A stretch of DNA of 64,000 nucleotides from Acholoe squamosa (lineage: Eukaryota; Annelida; Polychaeta; Phyllodocida; Polynoidae). Below are positions 1 through 64,000 of the stretch, one piece after another (positions within the stretch are counted from its first letter, which is position 1; every line of letters begins with the position of its first letter). A program made the translations under genes and the position numbers. The DNA is taken from the NCBI GenBank assembly GCA_949317995.1, contig OX439048.1, positions 66,903,375 through 66,967,374 on the forward strand, in the 5' to 3' direction. The notes beneath the pieces were generated by a model, which was not told where the DNA came from, did no database searches, and saw nothing but the letters and a program-made list of their open reading frames with translations.

Positions 1-2
1 CA

Positions 3-1385
3 CCAAAAGCACAAGGAAATAGAATCATCAACCAAGGCCAGACATACACCTTGGTAAATGGTACATTAGTCCATATATGCCCCATAAATTGGAGAAAAAC
101 CAATACTGTACCACTTCAAATTGTTATACCACAGCAATGGGTAACAAGTACACTACAGTATTTCCATGACTCACCTACCGGCGGCCATCTTGGTTCCAGT
201 AGGATGCTGTCAGCACTCCGACCTAGGGTATATTGGAAGTCTATGCTAGCAGACACAACAAAATATGTTTCCACCTGCCACACATGCCTCACAGCAAAAA
301 GGCAAGTACACTCACACAAAACACCAATGACAGTGAGAGAGTACATGGCTTCACCAATGAAGTTCCTAAACCTCGACGCGGTGGGACCACTTCCCACAAC
401 TGCCAGGGGAAACAAACATATACAAGTCTGCATAGATTATGCTACCAGATATGCAACAGCTTGGGCTACTACTGACTTAAAAGCTGAGACAACAGCAGCA
501 GAGTTCTACAAGAATATAATTTGTCATCATGGAACACCAGCCACTCTTCAAACAGACAATGGAACATGTTATACAGGTGCAAAGTTCACAAAGTTAACTA
601 AACACCTCAAGATCAAACATAAATTCTCCTCACCATACAGGCCACAATCAAATGGGCTTGTAGAGAGATTCAATGCTAGCATAGGCACAGCGCTCAGAGC
701 ATTTTGCTCAAAGCACCAAAACAATTGGGACTCATTTATTGAACCCATAACCTTTGCATTAAACAACACTGAATCCCAAACCACAGGATTCACCCCTTTC
801 TTCCTACTTCATGGAAGAAACCCAGCCACTCCAATGGACTTAGGGCTGGGGATACAGGAAGACATATCCACCGTAGCAGACCATGTAGCTAACATGATAA
901 CAAATCAAGATACCTCTAGGAGGAAAGCTATAGAAAGGGTCGCCAAGCTACAAAAGGAAAGGAAGGATAGATATGATAAGAAACTTACACCACAGGAAAT
1001 CAAGGTCACCGACATGGTGTACCTAAACATACCAAGAATCCTGACCAACACAGAGTGTAAGAAACTTCAACCCCTTTTTATGGGACCATATGTTGTAGTA
1101 GATAGACCTAGTTTGACAAGTGCCAAACTCAAAAACTTGGACACCAATCTATTGGTGGCCAGACCAGTGCACATAGACAGACTGAAAAAGGTTGTGGCTG
1201 TCAGAAACAATGAATTTGCACACAGGCTTATTCCACATGAAGCCAAATACTACAACAAAATTGTAAGGAACAAAAATGATATCACCCTTACAAGAGAAAC
1301 CACAGGCATAGGCCCTATCAAGCCTAGGCCTGCACACCACATACTAAGAAAAACATCTAGGTGTGGTGCAGTTTCAAGGAATTAG
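3..1385 (+). CDS. pol: Ty3/gypsy-type Pol, integrase part (5' truncated by window edge)
   Basis: The reading frame is open from the left edge of the window and ends at 1385, so protease, reverse transcriptase and RNase H should lie to the left. What remains is a complete integrase, which would insert the reverse-transcribed cDNA into host DNA. A zinc-binding HHCC region lies at about 125-310 (conserved GGHLG, then the C-H-T-C pair). The DDE core follows: the first Asp in LDAVGPL near 380, the second in QTDNGT near 555, and the Glu in SNGLVERF near 660. A basic C-terminal region follows. The frame shows no internal stop, which suggests a young copy. An envelope-like gene follows on the same strand after an 828-bp gap. 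Family assignment is from the motifs; the exact clade is not determined. Confidence 0.93.
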   Translation, partial: PKAQGNRIINQGQTYTLVNGTLVHICPINWRKTNTVPLQIVIPQQWVTSTLQYFHDSPTGGHLGSSRMLSALRPRVYWKSMLADTTKYVSTCHTCLTAKRQVHSHKTPMTVREYMASPMKFLNLDAVGPLPTTARGNKHIQVCIDYATRYATAWATTDLKAETTAAEFYKNIICHHGTPATLQTDNGTCYTGAKFTKLTKHLKIKHKFSSPYRPQSNGLVERFNASIGTALRAFCSKHQNNWDSFIEPITFALNNTESQTTGFTPFFLLHGRNPATPMDLGLGIQEDISTVADHVANMITNQDTSRRKAIERVAKLQKERKDRYDKKLTPQEIKVTDMVYLNIPRILTNTECKKLQPLFMGPYVVVDRPSLTSAKLKNLDTNLLVARPVHIDRLKKVVAVRNNEFAHRLIPHEAKYYNKIVRNKNDITLTRETTGIGPIKPRPAHHILRKTSRCGAVSRN

Positions 1386-2213
1386 AAACAGATTGAGATA
1401 CCAAAAGAACATAAGATTTTCAAAATGTATTACAAATTCTCTTCATCCACACATAAGACATGTGTGACTGATAATGAATTACTTATATGTATATAAAGCC
1501 AATCAAATTTGTAAATATATCAGTAGGTTATTGCCTCTGAATGGTCAAAGACTGGGACCCTCCAAGTAAAGCAGACATGAAGTCTAAGAAGAGTAAGGGT
1601 AACACAGTGGAGTGTCTAAAGCCTAATCCCCACATGAAAGAGCGCGCTATGCCAACACAGCAGTCTATAGAGATCAATTGACCTTATAAGCTACCCTCAG
1701 ACAACTGTCTAGACGGTCATGAATGGCTGTCCTGGATGACAGGAGGAGCTAATTACCAGTACACAGACTACACAATAGACCCCACAGTTAGCAGACACTG
1801 GAGATTAATACATTGTCTCCAGAGAAACAATACCAGGCCCACAATGGATGTGGGTAGGGTAGGCTACATAAGAAGCACTGTGGACCATAGCCCACCATCA
1901 GTCTTCATCCAGCTGCAGTCTGGAACTCAAGTCTACAGGACCCCACTTGGGAATTAGCCAGCCCACTTCTCCATTAGGAGAGACTGCACTAGGATAAAGA
2001 ACACACCTACTTCACCTTCAACCTGACCTTACCATTTACTGGTCAATCTCTATAGACTCACCGGACATATTGCCAAGACAGCTCAATCTTGCAAAGGTAC
2101 AGTTTGAACCACTTCATTTAAAGTGTTGCACCATACACTTAGACTTTACCAGCACCCAAATCACTACAAATTTGACAAGACTTTAAACAGCAAACTTGCT
2201 TTACACAAGCACC
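1386..2213 (+). other. Spacer between pol and env of the retroelement
   Basis: No convincing gene is seen in these 828 bases. A 73-codon open frame (1736-1957) lies here but has no recognisable domain. In related env-bearing elements the env message is made by splicing from a 5' leader, so an env acceptor may lie here. I cannot pick one with confidence. Confidence 0.4.
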
Positions 2214-4838
2214 ATGGGGAGACTGAGAGTTTCACCCATACCGCTAACTATGCTGTTATTATATACTATAGAACCACTTACTGCAGGATATACACCTGTG
2301 GTGAGACAAAACATAGGAGTAGTATTCAAACCTAGCCCTCAACCATTGGTCAATGGACATACAACCACAACACTGTTGTTAGCTATCCCCTACAAGATAC
2401 CTCGGGCACCCGTTACCCAAGGATCCATAAGGGATAGAATACTCCATTTGACCACTCCTACTCTACAAGATCATACCTCTGGCCAAATTATCCAACAAGC
2501 CAAAGAGCTTGACACCTTGCTGGAAATTGCAGACAAGGAGATAAATGAAACATTAGCCTCCATCAAATTGTTCCTATCCAACCCCATAAACACATTGGAC
2601 AAGGCCAAAAGAGAGGCCATACTGGGTTTTCTAGCACCCCTGTTTCGCGGTGTGCTAGGTCTAGCCACAGTAGAAGATGTAAACCAAGTAATGGGACAGC
2701 TCAAGAACATAGATGAAATACTAAGAAAATTTGCTAAACAAGATCAGGAAGCAGCTAGTCTCATTGAAAAGATCACAGACAGACAAGATAAGTTTGTTAA
2801 AGCATACATCCAAGATAAGAAGGTACTGGACAGCACAATCAACACCATAGGTGACACCGTCAACCTGTGGGCCTCTAACATGTCCAGGTCACTTGACTCA
2901 TATTCAAGGCACGAGAAAACTCAAAGGGAAAAGATGCAAGTATTAAATGATGCATTAATTATCATAGCAGCAAAAATGAATACAGTTCAATCACTGCAAA
3001 GGACAAATGCAGCCCTGAGGATGCTATCATCAGGAATCCTAACCCCTGATATAGTACCACCCTCAGACCTTGCTAGATACTTAATTGACATTAATAACAA
3101 GCTAAGGATTACACACCCTGGAGCACAAGTCGCAATTAATGACTTAGATTTCTATTATTCACAGAAGCTGACCTCATACACTTACTCAGCTCACCATATA
3201 TATATTCATCTGGACATTATAATTCAATCTACCACCTCCACCTTCAAACTGTACCAAATGATTACATCACCCATGCCTATAGACACACAGGAGACCCCCA
3301 CCAGAGGAGTCACCAAATTGCAAACCACAACTGAGTTTCTAGCAGTATCTTACGACGAATCATTATTCATCGAATTGGACTCAGCAGATATGCAGGCATG
3401 CGAAGGTACTACAGTAAAGGTATGCAGAGATGTAAATGGTAGAATTTATAAACACAGGCCTACATGCCCTGTAGCCATTTTTACTAACCAGGCTCAACAG
3501 ATTAAGGAACATTGCAAGTTTACAGTTTCGCCACTGCAAGCACCTACCACCCATGCTATTTCCATTTCTGAAGATGAGTATCTGGTCACTACTAATGAAC
3601 CCCATTACTTTATCAACTGCCATGGTAAAACGTCTGAAACTCGAAAAGCCCAGTCCTACTCAATCATAGGTGTACCCTGTGGGTGCACAATCAGTGTAGG
3701 AGAATTTTCTCTTCCAAACACAAGGTTGCCCTGTAACTCAACCTTATCATTTCATTACAATCTCAAGACAATTAATTTACCATTCATGGCAGCACTCAAC
3801 CAAATTTCTGAAACCAAACCAGATGAAAGAGAGAATCTTCCAAATTTCCCAGTAGTAAACCTTTCTAGAACCTTAGAAAAACTACAGGAAAATCCAATCA
3901 TGGATGATATTACCCAACTAAATTTAGAGCCCTTTGCCAAAACATTATTAAAAGATGCCTCCAACCTTGATAAGGCAATGGAAACACGCTACGTAGAATC
4001 ATACCTACGTCGAGTTACAGAGCATCCAATCTTCCAAAGCTTAGGACTCATCCTAGGGATATCAGCTCACATTTTTATAGTATACATACTACTCAAACTA
4101 TACAGACTAGGAGGGACTGTAGCCTACCTGCCTACAGCCAAAGCCTTCAGACTAGTCACCGAGCTGCCCCTACACAAATTGCTCCCAGATAAGAATCCTA
4201 CCAAACTTACCCCTACAGAGGAAACTCACACCCCTTTCCTCACAATTCAGGAAACCCACACCCTGATAATCGCTATATTATTCACCCTGACCATCTACTC
4301 AGCCTACAGAATAATGAAGTACCTTAAGAAATTTGCACAGACACACTGTGGCAAGAAAAATGTGGCCAAGCGCACAAATCCCACAATATATTTTAAAATA
4401 TATTGTGGAGACTCAAACTTCGCGCTACCCCTGAGGCCAATACCACATGAATTTGATGAGATTAAATCAGCAGCTGCCCCGACCTATAAGGATATAGTGG
4501 TTAAAACCTTCCCACTACCTAAGGCTATATTTACCTGGAATGGACCAGCAGTTATAACAACACAGAGAGGAGAATTTGCTTATCACCTCCCTCAGGTGAT
4601 ACACCTACCTTGGCGCACTAGGTTCAGTACCATACCAGCCCTTAAAAACAAAGGACTGTACTACTCCATGCTTCTCCAGAACGATTGTGGCACCAGCCCG
4701 GTGACCATGACAGCACTGGAAAATACAACAGATATAATTATTGACGAACACCAGGAGGAGACCGCAAGGTCAAACATGCAGACTATTGCTAATTTTCTAA
4801 GCCACCAGCCCTCCCCGGTGACTGTGGAAACAGCCTAG
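2214..4838 (+). CDS. env: Envelope-like fusion glycoprotein (baculovirus F / errantivirus Env type)
   Basis: The start chosen is the ATG at 2214, in a strong context (caccATGG), giving 874 residues; the frame is open a little further upstream without an ATG. Visible parts in order: a signal peptide (about 1-24); a basic KAKR cleavage-like site at 130-133; a hydrophobic, glycine-containing segment (about 135-155) in the place of the F-type fusion peptide; helical heptad-like sequence (about 160-270); a conserved-looking GILTPDIVPPSDL block (274-286); a cysteine-rich ectodomain (Cys near 396, 404, 418, 434, 469, 489, 491, 507); and two hydrophobic segments (about 608-630 and 682-702). About 170 residues follow the last segment, longer than the tail I would expect. 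Predicted role: membrane fusion at the surface of a retroviral-like particle. There are no internal stops. The F-type assignment rests on the order of cleavage site, fusion segment and downstream blocks, not on a search. Confidence 0.82.
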   Translation: MGRLRVSPIPLTMLLLYTIEPLTAGYTPVVRQNIGVVFKPSPQPLVNGHTTTTLLLAIPYKIPRAPVTQGSIRDRILHLTTPTLQDHTSGQIIQQAKELDTLLEIADKEINETLASIKLFLSNPINTLDKAKREAILGFLAPLFRGVLGLATVEDVNQVMGQLKNIDEILRKFAKQDQEAASLIEKITDRQDKFVKAYIQDKKVLDSTINTIGDTVNLWASNMSRSLDSYSRHEKTQREKMQVLNDALIIIAAKMNTVQSLQRTNAALRMLSSGILTPDIVPPSDLARYLIDINNKLRITHPGAQVAINDLDFYYSQKLTSYTYSAHHIYIHLDIIIQSTTSTFKLYQMITSPMPIDTQETPTRGVTKLQTTTEFLAVSYDESLFIELDSADMQACEGTTVKVCRDVNGRIYKHRPTCPVAIFTNQAQQIKEHCKFTVSPLQAPTTHAISISEDEYLVTTNEPHYFINCHGKTSETRKAQSYSIIGVPCGCTISVGEFSLPNTRLPCNSTLSFHYNLKTINLPFMAALNQISETKPDERENLPNFPVVNLSRTLEKLQENPIMDDITQLNLEPFAKTLLKDASNLDKAMETRYVESYLRRVTEHPIFQSLGLILGISAHIFIVYILLKLYRLGGTVAYLPTAKAFRLVTELPLHKLLPDKNPTKLTPTEETHTPFLTIQETHTLIIAILFTLTIYSAYRIMKYLKKFAQTHCGKKNVAKRTNPTIYFKIYCGDSNFALPLRPIPHEFDEIKSAAAPTYKDIVVKTFPLPKAIFTWNGPAVITTQRGEFAYHLPQVIHLPWRTRFSTIPALKNKGLYYSMLLQNDCGTSPVTMTALENTTDIIIDEHQEETARSNMQTIANFLSHQPSPVTVETA

Positions 4839-5224
4839 GCTGCCCACAGCCTAGACTGCCCCCAGTCCACCACCAGGAGATACTGAGATGACACATCTCA
4901 CACATGACACACACCTCCACTGTCAATGAAATTATCAAAGTATTAGAAAATTTTTAGAAAAAAAAAATACACAGCCACTTGTTGATGTATAATATGAAAA
5001 TCTATGGTATTCTCACAGAATCGATGATTAATGCGCGCATATACGCGCAAAATTGCGAAATTGCAATTTAAAAATTGTAAGTTGTACAAATCCAACACAA
5101 ATATACATGAATGCAGGTAGATAACTAAGACAGTTTTTGTACCCACTAGCACTTGTATAATATGCCAAGATTTACTTAGAGTAACACACTTTAGGTACCC
5201 AAGAAAATTGTTGGAAAAATGAAT
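4839..5224 (+). other. Region after env, no gene
   Basis: This is a short noncoding stretch between the env stop and a purine-rich tract. Nothing with coding character is seen. Confidence 0.4.
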
Positions 5225-5250
5225 GAAAAAAAAAAAAAAAAGGAAAAAAG
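5225..5250 (+). promoter_or_regulatory. Candidate polypurine tract of the LTR element
   Basis: A purine-only run (16 A, GG, six A, G) is followed at once by TGTTGAG. LTRs usually begin with TG directly after the polypurine tract that primes plus-strand DNA synthesis. It lies about 390 bases after the env stop. The 5' LTR is outside the window, so the boundary cannot be confirmed. Confidence 0.4.
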
Positions 5251-5510
5251 TGTTGAGAAAAATTGTTGACATAAAAAATGTTTACTTAAGATACTCACCA
5301 AATAATCTCTTTCAGGGACACTTACTCAAAAGGCTAGGGAAAAGTCAATTAAGCAGCGGCCCACTGCCGAAATTGCCAATTAATACACCCATATTGCAAA
5401 ATCAAAGAGTAACTCAGAGACAAACAAGCCTATTGTACATAAAGTACTTTGTTTTTCCGGTCGTCGGAAAAATTTGCCTCAAATCCCAAAAATTGTAGAG
5501 TGTAAACTAG

Positions 5511-5930
5511 ATTGTACGTTTGTACCCAATTTGCACACTAAAATTGTATGTTTGCACACCAGATTGTATGCTTGTACCCAATTTGCACACTAAAATTGTA
5601 TATTTGCACACCAGATTGTACGCTTGTACCCAATTTGCACACTAAAATTGTATGTTTGCACACCAGATTGTACGCTTGTACCCAATTTGCACACTAAAAT
5701 TGTATGTTTGCACACCAGATTGTATGCTTGTACCCAATTTGCACACTAAAATTGTATATTTGCACACCAGATTGTACGCTTGTACCCAATTTGCACACTA
5801 AAATTGTATGTTTGCAACCCAGATTGTACGCTTGTACCCAATTTGCACACTTAAATTGTATGTTTGCACACCAGATTGTACGCTTGTACCCAATTTGCAC
5901 ACTAAAATTGTATGTTGCACTTTTTACTGT
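5511..5930 (+). repeat. Tandem array, 52-bp unit, about 8 copies
   Basis: Units begin attgtacgcttgtaccc and recur every 52 bases (5511, 5563 and so on) with a few substitutions. They are AT-rich and contain runs such as ttgcacactaaaattgta. Open frames across them are translations of the repeat. Confidence 0.93.
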
Positions 5931-6028
5931 ATGTCTGTACCCAATTCATACACTGAAATCAGATTTTTTTTAGAAATCAACGTTTCTAGTTGTATCCAAG
6001 CTGTACGCAAAATTTATATTTGTACTCT

Positions 6029-6290
6029 AAAATTGCCAAATGCACGCGAAATTATATATTTGCATACTAAAATTGCCAAATGCACGCGAAATTGTATATT
6101 TGCACACCAAAATTGCCAAATGTACGCGAAATTATATATTTGCACACTAAAAATTGCCAAATATACGCGAAAATTATATATTTGCACACTTAAATTGCCA
6201 AATGTACGCAAAATTATATATTTGCATACTGAAATTGTCAATTGAACGCAATTACACGCGAAATTGTAAATTTGCACACTAAAATTGTCA
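6029..6290 (+). repeat. Tandem array, 40-41-bp unit, about 6 copies
   Basis: Units carry attgccaaatgcacgcgaaa followed by a tatatttgcacacta-like stretch. The shared ttgcacactaaaattg core shows that it is related to the 52-bp array just upstream. Confidence 0.85.
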
Positions 6291-7868
6291 TTTATGTTCA
6301 ATTTGCACGCTAAATTGAAAATTGAATGCCAAAATCGTACACTATTTGCCAAATTGTATGTTGTACATAAAAATGGAAAATTGTACCCAAAATTGATGTT
6401 ACATAAGCAAATAAGCTCAGGTATGGTAAGATATAGAAACTCGGAAATGTACTTATACCCAGGAGAAAATTGTTTATACTGACAAAGCTCTACCACGAAA
6501 ATTGCATTTGAAGCACTCCCCATCACTTCAAATCCTCTTACAAACAGTATATAACTCCAAAATAAGGTAAAAATTGCATAAATTGTACATTCCCTCGGCG
6601 AAATGACGGAGTTTCGCATTCTCTCGGGGGAGACGGAGTATTCTATCATATACCATTTTATTATTCCATAATTTGTAACATATTTTGTATTTATCAAAGG
6701 AAATCTATGAAATTAATACATAGGTTGGTTCTAAGAGCTATAAGAGCGCTCAAACTTTGTATAAGAGCGTTCATGCCCCACTGCACACCAGCCAGAGTCA
6801 GTTAGACAGAGTTTTCTGACATCAAAGGCTCCAACCTAATGGTTCACTGCACAATATAATAAAAATGAGGGTCTCAGTGTGCGACCTCATGGTTCAGTGC
6901 ACAAACTAATAAGTTGTAAGTGAATGCAACCGGCCGTCACGGGTGCCTGAGCACCGCTGACGCCGTCATGAGTGTCTGAGCACTCTAATAACTGAACAAT
7001 GGGTTACATAAGCACGACGCCATAACCGTCCGGTCGCTCTAGCGTCGCTCCTGAGCGAGCTAGGTCAAATATCAAAGCATTTATGCAAAGCCCATAATTA
7101 GACGGTCAGAATGAGCCCAAGATCAAGGCGGAACTCCCATTATTAAGGAAGTTATGCCATGGAGACTGAATGGAGCTCCGAGTGCACTACAGACAAACCG
7201 GCGGGAGTTACGCGCCTATCCAACGGGCAGTTCAAACTTGGCATATTCAACTCCGCGCATGCGCAAAATGGCGGCTGTAGCTGCGTAAACGACCGAGTTA
7301 TGAGGGTTTGAAGTTACAGAACCGACCAAGACAATGGGGGACACAGCGGCGTCCATGGGGGTCCTTTGTGCACCCAGTGACACATGAAAGGCTCCCCTCT
7401 AACATTGTAGAGTTAGGCAGATGCTACTGGCCCCAGTCAGTCTGGAGGTGCTTTTCCAAGATTTGCTACAAATAGCCTGTCTGCACCTCCAGGAGGACTG
7501 GACACCAAGAACCGCTCTAGAGGTAACATCTCCAGTCATCTCCTGCTACCTGCTATACCACTGCACTATGGTGAAACTATGCTAGACAGGCATTGGTTTC
7601 CATCATTAGTGGCCAGAGGGTATCTTCCTCAAGACTTCCACCAGAGGGTAAAGTTATTCATTATTACATTATTCCTCTAAGCAGCAGGTCAGGAGCTAGG
7701 TGTGGGAACCCACCTAGAACTATGCTGGACATTGTATTATTAATACCTCACAGGTGGAGTGGAACTGAACATTATACTCTATGAACTATTGTATATTTAC
7801 TGTATGTACAAATCACCTACATAATGACTACTGTATGATTGATATTTCGTACATGTTGCCTAAAGCTG
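6291..7868. other. Noncoding part of the putative LTR
   Basis: No coding sequence is recognised. Around 6730-7050 there are short direct repeats (ataagagcg; ggttcactgcacaa / ggttcagtgcacaa; two copies of a cgtca-gggtgcctgagca-like motif). The U3 promoter of the element could be here, but no TATA box is convincing. Confidence 0.3.
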
Positions 7869-7874
7869 AATAAA
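7869..7874 (+). terminator. Candidate polyadenylation signal AATAAA
   Basis: AATAAA lies near the end of the putative 3' LTR, on the same strand as integrase and env, where a retroelement poly(A) signal is expected. Confidence 0.4.
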
Positions 7875-7969
7875 CCAGTGACAACTGGAAATAACACTAT
7901 TTATAAGAGCCTTGAGGTAATTACTCCATACACCACTAGTCATATGATATTTCTCATATGACAACTTGA

Positions 7970-8794
7970 TCATGCACAATAACTAGTATGACATGGTGGT
8001 CCGTATTGGTGCTGCGACTGATGTGAGCGATAATATGGCTGCTGTTGGGCGTGTCCCTGATGTGGGCCGTTATTATGGGCGTGTCCACCGTTCCCCTGCC
8101 ATGTGCTATTCGCCCACACGTGACCTGAGTGTTGTGAGTCTTTTAGCTTCTGGTTACATTCAATGATGGAGTGTGCGGCATGTCGCCCTTTCGCGTGACA
8201 ATACATACACATATGCAAACGCCTGTTCGCATTGTTGCTGTGATGCCCTCCGAACTTGCAGCCCCTTGGTGTGTTATATTCGTAGCATACCTGCTCGTTG
8301 TGGGCGTGACCTTGTCGTCCATTATTCGCGCCATGCTGTTGCTGTGCGTGGGCTGAGTTATGGGTATTCCCGTTCTGGTGGTTGGTGTGGTGGGGCTTAT
8401 CTTTCAGGCCCCCTCCGGTCATAGACATTTCAACTCTGTAGTTATGTATCTCCTGTCGTTCCGACCACTTTAACTTCCCTCGCTCCACCTGGTCGAATAT
8501 GAAATCTGACCAGCGCCTGACGTCGCCCCAGTCTCGGCACATGGCGTTGTGAGTGACATTGTTCAAGTGTTTCCTAATATGCATCCTGTCCGTGTCATTC
8601 CAGGCGCTGTCTTCATCATCAACGAGTTTCAGTACTGCGTCGACGTATTCCAATGGCTGGAGGTCGCCCTTAGCATCTAGCTTCTGTTTAAGGGTATGAC
8701 ATGTGTCACGCTGCATGTACATATACGGTTTGGGTTTTGTTGTGCCGGGGATAATAGTGGTTAAGAAATTAATTTTACCCTCTGACTGCTGCAT
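7970..8794 (-). CDS. Gag-like retroelement protein, C-terminal part with Cys/His motif
   Basis: This frame encodes a helical region with RDWGDVRRWSDFIF (about residues 83-96) and a Cys/His cluster near 166-213: a CYEYNTPRGC block, then HMCMYC, RHAAH and a final Cys. A His/Gln/Asn-rich tail follows. This combination resembles Gag-like proteins of invertebrate retroelements, such as DIRS/Ngaro-like families; that assignment is from memory of the family pattern only. The first ATG is probably not the real start. The same frame stays open upstream past 8880 with good coding character (TVLRRDHT, then an acidic AQLEKEQYD stretch) and overlaps the upstream frame, so the two look like one protein separated by a one-base frame change. 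No pol gene follows; the next sequence is the end of the opposite-strand LTR element. Confidence 0.6.
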   Translation of the reverse strand: MQQSEGKINFLTTIIPGTTKPKPYMYMQRDTCHTLKQKLDAKGDLQPLEYVDAVLKLVDDEDSAWNDTDRMHIRKHLNNVTHNAMCRDWGDVRRWSDFIFDQVERGKLKWSERQEIHNYRVEMSMTGGGLKDKPHHTNHQNGNTHNSAHAQQQHGANNGRQGHAHNEQVCYEYNTPRGCKFGGHHSNNANRRLHMCMYCHAKGRHAAHSIIECNQKLKDSQHSGHVWANSTWQGNGGHAHNNGPHQGHAQQQPYYRSHQSQHQYGPPCHTSYCA

Positions 8795-9702
8795 ATCGTA
8801 CTGCTCCTTCTCCAGCTGCGCTTGTACGTAATCTGTGGCCGTGTGATCCCGGCGTAGGACTGTAGGTGTGGGGATGTCGGGTGGTGTTGTTGTTGTTGAT
8901 GTATGGCCGCACGTGACGAAGCACGTGCGTTGCTTCCTGCGTATGGGATAGTGTCGTCCTGTTGCCTCTGCGAGGCATTGCGCTGGGTGGCTTCCTTTTC
9001 GCGTCGTGCGCGGTCCTGGGCGTCCTGTTCTTCCTGGCGTCTTTGTTCCTTCTCCCTGAATATACGTCTCATGTCGTCGGCCTCGCGCCTCAGGTTGTCT
9101 CTCCTTTGGAGTAGCTGATCCCTCTCCTGAAGGATCTGCCGTTCCCTCTCCTGCTGGCGTTGGCGGTGCTGCTCGAGCTTCCTCTCTTCCTCGGCCTGTT
9201 GTTCTATGAGGGCAGCTCGACGTTGCTCTGCCTCCTGCCGCTGGCGCTCCATTGCTGCCCGGCGCTGCTCACGTTGCTCATCGGCCTCTTTTCGGCGGGT
9301 CTCGTCCTCGGCTGCCCGCCGGTGTGCATCATCTACCAAGAAGACGATACGCGTCTCGAGGCCGCGCATCGTGTCAGTCACCTGTGCCAGCTGTCTCTCC
9401 AGAGCGTCGACTCTGTTATCATTGGCTACTGGGATTGTGCTGTTCACTATTTGGTTGGGGCTGTTTACCTGGTGGGAATGGCGGCGGCGCCTCTCGGCTT
9501 GATGCGGTGACGCCGGTGTACTGGTGGCGTTCGAAGCATGCCTTTGTCGTCCCTCCTGTTGTGTGTTATCGAGGACGCTAGAGTACTCCAATATTAGCTG
9601 TTCTGCCTCCTCCTCCAGCTGCTGGAGCTCGAGTTCGTAGGCATTTGCCACGTTGTGCTGGCGCCTCGTGGCGAATCTCGTGCCGTGGCCATGGGAGGCC
9701 AT
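8761..9702 (-). CDS. Gag-like retroelement protein, N-terminal coiled-coil part
   Basis: It starts at an ATG in a good context (gacATGG) and encodes 313 residues. Residues 1-115 are mixed, polar sequence. About 125-240 is a very long Glu/Arg/Gln-rich coiled coil, ending in a Gln/His-rich stretch near 267-275. The last 30 or so residues before the stop look out of frame, because from about 8880 leftwards the coding signal continues one frame over (7970-8794 frame, -1 relative to this one). Coiled coils suit a Gag multimerisation role, but the function is inferred. The frame change sits near a (CAA)n run around 8886-8900 and may be a slippage mutation or a programmed shift. Confidence 0.6.
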   Translation of the reverse strand: MASHGHGTRFATRRQHNVANAYELELQQLEEEAEQLILEYSSVLDNTQQEGRQRHASNATSTPASPHQAERRRRHSHQVNSPNQIVNSTIPVANDNRVDALERQLAQVTDTMRGLETRIVFLVDDAHRRAAEDETRRKEADEQREQRRAAMERQRQEAEQRRAALIEQQAEEERKLEQHRQRQQERERQILQERDQLLQRRDNLRREADDMRRIFREKEQRRQEEQDAQDRARREKEATQRNASQRQQDDTIPYAGSNARASSRAAIHQQQQHHPTSPHLQSYAGITRPQITYKRSWRRSSTICSSQRVKLIS

Positions 9703-10227
9703 GTCAAAGTTTTATCCACACCAATCCTCGAAATTGCGAATGGGGCGCACTTGTAATTACGCCGTATGCTTGTTGTTGGTGCGGAATGCCTTGTAAATCA
9801 CTGTTATTTCGTAAAAGTATGGATATATGGGTACTTTCCCATTCATAAAATCCGGGCTAAAGGAGAAGACGTTTGAAGCCTTAGAATTGAATGTAGAAAG
9901 TGACGGGTAGGAATATGTTTTGAAACGACCGGAAGTAAGGTCCTTCCGCCAGGTGGCAGCAATGCCCTCAGATACGACCATAAGGCCGCATATGACACCC
10001 TTTAGGTTGATAATAGATCCATTCGTTCAAACAGTCATTCATTGTAGTGTAAACCAAACACGGCCACGCCCACTCTGACAGTGAGTAACTGAGCACTGCC
10101 ACTGAAAAGACTAGGCCAAGCTCCCCGCTGACTCTTCCTACACAGCTGGGAGCGGTAGCAAGAGGCTGTCATCGTCTGGCCTATGAAAAGACCCCTCCGG
10201 GGCCCTTGAATGCTTGATGGGGGGTCC
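9703..10227. other. Upstream flank of the Gag-like gene
   Basis: No gene is seen. It would hold the leader or promoter of the minus-strand element, but no LTR edge or primer-binding site could be identified. Confidence 0.3.
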
Positions 10228-10420
10228 CCATGTCCCATGTCGATTTTAAGAAATGGCCATGTCACCATGTCAATTTAAGAAATGGCCATGACCCTGTCAC
10301 TGTCGATTTTAAGGAATGGCCATGCCCCTGTGTCGATTTTAAGGAATTGGCCATATCTCATGTCACTAAGCCAAGAAATGCTCATGTCGTTATTGTCGCC
10401 ATGTCGATTTTAGGGGTCTA
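10228..10420. repeat. Degenerate tandem repeat around catgtcgattttaag
   Basis: About five imperfect units of 30-45 bases share tgtcgattttaagaaatggc and ggccatg. Spacing is irregular, so this is a decaying minisatellite. Confidence 0.7.
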
Positions 10421-10598
10421 GAACCATCCCTCTCCCCCTGCTTCTAAGTTCTATTAAAGGGGCCCTGGCACCGCAAATTAACAACATGGGTACCAATTCA
10501 AACAGCGATCATAAAATCGCGGGGACCAGCGGAAAAATCGCGCCCTGATTGGTCAAAAAGTGGTCACGTGACATTTTAATGTGGGCGTGCATTACGGT

Positions 10599-12573
10599 CC
10601 CAGCAAATCTGTGTCAACTTTTGTCATGCTGTGCCAGCCTCACCCCATGCGCTCTTAGGACTTGACGCGTGGGTGATCACGGACCATGACAAGATATGAC
10701 GCATGCGTGAACATCCCAGCCAAATTTGTGAAGTTGAGTCAACATGCGTGAACCTTCACCAACAATGACACATGATGACATCATGTGTCATCACACATTA
10801 TCACACACACTGACACATGGGTCATGACACAGTATCACATATATTGACGCACAGACTAATTTATGGGTGGGGGATAGGCGGGGGGGGGTTGCAGGTGGTT
10901 GTGGATTTCTGATATTTCATAACTTTATTAACATCAATTCAGCTGTTCATATGCTGGTTCCCATTGAAGATATCTCTCCTCTGCATGTCATGTGTTGCCC
11001 ACTTTGCTTGAAAATGGATAGATATTCTGTCAGCTGTGTGAGTTGAATTTTCCTTGTATCAGTCTTGAGAATGCCTGTTGAAATGATAAGAAATGGTCAT
11101 AAACAAACAGCAGCAATCTAATTTTCACCACCCACTCACATCCAAATTGATAAACAATGACTACTCCTATATGGTAGCCTGAATCCCCCAGAATTTCCCT
11201 GAGCCTTGCTCACATAGAAAGTTCTACATTAATTTGGGGTGTTGAGACAGATAGCTGAATTCAGCAACAAGATAGATGTTCAGGGATTGTAGATAATATC
11301 AATGTGTTACTGTATAAATGCTTATCACATAGGATTTCAAGTCAAATCAACCTAGAACTGTGTGACCACCTACCACAAGATCTGTTCTCCATGGCTGCCT
11401 CTGCCTGACTGTTTTGAAAGCAGGAGGAGAACAAAGGAATGGGAGGGAAATTTGAAATGGACCAATCAAAACACAGAATAGTACATAATGTGTCATTGTG
11501 CGTGAAGTTATGTCATGGTGGGTGAGAGTTGGCGAATCTTGACGCATGCTCACATCTCCTCACACAGTCTGTCATGCTAATGTTGGACAAAGTATCTGCC
11601 CCTATTATCACTCAATACAGAGTTATTTAACCAGCCTATGAAGAGATCTTGTATATTTGCTCTAATCAGCTGTGACCTAGCTGATCAGTAGACATTAAAC
11701 CTTCATATCCCATCAAACTAGGACAAACAGATACTTAGATATCATGTAAAACATATGCAATTCCAATTCAGTGCTATGTCCCATAGACAAAACAAATGAG
11801 CTATTATGTCTAATGTAAGCACTAAATCACATATACTTGGCTATCATTATGTTCCTGATTCATGATATGTATTTCATGCCATGTAAGAAAGGAACTTGCT
11901 CTGTGAAACATAAATTCTCATATTGACATTTACTCAATAGGCCCACTCTGCAAAGTACAAGCCATGAGAATCCATACAGTTTCCATAGTCTCTTATTGTT
12001 GAAGGCTTGGTGAAGAAATGTCATGCTAGGTGAGAGTTGACAAGTATTGACACATGTTGACATGTGCTCACCCTGGTCCCCTCACATCTTTATTGAAGTA
12101 AGTGAAGACATGTGAAGCTGCCTGAGAGTTGACAAGTATTGACGAATGCTCACCCAGTTCCCATCATATCCTTATGGAAATGAGTGAAGACATGTGAGGT
12201 TGGGTGAGAGTTGACAAGCATTGACACATGTTGACATTTGCTCACCCAGTTCCCCTCACATCTTTATGGAAATGAGTGAAGACATGTGAAGCTGTGTGAG
12301 AGTTGACAAGTATTGACACATGTTGACACTTGCTCACCCAGTTCCCCTCACATCTTTATGGAAATGAGTGAAGACATGTGAAGCGGTGTGAGAGTTGACA
12401 AGTATTGACACATGTTGACGCATGCTCTCTCAGGTCTTACTGAAGTAAGTGAAGGTTTGTCAAGCTGAGTGAGAGTTGACGTTGTATCACACAAAATGAC
12501 ATTATTTGTTCTCACTCAATGTACTCACACATTCCTCACCCAGCATGACTCATGTTCACTAGGATTTGCTGGG
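10599..12573. mobile_element. Non-autonomous DNA transposon, about 1975 bp, copy 1
   Basis: The ends are imperfect inverted repeats of about 33 bp: both read inward as CCCAGCAAATC, then three variable bases, GT, one base, AAC, four variable bases, GTCATGCTG. A second copy starts at 63298 with the same end. It has no transposase-like open frame, so it must be moved in trans. The dinucleotide GT flanks both sides here and TA precedes copy 2, so a 2-bp target duplication is possible but unproven. The interior is rich in tgacacatg/catgtca motifs. Confidence 0.82.
12010..12480. repeat. Internal subrepeats of the transposon, about 5 copies
   Basis: Units of roughly 80-95 bp carry gagagttgacaagtattgac, a ctcacccagttccc block and atgagtgaagacatgtga. 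They are internal to the 10599-12573 element, near its right end. Confidence 0.85.
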
Positions 12574-12649
12574 GTGCCAGGGCCCCTTTAAATCTAGATT
12601 ATTATGGTTATAAATAAAAAGTGACTCGTGTCACGAGTTTTCAACATTA

Positions 12650-12846
12650 GGGAGTGGTAATTTTTTATCACCGCGCATGTGGTGAAAAATTTTCTGTACC
12701 CCCCTTTTATTCTATAGTCACGCATGGGCTTTTTCGCTCAAAAGGGGCGAAATTGTTTTTGGTCCTCCTTTAGAGGGGTCTGAAATTTTTTTGTCCCCCC
12801 CCCAAACCCACCAACCCCCCCCTCTTGTTAATAAATGACCACCCCC
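12650..12846. mobile_element. MITE, GGGAGTGGT ends, TTA target duplication
   Basis: TTA (12647-12649 and 12847-12849) flanks a sequence whose ends read gggagtggtaattttttatc and, on the other strand, gggggtggtcatttattaac. It is homologous to the element at 53878-54132. A 3-bp TWA duplication is typical of PIF/Harbinger-type elements. Confidence 0.7.
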
Positions 12847-12956
12847 TTATCCAAGCAAGTCCCCAAGCCAAGGCAAGGGGCGGGGGGGGGGGCAAACATA
12901 AAAAAGAAAATCAGATCCCTCTTGGGGGAGGGGCAACACATATTCACCCCTTTTTT

Positions 12957-13475
12957 TAACATTTACATGTCACAGGAAATGTTAGGGCACATATCAATGG
13001 ATGTCTAAAATTCTTTGAATTCATTGTAAAATAATGATGGGAAAATAAGGCCACCCTTAAAAATATTTTTGTTTCCTGTCCAGAGGCCTTGTGGATTTTT
13101 TTTTGTGAGAATGGGAAAAATTTTCCTGAGTTCTGAAAAACAATTTATTTTTTTCGACCATCAGCACAAGAATCTAGGTTTCCAATCACTAAATCTTAGA
13201 ATGTGATGGCAAATTCATGCCGTCCCCGCTTACAATGCTCATGACAAATAAAAATATTTTCCTAAAAAAAGAAATTTCCCTCCCTCCCTCATGGGTCTAA
13301 AAAATCCCACCCTCTGGACAGGAAACGGACATATTTTTAAGGGTGGCCTAACAACTGTGAGAGAGGGGAAGAATACAAAAAGGGTACAGGAAGAATCCTC
13401 AAAAAGTAATGAAAATTTTCTTTAAAATGTGAAAAAATGAGACAAAATTCTTCAAAATCAATCTCCCCCTAGTTT
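12957..13475. repeat. Interspersed repeat related to the 32643-32996 MITE, interrupted
   Basis: The sequence from ggaaatgttagggcacat to aaaattcttcaaaatca matches 32745-32925 closely. It is split by the 300-bp insertion at 13049-13348. Its own ends are not clear. Confidence 0.75.
13049..13348. mobile_element. MITE nested in another repeat, TAA target duplication
   Basis: It is exactly flanked by TAA (13046-13048 and 13349-13351). The ends are inverted repeats of about 38 bp, reading inward ggccacccttaaaaatat. The uninterrupted relative near 32815 shows the empty-site context, which supports a real insertion. TWA duplication suggests PIF/Harbinger type. Confidence 0.85.
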
Positions 13476-14638
13476 TGACTCCCTCCCTCCTTGTCATGTT
13501 TTTTTTACCAATTTTTCAGCGCTATATCGGTATGGAGAATTAATCCAACAACATTTGTGGATGGCCCCAGGCCCAGGGATACGTTTTCATTCTTTTATGC
13601 CACCATCGTAAAAAAAAGTTGGTTTCTCCCTACTGTTTTTGTTTTGGCTAGGATTTTGTATACTGTGTAGATTCTAGTAGTCCCATATCCAGCTCCAGGA
13701 CACTTATTTCTATAGATCCATGTCGCCAATCGATGCCGCCCTATTCTGCCTCACCTGCCGCTACTGATGGCTGGGTGTGTGTGTGGGGGGGGGAGGGGGT
13801 ACTAAAGTGAAGTTCTGGTCATGCAAAGAGTGTAGATCCCTCCCACAAGAAGAGGGGGGAATTTTTGTTTAATCATAGCAGTCTGAAAAAATCTCCCACT
13901 TAATTGGAAGAAAAAATTTACATTATTTATTGTTCTCAAGAAATATACATATACAATTGACAATGAAATTGAAAATGACTAATTCCATTTTCATTATCGG
14001 AGCTTTCATGTTTAAAATGACATTTAGATTTAAAGAAAAATAAATTCAGCACCAGTGCGAAGCTGGTCATTCTGAGATCTGAATTGGAATTTATTAAACT
14101 AAGAATATAACTACAGTCCCGTGAAGTGTCCTTAGTACCATGGATGTCCCACTTAGACAAAAACCTGTTTAGGATTTAGTAGAACAAAAGTTTTTTATAA
14201 AATATATAATATATGGTATACCGGTAGTAGTAGGGAGAAGCCGGGCATCTTTTTATTTATTTTTTTTGCGATCATTAGGAAAAGAATAATGTTAGAACAC
14301 AAGGCCTTTCATCTTTGTTAAAACAAATGAACCCTCCCTTATACATTACTATGGCATAAAACTGGAGGTGTGCGATAGTGGCAATGTAAGATATAACGAG
14401 GGAGCCATGATGAGTGTATCACGTGTGTGAAAAGGGGGGGGGGTAGTATGGGGGTAGTGGGCAGGGCGTGGTAGGGGTAGTGGTGGTGTTGGAGCAGGTA
14501 GATATCGATTTTAGTTTACCAGCTGAAGTTGAGTCAGTCAGACAGACAGACTTCATGGACTACCACAACAAGCTGTGGTATTAACTAGTATATATATAGA
14601 GTGCTGCCACTGGTATCCCATACTGCCACAACCCACAG
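13476..14638. other. No gene; low-complexity sequence
   Basis: Poly-purine, poly-T and G-run stretches, some with weak similarity to the repeats around. The open frame at 13936-14160 (-) has no recognisable domain. Nothing coding is supported. Confidence 0.4.
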
Positions 14639-15396
14639 GTAGAACTTTACTGGCATTTATCTGATTATGATAGAACTCCATGGATTAATGTGAGTATTAG
14701 CTATCAGTTAAGGTAGAACTTTACTGGCATTTACCTGATTATGATAGAACTCCATGGATTAATGTGAGTATTAGCTATCAGTTAAGGTAGAACTTTACTG
14801 GCATTTACCTGATTATGATAGAGCTCCATGGATTAATGTGAGTATTAGCTATCAGTTAAGGTAGAACTTTACTGGCATTTACCTGATTATGATAGAGCTC
14901 CATGGATTAATGTGAGTATTAGCTATCAGTTAAGGCAGAACTTTACTGGCATTTACCTGATTATGATAGAGCTCCATGGATTAATGTGAGTATTAGCTAT
15001 CAGTTAAGGCAGAACTTTACTGGCATTTACCTGATTATGATAGAGCTCCATGGATTAATGTGAGTATTAGCTATCAGTTAAGGTAGAACTTTACTGGCAT
15101 TTACCTGATTATGATAGAGCTCCATGGATTAATGTGAGTATTAGCTATCAGTTAAGGTAGAACTTTACTGGCATTTACCTGATTATGATAGAGCTCCATG
15201 GATTAATGTGAGTATTAGCTATCAGTTAAGGTAGAACTTTACTGCCATTTACCTGATTATGATAGAGCTCCATGGATTAATGTGAGTATTAGCTATCAGT
15301 TAAGGTAGAACTTTACTGCCATTTACCTGATTATGATAGAGCTCCATGGATTAATGTGAGTATTAGCTATCAGTTAAGGTAGAACTTTACTGGCAG
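14639..15396. repeat. Tandem array, 74-bp unit, 10 copies plus a partial
   Basis: Units start gtagaactttactggcatt and recur every 74 bases (14639, 14713, 14787 ... 15305, partial from 15379). Copies are nearly identical; the variants are gcagaac, tagaactcc/tagagctcc and tggcat/tgccat. Each unit contains taatgtgagtatt, which resembles a splice donor. Confidence 0.97.
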
Positions 15397-15454
15397 GTAG
15401 GGTCAAAGTTTTAGTACAGTTTTATGATAGGATATCCTGGTCTATAAGGTGCAC

Positions 15455-15816
15455 ATATAACTTGGATTACAGGTTTTTTTTTTCAGTTGTTTGTATGGTC
15501 AGCCATCGGCAAAAAAAAAAATTCACTGATCCCCTATCAGACCCGCAAATTTTCCTATCGCCGGGAGGCAGAAAAAAAAGAAGTTCCATGGGAAGCCACT
15601 TTTTAGGGCATCAAAAGTCGGAATATGGCAACATTTTGACTTGGAAGGAAGGAAATTGAAGGTCGGTTGAATACTAAATACCTTTTTCTTCAACAAAGCT
15701 CTTTTCTTGGTCAGGTACTCCAAATTCCCTGTCGGAGGTCGGCAAAAATATAAAAAAATTAGTTTTTTCAAATTTGCCAAAATTGTCACCGCCGGATCCG
15801 TAATCCAAGTTATAAG
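15455..15816. mobile_element. MITE-like inverted-repeat element
   Basis: The left end tataacttggattacagg and the right end ccgtaatccaagttata are inverted repeats. The interior is poly-A/T rich with cggc-containing segments. Open frames across it (15462-15659 and minus-strand ones) have no domain. Confidence 0.65.
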
Positions 15817-15942
15817 AATAAAACGGCCTAAGGTATATTCTGGAAGGTGCTATGCCTTGTGCTGTTTGTTTAACGTAACATTTCATAGTATTTTATTACT
15901 CTTTAAGAGTTTTTATTGCGGAGGTGCATCATGTCCATCGAT

Positions 15943-15990
15943 CAGCATGATGCACCAATGAAATGCCGGCACTTCATTGGTGCATCATGA
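15943..15990. repeat. Near-perfect palindrome of the GCATGATGCA family
   Basis: Arms gcatgatgcaccaatga and its reverse complement tcattggtgcatcatga meet at a gccggc centre. The same arms recur at 44894-44957, 60846-61143 and elsewhere. Confidence 0.85.
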
Positions 15991-16044
15991 CCATATCGAC
16001 CCTCCCAGAGAGATTTAACCCTGTAGGTTTAGTATGATTTACAG

Positions 16045-16165
16045 AGGCAAACCTGGCGAGTAACTCGCCAGGTTTGCATAGATGCAGCATGATGCATTAA
16101 TGCATCATGATGCACTAATGCATCATGATGCACTAATGCATCATGATGCACTAATGCATCAGCAG
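16045..16165. repeat. GCATGATGCA-family repeat with inner palindromes
   Basis: Contains acctggcgagtaactcgccaggt (positions about 16052-16074), a perfect inverted repeat, then four alternations of tgatgcactaatgcatca. Confidence 0.8.
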
Positions 16166-17399
16166 CCTTGAAGGTTTAAATGTCTACAAAACATTACCGG
16201 TATTTGTAAGGCAGCTGTAGTGTTATGGCTAGTGCCGGTATTAGTGAGAAATATAATTAAATTGTATACTTTATAAAACCCTTTTATTGGATCTGTGCCT
16301 GTTTACTGGTGCAGCTAATCAGGATCAGTGTCCCCGTTCTTGACCTTGTCCTAGTTCCTGACCACAAGAACATCTGCACACACCTGTGCAGTGCATACCC
16401 GCATACCCCTATATCTACCAGTGGTAATTTCTTTTAACAATAAAGAGGGTGTGTGTGATTTTTTTACACGCCCCCTTTTAAATGGGTCTGGAAATGATTG
16501 GTTCCCTTCTTAGCTCTTCTTTTATTTTACAATAACATGTTCACTAGTTTTAGTAATGTAAACTTTTGTTTCTGCCTCCTCCCGAAGGATATGAATCTTT
16601 TTGTCCACCCCCTGAAATCCATCCCCTCCCTAGTTGTAATTATAACTAAGCTAAAGGTACAAACTAAAATTATATATTTGTAGAAAGGAAAGACAGATGA
16701 GTCTATTAAAGTTTGCATTCTTTGGAAATCGAAACTAGAAACATAAGGCCTAAAAAATTATTGTGTTCAGGTAACGGGGTTGAAAAAAAAATAGGGTAGG
16801 TAGGTAGGGAAACTTTTTAATTTTTGGAAAATTTTGGAGGCCGTCTGTAAATTTTTTGCGCCTATGTTTCAGGTAACCAGACCCTACCCTAGAATTGTTA
16901 TTCAATCTCAATCCATTTTAGTAGTTCCCAAGTCACCGTGGATTTTCAGATGTCAGTTAAAAAAAAAATTGCAAAATAAAAGAAAAATCCTACCTCATTT
17001 TTTTTTCAGCATGTTACACAAAAGAAATGATTTTCTTTTGCGCTAGCCAAAAGTGCCCATGTTGTTTTTAGGGGGTGGGGGTCTGGAGGTCCTTTAAAGG
17101 TTAAGCCTCTCCCCTGCAGTGTTACGATCTGGAGTATATATGTATAAACAGAGCATTAATACACGTTACTCCTGTAGTCCCAGCGTGCAGGTTAGACGTA
17201 CAGCTTACCATGAAGGGATTAGTGATTTCATTATGAGTGGTGCCATAGTGTAATAGTGTTATGATGTACACTATATACACCAGTGCTCACACTGTAAGGA
17301 CGGACACACAGAGGTAAGGAGGCACTTAGAATATATCTCACACAGCAGCAACAAATGTTGGGCAGAATTATATCTAGAATTATTACTGAAAACCAAATA
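16166..17399. other. No gene recognised
   Basis: Noncoding, with A- and T-runs. A poly-A block near 16780 followed by a taggtaggtaggga repeat may be a decayed element. The small open frames have no domain. Confidence 0.4.
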
Positions 17400-18685
17400 G
17401 AGATGAACGACTCTTACCCACCAACGAGAGCCTCATAGAACTTCTAGATATGGTACTGAACACAAACCACATCCAATTCAATGGGAAATAATACATGCAA
17501 ATCAGAGGGATGGCAATGGGGACCAGAGGAGTGAATTTTGAACTCCTATGACAAGAAACCAGCCACCTGGCTGAGATTCATCGATGACATATTTTTTGTC
17601 TGGGTAGAGGGACCAGATGAACTACACAAATGGGAAGAACACCTGAACGCAATGCATAACAGCATTAAATTCACACTAGAAAGTTCGACCATGGAGATTA
17701 ACTTCCTAGACACAAAAGTCAAAATTAACAAAGACAAAAGGCAGCTATACACGGACCTCTACAGGAAGCCAACTGATGTGAATAACTACCTCCACCATAC
17801 ATTGGCACATGCCCCCTCAACCAAGAAGAGTCTACCATACTCCCAGATGTTGAGATTAAGATGCATCTGCCACAAGGTAGAAGACTACCTGTACCACAGC
17901 GCCAGGAAAATGAGAGAATTTGAGGAAAAAGGGTACCCAAAGGAACTCCTTGAGGAGGTCTCCGAGCAGGTACTCAAAATGGGTAGGAAAGCACTCCAAC
18001 AACCAAAACCCAAAAATGATGAGAAATCTGAATCCAGTTACCTGATCAGTATGTACAGACCAGGTAACAATATTATTGACGAGATAGTGGGGAGAAACTG
18101 GGATATCTTGGGGGAGTCCAAAACCACCAAATTGGGGAAAAGACGCCCAAAACACCTCAAAGACAACTTAGTAAGGGCAGCCACAAGGTACCCAGTGTCC
18201 GAGGACGGGGAGCCCCTAGATAGAACCGAGCACAAAAAGTATAAACAAAAAAACAGATGTAAAATGATCAACTGTGAAAAATGTCAGAAAATTGACAAAA
18301 ATGGCCAGATTACATCGAAAACGACTGGGAGAAAACACCACACTAAGACCAACGTCACCTGCATGAGCTCAAATGTCATATACTGTCTGGAATGCACGAG
18401 ATGTGGCCAGCAGGAAAAACAGAACGCCCCATAAAAAAATGAATAGGGGATCACATAGGAGCCATAGACAACCAGACAGGAAAAACAGACTTAGCATGGC
18501 ACTTTAATCAGAAGGACCATGCACAATCGGCAGACACGAAGTTCTACATCGTAGACTTCATAAATCGACATCCTAAAAGTGAAAAGGGGATGAGACTCCT
18601 CTCACTTATAGAATATAAATGGATAGAAAAACTTAGTACTAAATGCCCACAAGGCATAAACACGAAGGACGGCAAATACGGCTAA
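17400..18685 (+). pseudogene. Penelope-like element: broken reverse transcriptase with GIY-YIG-like C-terminus
   Basis: Three pieces are visible. (1) 17420-17540 encodes FNGK, an in-frame stop, then QIRGMAMGT, the pre-catalytic block of Penelope-like reverse transcriptases. (2) 17538-18434 (298 codons open) carries the catalytic RFIDDIFFVW motif near 17575-17605, followed by NFLDTKVKI and YRKPTDVNNYLHH, typical of this group. It ends in a Cys-rich linker and VIYCLECTRCG, the usual entry to a GIY-YIG-type endonuclease domain. (3) A different frame to the TAA at 18683 carries an IGAIDNQ block and the WHFN and IEYKWIEKL blocks. At least one deletion, one stop and two frame changes make it non-functional. 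It normally copies RNA at target sites or chromosome ends. Confidence 0.88.
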
Positions 18686-19954
18686 CCACCCACTAAAACG
18701 CCACGTTAATAAAACCCATCAAACCACAGGTGACTAGCCGTACACTAAGAAATGACCCCCGACTTATACGGAGCCTCTTTCACGTACGTACATGAGGTAC
18801 ACAATACGAAAATTAGGGAAGCTAATATTTTGAAAGATTAAGTTTCACCAAAGAACATTTATTTGACCAGCGAGTCACTAATAAATGGCAAAAAAATTCC
18901 CTCTGTCAGTTCCACCTGACGAGACGCCATCAGGGTCGTTTCCGAGTGAATAGGACAGGTCCAGGAAGACCTAAGAATACGGGAGATCGAAATGAAAATT
19001 CAGAACCCTGTACAGACCTTGAGACCCCACCAGTAACAATGTGGAAAAACGGGCCCCTGTCAAACAACAGGGAGAGACCAGGGTGACACACACACACCCC
19101 CTGCAGGGGGGTGGACTCACCTGATCAGGGCACTGTAGGGTGGAGGGGTGGACACAGGTACCACACTCTCCCACAGAGTCCCTACCAACCCACATGTAAA
19201 TAGTGCTAGCACACACACAACAACACTGGTGGGGGGAGAGTGAGACAAACCAGTGAAGGCAGAGGCAGCCGGTCGATCGGTCATTCACGCGGTATTGGTC
19301 AGAAGAGGTAAATGCCACATTACACACCCTGAAAACCAAATAGATAAAATTTGCGACGTGTCGCGAAAATTTTTGTTCCTTTGTCATAAAATTTGCATCA
19401 CATTGGCAAATACTCCCCAACAGGAAATAAAATGACCCCCCCTCTAAGAATAGGTTGAAAGAAAATGACCCCCGCTCTCTGAATACATAAAAAAAAGAAA
19501 TGACCCCCCCCTTCATTTGGTCATCCCTCCTGCCATAAATAATGAACGCTCCCTTAATCTATCTCCGCTTGCAAGAGGTTCCAGAGCTTTAGTCGACATT
19601 TACTGCTGTTGCAAGAATCCTATATTGGCCTGTGTATAATTGTTAGTGCATGGACGCACATTTATTTCAACCAGGCTCTACCCCGGCCCTTATTTAAGAC
19701 TGACACTTGTGTTAAGGTATAAATGTGGCCAAAAGGTTAAGGTTGTCAGGTTGCATTTCTTCCCATTTTTTCACTTAAGTGCGAAATGGGTGATTCTAAG
19801 AGGGGGGGGGCGTCTGTTTAAATTATTTCAATTGGTAAACGCTTCTCTGCAAACCCGGTGTGCAATATATGTGCATAATGCTTCTAAAAAAGTTGGTTTT
19901 CTCATGAGGATTCGTCCCTCTATCCTACTAAAATTTATATATAGCTCTAGACCC

Positions 19955-19960
<6 letters not shown>
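18686..19960. other. Penelope-element 3' flank and low-complexity sequence
   Basis: To about 19050 the sequence may be the 3' untranslated part of the Penelope-like element. After that come short C/A-rich and G-rich runs. 19430-19560 repeats aatgacccccc three times and ends taaataatgaacgctccctta, a decayed relative of the GGGAGTGGT MITE family. No gene. Confidence 0.4.
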
Positions 19961-20041
<81 letters not shown>

Positions 20042-20043
20042 TC
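19961..20043. repeat. (TTTC)n microsatellite
   Basis: About 20 uninterrupted CTTT/TTTC units. The Lys/Glu/Arg-repeat open frames here are artefacts. Confidence 0.98.
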
Positions 20044-20427
20044 CTTTTTTAGCTTTGCAAAATAGGACTTTAGTATATTCTTGAAATTTGCAGGGGACAT
20101 GAACATTTCTCAAGATTGATCAATGTTACAGGTACCTGTATAAATAAGAAAATTGTCCACAATAGACCCTGTAGATATTCCCTACCCCCTACTATTTGCC
20201 TTGCCGTTCATTGTAGACATTGTATCACAGTACAGGCTGAATGGGACCTTATTGATTCTGCATGCATTCACTCTGTCCTCCTACTCCACTCTAACACCTG
20301 GTGCCACCTGGTGTGTGTTCTACCAACCTTGTGACACATACAGTAACCTGACATGGACTGAGAGAGAGGGAGAGGTAGACATATAGAGGCAGCCAGAGAC
20401 AGAGAGAGATTAAAGAGGCAGAGGGGT

Positions 20428-20930
20428 GTGGGGTGGGCACCTTCATGATGAAGGCATGAAGAAGCAGAATAACTTCGTCAGCAGTGGCGGTTTTTAAAAT
20501 GGGGGGGGGGGGGCACGTTCCCTCATTTTGCCAGTACTTGGGAGTTTAAGTTTAGTTGCATATTTAAGAGCCCTAAACTTTGCTCAAAATAGAGGGTGCG
20601 ACCCCTCCTGTTTGACCACACCCCCTCCTTTTCCAAATCCCGGATCCGCCACGGTCGAGTCCACAAAGGTGCAGTCCTCTTACATATCATGAACAATGGG
20701 CATAACAGATTCTTAAAAGGCAACAGACTTGGGTTTCCTGTTGCATGAGGTGAGCATGTGGGCAGCTGTTGTCGATATGTGTGTGCCGAGGGCCCACACG
20801 CTTGTCTTTTTCACACAATTTACCCTCGGAGAACCATGTCTGAGTAATCAAAGGCTGTGGTTTGTCTGGCCCTGCCCATGGGACCGGAAAATAAAAGAAC
20901 GTTTGCTACCCTTCAAAACCGTGAACGACT
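20428..20930. repeat. Interspersed repeat family A, copy 1
   Basis: Shares caccttcatgatgaaggcat, agcagaataac, aaccatgtctgag and gtttgtctggccc with 35693-35985, and more weakly with 58285-58540. It ends in an aataaaagaac-like tail. The order of blocks is the same in all three copies. Type unknown. An insertion with a G-run lies near 20500. Confidence 0.75.
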
Positions 20931-21159
20931 AGGGGATGTGACCAGGTAGCAGTTTCCTCCCTCACCCCTCCTCATAGATTCGATTATTCATCTCATAGAT
21001 TTGGTCATCCATAGATGCAATCACTGCTGTAATTGTCAAATAGAATATAATTACCTGTCTAGCTGTTTGGACAGCCATCCAGACTGAGAACAGAAAGGAC
21101 TGAATATTGTGCATCAAATTCGTTTCAAAGTATACAAAGAATTCACAGTTGTCGCTGGG

Positions 21160-21425
21160 CCACACTAAAAAAAGTCTGTTTCTGGTTGAGAGTATAAGAC
21201 TTTTTGAAGTCAGTAGGTAGGGATTTTTTTAGTTTTTTTTTTTTTCTCACGCGTGATTTATAACTTGTGTCTGATGAGTTTTCTTAAATATATGGGATTG
21301 CTGTACGGTATACATTGGAGGTTTATACATTAGTTTGTAATTCCTGCCAGCGACTAGAAAAAAAGTTTTTCATCAGCATCTCTCACACTGACCTCTCAAC
21401 CAGAAACAGACATTTTTTTTTAGTT
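21160..21425. mobile_element. Hairpin MITE-like element
   Basis: The left arm aaagtctgtttctggttgag (about 21170) and the right arm ctcaaccagaaacagac (about 21397) are inverted repeats flanked by A/T runs. A related end lies at 36018-36060. No clear target duplication. Confidence 0.6.
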
Positions 21426-22660
21426 GAAAGAGAACATGTTTTCCAACTCTGTTACCTGAACAAAAGAGATCTTAATAGGTCTCATGCACCTCTGAGGAGC
21501 ATAGATCAGATTCTAATTTGACAGTTTTCCTCATTGCTGGCTTAAATTAAAGCTGAAGTCATTTCTTAATTGGTGAACTATGGCATCTTATTCCACACCA
21601 GTTGTCATGGAAACCATTATTTTGTATCATGCAAATGACAAGGGGACCAAAACAGTTCACAAGTTAACAAGTTTCCATGGTTATCGATGATGTCATTTTT
21701 TTGTATCATCACTCCCCCCACCCCCGGGTTTTAGCTCCTATCCTACTTCTGTTAGTTTCAAAATTGTAAGTTTCATTAAGAGGAAAGATGTCCTTGAAGA
21801 AATGACAAAAAAAATGTCAAGTTACTGACCAGGACTGCATTATACATCATGCCGGCCCTACTGGGTCGATACAGACCCTGAGTGTCGGATTGATGCTCTA
21901 GTGATATGTTGGCGAGCAGACTTGTCGACACTTTATTTGGTATCATGCTGGGCATTGGTTAAGATGACCCCCTTAAAGGGTTCAGTTCATGGAGCTCATG
22001 AATAATTGCTCAAATTAAAGCTGACGTCAATGATCATAATTTTCTTTGGACTGGGTTGACAAGTTAGCATTTTATTTCACACCAGTTGCCATGGAAATCA
22101 ACATGTTAAATGATAGGTGGTGCTGAAAGTTCATATATTTGAACTTTGACTCCTTTGTGTTCCTGGTAACCATGGGTTTTGATATAATCACATGATAATC
22201 ATATTGATTCTTCCCATATTCATCAGTTAAATGCTTATTGAATTGACTTTTCTTTTAAAGATCAGTTCAAAGAAGGCATTTTCAGATAAAGAAATCACTT
22301 GAATCGATACAAAAGTCAAGATGATGATATTCCAATTATTTCCAACCAAATACCATAACCGCCCGTTTAACTGCCGCGGTCTCAAATAAGCGCCTGCCTC
22401 GCATATGGGCGTATTGAAATCAATCTTTTATCAGGATTTCCTTTTATCAGGATTTCCTGTTTTCTGAAATTTTCGGATAACACATTTTCCTCATTCGAGT
22501 GGTGGGGGGGGGGGGGGGTTCTATGGAAATAATAAGCCCTGTATACTTTCAGATAAGGTAAAGTGTATGGAAAATCTTTATATCCTGGTAATATTGGGTA
22601 TCAAACCAGTCTATTTTCACTTAATATTCCAAACAACAAAATCTAACTTCCTGATTTTTT

Positions 22661-22871
22661 ACCATGCCTGATTGATTGATTGATTGATTGATTTGTGTTT
22701 TACAGCAGTTTAGCGGCACTAAGTGGCTATCCCATGCTTCACAGGTTGATAATTTAACAGAGGAATGTGTCAGTGCCTGCGCATATCTGCACCACACACA
22801 TCCTAAGGGGATAGGAAAGAGGAGATATAGACCCTTTTAAGTGGGCTAGGGAAGCCCGTGACCATGCCTGA
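22661..22871 (-). mobile_element. SINE-like insertion with 11-bp target duplication
   Basis: ACCATGCCTGA is present at 22661-22671 and 22861-22871. Between them, read on the minus strand, a body of about 165 bp ends in gctgtaaaacacaaatc and a (CAAT)n tail, as expected for a SINE. The insert is about 189 bp. No clear polymerase III boxes were recognised, so the source RNA is unknown. Confidence 0.82.
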
Positions 22872-23687
22872 CTTACATTCCCGTCTTCACATTAAAACTG
22901 TATTCAAATAAGCGCCTGTCTCATATAAGCGCCAGGGATACAGCTGGATTGAAATCAATGTGCACTTGGGCACTTATACGGGGCCCTACGATATAGGGGG
23001 CTTTAAATAGAACAGTGGCAGAAAATCAGCTAGACCCTGGTGAGGCACCGCCATGGGGGTTGCTGCGCGATCAGACAAGTAGCACTGTCACTAATGAATG
23101 AGGCCTATATATTGTGTCCTTTTATTTTCAGACAGTGTTGGTGATTGAGCAGGTAGAGGTGGCAGCAGGAGGAGGGCCTACAGGTACTATACAGGTACTC
23201 CAGGTACTACAGGCGTAGATAAGGCTGTAGGAGTCTCCATCACTGCCACACCTGTCATATATAACCCACCCACCCGCCTACCCACCAACCCACTTAGCTA
23301 CCTACCCACCTATATACTGACTTCTCATCACATATCCCCCCCCCCCCACACACACACACACATTTCACACTGCAGAGTGCTGCCTTAACCTTTAGCCCCC
23401 TATCTTACCTCCCACCATCACTGGCTCTAGTTCTAGCCAGCAGGAATAAGTCAGTCATAACACTACTTATATATATTGTTTTGTTCCCCCTCATCCCTAT
23501 GCTCTCGTCCATCTATTTAGTCCTATCTCACTGCTCACCTACTTACATACTTACCCACCCACCCACCTATTCACTGATCAACCCATATGCCATCTAACCA
23601 ACCTACTTTGTTACTTACATAAGTACCTGCCAAGCCCACTCCCACCCACCCATACCTAGCCCCCGACCAACCCACACAACCATCACC
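22872..23687. other. Upstream region of the Dispatched-like gene
   Basis: Contains a copy of the ataagcgcctgtct / attgaaatcaat interspersed repeat (about 22905-22990). A possible acceptor, ttattttcag at about 23131, could start a 5' untranslated exon. The rest, to the ATG, is CA- and CCCACC-rich. No TATA box was found. Confidence 0.35.
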
Positions 23688-23957
23688 ATGGCAGCCCCAG
23701 CCTCCCCACGTACTGGTGGCTCCCCCGGTGGTGGAGAGGATAACTCAGCCTTCATGTTGGAGTGGGAGCCTGACCCAGACTCAGACCATGACGAGCAGCT
23801 CAGTGTGAAGGGTGTGGAACAGCGCAGTGTGTCAAGGGAGCAGGAGCAAAATACCAACAATAATGCATGGAGCAGCTCACTAGTAGGCCTGGGGAAGGCG
23901 GAGGAGGACGGAGTGGAACTGTCTACGATAGAACTACCTAACGACACAAAACATAAG
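23688..23957 (+). CDS. Exon 1 (residues 1-90), cytosolic N-terminus
   Basis: Start codon in a strong context (atcaccATGGCA). Encodes an acidic, Ser/Gly-rich, probably disordered tail. Donor AAG|GTGAGT at 23958, phase 0. The assignment to this gene rests on phase match with exon 2 and on the start context; there is no domain in this exon. Confidence 0.7.
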
Positions 23958-26900
23958 GTGAGTGTGTTGATTTATGTGTATTGTATAACTCGCGTATAAG
24001 GCGCACTCGGTGTATAAGGCGCACCCTGAGTTTATTATTTAAAGGCTCACCTGGGGCTTGATCCTGAGCAGCTTAATGCTATAAATGTATACTTATACAT
24101 GAGGTGCACCTTACACATGAGGTGCGCCTTATACAAGGGGTGCACCTTATATGTAAGATATTACGGTAAAACTGATATAGGTGCTGAGTGCTGGTTACCT
24201 GCCAAACACCAGGACAGTCAGCAGGTGATGGCAGGTGGGGTAAAATATGACTGTACTCGAAAACATCTCTCTTAAACTATGGCTATAACTATTAAAGGAC
24301 CATCAGAGAGGCCTACTGAGGCCTATGGAGTCAGGGTTAGGCCTATGGGGTTAGGACAAGGATTTGATTCTGCTAAACCCTAGGGTGGCAGGGGGTGAGT
24401 AATGTACCAAAATGGGTCCTGAGTCTGTTCATTCAGGCGGCAGGGGGTGAGTAGTGTACCAAAATGGGTCCTGAGTCTGTTCATTCAGGCAGCAGGGGGT
24501 GAGTAGTGTACCAAAATGGGTCCTGAGTCTGTTCATTCAGGTGGCAGGGGATGAGTAGTGTACCAAAATGGACCATGAGTCTGTTCATTCAGGTGGCAGG
24601 GGATGAGTAGTGTACCAAAATGGACCATGAGTCTGTTCATTCAGATAGCAGGGGGTGAGTAATGTACCAAAATGGACCATGAGTCTGTTCATTCAGGTGG
24701 CAGGGGGTGAGTAGTGTACCAAAATGGACCCTGAGTCTGTTCATTCAGATAGCAGGGGGTGAGTAATGTACCAAAATGGACCATGAGTCTGTTCATTCAG
24801 ATAGCAGGGGGTGAGTAATGTACCAAAATGGACCATGAGTCTGTTCATTCAGGTGGCAGGGGGTGAGTAGTGTACCAAAATGGGTTATGAGTCTGTTCAT
24901 TCAGGTGGCAGGGGGTGAGTAGTGTACCAAAATGGGTTATGAGTCTGTTCATTCAGGTGGCAGGGGGTGAGTAGTGTACCAAAATGGACCCTGAGTCTGT
25001 TCATCCAGGCGGCAGGGGGTGAGTAGTGTACCAAAATGGACCATGAGTCTGTTCATTCAGGCGGCAGGGGGTGAGTAGTGTACCAAAATGGGTTATGAGT
25101 CTGTTCATTCAGGTGGCAGGGGGTGAGTAGTGTACCAAAATGGACCCTGAGTCTGTTCATTCAGGCGGCAGGGGGTGAGTAATGTACCAAAATGGGCCCT
25201 GAGTCTGTTCATTCAGGCGGCAGGGGGTGAGTAATGTACCAAAATGGGTTATGAGTCTGTTCATTCAGGTGGCAGGGGGTGAGTAGTGTACCAAAATGGA
25301 CCCTGAGTCTGTTCATTCAGGCGGCAGGGGGTGAGTAGTGTACCAAAATGGGCCATGAATCTGTTCATTCAGGCGGCAGGGGGTGAGTGGTGTACCAAAA
25401 TGGGCCATGAGTCTGTTTTTTCAGGCGGCAGGGGGTGAGTAGTGTACCAAAATGGACCCTGAGTCTGTTCATTCAGGTGGCAGGGGGTGAGTAGTGTACC
25501 AAAATGGACCCTGAGTCTGTTCATTCAGGCGGCAGGGGGTGAGTAGTGTACCAAAATGGACCCTGAGTCTGTTCATCCAGGCGGCAGGGGGTGAGTAGTG
25601 TACCAAAATGGACCATGAGTCTGTTCATTCAGGCGGCAGGGGGTGAGTGGTGTACCAAAATGGGCCATGAGTCTGTTCATTCAGGCGGCAGGGGGTGAGT
25701 AGTGTACCAAAATGGACCCTGAGTCTGTTCATTCAGGTGGCAGGGGGTGAGTAGTGTACCAAAATGGACCCTGAGTCTGTTCATTCAGGCGGCAGGGGGT
25801 GAGTAGTGTACCAAAATGGACCCTGAGTCTGTTCATTCAGGCGGCAGGGGGTGAGTAATGTACCAAAATGGACCATGAGTCTGTTCATTCAGGTGGCAGG
25901 GGGTGAGTAATGTACCAAAATGGACCATGAGTCTGTTCATTCAGATAGCAGGGGGTGAGTAATGTACCAAAATGGACCATGAGTCTGTTCATTCAGGTGG
26001 CAGGGGGTGAGTAGTGTACCAAAATGGGTTATGAGTCTGTTCATTCAGGTGGCAGGGGGTGAGTAGTGTACCAAAATGGGTTATGAGTCTGTTCATTCAG
26101 GTGGCAGGGGGTGAGTAGTGTACCAAAATGGACCCTGAGTCTGTTCATTCAGGCGGCAGGGGGTGAGTAGTGTACCAAAATGGGTTATGAGTCTGTTCAT
26201 TCAGGTGGCAGGGGGTGAGTAGTGTACCAAAATGGACCCTGAGTCTGTTCATTCAGGCGGCAGGGGGTGAGTAATGTACCAAAATGGGCCCTGAGTCTGT
26301 TCATTCAGGCGGCAGGGGGTGAGTAATGTACCAAAATGGGTTATGAGTCTGTTCATTCAGGTGGCAGGGGGTGAGTAGTGTACCAAAATGGACCCTGAGT
26401 CTGTTCATTCAGGCGGCAGGGGGTGAGTAGTGTACCAAAATGGGCCATGAATCTGTTCATTCAGGCGGCAGGGGGTGAGTGGTGTACCAAAATGGGCCAT
26501 GAGTCTGTTTTTTCAGGCGGCAGGGGGTGAGTAGTGTACCAAAATGGACCCTGAGTCTGTTCATTCAGGTGGCAGGGGGTGAGTAGTGTACCAAAATGGA
26601 CCCTGAGTCTGTTCATTCAGGCGGCAGGGGGTGAGTAGTGTACCAAAATGGACCCTGAGTCTGTTCATCCAGGCGGCAGGGGGTGAGTAGTGTACCAAAA
26701 TGGACCATGAGTCTGTTCATTCAGGCGGCAGGGGGTGAGTGGTGTACCAAAATGGGCCATGAGTCTGTTCATTCAGGCGGCAGGGGGTGAGTAGTGTACC
26801 AAAATGGACCCTAAGTCTGTTCATTCAGGTGGCAGGGGGTGAGTAGTGTACCAAAATGGACCCTGAGTCTGTTCATTCAGGCGGCAGGGGGTGAGTAGTG

Positions 26901-29900
26901 TACCAAAATGGACCCTGAGTCTGTTCATTCAGGCGGCAGGGGGTGAGTAATGTACCAAAATGGACCATGAGTCTGTTCATTCAGGTGGCAGGGGGTGAGT
27001 AGTGTACCAAAATGGGTTATGAGTCTGTTCATTCAGGTGGCAGGGGGTGAGTAGTGTACCAAAATGGGTTATGAGTCTGTTCATTCAGGTGGCAGGGGGT
27101 GAGTAGTGTACCAAAATGGGTCCTGAGTCTGTTCATTCAGGTGGCAGGGGGTGAGTAGTGTACCAAAATGGACCCTGAGTCTGTTCATCCAGGCGGCAGG
27201 GGATGAGTAGTGTACCAAAATGGACCATGAGTCTGTTCATTCAGGTGGCAGGGGGTGAGTAGTGTACCAAAATGGACCATGAGTCTGTTCATTCAGGTGG
27301 CAGGGGGTGAGTAATGTACCAAAATGGACCCTGAGTCTGTTCATTCAGGTGGCAGGGGGTGAGTTATGTACCAAAATGGACCCTGAGTCTGTTCATTCAG
27401 GTGGTAGGGGGTGAGTAGTGTACCAAAATGGACCATGAGTCTGTTCATTCAGGCGGCAGGGGGTGAGTAGTGTACCAAAATGGACCCTGAGTCTGTTCAT
27501 TCAGGTGGCAGGGGGTGAGTAGTGTACCAAAATGGGCCATGAGTCTGTTCATTCAGGCGGCAGGGGGTGAGTAGTGTACCAAAATGGACCCTGAGTCTGT
27601 TCATCCAGGCGGCAGGGGGTGAGTAGTGTACCAAAATGGACCCTGAGTCTGTTCATTCAGGCGGCAGGGGGTGAGTGGTGTACCAAAATGGGCCATGAGT
27701 CTGTTCATTCAGGCGGCAGGGGGTGAGTAGTGTACCAAAATGGACCCTGAGTCTGTTCATTCAGGCGGCAGGGGGTGAGTAGTGTACCAAAATGGACCCT
27801 GAGTCTGTTCATCCAGGCGGCAGGGGGTGAGTAGTGTACCAAAATGGACCATGAGTCTGTTCATTCAGGTGGCAGGGGGTGAGTAATGTACCAAAATGGA
27901 CCCTGAGTCTGTTCATTCAGGTGGCAGGGGGTGAGTAGTGTACCAAAATGGACCATGAGTCTGTTCATTCAGGTGGCAGGGGGTGAGTAATGTACCAAAA
28001 TGGACCCTGAGTCTGTTCATTCAGGTGGCAGGGGGTGAGTTATGTACCAAAATGGACCCTGAGTCTGTTCATTCAGGTGGCAGGGGGTGAGTAGTGTACC
28101 AAAATGGGTTATGAGTCTGTTCATTCAGGTGGCAGGGGGTGAGTAGTGTACCAAAATGGACCCTGAGTCTGTTCATCCAGGCGGCAGGGGGTGAGTAGTG
28201 TACCAAAATGGACCATGAGTCTGTTCATTCAGGCGGCAGGGGGTGAGTAGTGTACCAAAATGGGTTATGAGTCTGTTCATTCAGGTGGCAGGGGGTGAGT
28301 AGTGTACCAAAATGGACCCTGAGTCTGTTCATTCAGGCGGCAGGGGGTGAGTAATGTACCAAAATGGGCCCTGAGTCTGTTCATTCAGGCGGCAGGGGGT
28401 GAGTAATGTACCAAAATGGGTTATGAGTCTGTTCATTCAGGTGGCAGGGGGTGAGTAGTGTACCAAAATGGACCCTGAGTCTGTTCATTCAGGCGGCAGG
28501 GGGTGAGTAGTGTACCAAAATGGGCCATGAATCTGTTCATTCAGGCGGCAGGGGGTGAGTGGTGTACCAAAATGGGCCATGAGTCTGTTTTTTCAGGCGG
28601 CAGGGGGTGAGTAGTGTACCAAAATGGACCCTGAGTCTGTTCATTCAGGTGGCAGGGGGTGAGTAGTGTACCAAAATGGACCCTGAGTCTGTTCATCCAG
28701 GCGGCAGGGGGTGAGTAGTGTACCAAAATGGACCATGAGTCTGTTCATTCAGGCGGCAGGGGGTGAGTGGTGTACCAAAATGGGCCATGAGTCTGTTCAT
28801 TCAGGCGGCAGGGGGTGAGTAGTGTACCAAAATGGACCCTGAGTCTGTTCATTCAGGTGGCAGGGGGTGAGTAGTGTACCAAAATGGACCCTGAGTCTGT
28901 TCATTCAGGCGGCAGGGGGTGAGTAGTGTACCAAAATGGACCCTGAGTCTGTTCATTCAGGCGGCAGGGGGTGAGTAATGTACCAAAATGGACCATGAGT
29001 CTGTTCATTCAGGTGGCAGGGGGTGAGTAGTGTACCAAAATGGGTTATGAGTCTGTTCATTCAGGTGGCAGGGGGTGAGTAGTGTACCAAAATGGGTTAT
29101 GAGTCTGTTCATTCAGGTGGCAGGGGGTGAGTAGTGTACCAAAATGGGTCCTGAGTCTGTTCATTCAGGTGGCAGGGGGTGAGTAGTGTACCAAAATGGA
29201 CCCTGAGTCTGTTCATCCAGGCGGCAGGGGATGAGTAGTGTACCAAAATGGACCATGAGTCTGTTCATTCAGGTGGCAGGGGGTGAGTAGTGTACCAAAA
29301 TGGACCATGAGTCTGTTCATTCAGGTGGCAGGGGGTGAGTAATGTACCAAAATGGACCCTGAGTCTGTTCATTCAGGTGGCAGGGGGTGAGTTATGTACC
29401 AAAATGGACCCTGAGTCTGTTCATTCAGGTGGTAGGGGGTGAGTAGTGTACCAAAATGGACCCTGAGTCTGTTCATTCAGGCGGCAGGGGGTGAGTAGTG
29501 TACCAAAATGGACCCTGAGTCTGTTCATTCAGGTGGCAGGGGGTGAGTAGTGTACCAAAATGGGCCATGAGTCTGTTCATTCAGGCGGCAGGGGGTGAGT
29601 AGTGTACCAAAATGGACCCTGAGTCTGTTCATCCAGGCGGCAGGGGGTGAGTAGTGTACCAAAATGGACCCTGAGTCTGTTCATTCAGGCGGCAGGGGGT
29701 GAGTGGTGTACCAAAATGGGCCATGAGTCTGTTCATTCAGGCGGCAGGGGGTGAGTAGTGTACCAAAATGGACCCTGAGTCTGTTCATTCAGGCGGCAGG
29801 GGGTGAGTAGTGTACCAAAATGGACCCTGAGTCTGTTCATCCAGGCGGCAGGGGGTGAGTAGTGTACCAAAATGGACCATGAGTCTGTTCATTCAGGTGG

Positions 29901-30569
29901 CAGGGGGTGAGTAATGTACCAAAATGGACCCTGAGTCTGTTCATTCAGGTGGCAGGGGGTGAGTAGTGTACCAAAATGGACCCTGAGTCTGTTCATTCAG
30001 GTGGCAGGGGGTGAGTAGTATAGTGAGTAGTATATCAAAATGGATATTAGTTCCTGGCTGTATATGTATACGGTCCTTCCCTGTGGGTCCATGCACCTAT
30101 TAGGTATTTCCAATGGCTGCTAGATAACTCAGATTTCATACACCTTTCTTATAATTCATTTTGATTCAAGCATTTTTCATGAGTACCCTCATGAGATCGG
30201 CATAATGTATAAATGTATTCCTGACGAGGTGCCCGCTATACCAGCATTCACGCATCATGCCGTATCATGACGCATTGATGCACAGTGCTGTAGTTAATGT
30301 GAATACAGTGTGTGCTAGAGGTGTTATAATTGGTTTTAGGTTACCTGATGGTACTCTAACGTCATATGGTACCTGTATAGCTATAGGTAATGACTCAATT
30401 AGAACATTGATAATAAAGCAATGATAATTGGGATCAGGTTACCAACCAGCACTGGTGTTTTAGCGACAAATGGCAATCGGAAACCGGTATTATGTAGGTA
30501 AGAGAGTGATTATAACTTAGATAATGAATCAATGTATCCTACCCTAGCACAGCTCATAATAATAATAAT

Positions 30570-30609
<40 letters not shown>

Positions 30610-32299
30610 TGTAACTTTTACTAAACCTAACTATGCCTCACGCATCCTTCTCAGAGTCAGTGTGTATTTCACATTTCATTTGTACAAGACTGGTCAAATC
30701 AAATCTTCTTTCCATCCGAGTCAGGTTTTATATGTGGGTTCATTGCATATAAGGTAGAAAAAAACCCCAAAAAACTCGTTTCTCATCTGCAAAAAAGTGA
30801 TTCATATAAAAGGGGGATTTTTTTTTAAAAAGTATTTTATTCATTGTTTTTGATAAGCAGTTTATAAGCGTGCAAACTCCATGTTTAGTGGCTTTACGGT
30901 ATTAATCATTTTAAATTTATAAAAATGATTATTATTAATAGCTAGTTTCTGAGGCAAAGACAAACAGATAAACAAACAAAAACACCTCAAATGGCGATTT
31001 TTTCTGACGAGGGTGGTGATAAGAAACAAGTCCCCCCCACCCTATTTTTTGACATAATTAGCATGTAGTGCGCTAAGAAAGTATCTGAAGTATGTGGCTA
31101 AAGACTTTAATTGGGCCTAAAATGGAAGATTTTGGATCATTCCTGTACGCATGAATACACAGTGCATACTGTATCCCCCCTGCTATTCGGAAACGTATAG
31201 CAGGGGTATAGTAGAAAGTGGGCGTGTGCTTAGAATTAGGGTGTTCTTGGAGGACGAGTGAAGGACTCCTTGCCACCTTGACGCTACCTAATCAAATGAG
31301 GCTGTTGCTAGCCTGGCCCACTACGTTGCTATACAAATCTCCCATCATGCAATTGTTGATAAACAAAGGATGTGACATCACAACTGATCAACAGCCAATC
31401 ACTGAGGATCTCTGCCTGTGGAGTTGCACTCCCCCAGCACAGTACTCTATAATCCCAGCATATTTTAGGATTGACTCTAAGAAATTTTCTAGAGTGTGAT
31501 GTATTGTTAGGTTTCGACCCATATGGTCTCATCAGGCGTCTTGCATTGAGGTGTAAAATTAGGCTTATGACAATGTCACAATTTTCATCTATACCAGAAT
31601 TAAATTCTAGTTAGGGATTTGCCACTCTGTGGAAAAATGTTTAACAGGGAGATTCTAGCTGAAATAAAATATGGATCTGAGTCCATACAAATTTCCTATT
31701 ACTGCACCAGATGTTTGAAATCACAAAATTAGGCCAATCCATTGAAGTGGGGATTTATTTTGGAACTAAACAAAATGGTCCACCATTGAAGGATCATCGA
31801 TGGAGGGGGGTCCTGTAACATCGTGTGTTTTTTTAGAATTAGGGTGTGATGGATCATTACGCTGATTAGGGTATTTCATGTCCTTAATGTTACCTGACGT
31901 CATTTAGACACAGTGGTACAATGGTGTGTAGGTGGAGGACGTCCTATGACGTCTTAGCATTGTACATCATTATGATGGATTCCAAGAACTAACATAGTGT
32001 AGGTTAACGACGACCACATACCTTGAGTTGACCACCTGCCACCTTGTTTTTCTCACTTTTACATCTACTGTATGGGGCTGTACCTCTAATATTCCTGAAA
32101 TAGAGGAGTTATAGTATCCAATGGACTGGCCACCTATGATATGTTGAGTAATTATCATTGTATAACAATACACCAAAGTACCCATGTTTGACTGGTTTTT
32201 ATCATGGCCAACTGGCCATTTCTCCAGAAATCTTTAGCTTTGGTTGCATATTCTGAACATTGAGGTTGTTCAAATATACCAAATATTGATTCTAGACAT

Positions 32300-32383
<84 letters not shown>

Positions 32384-35300
32384 TAAGTAAATAATGACAT
32401 AAACACATGGATTTTCAAGATATAGCAGGTAAAAAAGCCTAAACAATTATCTTTCATTTAGTGTCTTTTGGAAGTCTGAGGACCTTAAACTCTTAGAGAT
32501 ATTACCCACTACAAAACCCTCATTGAAGGCCTGCACAGGAACAGTTGTCTTTAGGTTAATCTACCCTATAGGTGCGTGTTGCAGTGTCGGTTTTTATCTG
32601 GTAAATTTTCTCCTGACGTAGGTATCTGTGGTTTTTTAATAAGGCCAAGAAAAATAAAAGGTGTGTTTCCAGTAACATAGCTCAAAGATCTAGGGTCAGT
32701 AGGTTGTGGTTTTTTTTATTTTTTTTTTTATTACATTATATAGGAAATGTTAGGGCACATATCGATGGATGTATAAAATTCTTTGATTTCATTGTAAAAT
32801 AATGATGGGAAAATGGCAACTATGAGAGAGGGGAAGAACACTAAAGGGATACAGGAAACATCTTCAAAAAGTAATGAAAATTTCTTTGAAATATAAAAAA
32901 ATGAGACAAAATTCTTCAAAATCACAATTTTTTTTTTGCCCCTGTTTGCTAGGGTCGGTCAGGTTACTGGAAACAAACCTTTTCTTATATTTGGCCTAAG
33001 GCTGTATGGCAAGCATTAGTTTTTAAATAGCCTGTGTCACACATGTCACACTTTACCCATGTATTGTATTGTGCATACCCTATTCAACGTATAAACAAGT
33101 GCCAATCCCATAATTTGCGCCCATCCCCCTCTTTGGTGCTTTTTTTCAGACGCAGAAAGACCAATTTATCCCGTGTTTACAGTTATAAAGTCCAGTACTT
33201 AAGGACATTGGAGACTTCTTAATGAAGTTGAAACGTTGGTCATTGCAACTGAGAAAATCATTGCCTCTTCCAACTCTACCAACTTATAAATCAACACACT
33301 AACCCCGGGCACTCACCTGTATCAGCGGTCGTATAGATGTTAGTATTTACTGGAACAGGGCGTGTAATATGGTGTTATAATTGGCTTTGTTACCATGGAA
33401 ACTGTATGAGGTGTGAGCATCATGTGGAAACTGTACTCTGATAGTTAGAGTAAATGAGTAAAAATAACTGACGTCTGTGTACTGTAGGGTAAGCCGTCCC
33501 TGGTTCGACCACTATAGGCATGCTGGTGGTACACCACCCTAGAGTAACTTCTTTTCCAAATACCGTATAATTCATAATTAGTTATAAAAAAGAACAACAA
33601 AAAAACACAACAAATCAAAGCCCCATTGGCCGTTAAAGGATTGGAGCTAAGTGTCACTGCAGTGTGAGTGTGAACGCCACACCCGGGACGCTACGTTAGT
33701 GTTCACTGATGCTGCGTCCCCGTCACCTAGCAACGCTGCTCTGTGTGACGTCACAGCCCCTATGGCAAACTGTTATTGTGGGTTCTGGCACGTTTGTCTT
33801 CGATGTTACTTTACAGATCTGTTATGAGTAGAGATTTATTGTGGGTAGCTTCCCCCGTGAAGCACTACGGATATCTTCCATGTAGTGATCGTCGGAAACA
33901 CACCATTTTAAGAAAGTTGTTATTCAGTGATTATTCATGGTCAGGATACGTGCGTGGGTAGGTCTTATTTATCATGCACACAGTTTTATATGTAAATGTA
34001 ATATTCTGATATGTCTCTATGACACTTAATCCCGCCAAGTTCACTAGGACTCAATAGTAAATGCTTGGCTATGGAAAGGGAGAATGCCGGCAAGCTATGA
34101 CCCATTAGATCCTGATAAATCAAGCACACTGTCCTTTGCCCTATTAGCTGTGGGGGGGGGGGGGAGGGGGGGGTGTCCCCCCATGCATTTCCTTACTACA
34201 ATGTAAAAGTATGACAAAACAAACGAGTGCTGAGAAGATTAGTGGGGGTGAATTCATGATCAAAAGCAGCATGACGTCATTTATGGACAGACTCCAAATG
34301 AGAATACGCCAGTCCTAGTTCCATATAATACTCTTCTTTCTTTTATCAATATGGGGGAAGGTTTAGTGGATACGAGAGGGGGTGGGGTGGGATTAAAATG
34401 ATTTCAGACCCTTTTTTGGAGGGGTATGCACCCCATTTCACATCCAAAAGACCCATGTCAAAGAGTGGTTGTCATACATTTATTATTTTGATACTGAAAG
34501 GGCGGGGTGTCATATCCTGTCATTGGCCCCAATCAGTACCAAGATGTCATAGAAGGGTTGTCACTCATGTATTAAGATTTTTTTATATTTTACTTTTATA
34601 ACAGGGTGGTGTAGACAGGGTGGCATGGGCCCCAGCAAGACCAAGATATCATGTTATAATGTACCAATGTTCCCATGAATTATTATATTATGTTAATACA
34701 GGGTGGTGTAGACGGGGTGGCATGGGCCCCGGCCAATACCAAAATGAGTGTATCAGACGTTAACGGTGACCTGAGTCCTGAACAACTCACCGAGTACCAG
34801 CGACAACAACAGGAGAACCGTGACAGAGAACCCCTCAGGTTCTGTAAATGGATCGTCGACAAACCAGGCCTCATGTTTGGTAAGTTTTTAACATTATGTA
34901 TTTTAGCACCATTTAAATTCTAATTGAACAGCAATGCATCATGTTTTTTGGTCAGGGGTGCCTAATGCAATGTGACCCTTTAGATGAAATGCTCCTCTTT
35001 CTTCTTCCCCCTCTTCCAGTTTTCTCTTTCTTTATCTTCTCTCAAATAATTTATTTCAATGCCTGGATCGTCTACTGTATACCGGTACCATGTATTCTCC
35101 ATGCTATAGATTCTATGGTAAAATAGCGAGGGTCGATACAGCGCCCAGCGACATGTTTGTCCTTTTCCTATTCGGTCTATCGATAGCACCACAATGAGGC
35201 TCACAGAGTAGGCCTACTGTCGGAGAACATGTATGGAGGACGTCCACCGCCATACACTGTAAAATCCTGGTCATATGCTGACCTCAGTCATTAGGAGGCT

Positions 35301-38300
35301 AGAGTTTAGGAGAACTATAAAAGCCAATTTGGGCAGTTCACTGTATTGTATTACGATAAAGGCCCGGTTTTATGCCAGAGTAGACTTTGAATGAATTTTA
35401 GACGCATATTTTTTGTAAAAAGAAAATCCCAAAATAATAGGTCTACCGGCTTATGACTGGTGCATAATAGGTACTGATTAAAACTATACCGATTGTGCCT
35501 CTGTTTTAATTATGAGACACAGGTGCAATACTCCAACCGCACCTATGTCCCAAACCCATGCATTCACCACTGGTTTTCATTGATCGGTTTGTATTGATTT
35601 GTCTAGTCTAACAACCCCCTGTTCTGCAGTACATGGTCAGGCGTTGTTAGACCCTAGTGATGATTGATTAATTATCTAACCTCCTCCTGTTGACTGGGGA
35701 CCTTCATGATGAGGGCATAGAGGAGCAGAATAACACTATTGGGAGTCCATGAAGGAGAAATCCTATGTTAACAGTGGGCATACCAGATTTGTAAAGGGTG
35801 ACAAACTCAGGGTTTCTTGTGGCTTGAGGTAAGCATGTAGGCAGCTGGTGTCCATATGCGCGGGCCCAGGCCTACATGCTTGTCTTATGTCATGGGATTA
35901 CCCCTCAGTGAACCATGTCTGAGTGATCAAAGGCCATGGTTTGTCTGGCCCCGTCTATGAGACCAGGCAAATAAAAGAACACTTCCTTTTTTTCCAAAAG
36001 CGTAGGAGGATGAAGCCTTGGGCCTGAAAAAAAAAGCTTGTGTTTCTGGTTGCCCTACCTAATTTGAGAAATTCACCTACATAGACATTTTTCTCATATT
36101 TGAACTTTTTTTTTTTTTTTTTTTAAATTTAGTCCACACGCGATTTTGATCTGTACTTTAATAGGTCGATCTTACAATGAGCATCTAAATATGACTGAGC
36201 TCAAATAAAGGGAAATGGAAGTTCAAAGCATATGAAAGTTATATTACAATCTAAAGTACCCAGTAGCAGTGTCTGATCAATTGTACAAACTAGGCCTATT
36301 AGAGTGCTTCTAGAATAACCCCTAAACAGCATTCCTCGACAATCATCAATCATCGCATTGTTTTTTGTTAAAGATTGGGATTACGCTCTGTCTTCTGCAC
36401 TGGTAACAATGCCCTACTGAATACTGCTTGTAAACTTGGTATGAACTCTGGCATATAAACAATGGCTAAAATGTCAAGGTGGGGCTTCGGCCATTTTAAT
36501 CTGAATAATTGGATTGCAAGCTTTCACAGCCAAGCTGCAGCTCCCTCGCAGAAAAAAAATTATTTTCAGTTTTATATCTTTTTAATTCCATTGGCCTTAA
36601 CCAAGAAAATAAAAAAAAAATGATTGAAAATACCGAAAATCTTACCGTCAGATCCATAATCTGAGTACCTTAAATTCCCTTGTATAAGCCACACCCTCAT
36701 ATAAGCCACCCCATAAGTTCGTGGGGGAAAAATTGAAAATGGTACAACATTTTTCCTTATGGATGGATCTTCAAAATTCAAAAAGCTATGGGAACCTAGG
36801 GCCCTCCATATACCTCTATGGTGCTGGAACAATTGGGAAAATATGGGGAATTTGTTATACCTTACCCCTGCCCTCCCCTGCTCTATCCTCGTTGGTTGGG
36901 TTCTCATACTAGCTGCGGCGTGTACAAGAAAATTTACTGTAATTTTATGTAAATGGCCTATAGGAAAGCTCCAAACAAAGGCTGTGGCTTAAGGATGAGT
37001 ATCTAACACATTAGAACAGCACTCTAAACTTTTGATTTGTATGCCCAAGTCGTGGCTTATAGTTCCTTCCACTCATGGTGTGGATTATAATTATGCAGGT
37101 GTGGCCTTCAAGTAAGAATTTAAGGTAGTTATTCCTCCTTGACCAGATCTCTGTTAGGATGGAGTGTAAGACACTCTATAAGGTGTCAAGGTTTTATATA
37201 TACACAGTGCCACTCTACCACTGGTGTTTTGCATGAGAATAATCAACTTGTCGATTGTACACAGGGCGCCAAATATAAGCCACAGCTTTAACTGGAAACC
37301 CAAGCCAATATATGACCCTATAGGATGTCCCTGAACCCAGGGGGCAACTTATATGTGGGATATAACTGAATTTAAATTCTATATGACAGCTAACAATCAA
37401 CCCCCAGAGACTTATATGAAAGTCACGCTTTGCCTCATATGCGACAATGCCTTACTGAAAAAAAAAAATGAAAAAAAGTTTTACCCCCCTCCCAACCTAG
37501 GATTTTTGGAGCCCCAACCAGAAACACAACATTTCTTTTTTGGGCCTTGGCATCAGTTTTCTCCCTCACCTTTCCTCATAGATTCAATCATTCATGTCAT
37601 ACATTCAGTAATCCGTCCGAGATCATAGATGCAATCACTGCTGTATTGATCAAGTAGCATATAAATATACCTGTCTAGCTGTTCTGACAAGCAGTTTTAA
37701 ACAGCTGTCCAAACAGGGGGAAAAAACACTCTCGGCCAAATTGTGATTACATTTACATTTAGTGGAGGTGAAATTAACGCTACCATCTCTTATAAGCTTT
37801 TGGATTGAGCCATTTAGACAGATGTAGAGATTACAGCATCCATGTTTCTATGGCATTAGTCATGTCAATAGACACATTCAGAGGCTACCACATGGGCTAT
37901 AACAGGCCTGGGGTGGTTACCTTCTGGTGAAGGCCTTGTGTCATACTGAATAACCCCCTCAGTACCTGTAAAAGTTGAGGTGAGGTGAATTAGATAAAGC
38001 CACATCCCATATAGCTACATGTAAAACACACAATGTCCAAACACTGGATTTATAACGGTGCAATATGCCATTACCTGAAGGACAACACTGTAGTGTGTTA
38101 TAGCCCTCGCTCCAGTCAATTCTCCATCCAATTGGGGGTAATTCCATGCTTATTCCTCATACATTTCACATGGGTGATTCAATAAAAAGAAGATATCCAG
38201 GTTCACCTCCCCCATAACAGTTAATGTTACAATAGTTGGGTTATCGCATGTATTGTGGCATTTGGTCTTTATGAAAACCTTTCTGGAGGTGCAACGGTGT

Positions 38301-40913
38301 ATGGCAACCCTCTGATTCTCTTTTTTATGAAGGTGAAAATAATTTTTATTGTAATTATGAATACAATTTTTCAAGCGCCCTGGGTGCTTATTAGGTTGAC
38401 TATGGCAATGCATCATGGCGACCTGATGGGGTTAAAACACTCCAGAAGGGTTGGCATGATGCAAGAGCAGACTCGCCAGCAATTCAGTGGTGCATCATGA
38501 CGGCCAATGGGCATGATGCACTTTTGCAAAAGCGGCACTTAAAACGTTGACCCCACAAATGATGTAGAAGTCATATATGGTATGCACACAGTTTTACTGT
38601 CTGTGTCTTGTTACACCTCTTTTGTATCGGGTGACACCTTTTTAATAATTCCTCCTTTGATCAGCCAGCTATACTGGTACCACTGGCATTGTCATCCTTT
38701 GTATGGATGCCTTTTGTTCACCCCCACCCCTCCACCCAATACATATACAGCTATAGACCCATTTATGACGTTTAGTGCAGTTATCTGGTAAGGCAAAAAA
38801 AAGGTAGGGTCGGTCGGATTTTTTTTTTTTTTTTTTTTTTTTGCTATTTTTTAACTGGTACAGTGACTCACGACTTGTGCTGATGACTCACGTTTCATGC
38901 CGATGACTCACAGATGATCAAATCGACTTAAAAAACACCCAAAGATAAAAGGTTTTCTTCAAAATTGCAGAAAAGAAGCTAGGTTCCACCCTGTCTTGCT
39001 AGGTAGGGTCGGGTGACCTGAAACACAACTTTTTTTTTTGGCCTCATCAATATATAAACAGCAGCAGCTACTGTCAGCCATTTAATAGGTTGTTCTAATA
39101 CTTCTGTGTAGGAAGTGACACCTGGCAATCTAATTGGTTGACCTTGGACACAGCCGTCTTGTTTGGTCAGATGTGTAATTCACCAGTGAGCACGGACTTA
39201 ACTGGTTTGATTATTAGCCAATGAAATAATACCATCTATTCACTGCGGTCCTCTTGGGGGGGGGCAGGTGGTACCCATTTGATAACTACTATCAGTGATA
39301 ACTGCTGGGAACAGGCTTCAGCAATGGTGGCGCCCATTGGACAATCCGCTACCTTGGTATAGGGTTGATGCACTCCCACAGGTTCAGCACTCCCACAATA
39401 GCGGCTTCTGCAATAGCGGTCCCTAAAGGGTTAATAACCCCGGGGGTACTCATGGTGTCAGACACGTGCAGACATTATTATCAGCATTTATTATCATTCA
39501 TACGATAAATACCAAACAGCCTTTAGATCACACCAAAAAAATAAGTTGGTCTACGGATCGCCCTCTCCACAATTTCGGAAGTACGAATTTTTTTTCTTTG
39601 AAAAAAATCTTGTCTACGGATTTCGCTCGCTTCAGTTCCTACAAGTTTTCTCTTTGTGATGTTTGGCAAAATTAAAAAAAAAAAAATTTGTTCGCTCGCC
39701 TCAATTTCCCAGCAAGGAATCCATTGGAAGCCAAAAAATTCTTAAAAAAAAAAAAAAAAAAAAAAATCGCTCGCTCGCACCATTTTTTTCAAAACCAAAA
39801 TCCGTAGACCAGCTTATTTTTTTGATGTGGCCTTAAGTACCAATTTTTATTTATTTATTTTTTTTTATTTTTTTTTTTAAGTACCACTATTGACGGAGTG
39901 CATCATGCCCATTGGTTTATTATGATGCACCAAAGAAAAACTAGCACTTCATTGTGGCATGATGCCAATACACATTCCATGTTAGTTCTTATGACAGGAG
40001 ACTCAAACTACTGAAGCTAGTTCAAACTTTGAAATCAGTCTGTGTATTTTAGTATACATTATCTAGAAGAAAGCTTCACAGAAGCCACAATCTACCAAGC
40101 TACCTAAAGCATTACTTAGCCTTCAGAACATGTAGCTTTGATCTGCGTTTTATGAACTCTTTAAGATGATCTCTAAGATAATGCAGTGGTAGACTCAGAA
40201 CAAAGCATGCCCTTGTAATTGGCTCAGGGACCACCCTGAGTCTATACCGCCGGGTAGGTGGTGTATGATAAAAGTCATTCATGTTACAATTTGCAGTTTA
40301 AATTTTCTGTAAGAAATAATAGTGACACATCAATAAAATTGCTATGTTTGATAGTTTACCTTCCTCTGTATGCAAATACCACATTTAAATATGTAGTTGC
40401 TAATTTATAGTGACTTTTTCTTTTTCGCCAATCCACTTCTCCATAGGTTTACCTCCGGGCTGGACTTTTCTCCCCTTGTTTCTATTTGTTTCGAAAACAG
40501 CATCTAAAAGTGAGACGCTTTGGAAGCCTTTCAAAAAATGCAGGAAAAGTCACCCTGAGCCCTCTGTGCCAATGCACATCGCCCAATTTTTTAATCTAGT
40601 TTCATGTTTCATGATTCCTGATTTGCTGATCTGACTCACAAATGGGATAAATTGACTCGTAAATGACCCCAATTTGTAGAATGTTTTCAAAATTGTAAAA
40701 AAAAACTAAAAAAAAAAACAAACCCAAGGTTGGGTAATAAATGAAAAAAAACTATAGGTTGTGTTAGAATATGAACCTTACCGCTTACAGTCAATTTATA
40801 CCTTCCATTCACTAATGCACCGTTTTCATTTGTGCATCATGATGACCAATGGGCACGATGCGTAATGCATCAGCGGCTAAAGGGTTAAGCCGTTAAAGGC
40901 TCATGATGCATAT

Positions 40914-40994
<81 letters not shown>

Positions 40995-43900
40995 TACATA
41001 TAAACATATGTATATATACGTATCTGTGCAGGAAACAAACTTCACAAAGAGGGAATTCTCAGCAAAATCAATAGGCAAGATTTTTTTTCATCTTCATGTT
41101 TTTCCCCCAAATCATATATTCGGGAAATATGAAAGTGTCACCCAAAGACCAACTTTAATACCGGTATATATATTTTTGGGTGTACAGTCCGGGGGGCACT
41201 CTCTATGAAATGTATACACATATGTGCGGCTGGCAAGGGTACTTTTTCAAGGAAAAGTCCCTAGCAAGCCTCCTGTTTCAGCCACAAATGTCCCTAGCAA
41301 GGATCACCTTTCAGCTAAATACCCCGATTAAGCGGGAAATTTAGAAATTTTCATTGGGATCAGCACAGTTTTCATAAAAATAGCATGAACCAAATTCAAT
41401 CTTCTCCCCAGTCAGTGTAAATTTAAGACATTTTGAAATAAATCTATGATTATTGACTCAAAAGTGCCCTAGCAAGGGTAGGCTTTCGAAGAAAACCCCC
41501 CGCGAACGAGTGCCCTAGCAAGGGTAAGGGTTGTCGTGGGTTCAGCCACACACCCTTATCAAAAAAAATGTAAGTGCCCCCCCGGGGTGTCCGTATCTGT
41601 ATCATAGTGTATTTGGAGGTTATCTGATCAGGAACTATCCATAGCTTTTTAAGGGCTGCTGATAACTCATAATGGACTCACAGCCTCTAAAGGGTTAAAG
41701 TGAGATTAACTGTGCATGGGGTCGTCGATTGGCATGAAGGACTGCTGCAATAGCGGTCCTTAAAGGGTTAATGACCTGTTGCATACACACGGTCCCAGAC
41801 ACGTGCAGACACTAATCTATTTACTACAACAGTAATTAGTTTTAAGATATATTGATCGAGGTTAGTACAGCCAAGGTACTTCATTTATCGTTATGAATAA
41901 ATCCCTAGATATACTGCTCAGTGCTAGAGATGGGCTAGGTCTAATATATGAGATACACAATAAGATAGGGCCCTAGGACGCCTTATAGAACCAGTTTGGG
42001 TGCTCGTTATATAAAATGGTAAAGGTGAACGATGAGCAGTTTGAGCTGAACGTTTCTTCACGAGCGGGTCCGGGCCGTTCCGCACGAGGCCGATAGACCG
42101 AGTGCGGAGCGGCCCGGACCCGCGAGTGAAGAAACAGGAAGCTCAAACTGATCAGAGTTCATCTTTACATTTATGTCAAGGTGTCTGGGTTGATAATTAA
42201 TTGCTATTTCATCAATATAATCCATAATTAACTCCTATTTACCCATCTTCATTGCGAAATGCTGACCGCCACCATTTTGGATGTTTACATTTCAAAAAGG
42301 TGCGGTGGGGGTATGACGTCATCGTGCGGATTTGGCCCGGGTTATTCAACGCAGGGGTATAATACGTGGTCTCAGTGCTTTGTCTATGGAGCATCGATAT
42401 TCACCTTGACATAAGTGAGGATATTGAACTCGAATGTCAAATATCAATGTGGCATGCCCTCCTATTCAGACTTATCTCATTGGTTGATAATGTATCTTGG
42501 GTCAGCCCTATATATATACATCATGGACGATGGTGTTGTTGAATCTTATGTATTAAGTAACCTCTATACTGAAGTAGCAGATTGACCAATGGGCGCAGCC
42601 ATTGCTGAAGCTAGTTACCAGCAGCTATCACTGATAACAGTTATCAGCTGGGTACAATCTGTCCCAGGAGGACCACAGTGAGTAGCTGTGACAATTGCAT
42701 TGGCTGATAATAAATTTCGCTAAGTCGATATACTCATAGGTTGCACCGTCCTAGAGACGTGTATGGCTTAAGATACCACCACCAGGAGTTATACAGGTAC
42801 TACAGTCAATGTATAAATAATTCCCTCCACTATAACCAGCAAAATCAATACCTGTCCATGATCTAGTGTAGAGAGCAGGTGGGGTCACAGTATGGGCCGT
42901 TCCGCTTCACAATCACAGGGCGCACACTGTTTTGTTGTGGTGGTCTCTCAGGATTCAAACACCAATAAACCCTGCATATAAGGCAGGACTTGAAGACAAT
43001 CTCAAGGTGTGCCTCGTTTGTGGGGTTCATGTTTTTTTTTCATTTATTTCTTTATTTTCTGCAGCTACCAATATATTTGATTGTGCAGGTTCAGAGCTAA
43101 TGTGAATAAACCCTGTGCTTTCCCTTCTCAGTTCTCAGAACCTCATATTTTGTTATATACTGTAAATTTCTGAATATATATTCTAGATTGATGGCTCTAG
43201 ACCAAGCAATTTAAACTGGAATTTGAGAGAGAAACATGGGCCCTTTTGGGGCTTGGTGACATCAAACATTTTTGCTTGATGTGGAGAACCAGAAATCTGA
43301 TGCTTATTGAAGTTCCCAAAGTACTGAAATACCAAAGTAAGAACAGAACTGAACTGCCAATATTTAAGGCATAATCCACTAGAATTCACAGTAATCTCTA
43401 TAAGGCGCACCCTGAGTTCAGAAATATTCTATAAGCAGGTTTCCCACTGGTCAGTTAAAAGTCAGTTAAACCCATTTTTCTTTAAAAGTCAGTTAAAAGT
43501 CTGTTAAAAATGGTATTTTGACTATTTTAAGGGGCTGGTTTCACGCGAATTTGAAAAATTCTTCAACGTCCGCTCTTCAGAGCCTATGAATTTTTTTCGT
43601 GCACCTCATGAATTATTGAACATTTGGTCAGGTAGAAGCCGATAAATGTCAATTAAAAGTCAGTTAAAACCATAACCCGTAAATGGTTGGGAACCCTGAA
43701 TAAGGCGCAGCAAAGGGGTAACCTCACATATAAGCCGTACTTTATTCGCAGGGTTTTATGGTGGGTCATTGTCCTATATACTTCCTATCACATCCCTCTA
43801 TAACTCTACACCTTGTGTATAGCCGGTAACTAGGTGAAGCGTGACCTGCTAGTTTGCATGTCTGTAGTTTCGTTCAATATCTAATCAATGTTCATGTGGA

Positions 43901-46900
43901 GATATCAATCAGCAGCCCAGCATTACCTAGCACCTGAGGGTAGCATAGGGGTCCTGCTCTGTTTAGGCACTGAGGCCTCCAGTTACATGGTATTGAAAGC
44001 AATTTTAAGCACTAAAAGAGTATTAAAATAAGCGCCTGTCTTGAATATGGGTCAGGGGTACAGAGGTATTGAAATCAATAAGTGCGCGGGCACTTAAACC
44101 TTTTAATGAAGTGCTAGCAAGACTGCTCACCTATTGGTGCATCATGACTGCCAATGGGCATGATGCATTAATGCATCATGACTGCCAATGGGCATGATGC
44201 ATTAATGCAGCAGCGGCCCTTAACGGGTAAAAACAGGTGACTTTGGTACATACTTTTCATCACATGTTTTTGATTCCTGCGTATAAGACGCATACCATCC
44301 CTGGCTTTAGAATGCGATATATGCCACATCTCGTCCTTGGAATTTGATGTACTGTGCCATGTTGTTTGATAAGTAATCTAACATTAATCACCATCATCAA
44401 TACTGTGAGAACCCTTGTATTATGCTGCAACCACAGCAATGCCTGAAGTCTGAACAGGTAGTCATTCCTTAAGGCTTACTGTCGACTACATTATCATATA
44501 AAACAACAAGTATGAGCCTGAATTAAGGGGAGTCTGAAATGAGTTTTAATAATCTTGTAACCCGCAGTGTCCAGGTACAGTGCAGAATCTATAAGGGTCA
44601 TGTACCTTACTGTGTAGTTTTATAAGCTCCATAGGTGGCCCATTATTGGCGGTGCGTCAGCTGGACCTGAGCTCTGTAATAATCCTATTGTGTCCTTGAC
44701 GTCAGTAATACTGTAGACACCTGCAGGGTGCCATACAGGGGGGGGGGGGGCAGCATGTAAACAGCATGTCACCTTATTAACAACGTGCACAATTTTATAG
44801 AATGACTTAATGCATTAAGGCATCATGCCGTTTGTTCGTCATGATGCATGAATGCAGTCCTGGTACGCATCATCCTGAGCCTCCTGTAGGGTTAGCATGA
44901 TGCGCCAGTGAAGTGCTGGTGGTTAGAATCACCAGCACTTCATTGGTGCATCATGACGACCAATGAGCATCATGCATTCCTGCATTAGCGGCCTGGGTTA
45001 ATAGCAGCGTATCAAATGCAGCCCTGGTGGAACTTTTGCCAGAGCTGCATTCATGCATCATGCTGACCCTGGAGGGAAGGCATGATGCATTAATGCAGCC
45101 CTGGTGATTGAGTCACCAAATGTGCATTCATGCATCATGCTGACCCTATGCTTGGATACAACACTGCCAAGTACCGTTTAGAGAATAGACAACGACTTTC
45201 TTCACATCGAGACTGTCTGTTGTTCTATAATGCACGAATGCATCTGAGGCCAGAAGTCAGGGGTGCGCCTTATAGTCAAGGATATGTAAAACATTACAGA
45301 ACAGTACTAAACTGCCCAATATGAAGCCTCAGGTACACCCTATTGCACCCTATTACATCATTCAACTCAGGGTGTGCCTCGGGTGCGCCATATATGTGAG
45401 GTATTACTGTAGGTATATGCTCCATATATGCATTAGTCCTTAAAAGGTGAAGCCATTAAACCTAACGGCCTCGTGTGGAATGGGCCTGACACGCTCGTGA
45501 AGAAACGGTCAGCTCAAACTGATCATCGTTCACCTTTACCATTATATAATTACTGCTATTTCAACAATTTAGGTAATTCAAAGGATTTTCCGCCTCCCCC
45601 ATGAACCCTCTTGACTTTGTGGACAATCAGGGAGGAAGCACTCTGCATAGATCCGGTTATTTCAGGGACAAGTACAGGATATTGATCCCTGTTTCAAACT
45701 CCGGGCTCTTCTCAACATTTACATGGGCCCCAGGTTGATCCTACTATACCGATAATTTCTAGCTTTTTTATCATTTGTACGATGCATGATAACAATCAAT
45801 CGGATAAAACAGAAGTCAAGTGATTTTAAAATTTCAAGTCGGCCCTGGCAAGTTACATACCACGGCGGCTTTCATTAATCGTGAAGACCAGTGATTCATA
45901 AATGCATTACCACATGTTAAAGGTTTAGGACACACAAGAACACAATACCCATACTATATGGTTGTAACCATGGTCACCATACTAACATAGTGTTGATTTT
46001 AATTCATTCCGGAATTATCATCTTCTCTTGACATCATGTGGTAGGAGGAGGATGGCATGAGTAGTACAAGGGAAGAGAAATCAAACACAGGAAGCGATTT
46101 GAATTCATGTTGCAACGTTATCTGTCTCCTCTATGCTCTATGATGCCTCTAAATTCCACATGCTGACATGGCTATATCATAAAATCGACATGTGGCACGA
46201 TGGGCATTAATGACACGAGGATAGGAATTGTGACATGACACATACTGTAATGGCCCGTTTAAGTGCCGAAGCACTTATAAATTTGGATACCTCCGTAATG
46301 GCCCTTATTTGAGAGAGGCTCGCTTTTTTGAATATTATTTTAAGTGCTTAAAATTGTTTTCAATGCACCTGCATGCACCCCAGGGCTTATTTGAGACCGG
46401 TGCTTGATTGAGACCCCATCGCTTATTTGATACCCCTGCAGTTAAATGGGCCATTATGTATCTATGCATTCTTACAGGTGTTCTGAATCAGCGACATCAC
46501 AGCGAGTGCAAAAGTTGGGTCCTTGAAATCCAAAATGGGACATGATAGCTCAAATCATGACTCCCCATTAGGACCGCTCAGGAACCAGTGTGTCAGCATG
46601 GCAGTATACAGTAGTGCTGAAATGACGCTGGCAAAAACAAGCTTAGAATCTTAATATCAACATTCATATGGCCTGTGCGAGAGGGGAATGGCCTGCGTGA
46701 CATGCCAATATGCAGGCCACTTTAGCCTGCATTGAGAAAAAGTGTTCAGCACCACTGATGGCACATTGCATGAATTCATCCCTGGCCTATAGGTTTGCCA
46801 GGGGCAAATCCATGCACTGTATAGGCCTCAAAGGTCTATATCAGCCTCGTTGTGGTCATGGCGTGTAAATGCTCTACCTTGTGTATAATTCACACCTGTA

Positions 46901-49900
46901 CAGGCTCTATATAAGACACCTTCAACCACCTCTGTCAGTTCACTCACTTCATCCTAGTGTATTAATAATTCTACACAGTACTGGCTACAAAGATCCATAA
47001 CTGTCCGAGATATAATGTATGCAGACAACACTGTTACAACACAGCCTGATCTGCTCCAACACATTTTGCACCTTGGTTGGGGTAGTGGTGAAGAGGAAAA
47101 GTGAAAAAAACAAAACAAAAAAAAACTGTTGAATATACCAGGAATCCTTGTAAAACTGAACGGTGGACCACCATTATTGTATTGCAATGAACCAGGGTAG
47201 TTACTACAAGAAGCCCCAGGTGGCAGTACAGTGGTATGATGGATCTCTGTGAAAAAGATTTCTGGCAACTTTGGGACAAAGATTGCATCCTTATTTTGCC
47301 AACATTTTGTTTACAGTGTGGGCTGTTTTAGTACCTATATTATTGTTTTCTTGTAGGGATTTAGGCCTTCAGGTTTTTTGCCAAATCAGGAAGTTTTAAG
47401 TTCCAAAAACCCATATTATATGTTCCCATATAAGACCTAATGTATTTTAGAGCTTCTAATTGAACATTTAAGGAGTGTGTGTGTGTGGGGGGGGGGGATG
47501 ATTCCTTATGGACTTTCAAAATATCAGAAACCAGCTACCCCGCAATAGGTCATTTTGCAAAACTTGACAGTAAGAATAAAAGTAACAACTTAAAAAACAA
47601 CACTCATCACTGCTAATATCAATATCCTGCTGCTCAGGTAACAAACATGTTTGTCAGTCTGACCAGCGTCACCTTGGTAACCAATTAACTAGAATGTGCT
47701 AACAAGATGAAAGGCTACATGACGCCGTACGATTATTATTTTATGATGCACCAATTCTGTGCTGGTGAGTCTGCTCAGCATGGACACATCGCATATCACA
47801 ACTGTGCAGTGGAGTATAATCTCAGCCCAGGTGAACATTTATAATGCATTATCAGGACCAGCCGCAATAATTCGTTCAATGCATTGAGCGGTACTTAAAT
47901 GGTTGAAATACGGAAATATATCAGTTCCGTTCACAGCACCCATGGGTTGCACCTCTTCTGTCCGGTCACATTATTCCATGGTGAAAAGAAAGCTATTAGT
48001 AGCATTTACCTTTTACCTGAGGGTTTTACATCTCAGATTTCCTGCAGTTTCCTGTTCCACTGCAGCCATGTTATTTCCTTCTCAAAGAAGCTGAAAATCT
48101 TCTTTTAAAAGCTCAAAAAAATGTCTCTTGTCTGTAGAGACACTCACTTGTTTTATTTAGAAGGATTTCTTAAATCTCCAGAAACAGAATTCCAGAAAGA
48201 ACCTTACTTATTCTATCAATACATTCTGCAAATAGAAATGATATCTGGATTTGGCATGTTCTTATTCTGTCTGATACCATTTCGTGGGTCAATTATATGT
48301 AAAGAACGGTCTGTCTCTGCAAGTGGACTTTAAAGCATAAAACATCAAGCATATATTTCATTCTGAAACCAGATATTTTCTATTTACAGGCCTGACCTTG
48401 GGTGGACACATCCTCTTCATCGTAATCACCGCAATCCTAGTACGCACCGGCTATGACATCCTCCCTATTACCTTTGACCGCATTCCCTTAGACATCCGCG
48501 ATGATGTAGACTACCTCCGGGGCCTCGCATGGTTGGGGAGAAATGACGCCGACAATAACATCATCACACGTATGGGGAGTAATTCAGCGAACCAGTCTGA
48601 GCGAAGTGAGAGCTCAGAGGCCCTGACCATGCTGTTCCAGTTGCCGGACGGCAACGTGTTCACGCAGGAAAACCTGAAACTCATGAAGACAGTGGAAGAT
48701 GACTTCTACAACAATCCTGAGTTCCAGAGTAAATTCTGCCTGCTGGACAGCAATCAAGCCTGTACTAAGGCTCGATCAGTCCTCAGATACTTCGATGGGA
48801 CATATAGTTCGCTCGATAGCACCTTCAACGACCCAAATTTCAATGACATCCAAAATGTACTCTATAAAGCATATACGCTCAACACAACAAAAAGTGCATT
48901 CCAGTATCACTTGGGTGTAAATGCAGTGATAGATGCAAATACAGCCACCTCTGATATCACAAGGGGTTACCTCCTGCTAGGCTCACCATTAGCTGGATAT
49001 GCCAACGCTTCAGACCAAGAAGATGAACAAGCAACAAAAGTGAAGACCTTCATGACCAATGAAATTAAGGTGAAGGCAGAGGCGTATTACAAAACAGGGG
49101 TAGGAAAGATGAAGTTCATATACAACAGTGGGACGCTGCTTGGTCTGACCATCAGTAGCCAGGTGTTTAAAGACATGGCGCTTGCCATCGGCAGTCTCGT
49201 CTTCATCATCGTCTTTGTTTGTTTACAGACAGGAACCCTCTGGGTTGGACTCTGGGCTATTTTTGGCATCATCGCCAGCTTTGCTGAGGCCAATATCTTC
49301 TATAGGGTCGCCCTGGATTTCCGTTACTTTGGTATATTCCACGTCCTGGCCATATTCATCATCCTGGGAATCGGTGCTGACGACGTGTTTGTTTTTTTCG
49401 ACACATGGAAGGAAACGGCGCACCACAAGTACAAAACCTTGGCTCACCGCCTCTCAGACTGCTACCGCAAGGCATCCCTGGCCATGCTCTTCACATCGCT
49501 TACCACAGGCATTGCCTTTGCCATCAGTGCATCTTCACCATTCCTTGGTATTGGCTCGTTTGGTGTGTTCTCGACGGTCCTGATCCTGGTGGACTACATC
49601 AGTGTGATCGTCTTCTTCCCATGTGTCGTGATCACGTACCACCTCTGGTTTGAGAAGTACACATGTTGTTGCTGTTGTCCTCGTAAGATGGTCGGTGATG
49701 ACCCTGACCCCGTGGGAAGAGGACCACAGGACACACAACGTAAGAACATTATTGTCAGGTTCTTTGCTGGGCCTTACTACAGATTCATCACACATAAGGT
49801 AGGATTTTATGATAATTTGATATCTATTTGAAAAAAATGAAATATTGAAAATGTGTACAATAGGTTTATCAATAGGAGTATTTCAGCTTGCAATGTTTAA

Positions 49901-52900
49901 CTTATCATTTTACCGGTATCCTGTTTTGGTGCCATGTGTTCCAGCTGCTCCATTTCACATTACTAGTATGTGTGGATGTGACCCTGTATTGAAGCTTTGA
50001 GGGGCTTGGCCTACATTAATACACCTTACTGAACCTCCCAGCACCTCGAGTCATACATCAAGGCTTGTAAAAGTGCTTGGAATTACCAAGCCAGGGTGCT
50101 TAAAAATCCTGGCTCTCCAATATTTAAGGGTTTAATTAAGTGACTCTAAAATTAGTCTAGTCTGAGAAAGCCCTAATTACTGGGCTGGGCACTTATTATG
50201 CTGAATACATCCGATAAGAGCTATTGAAACCTGTAAGTTCAATAGCACCAATGTATATAGCCCTGTGTAAAGGGTGAGACATCCGAAGCCCATTTAGTAG
50301 CTATAAGGAATGAATACCGGAGGAGAAAACACATATATTCTTAATTGTAGTGGGTACAAAAGCTGTTGCCGGATGAGTCTGCTGATCCCAATAATGAGCA
50401 TCGTAAGAACTTTTTAGTCAGGTTCTTTGCCGGGCCCTTCTACAGGGTCATTGCACATGAGGTTTGCAATAGTCAGTTAAACATTTGTTGAGTTATCAGT
50501 TAAATTTCTTAAATGTTGATATGATGTTGTTTTAAACCCTTCAAATTTTTACTCATTATGATGTCTCAAAAGTAAATAATCACACAAAAGGATATTGAGA
50601 AATGGTTGCAATGGAAAGATAAAACTTGAATAGTTTGGGGCCTAAAGGTACAAAATTCAGTGGATAAACCACCTAGACAATACCTTACCTAGTTCAGATC
50701 ATGTGCATTTTATCCCATACCACACTCTAAATGTTTCTGCTATTAAACCCATACTCTACCATGGACAGATTATGTGCTATTATTACCCACTTGACCAATA
50801 TAAGTTGTGTGCATTTAACCCATATTTTACTGTTTACAGGTTATTCGTTGGTTCATCCTCCTGTTCTATGCCGTCCTCATCGCTCTGTCCATCTACTTTG
50901 CCGCTCAATTGAAAATCAATGAAGAACAGGTATGTGGCTATTGACTGCAAATCAAGACTAATCAAGATATCCTTATATCCTTCTGTTTTAGTGGGTTTCT
51001 TTTCTTGACAAGATTTATAATTGATATTTTCCCTATACTGGGTGGTCTTTGACATACCAGGTATTTTCCTTAGAAAAATTAATTTCTTGAAACCCCCCCC
51101 CCCCCACCTCCTGAAAAGCTTTATTTAAATGATGAACACTGATGAAGGTGCAGGGAACTTATTTTCTGCTGTACATGTGTTATCCAAGCAAGTGAGGATT
51201 CCTAAAAAGAAATGACTATGAATTTCACAACTTTTTATTTCAATCACCTAAAATGTCTCTTGCTCGTTTGTACAGCTCACTCTTTATTTAATTCATCCAG
51301 ATCAAATTCCTGCCGGATAGCTCCAACTTTGGTCAGTACCTCAGTCTGAGATCTGAAGCGTTTGCGTCTACATCAGAGACGGGCAGCAAGGTAATGTTAG
51401 TCTGGGGGCTCAAACAGCAGGATCTGTCATCATGTCACAAAACTGACCCTGGGTGCTTCGGGAAAACCGTCTGGGACGATACCTTCGATTTAAACACTGC
51501 TGATGCACAGAATAAACTACTGGTATGTACTGAGTGTGCAAACTGTATTCCCAAGCTACTAAGCCTAAACTCAAAAGTCTGGTCAAAAGACCAATCATGT
51601 CTAGTATAAGACCCAAATATAAGCCTCGGTATGGCAAAGAGATCTGATTTAAATCACCTATCTGTGAATAGTTATCAACTTCTATGTGTAATATCTATAT
51701 CTATAGATATCCTGCTGAGATATATAGCTATTGAAACATTTCTAAATATGACTTGTGTTATATCCTAAAAATCAATAAAAGAACATTTCTTTCGACAATT
51801 ATGGAATTAATATCAAATTATATCCCAATGAAATTATCACAAGCCTGCCCTCCAATACAAGTTGTGCAGTAAAAAGACATAAGAGTTTCTTACATTATAC
51901 GCTTGTCCATCTTTACACCTATAGATCTATACACACCCCCATTTCAGGCATTATGTGCAGACCTGAAGGCCCTAAGTAAGGCGGAGACCGACTCACTCTC
52001 TATCCGCCGTAGTCTGGTGGATGACGTACCTGAGGTGCAGTGTTTTGTAGAGGAAATGAAAGTATTTTATCAGGTAAGTCCAAAATTATCTTTTTTAATA
52101 AACTCTCATAAAACCTCTTGTATAAACTGCATCCGTGTATAAGCCACATTGGTATTTTCAGAAAACGCTCGATGTCGCACCTTAGGCGTGAATGTATGAG
52201 TTTGCTCCTCTTCTATAGTGTATGTGAGGGTCCCTGTGTATTTCTATCTTTATTATGTTTATTTTGAACATGTCTACACAACTATAGGGATAGCATTACA
52301 TCTCCCTAAAACATATAACAGGGGTACTCCAAAAAAGTTTAAAAGAGTTTTTTGATATATAATTTCCTAATAATTGTGGAATCTGCAATTGAAGTAAACA
52401 TAAAATATAGAGAAATCCTCAGGCATCCTTATACTAGTGGCTGGAAGCGGGTCTGGTGCTGGTTCTGGCAACATGCACTGATAAGAACTGATAACATGGG
52501 ACCAGCGTGTCCCTGGAAGTGGGTGGTAACCAGGGATAAGGTACCCATCATGGTCCCCTCCAAATGGGGCTTGGAGGGTCAACAAATTCCGCCCCGGCTT
52601 ATGTACTGATCAGCCTGGTCCAAAGAGTACCAAAAGCAGGACAAACCTTCAACAGGACTTAGGAGGTCCATCTTATTCATTACTTTCCCCTCTCTGTTTT
52701 ATAGATCATTAACATTTATCTTGTTTCCTTCTACATGAGAAAGGCAACCCTTTCACCCCTTCTTACACATACCTTTTCATCAACCAAAAACCAAGAGTGA
52801 TTCAACTCCACCGAAGGGAACCCGGACGGACAAAAATAGTTTCCTGGCAAATTCCTACTTATGCCTTTGCTAGTAGCAACAAAACAAAGTGGGCAACCTG

Positions 52901-55900
52901 TTTGCCGTGGGTTGCGCCCTTGTAGGGTAGGATAAAGAGATCCTGGAGGTTGAGGATGGAGACAACTGTCAGGGCCTAGAGCAAAAGTACAGCCTCCATG
53001 CTAACACACCTCACAATACCATCAATGTACAACACTGAAAGAGTTATTTGATACCTGCAGACCGGATACAATACTTGCATATGTCAAGAACCTGGGATAC
53101 TACAGTCAAATTTAAACAGTAGAAACTTTCTTCCATAAAACCTTTAGGCACAAATAGCCATCACCAGTAGCTGACGTGCCGTAAAACACTAACTAACTAA
53201 CTAACTAACTAACCCATCATGGTATGTCTTATCAGTGGGCTTTACCTCAACCAGCAAAATTTAACATGGTGGATCCACAGGACGTCCATACTAAGCCCTA
53301 TAGGCTTTCACGCTGCCATATATATTCTGAGAAATGCAACCTCATGAGTCTCTGCAATGCTGCGTGCTATTGTGAGTTTACCAGTGTAGAACCTAATTTT
53401 AAAAACCGACCCCAGTTATATGCTGAAGAAAGACTTCATGGGAATGTTATGAGCCTATTTTGGTGCTTAATTTACACCATTTTCTCTTTCATCTTTTGTA
53501 TCAAAACCCAGATCATAAGCTGGGGAAGACTTTAGCAAAATGTGAATAGCTGATTTTGATGGTATTCTATAAGGCGTCATTGAATACGGACAGCCTCACC
53601 TCAGTGAATACGATGCAAAAATGTTCCATGGGAGTGGACATTTGCTTATAGACCGTATAGGGTTGATACATTCATGGAGGGTGAGTATGATGCATCGATG
53701 AAGTACATGCACTGTATCGGTGTATCATGATAATCTATAGGCATCATGTACTTCTGTATTAGCAGCCTTTAAAAGGCATAAAGGATAAACTAACACAGTT
53801 TGTGTGTAGCAGGGAATGTGCCTTGGTGACTGTATAATTCAGTGTTATGAGGCTGCCAGGTGACAAGGTCTCTGTTAGGGAGTGGTCATTATTTATCAAC
53901 AGGGGGGGAGGGTGGGTTTGAGGGGGGGGCGTAAAATTTTCAGACCCCTCCCGAAGGGGGGGGGCTAAAAAAATTCACCCTCTTTTTAGCAAAAAAGCCT
54001 GCGCGCTACTATAGATCAAAGAGTGGCGCGAAAACTCTCTGTGCCTCTGGCGCGGGGGGGGGGCGTAAAAAATTTCCGCGCGTCCGTGCAAAAACCCACC
54101 ACCCCCCCTGTTGATAAATAATGACCACTCCCTTAGGTGAGTATTGATTTCATACAATGAACCATCAGGAGTATACCATAATACTCAGCCTATAAGGAGC
54201 ACCTTGGTTTTAATGTGGCATATCCCCACTCAGGCCCAACCTATGTTAAAAGGTTTACCTGTAGTCATTTTGGTCATTTTTGGTCTAATTCCTTGCTTTA
54301 CGGCATGGTGCCAACTTTTTCTAAGCCTATATTACTAAGTAGGTGGTGGAGTTGATAGAGGGGGTCTGTTATGCTGTATTTCAGGAAAACCCTCTCACAA
54401 ATGAACTCAGAAAGCACTACAAAATATCAGAAGACACAAATTGTCCATGTGAATATATCTGTGGCTAAAACAGTTTTAAACGTAGCATGTCTCCCATATA
54501 TTAATTTTAGGAAAGTGCCATGTCATTGTCTGCATATTGATTTGAACAAAAGTTGTTCATGTCACTAAGCCCTATAATCTCTGTAGGGGTCCATTGCAGC
54601 ATATAAGTGCCTACCTTCATACATGAGGCATTACGGTAGACCCATGTGTCAGTGTCCTTGTGGACTGACACTTAATGGGGGTCAATATTTCTATGACAAC
54701 CGCCTTCAGACGTCATAAGGTTTTATAGGTATCAGGCGGTGCATGACTGAGCAATGTATGTATAATGCATATTTCGACAGCTACCATGAAATATTATTCA
54801 TGGTAGGAAAACTACATCTTTTTACATTGTTTGTTAAGTAGGATACATGTGTGTTTGATAACCTTTTAAAGGCCGATAGTGTGTTAAATTACACCATGCC
54901 CGTCTGTACACCGTGCCGACCCTTTAGGAGTGTATCAACCCCATGGGGTTGGCATGATGCATGAATACAGCCCTTGGTGAGTTACTCATCAGAACTGCAT
55001 TCATGCATCATGCTGACCATGATGTACTAATACACTTCTGCATCAATGGTCCCTAAATGGTTGATACCAAACAGTTCAATATACTACTGACAATAACATA
55101 TTAATATGAAATGTTATATACAATGTGTGTTAGTGCAGAACATTAACTTCTTTGTCATACAACAATCAGCTTTACATATCCTTTGCTTCTAACTTTTCAT
55201 TGTCCCAAAAATATGTACCGCAAAGTCCTGCATATAAGGTGCACCCTTGTCTGTAAGGGTATGAGCTGCACTGTCATAAAGCTGCGAATGAAACTTAAAA
55301 AGAAGCTTTAAGCCATATATGGGGCTTGAAAATTGAAGGCTTAGTACTATTCTATTATATCATTTTGAGTACCTGCCCATAAGCCACACATCTTATTTGG
55401 GCAATTGCTTTATGCTGCAAAAGCATCTGGTTTGTGTATGAGCCACGACTTATGCCGTTTTTTATAGTTTCATAAAAGTTTGAGTAAAATGGCTTGGATA
55501 TCATGTCAATAATGGGTAATAGCCAATTTGATATTGTCTATACTTATGGTGGAGTATAGGCTGAGGATAGCCGGGTAAAGCTGACCCCTTTCTCCCCATA
55601 CCATAATGTGTAATACAGGTTTTGTTATTCTATAGGCGGAGGGTAGCCGGGTTTACCCTACCCCATTCTCCCCTACCATAATGTGTAATACAGGTTTTGT
55701 TATTCTATAGGCGGAGGGTAGCCAGGTTTACCCTGCCCCATTCTCCCCTACCATAATGTGTAATACAGGTTTTGTTATTCTATAGGCGGAGGGTAGCCAG
55801 GTTTACCCTTCCCCATTCTCCCCTACCATAATGTGTAATACAGGTTTTGTTATTCTATAGGCGGAGGGAAGCCGGGTTTACCCTGCCCCATTCTCCCCTA

Positions 55901-58900
55901 CCATAATGTGTAATACAGGTTTTGTTATTCTATAGGCGGAGGGTAGCCGGGTTTACCCTACCCCATTCTCCCCTACCATAATGTGTAATACAGGTTTTGT
56001 TTTTCTATAGGCGGAGGGTAGCCAGGTTTACCCTGCCCCATTCTCCCCTACCATAATGTGTAATACAGGTTTTGTTATTCTATAGGCGGAGGGAAGCCGG
56101 GTTTACCCTGCCCCATTCTCCCCTACCATAATGTGTAATACAGGTTTTGTTTTTCTATAGGCGGAGGGTAGCCAGGTTTACCCTGCCCCATTCTCCCCGT
56201 ACCATAATGTTTAATACAGGTTTTGTTATTTTATAGGCGGAGGGTCGCCGGGTTTACCCTGCCCCATTCTCCCCGTACCATAATGTTAAATACAGGTTTT
56301 GTTATTCTATAGGCGGAGGGTAGCCGGGTTTACCCTGCCCCATTCTCCCGTACCATAATGTTTAATACAGGTTTTGTTATTCTATAGGCGGAGGGTAGCC
56401 GGGTTTACCCTGCCCCATTCTCCCCGTACCATAATGTTTAATACAGGTTTTGTTATTCTATAGGCGGAGGGTAGCCGGGTTTACCCTGCCCCATTCTCCC
56501 CGTACCATAATGTTTAATACAGGTTTTGTTATTTTATAGGCGGAGGGTAGCCGGGTTTACCCTGCCCCATTCTCCCCGTACCATAATGTTTAATACAGGT
56601 TTTGTTATTCTATAGGCGGAGGGTCGCCGGGTTTACCCTGCCCCATTCTCCCCGTACCATAATGTTTAATACAGGTTTTGTTATTCTATAGGCGGAGGGT
56701 AGCCGGGTTTACCCTGCCCCATTCTCCCCGTACCATAATGTTTAATACAGGTTTTGTTATTCTATAGGCGGAGGGTCGCTGGGTTTACCCTACCCCATTC
56801 TCCCCTACCATAATGTGTAATACAGGTTTTGTTATTCTATAGGCGGAGGGTAGCCGGGTTTACCCTACCCCATTCTCCCCGTACCATAATGTTTAATACA
56901 GGTTTTGTTATTCTATAGGCGGAGGGTAGCCGGGTTTACCCTGCCCCATTCTCCCCTTGACATAATTTGTAATATAGGTTTTGTTATTCTATAGGCGGAG
57001 GGTAGCCGGGTTTACCCTACCCCATTCTCCCCTACCATAATGTGTAATACAGGTTTTGTTATTTTATAGGTGGAGGGTAGCCGAGTGTACCCTGCCCCGT
57101 TCTCTCCGTACCCGGGCGGTACATCGTTTACCTACCCACTGGACTCTACAGAGGTGAACACCATCATGACGACTAACAGCTTGGTGTACAATATGTCTCG
57201 AATACCCACTGGATTCAACAGGCACTTTGAGGTACGTATTCTATTTTAAACCCACCAGTACCATAAAGCATCCTCCAGAAGCTTACCAAAATTTCAAATT
57301 TGGAGGCTAACCTGTTTAAGAGTACCGTAATCTCCCGCGTATAAGGCGCATCTTATAAAGGGGGTTTAGTTCTCATTGGATCCACAAGGAGGACACCAAG
57401 ACCTTTCTTTTGATATCTTACATGCCCCCTTGGTCATAATAGGACAAAATGGGGCCCAGGAGGGCCCCAGGTGGCCCAAGGTTATTGAATTTTAAAAATT
57501 CACTAAGTAAGACCAAAGATATGAATTTTTCATTTTTTTGAGAATTTTCCAAAACTCTAGGTGTGCCTTATACGCGGGCTGTGCCTTATACGCGGGAGAT
57601 TACGGTAGGGGTTTTGAAAGGTTTTTTTATGGTGATATGCACCCTTCCCCTAGCAAGCGCCTCCCCTTTTGGACCATTTCGAAGACTGTAAAAGAGTGCA
57701 AACGTTTTAGCCACTGATACTCTTATTGAAAAAAAATCACATCAATATAATTTCTCCAGGCATAAAAGTTATGGTAAGGATAAACCCTCAAAGATAAGCC
57801 AAATATATTTGGACATTTTTTTCTTAAGCATTGATTCAACTCTAGCCGATATCTCACCTGATAAAGGCAGGGGTGGATCCAGTTACAATATCAGAGGTAT
57901 TTACAAAGGAAAATAATAATATCATATTTCCTTTGGCATGTTTTCTCCCTGTGCCTTTTAAGATGGCTATCACAGGTGATAGATTTATCAATATTTAATC
58001 AAGCAAGAAGGGATTTTCCTGATCCCTAAAATACACTGTATTTCCTCGAAAAAATAAGACATTTTAGTTAAACTTCCAGGTAAGTCTCCCAAAATTCTAA
58101 TATATATGATTTACTTCTACAGATTGCGACTTCATTCTGGCTGTTCAATGGGTTCCGGATAAGTCCAACAAGTGGCCTTGACCTTGGAGACCAGCTTATG
58201 ATGCACAGTTCGTACCTGGGGGAGGAAAAGACGACGGACACCGTAGAGAAAAGCTTCTCAACAACAGGTAGAGTGCATTATTCAACTAATGATGAGGGCA
58301 TGAAGGAGAAGAATAGTTTCATCTGGAGACTGGACAAGAGCAGCGGTTCATATTGACAATGTTCATCCTGACTTACAAGTATTGGTACAAGGCGACAAAA
58401 TCCTGAGGTGTCTCGTGGCTCACAGCAGATATTATGTTGGCAGCTGAAATGCACCAACCTGGGCCTACATCTTGGTGGTCTACCATACGATTCATCCTCA
58501 TGGTACAACATTCAAAATGATAAGACTTTGCCTGTGACATAAAACAAATCAACCAACCATTACATCATAATCAGTCAATCAATCTAATTCCCTCTGTCCC
58601 TCCCTCCACCTCTCCCTTGGGGGCACAATTTAGATCAGAAAAGAAAGAGGGAAAAAAGACTTTCTTTTGTTGTTGTGTCACTCTGTATGAACTTCAAAAT
58701 CCAGTATTAAATGGATTTATTGTGTTTTACAGGGATGAGTTATTTCTACGCCACCAGACTCCGCTATGCCGCCATCGTTGTCAATACGACTATAACTGCA
58801 TCTAACTTTGGTTACCCCAAAGGACTCCCCATCAGAGACACCTGGGAGGACTATACCACACGACAGGTATGTCTGAGCATTATACCAGACAAACTCTCTC

Positions 58901-60685
58901 AGAAGTGATCAGATTTTAGAATTCAAATTTGGCATTTGGCTCATTTTTTCAAAGTGTCGGAGGTAGTTGGCCTATGAGGGAATACGAATGAAAAAAATTC
59001 TAAAATAAGATATAGGAAAAAGCAAATTTTGCAGAAATGTCTACATATTCTCTTTTGTAGATGGCACAGTTACCGACATCGCTAAAGGGCGGGTTTCAGA
59101 TCATGATGGGTGGTCAGATCAACGTGTGGCACTGGTTTAAAACACAGAAGGTATTTTTATGTTGGTCTATTATGATTGTACCTTGCCTAAAAGGGTGCAT
59201 ATTAGCAAGGATCCACTGGAACAATTTAGCCTAAATGGTGTACAAGAAACGCTTCCTACCTGTACACATCATACACCATTATGACTGTAATGCCTTTATC
59301 AAATTTCTTAGTTTCCATGGTAACAGAATACAGATGAGACAAAAATATTCTATTTAAGCTTCTTTTGCTTTTGACCGAATTATGGGATAGAAATTTGATG
59401 CATTTTCTTTTCATTTCTGGTTATTGTAATGTGGAGAAAGCATTCACTTCATATAGGAACTTGGCCCTCAATTCACATTCACCTCTTTGACTTTTGTTCT
59501 GCTCAATTTTTAGATATTAGCGGAGTCTGCGTTGATGGGTGTCGGTATTGGTATTGCGGTGGCGTGCCCCATCCTGATCTTTGCGACACAGAATGTTTTT
59601 GTTGGAATATTAGCCACCTTCACCATCTGCTGTATTACCTGCTCCGTGATAGCCGTTATACCAATAGCCGGATGGAAACTAGGGGTGAGTCTGTTATTAA
59701 GTTATGTCCTCCCTCTGACAATGGACTAGAGGTCAGTTTTTGGGAGAAGCCTTGAATGTTTTTCACCACATTCTATTGTGGGCTGGGGGTAAATTAAATT
59801 AAATACAAAGGTGTTTATTTAGGGTGCAGCAGGGGGATGCTTATCGGTCTGAGTACCCCACCACAGCAATCGTCTTAACCAGTGTTAACAGTTACAAAGT
59901 GATGATCTCCAATTTAGGAAAGTAATCAAATATTCAACATTCAATAATCAATCACAAATCATGACATCACAGTAACATTGGGCAAAAGCTTGGATAAACG
60001 GATCAGTTATTTTACAACGTAACAGTACACAAATATAAACAATATAATGGGTTATTAATGATAGTAAAACAAGGTGAGCAGGAGAAGGGGAGGAGGGACA
60101 GGGGGGGGGTAGACTTTGAGAAAATATTAAGTAAAACTATTTTAAGTAAAACATAACAAAAAAAATGATTGACTTATTATCATAGTTGAATAGGGTGTAC
60201 CAATGCATTCTCTAAAATAGTCCATTCTATAATTTACACTTTTTCCCCTCTTGTAGATGTTGGAGTCCTTAAACCTGGTGCTGGTGGTGGGTCTGGCCGT
60301 GGACTACGTTGTCCACCTGGCGGAGGGATACAGCCGCTGTATTTACAGGGACAGAAAAAGGCGCACACAGTCTGCGCTGGAGGAGGTCGGCATCTCAGTG
60401 TTATCCGGCGCTATCACAACGCTCGGAGCAGCTGCCTTCCTACTGGGAGCCTTCATCCTATTCTTCACCCAGTTTGGTATCTTCATGTTCAGTACCATCG
60501 GCTTCTCCATTTTCTATGCCCTCGGAATGTTTACCACATTAGTGGCCCTGATCGGCCCACAGGGTGAGTTTGGGTCCCTCAAACCCATGTGGAGGTGGTG
60601 TTTTGCCCGCTGTTGTCCATCGAAAGCGACCACTCCGGCTGCATCACACAGCAACATGGCATCATCACAGGATCAGAAGTTCTGA
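23688..60685 (+). CDS. Dispatched/Patched-like 12-pass RND protein with sterol-sensing domain (12 coding exons; overall span)
   Basis: Joining twelve exons gives about 1141 residues; every junction has GT..AG borders and matching phase. The membrane layout is that of RND proteins: TM1 near 155-172; a large loop; TM2-6 (about 414-567), forming a sterol-sensing domain with the [12 protein letters not shown] motif (Asp 480 and 481) in TM4; TM7 in exon 4 (620-641); a second large loop (exons 5-10) with [19 protein letters not shown] and DDTFDL blocks; and TM8-12 in exons 11-12 with [10 protein letters not shown] (Asp 1015) in TM10. In Dispatched, acidic residues at these TM4 and TM10 places are needed for sodium-driven export of cholesterol-modified Hedgehog. 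The same use here is inferred. Patched, PTCHD or another SSD transporter is possible. Start: ATG 23688 in caccATGGC. Introns are up to 13.5 kb and full of repeats. Confidence 0.88.
24000..24175. repeat. ATAAGGCGCAC-type interspersed repeat
   Basis: Short alternating gtataaggcgcac and gtgcaccttatac motifs ending ttacggta. Related to the complete inverted-repeat element at 57323-57607 and to fragments near 45360-45412 and 54600-54640. Confidence 0.65.
24383..30022. repeat. Large minisatellite, 52-bp unit, about 108 copies, with higher-order repeats
   Basis: The unit runs aggYggcagggggtgagtag, tgtaccaaaatgg, then a variable tri/tetranucleotide and gagtctgttcattc. Spacing is 52 bases throughout. 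Variant units recur at set distances: the tttttt variant at 25411, 26503 and 28583 (1092 = 21 units; 2080 = 40 units), and the ggtagggg variant at 27403 and 29431 (2028 = 39 units). Blocks of about 21 and 39-40 units were therefore duplicated as a whole. The array lies in intron 1, starting about 425 bp after exon 1. It is not coding: 52 is not a multiple of 3 and stops occur. Confidence 0.98.
30555..30610. repeat. (AAT)n-(AAC)n microsatellite
   Basis: Four AAT units followed by about 13 AAC units. Confidence 0.97.
32301..32380. repeat. (TA)n microsatellite
   Basis: About 40 TA units without interruption. Confidence 0.98.
32643..32996. mobile_element. MITE with TAA target duplication
   Basis: TAA at 32640-32642 and 32997-32999. 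Inverted ends of about 34 bp, both reading inward ggccaa...aaaagg, then tgtttccagtaac. The interior (32745-32925) matches 12975-13475. PIF/Harbinger-like by target duplication. Confidence 0.83.
34405..34701 (+). repeat. Decaying tandem copies of the exon-2 acceptor region, about 97-bp unit
   Basis: The sequence just before and into exon 2 (tttataacag|ggtggtgtagac and catgggcccc) is repeated upstream. A close copy has its acceptor at 34604 (exon-like part from 34605). Two weaker copies lie at about 34503 and 34405. Exon-like parts share cattggcccc / catgggcccc and accaagatRtcat. Only the last copy keeps an open frame into exon 2. Confidence 0.75.
34702..34879 (+). CDS. Exon 2 (residues 91-150), up to the start of TM1
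   Basis: Acceptor aatacag|GGTGGT, donor G|GTAAGT, ends in phase 1. Encodes a Gln/Glu-rich cytosolic stretch ending in [13 protein letters not shown]. It joins in frame with exon 3 to give the [12 protein letters not shown] start of TM1, which strongly supports the junction. Confidence 0.88.
35693..35985. repeat. Interspersed repeat family A, copy 2
   Basis: Block order is the same as at 20428-20930 (gaccttcatgatgagggcat, gtgggcataccaga, gcatgtaggcagctg, aaccatgtctgag, gtttgtctggccc, aataaaagaac) without the insertion near 20500. Confidence 0.8.
38400..38545. repeat. GCATGATGCA-family repeat
   Basis: gcatgatgcaagagcagact, then tggtgcatcatgacggccaa and gcatgatgcactttt, followed by aaagcggcac; an imperfect inverted repeat like those at 44110 and 54950. 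Confidence 0.7.
38796..39045. mobile_element. MITE-like element with poly-A/T ends
   Basis: Left end taaggcaaaaaaaaggtagg. The right end, on the other strand, reads ggccaaaaaaaaaagttgtg. It has an internal poly-T run (38818-38842) and a repeat of gtagggtcggt. Ends resemble 32643-32996. Target duplication would be TAA versus TCA, so it is not exact. Confidence 0.5.
39526..39832. mobile_element. MITE with TTA target duplication
   Basis: TTA at 39523-39525 and 39833-39835. The inverted ends carry caaaaaaataagYtggtcta, continuing cgga on both arms. The interior is rich in tcgctcg and poly-A/T. Confidence 0.8.
39833..40908. repeat. GCATGATGCA-family fragments (39896-39970 and 40810-40908) with plain intron between
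   Basis: 39896-39970 holds gtgcatcatgcccattgg and tatgatgcaccaaag. 40810-40908 holds taatgcaccgttttcattt and gtgcatcatgatgacc, then gcatcagcggctaaagggtt, and runs into the (TA)n array. Confidence 0.65.
40909..40985. repeat. (TA)n microsatellite
   Basis: About 38 TA units with one interruption (aaat). It starts directly at the end of a gcatgatgca motif. Confidence 0.97.
42021..42167. repeat. Long hairpin (foldback) element
   Basis: Arms of about 65 bp include aaggtgaacgatgagcagtt, gtttcttcacgagcgggtcc and gggccgttccgcac; the other arm is their near complement. The loop is about 16 bases. It is strongly GC-rich at the tip in an AT-rich intron. A half copy lies at 45478-45540. An outer pair, tttatgtcaaggtg (42169) and caccttgacataag (42402), brackets 42168-42417. 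Confidence 0.85.
44108..44222. repeat. GCATGATGCA-family tandem
   Basis: Two direct copies of gcatcatgactgccaatggg followed by catgatgcattaat, then gcagcagcggccctta. Confidence 0.8.
44810..45145. repeat. Cluster of GCATGATGCA-family palindromes
   Basis: 44894-44957 is an almost perfect hairpin: agcatgatgcgccagtgaag with tgctggtg, and its complement after an 8-base loop. Further half copies (tgcattcatgcatcatgctg, gcatgatgcattaatgcag) continue to 45145. Confidence 0.85.
48390..49798 (+). CDS. Exon 3 (residues 150-619): TM1, first loop and sterol-sensing domain
   Basis: Acceptor tatttacag|GC; donor CACATAAG|GTAGG, phase 0. This 1409-base exon carries TM1, the roughly 240-residue extracellular loop with several N-x-S/T sites and Cys, and TM2-6. 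[15 protein letters not shown] (near 49372-49416) is the TM4 acidic motif of RND/SSD proteins. A CCCCC cluster (about 49662-49679) after TM6 faces the cytosol and could be lipid-modified (inference). Confidence 0.97.
50351..50461 (+). pseudogene. Exon-like second copy of the exon-3 3' end (37 codons)
   Basis: An acceptor-like attgtag ends at 50350 and a weak donor GAG|GTTTGC follows at 50462. Between them is a 111-base open frame, phase 0 on both sides, with [20 protein letters not shown]; exon 3 ends with [20 protein letters not shown]. It could be a cassette that adds a repeated peptide, or a decaying duplicate. Changes are mostly conservative, which hints at past selection. Confidence 0.55.
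50840..50929 (+). CDS. Exon 4 (residues 620-649): TM7
   Basis: Acceptor tgtttacag, donor CAG|GTATGT, phase 0/0, 90 bases. Encodes [20 protein letters not shown] and the start of the second loop. Confidence 0.95.
51301..51522 (+). CDS. Exon 5 (residues 650-723): start of second loop
   Basis: Acceptor ttcatccag, donor CTG|GTATGT, phase 0/0. Contains [23 protein letters not shown] and [17 protein letters not shown], blocks typical of the second loop of Dispatched-like proteins. An internal AAG|GTAATG at 51391 is an alternative donor that would remove 44 residues in frame. Confidence 0.93.
51948..52073 (+). CDS. Exon 6 (residues 724-765): second loop
   Basis: Acceptor catttcag, donor CAG|GTAAGT, phase 0/0. 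Encodes ALCADLKAL through [13 protein letters not shown], with two Cys. Confidence 0.94.
52543..53223 (+). mobile_element. Retroposed element with 12-bp target duplication and (AACT)n tail
   Basis: ACCCATCATGGT occurs at 52543-52554 and 53212-53223. The insert between ends in tgccgtaaaacactaactaa and further (AACT)n units. The tail text gtaaaacac matches the SINE-like insert at 22672-22860 (other strand). At about 657 bp it is long for a SINE; it may be a composite or a truncated LINE. No open frame. Confidence 0.7.
53680..53770. repeat. GCATGATGCA-family copy
   Basis: gtatgatgcatcgatgaagt and gtgtatcatgataatctata form a degraded inverted repeat of the same family as 44894-44957. Confidence 0.6.
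53878..54132. mobile_element. MITE, GGGAGTGGTCATT ends, TTA target duplication
   Basis: TTA at 53875-53877 and 54133-54135. The ends are near-perfect inverted repeats reading inward gggagtggtcattatttatc. The interior is G/C-run rich. Same family as 12650-12846. Confidence 0.88.
54895..55062. repeat. GCATGATGCA-family copy, nearly full length
   Basis: tgccgaccctttaggagtgt, ggcatgatgcatgaatacag, ggtgagttactcatcagaac and gcattcatgcatcatgctga form an inverted repeat, followed by ttctgcatcaatggtcc. Confidence 0.7.
55560..57069 (+). repeat. Array of 20 decoy acceptor/exon-7-start units, 75-76 bp each
   Basis: Each unit reads, in order, the first 14 or so codons of exon 7 (gcggagggtagccgggttta, then ccctgccccattctcccc), a short noncoding piece (accataatgtgtaatacag) and a pyrimidine-rich acceptor (gttttgttattctatag). 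Exon-like starts lie at 55560 (degenerate), 55636, 55711, 55786, 55861, 55936, 56011, 56086, 56161, 56237, 56313, 56388, 56464, 56540, 56616, 56692, 56768, 56843, 56919 and 56995; the real exon starts at 57070. None of the 20 has a downstream donor of its own. Confidence 0.97.
57070..57231 (+). CDS. Exon 7 (residues 766-819): second loop
   Basis: Acceptor gttattttatag, donor GAG|GTACGT, phase 0/0, 162 bases. The first 14 residues ([14 protein letters not shown]) are those copied in the upstream array (with A for V at the start); from PGGTSFTYP on the sequence is unique. Confidence 0.94.
57323..57607. mobile_element. MITE with CCGTAATCTCCCGCG ends and TA flanks
   Basis: Inverted ends of about 26 bp read inward ccgtaatctcccgcgtataa. 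TA on both sides is a likely Tc1/mariner-type duplication. Lies in intron 7. Fragments of the family are seen at 24000-24175 and 54600-54640. Confidence 0.85.
58123..58267 (+). CDS. Exon 8 (residues 820-868): second loop
   Basis: Acceptor acttctacag, donor ACAG|GTAGAG, ends in phase 1. Encodes [14 protein letters not shown] through the start of exon 9. Confidence 0.92.
58285..58540. repeat. Interspersed repeat family A, copy 3 (diverged)
   Basis: aatgatgagggcatgaagga, gacaaaatcctgaggtgtct and ctgggcctacatcttg match blocks at 35700-35880 in the same order. In intron 8. Confidence 0.6.
58733..58866 (+). CDS. Exon 9 (residues 868-912): second loop
   Basis: Acceptor gtgttttacag, donor CAG|GTATGT, begins in phase 1. 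Encodes [20 protein letters not shown] (Asn-x-Thr site) to YTTRQ. Confidence 0.94.
59061..59150 (+). CDS. Exon 10 (residues 913-942): end of second loop
   Basis: Acceptor ctcttttgtag, donor AAG|GTATTT, phase 0/0. Encodes [18 protein letters not shown] and WHWFKTQK just before TM8. Confidence 0.92.
59514..59684 (+). CDS. Exon 11 (residues 943-999): TM8-TM9
   Basis: Acceptor caatttttag, donor GGG|GTGAGT, phase 0/0. Two hydrophobic segments ([20 protein letters not shown] and [20 protein letters not shown]). Confidence 0.95.
59685..60256. other. Intron 11, no gene
   Basis: Plain intron with an A-rich middle and a G-run near 60100. Nothing else seen. Confidence 0.6.
60257..60685 (+). CDS. Exon 12 (residues 1000-1141): TM10-12 and C-terminus
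   Basis: Acceptor cctcttgtag; stop TGA at 60683-60685. [14 protein letters not shown] is the TM10 acidic motif. [17 protein letters not shown] and [20 protein letters not shown] are TM11 and TM12. The tail is short, with CARCC-like cysteines and Ser/Gln. Confidence 0.97.
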   Translation: MLESLNLVLVVGLAVDYVVHLAEGYSRCIYRDRKRRTQSALEEVGISVLSGAITTLGAAAFLLGAFILFFTQFGIFMFSTIGFSIFYALGMFTTLVALIGPQGEFGSLKPMWRWCFARCCPSKATTPAASHSNMASSQDQKF

Positions 60686-60845
60686 TGCACCCTCCATCCA
60701 TATAGTCTACTTTTATTTATACCAGGGTAGATCATGATAAGATAAGACCTGTAAGGTGCATTTATATATTGTGGGTTTGTGGGTATTGAAGGGTTGGAAT
60801 CATCAATGTACCATTCCCAACCTAATTTGATACACTCCTGAAGAG

Positions 60846-61143
60846 TCAGCATGATGCATCAATGAAGTACTGGTGTCAGCATGATGCACCAATGAAGTGC
60901 TGGTGTCAGCATGATGCACCAATGAAGTGCTGGTGTCAGCATGATGCACCAATGAAGTGCGTGTGTCAGCATGATGCACCAATAAATTGCTGGTGTCAGC
61001 ATGATGCATCAATGAAGTACTGGTGTCAGCATGATGCACCAATGAAGTGCTGGTGTCAGCATGATGCATCAATGAAGTGCTGGTGTCAGCATGATGCACC
61101 AATGAAGTACTGGTGATGCATGATGCACCAATGAAGTACTGGT
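60846..61143. repeat. Tandem array, 30-bp GCATGATGCACC unit, about 10 copies
   Basis: The unit gtcagcatgatgcaccaatg, then aagtgctggt, is one arm of the palindrome at 44894-44957, here amplified head to tail. Diverged and inverted copies continue to about 61440. It lies 160 bp after the stop codon, probably in the 3' untranslated region. Confidence 0.96.
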
Positions 61144-63297
61144 GAGTAGACTTGTACTTCTATGGTGCATCATGAAAAGAAACATGAACTTTGAGGCATC
61201 ATGCTTCGTATAACACTTTAATGGTTGGTTCTGCTTTAGTCGCCCACGCTGATTGGTCGTCATTCTGCAGCAATGAAGTGCTGGCAATTCTGCTAACTAG
61301 CACTTCATTGCTGTATCATACCCGTCCCAGTCCTGGGTGAGTGTATCGATCCTGTAGGATCAGTATAGTGGAAGAATTTTGCCCAGGGTCATATGCATCT
61401 TGACAACCAATGGGCATTAAAGGGTTCATGAGTGCCATATGCTCACATGTATTTAGTGCATATCAAATTTTGTTTCCAATACAGCTTAATACATGTACAT
61501 ATATAGAATCTTTCTCAAAAAAGATCAAATCAAGACCTTCTAAATATAGTGTGATACAATTGCCTTTTTTTTTACATTCCAAGGACTGTTGAGCTTGAAC
61601 AGAGTGTCAGTAGATCTGGATACATTTAACGCATATGTCTTATATATATGGCCTCAAGTGTTATATTGTAGTTTGCTTCAAATTTTGTAAATCATCGTGT
61701 ACAAGGCACACGCATTACCTCAGTATTGTCTTAAGAATCAACTCGGAGTGCGCCCAAAATGGAAGAATTTTTATTTGCAATAATATAACAGTATTCAGAA
61801 ATTTCTCCTTATAGGACTCTTTCTCTTTCAAGTTGAGTGTGTGCCATGTAAGCGGGGATTTATGATATTTATTTGTGCTAAAAGATGCACCCTATGTACA
61901 GCACACATTACTTTAGGAGAAATTCATAACACACACATACACATATATCTTCGCCTTGGAGCAAAAAGGTTGTAATTGCATTTCTCTCAAGACGCAAAGG
62001 AAGTGTTCTAATCCCAATTGCACCTAGTTGATAATATTTTGTTGCAGTGTAGGCACACATATCTTAGACAGAGCTTCAGTACTTTCATTGTGGGTAGATA
62101 AAGATCAATAGGTGTTAAACTGGGGGGAAAAAAACCCTCAATTTTGACAAAATGTCAGTTACAACCTTCCTGCACTGAGGTGATGGTATATGTAATCTAT
62201 GTTGTATATAGCGCATCCTGTACTCTAGTTGAGGGCTTTAACCATTTAAAAGACAGAACTATGCATATTCTGTACATACTAAATCTGATATTCATGACAT
62301 GGATGATACAACAATGAATGCATTTAGGCCCTAATGGATTATACAGAATATTGCTGTTACTAAGTCTAAATGATCTTTAGGTAGATTTCTCAGGAGAATT
62401 AAAAAGAAGCTGAGCATTAAACAATAACAAAAGAAGCCCAAGCGATTTGCCAAAATGCAAAGATATTAGTTGCATGTATTGTATTCATAGTGAATATTTT
62501 CACAGCCTTTATGCATATCACTGTTTCCATGGTTACAGCATGTGTTTTAACTCCGTCCATGGCCATTTAGAAGTGATGAATAATCACATCCTATTTTTCT
62601 TAGCGCTAGTCGATCATATGATCTCCTATTCCAGTAATCCTATACATAATGAAATTATACTTGTTTTCACTACCTCTAGTATATAGTACAATGCGATGCC
62701 GCTGGACGCCATCGATGATCACAGTTTATAACAAATGAAAATGTCTTTTCATGTAGACGGCCTTTTAGATTAATTGATTTTACCCTGTGATACATTTATC
62801 AACAACTATTTTTTTTATTTGATGTCTACTGCATTTATTAATTATTTTACTTCCCTTCTCATATTTATGAAGATATATGACTCCCCTCACTAGGATACAG
62901 AGACTGATGTGCCCGCGCATTCTCATTCGAGACTGACACTTATGTGTGTATGCAAAATGGAGAAATATGGTATACATTATTGTTACATTCTAATTGGGAC
63001 AAAGGGGGAGATATAATCAATCTATCTACAGCTGATATCTTTTAGAACTTATGATATTTCCTATGTTAGTTGGCCTATGTTTTTCATTTTGAAGAAAACA
63101 GTTATTTATTTGTTGATGATGAAGTGCAGAGTTGAAGTGCAATCCTGTCTGTATTATGATACTGATGATATATCTAATTGGGTTCTTGTCTTCATTGTTT
63201 GGTGGAGAACTATCGGTTCCACAAAATAAAGTGTTGAAACTAAATGAATATTTGTTGATGTTTCTCCTTGTTTGGTGTTCATTTATACCCAGCAAAT
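61144..63297 (+). other. Downstream / possible 3' untranslated region, no gene
   Basis: AT-rich sequence without coding signal. Includes further inverted copies of the gcaccaatgaag motif to 61440. Confidence 0.45.
63235..63240 (+). terminator. Candidate polyadenylation signal AATAAA
   Basis: AATAAA with a following TG/T-rich stretch (tatttgttgatgtttctcc). It would give a 3' untranslated region of about 2.55 kb. A nearer AATAAA at about 60980 lies inside the tandem repeat. Not proven. Confidence 0.35.
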
Positions 63298-64000
63298 CTG
63301 TGTCAACTTTTGTCATGCTGCGCCCGCCTCACCCCATGCGCTCTTAGGACTTGACGCGTGGGTGATCACGGACCATGACAAGATGTGACATCCCAACCCA
63401 ATTTGTGAAGTTGAGTCAACATGCATGAACCTTCACCAGCAATGACACATGATGACATCATGTGTCATCACACATTATCACACACACTGACACATGGGTC
63501 ATGACACAGTATCACATATATATTGACGCACAGACTAACTTGTGGGTGGGGGATAGGCAGAGGGGGGGGGGTTGCAGGTGGTTGTGGATTTCTGATATTT
63601 CATAACTTTATTAACATCAATTCAGCTGTTCATGCTGGTTCCCATTGAAGATATCTGTCCTCTGCATGTCATGTGTTGCCCACTTTGCTTGAAAATGGAT
63701 AGATATTCTGTCAGCTGTGTGAGTTGAATTTTCCTTGTATCAGTCTTGAGAATGCCTGTTGAAATTATAAGAAATGGTCATAAACAAACAGCAGCAATCT
63801 AATTTTGACCACCCACTCACATCCAAGTTGATAAACAATGACCACTCCCATATGGCAGCCTGAATCCCCCAGAATTTCCCTGAGCCTTGCTCTCATAGAA
63901 AGTTCTACATTAATTTGGGGTGTTGAGACAAATAGCTGAATTCAGCAACAAGATAGATGTTCAGGGATTGTAGATAATATCAATGTGTTACTGTATAAAT
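63298..64000. mobile_element. Non-autonomous DNA transposon, copy 2 (cut by window end)
   Basis: Begins CCCAGCAAATCTG and follows 10599-11320 almost base for base, with a small deletion near 63385 and scattered substitutions. The left flank is ttta-TA. Only its left 703 bases are in the window. Confidence 0.93.

Follow-up and report, generated by a model that had tools for sequence, protein, structure and literature searches.

A tandem array with a 75/76-bp unit straddles the boundary between intron 6 and exon 7 of a Dispatched-like gene in the annelid Acholoe squamosa, and the real start of exon 7 is the last of its 21 copies. We regard the array as a "mirage," a minisatellite lying over an exon–intron boundary, which expanded neutrally and is tolerated, with splicing likely still taking place at the last acceptor; we give this reading a probability of roughly 85%. 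All positions refer to the window, i.e., the whole stretch of 64,000 nucleotides that was analyzed, which contains no unknown bases. The gene and the array lie on its forward strand, and the copy number of the array is taken from one assembly.

Exon 6 (51948..52073, 42 codons) ends in phase 0 at TATCAG/GTAAGT (the slash marks the splice junction), with CAG/GTAAGT as its donor. It is followed by an intron of 4,996 bases (52074..57069), the last 1.5 kb of which are filled by the array. Exon 7 (57070..57231, 54 codons, phase 0) starts at 57070 after TTTTATAG and ends at the donor GAG/GTACGT (57232..57237). TRF placed the array at 55555–57112 with a period of 75, 20.6 copies and 95% matches, and returned a second solution with a period of 227 and about three units. 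Cutting after TATAG yielded 21 copies, 20 decoys and the real site, with first bases at 55560, 55636, 55711 and so on to 56995 and 57070; the spacing between copies is 75 in 10 of 20 cases and 76 in the other 10. AG directly precedes all 21 copies, and thus all 20 decoys. The unit comprises 33–34 bases of the intron end and 42–43 bases (14 codons) of the exon start, and the first 43 bases of exon 7 form the last unit copy; this exonic part encodes 14 residues in the real exon and 13 in the commonest decoys. Decoy copies 2–20 (55636..57069) each carry a TATAG acceptor followed by 42–43 exon-like bases. Copy 1 (55560..55635) is a degenerate edge copy with the AG and no pyrimidine tract; 9 of its 37 exon-like bases, and 22 of the 34 bases that precede it, depart from the consensus. 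The preliminary description of this DNA had reported 20 decoys of a 75–76-bp unit and a 21st copy forming the true start of exon 7, which TRF and the cutting after TATAG confirmed. Its statements that the rest of the exon and a donor follow the last copy only, and that a functional splice acceptor was caught up in a tandem expansion, are likewise supported.

The identity of the host gene was settled by the frame of exon 3 (48341–49828), which matched PDB chains of Dispatched homolog 1 (E = 4.2e-21) and had weaker matches to Patched (best E = 3.9e-10) and NPC1-type proteins, with 29 distinct PDB sequences at E 0.001 or better; the gene thus encodes a Dispatched-like RND transporter. Exons 7–11 alone gave weak Dispatched matches (best E = 0.0065), and a Pfam scan of the translation from within exon 7 to exon 11 returned no families. 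A paralogue is present on contig C4, with matches between 48746045 and 48754323, and 723 of the 948 positions in 11 aligned exon blocks are identical between the two genes. Its exon 6–exon 7 junction falls at the same codon and in the same phase, and its exon 7 likewise has 54 codons. Exon 7 therefore truly begins at 57070; an exon starting elsewhere, which had been named beforehand as a finding that would speak against the decoy interpretation, was not what the paralogue revealed. Intron 6 of the paralogue comprises 150 bases (C4: 48746171–48746320), in which TRF found no repeat, and the sole match of the array unit to the 600 bases around this intron is 12 bases long and lies at the boundary itself. 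The array was therefore either gained in the window gene or lost in the paralogue. Judged by the array-free paralogue, which serves as an internal control, the boundary is old.

As tandem arrays are error-prone in assemblies and the copy number comes from a single one, we considered whether one or two true copies had been multiplied artificially. The 16 distinct sequences among decoys 2–20 argue against simple multiplication by the assembler; identical pairs make up 4 of 171, and the copies differ on average at 3.6 positions over 76 aligned columns. Such an artefact is also at odds with the second TRF solution, with the presence of a degenerate edge copy and with similar arrays at unrelated genes of this genome (see below), and we consider it very improbable.

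A dispersed satellite or transposon-derived repeat was a further candidate. It was rejected, as all 14 matches returned for a 151-base array probe in the genome (1.48 Gb, 63 contigs) lie within the array itself, in a DNA search that is not exhaustive, especially for very common words. No frame of at least 38 codons was found on the forward strand from 55308 to 57041, and none of at least 55 codons wholly within the array on the reverse strand, where a frame of 58 codons (57067–57240) overlaps the last 46 array bases. RNA folding was unremarkable: three 75/76-base stretches had z values of −0.60, 0.03, and −0.34, and a 105-base stretch reaching into exon 7 had −1.55.

Donors and acceptors were scored with approximate frequencies for vertebrates, not for annelids. 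On this vertebrate scale the acceptors of copies 2–20 scored 4.4–6.1 and that of copy 1 −2.5, with 4.9 for the real exon 7 site and 4.7, 6.1, and 4.7 for those of exons 8, 10, and 11. The earlier claim that every decoy acceptor is about as good as the real one thus holds for 19 of the 20 decoys (copies 2–20) and fails for copy 1 at 55560. No GT in decoys 2–20 scored above zero as a donor when 55500–57299 was scanned with the same vertebrate frequencies; the positive donors in this stretch are 55575 in copy 1 (1.8), 57154 within exon 7 (2.1) and the real donor (4.8). When the exon 6 donor is joined to a decoy, the computed reading ends at an in-frame stop between codons 14 and 29 for each of the 20 copies, and these stops sit 162 to 1,618 bases before the exon 7 donor. 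The premature stops that the decoys had been suggested to add would accordingly arise from every one of them, if spliced to. On the score used, decoys 2–20 have no usable donor and therefore cannot act as internal exons or add in-frame peptides. The short peptide inserts proposed in the preliminary description are thus unlikely, the one weak donor at 55575 being confined to copy 1 and all 20 decoys leading to a stop, and its proposal of joining across decoys met with the same two obstacles. Tandem exon-like copies with acceptors also recall a Dscam-like cluster of alternative or mutually exclusive exons, with each copy a small exon; however, such copies would carry a donor each, whereas none above zero is found in copies 2–20 with the vertebrate frequencies, a stop follows every decoy acceptor, and variation in the exon-like parts shows no codon bias, which makes a cluster of this kind hardly credible.

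Variation among the copies was compared between the first 37 exon-like bases of decoys 2–20 and the 34 bases preceding acceptors 3–21. The mean pairwise difference per site was 0.0384 in the exon-like part and 0.0389 in the intronic part, and the five polymorphic exon-like columns are distributed 3/1/1 over codon positions 1/2/3. Between the real exon and the decoy consensus 5 of 37 bases differ, four of them synonymously by reading of the alignment. In these small numbers, the decoys behave as unconstrained DNA and the exon behaves as coding DNA. The decoy copies thus appear to be under no selection as coding sequence, and probably under none as splice sites; the AG retained in all 20 could reflect either recent homogenization or constraint. 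That retention, together with the 19 acceptors that score like the real one and the premature stop behind each of the 20, would suit a regulated unproductive splicing, in which the decoys are rivals for the exon 6 donor, with their number setting the fraction of transcripts decayed, so tuning the expression of the Dispatched-like gene. We consider this unlikely, though, because the exon-like part of the decoys varies without sign of constraint, the array is absent from the intron of the paralogue, and in a comparable array of a myosin gene (L034, see below) 20 of 24 decoys no longer have the AG, which indicates that decoy function is not generally kept.

According to the neutral mirage reading, the minisatellite would have started when a segment across the intron 6/exon 7 boundary was duplicated in tandem, and unequal exchange or slippage would have grown and homogenized it to 20 intronic copies, with the real exon remaining as the right-hand edge copy. 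The replication slippage named in the preliminary description and unequal crossing-over would look alike in this sequence. As intron 6 is 5 kb long, exon 7 should be recognized through exon definition, with use of the real acceptor, which has the shortest distance to the donor of exon 7 (162 bases, compared with 237 for the nearest decoy and 1,672 for the farthest). Transcripts spliced to any decoy would be removed by nonsense-mediated decay. The expansion may be tolerated because the acceptor nearest to the donor probably defines exon 7 and mis-spliced transcripts hit early stops. Splicing in large introns favors those sites that are closest to each other across the exon, according to PMC9225289; section 9 of the same article states that of competing 3′ splice sites the upstream one is preferred overall, and that this preference is reduced under exon definition. 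In view of the overall preference for upstream sites, proximity alone may not exclude the decoys. Splice choice, decay and mode of expansion are what we infer from the DNA, with splicing at the last acceptor as the most likely outcome. Proximity would explain in part why the decoys are ignored, and this is the most interesting experimental question here.

The array may also have left traces in the protein. In exon 7, 5 of the 14 residues inside the unit are identical between the paralogues vs. 29 of 40 outside it (Fisher p = 0.024). Six of 805 overlapping 14-residue windows have five or fewer identities, and all six start within the first seven residues of exon 7; nowhere in the 948 aligned residues do the paralogues diverge more than over the 14 codons of the unit. 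The exon edge could have been rewritten through sequence exchange with the array, and a naturally variable loop would look alike. The broader proposal that splice-site-capturing minisatellites are common in annelid genomes, exchange with exon edges and rewrite them, and set transcript loss through their copy number seems rather doubtful to us.

Sixty exon loci of the same genome with 1.5 kb flanks were sampled (30 of 79 myosin-head and 30 of 63 SNF2 matches; 157,501 non-redundant bases), and arrays with a period of at least 20, at least three copies and a TRF score of at least 100 were retained. Eight arrays passed, and two of them span a splice site; both come from myosin loci and none from the 30 SNF2 loci. 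One lies in a gene that we take to be of the myosin-I type (L030/L081), in which the exon end KKRPDT/GTAAGT is followed by the array and then by the open stretch AGTQFKQ...YIRCIKPND. Its 45-bp unit takes in the final 9 bases of the exon together with the donor and intron sequence, resulting in 12 decoy donors, all GTAAGT; use of the first would add 15 in-frame codons without a stop, and the other 11 include a stop. In another myosin gene (L034), the acceptor ACTACAG/GCCTACTGGATATCTATGGCTTTGAG is accompanied by 24 decoys, spaced mostly 54 or 68 bp apart, of which four have AG and 20 have AT. With the AG lost in 20 of 24, the decoy acceptors are dispensable there. The captured exon start, GLLDIYGFE, resembles an ordinary myosin motif while the decoys drifted, so capture need not change the protein. 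Five of the six other arrays (two on C13 and those at L040, L060, and L079) showed no coding overlap at the edges inspected, and the one at L077, located within an open frame, is possibly coding. Chance capture is enough to explain the splice-site arrays in this sample.

Arrays of this kind are known from amphioxus. The amphioxus report describes units made of the intron 3′ end and the exon 5′ part in BflGb6 and units covering the exon 3′ boundary in BflGb9, with 6 and 3 units of 150–160 bp in two BflGb6 haplotypes (PMC3087553). Many of the copies, not all, carry AG/GT signals there, clusters evolve in concert while their edge units have diverged, splicing seems to be regular to judge from Adh3 data and globin RT-PCR, and the arrays were proposed as a possible starting point for new introns (PMC3087553). 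PGBD5 was added as a further amphioxus case, and troponin C was mentioned, in another article (PMC3902484). The window array shares with these mirages that the real boundary is itself an array member (21 copies, the last being exon 7), that the copies carry splice signals (AG in all 20 decoys, 19 of them scoring like the real acceptor), and that inner units are homogenized and edge units diverged (copy 1 differs from the consensus at 9/37 bases, the exon copy at 5/37 and inner copies at 0–3/37). It differs from them in belonging to an annelid instead of a cephalochordate, in its 75/76-bp unit and 20 decoys, in having an array-free paralogue, and in being known here from the DNA of one assembly.

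Intragenic tandem duplication involving splice signals likewise underlies the intron gain by tandem genomic duplication in potato RdRp (PMC4974935); there, however, an intron was gained, whereas the window intron is common to the paralogue and no new intron was made. Among annelids, the earthworm metallothionein gene resembles the window array in having intron-1 minisatellites and exon-4 copies that are not in the transcript, but no unit joining a splice site and exon sequence is described in the text consulted (PMC12783039). A literature survey by title and abstract start, with most subscription papers outside it, brought up no annelid repeat unit holding a splice site. As far as this survey shows, mirages are here found in a new phylum, while their kind was already known. 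With three annelid cases from a limited portion of a single genome, boundary-spanning minisatellites are no longer a cephalochordate curiosity. Such arrays are natural settings in which to ask how the spliceosome selects one of many nearly identical acceptors or donors, and they are a hazard for gene prediction and short-read mapping.

The assembly also contains a mitochondrial contig. The single COX1 match in the genome lies on contig C63 (15,641 bases), on which, from frames under the invertebrate mitochondrial code, the order on one strand reads nad4L-nad4-LSU rRNA-nad1-nad3-nad2-cox1-cox2-(about 236 bases)-cox3-nad6-cob-atp6-nad5. Gene names other than COX1 and LSU rRNA are our assumption. 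The LSU rRNA was called by Rfam (L083 only), the small rRNA was not called at E 0.1, and atp8 was not identified in the about 236 bases between cox2 and cox3. Annelids were reported to differ from the bilaterian order in four respects: nad6 and cob follow cox3, atp6 stands between cob and nad5, the places of nad5 and nad4L/nad4 are swapped, and nad3 separates nad1 from nad2 (PMC2639372). The contig shows all four of these differences and so points to an annelid; amphioxus as the source was rejected on this order and on the genome size of 1.48 Gb. The protein-gene order of the contig is of a type common to many annelid groups, according to PMC4866719.

A second minisatellite spanning an exon boundary was found in the sample of 60 exon loci (each with 1.5 kb flanks) taken from the same genome. 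It has a 45-bp unit, extends over positions 2793–3189 of locus L030 and 21–607 of L081 (contig C7), and belongs to a gene that we take to be of the myosin-I type. Here the repeat copies carry donor look-alikes, 12 in all, on the 3′ side of the exon; use of the first of these decoy donors would add 15 codons in frame. The third such minisatellite (L034, 1800–3200) lies in another myosin gene, on the minus strand of its locus, and places 24 decoy acceptors 5′ of the exon; in 20 of the 24, AG is changed to AT.

The Dispatched-like gene of the window was compared with its paralogue, located on another contig of the same genome. Among the aligned residues, the part of exon 7 lying within the repeat (57070–57112) diverged from the paralogue more than any other stretch. 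An open stretch of 37 codons in phase 0 (50351–50461) resembles the end of exon 3 when 20-residue segments of the two are compared, and both are matched by the single such stretch of the paralogue. The stretch at 50351–50461 may represent an exon copy, either alternative or decayed. The paralogue itself contains tandem repeats of 20–21 bp upstream of exon 2 (L019, 1905–2816), which end about 100 bases before that exon; many copies contain CAG or CAGG.

Within intron 1 of the window gene, a 52-bp unit is repeated 108 times (24387–30019), and no adjoining exon was recognised for this array. Its consensus contains GTGAGT and TTCAG, which are donor- and acceptor-like. GTGAGT and CAG motifs are also present in a 74-bp unit at 14637–15395 (10.3 copies, 99% matches).

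Three retroelement-like open frames were observed in the window: 3–1382, presumably integrase-like; 2187–4835, long and unnamed; and 17535–18682, which we assume to be a Penelope-like reverse transcriptase. On the mitochondrial contig C63, an alternating AT-type repeat run of more than 400 bases (L083, 4417–4867), perhaps the control region, lies between the large rRNA and nad1.
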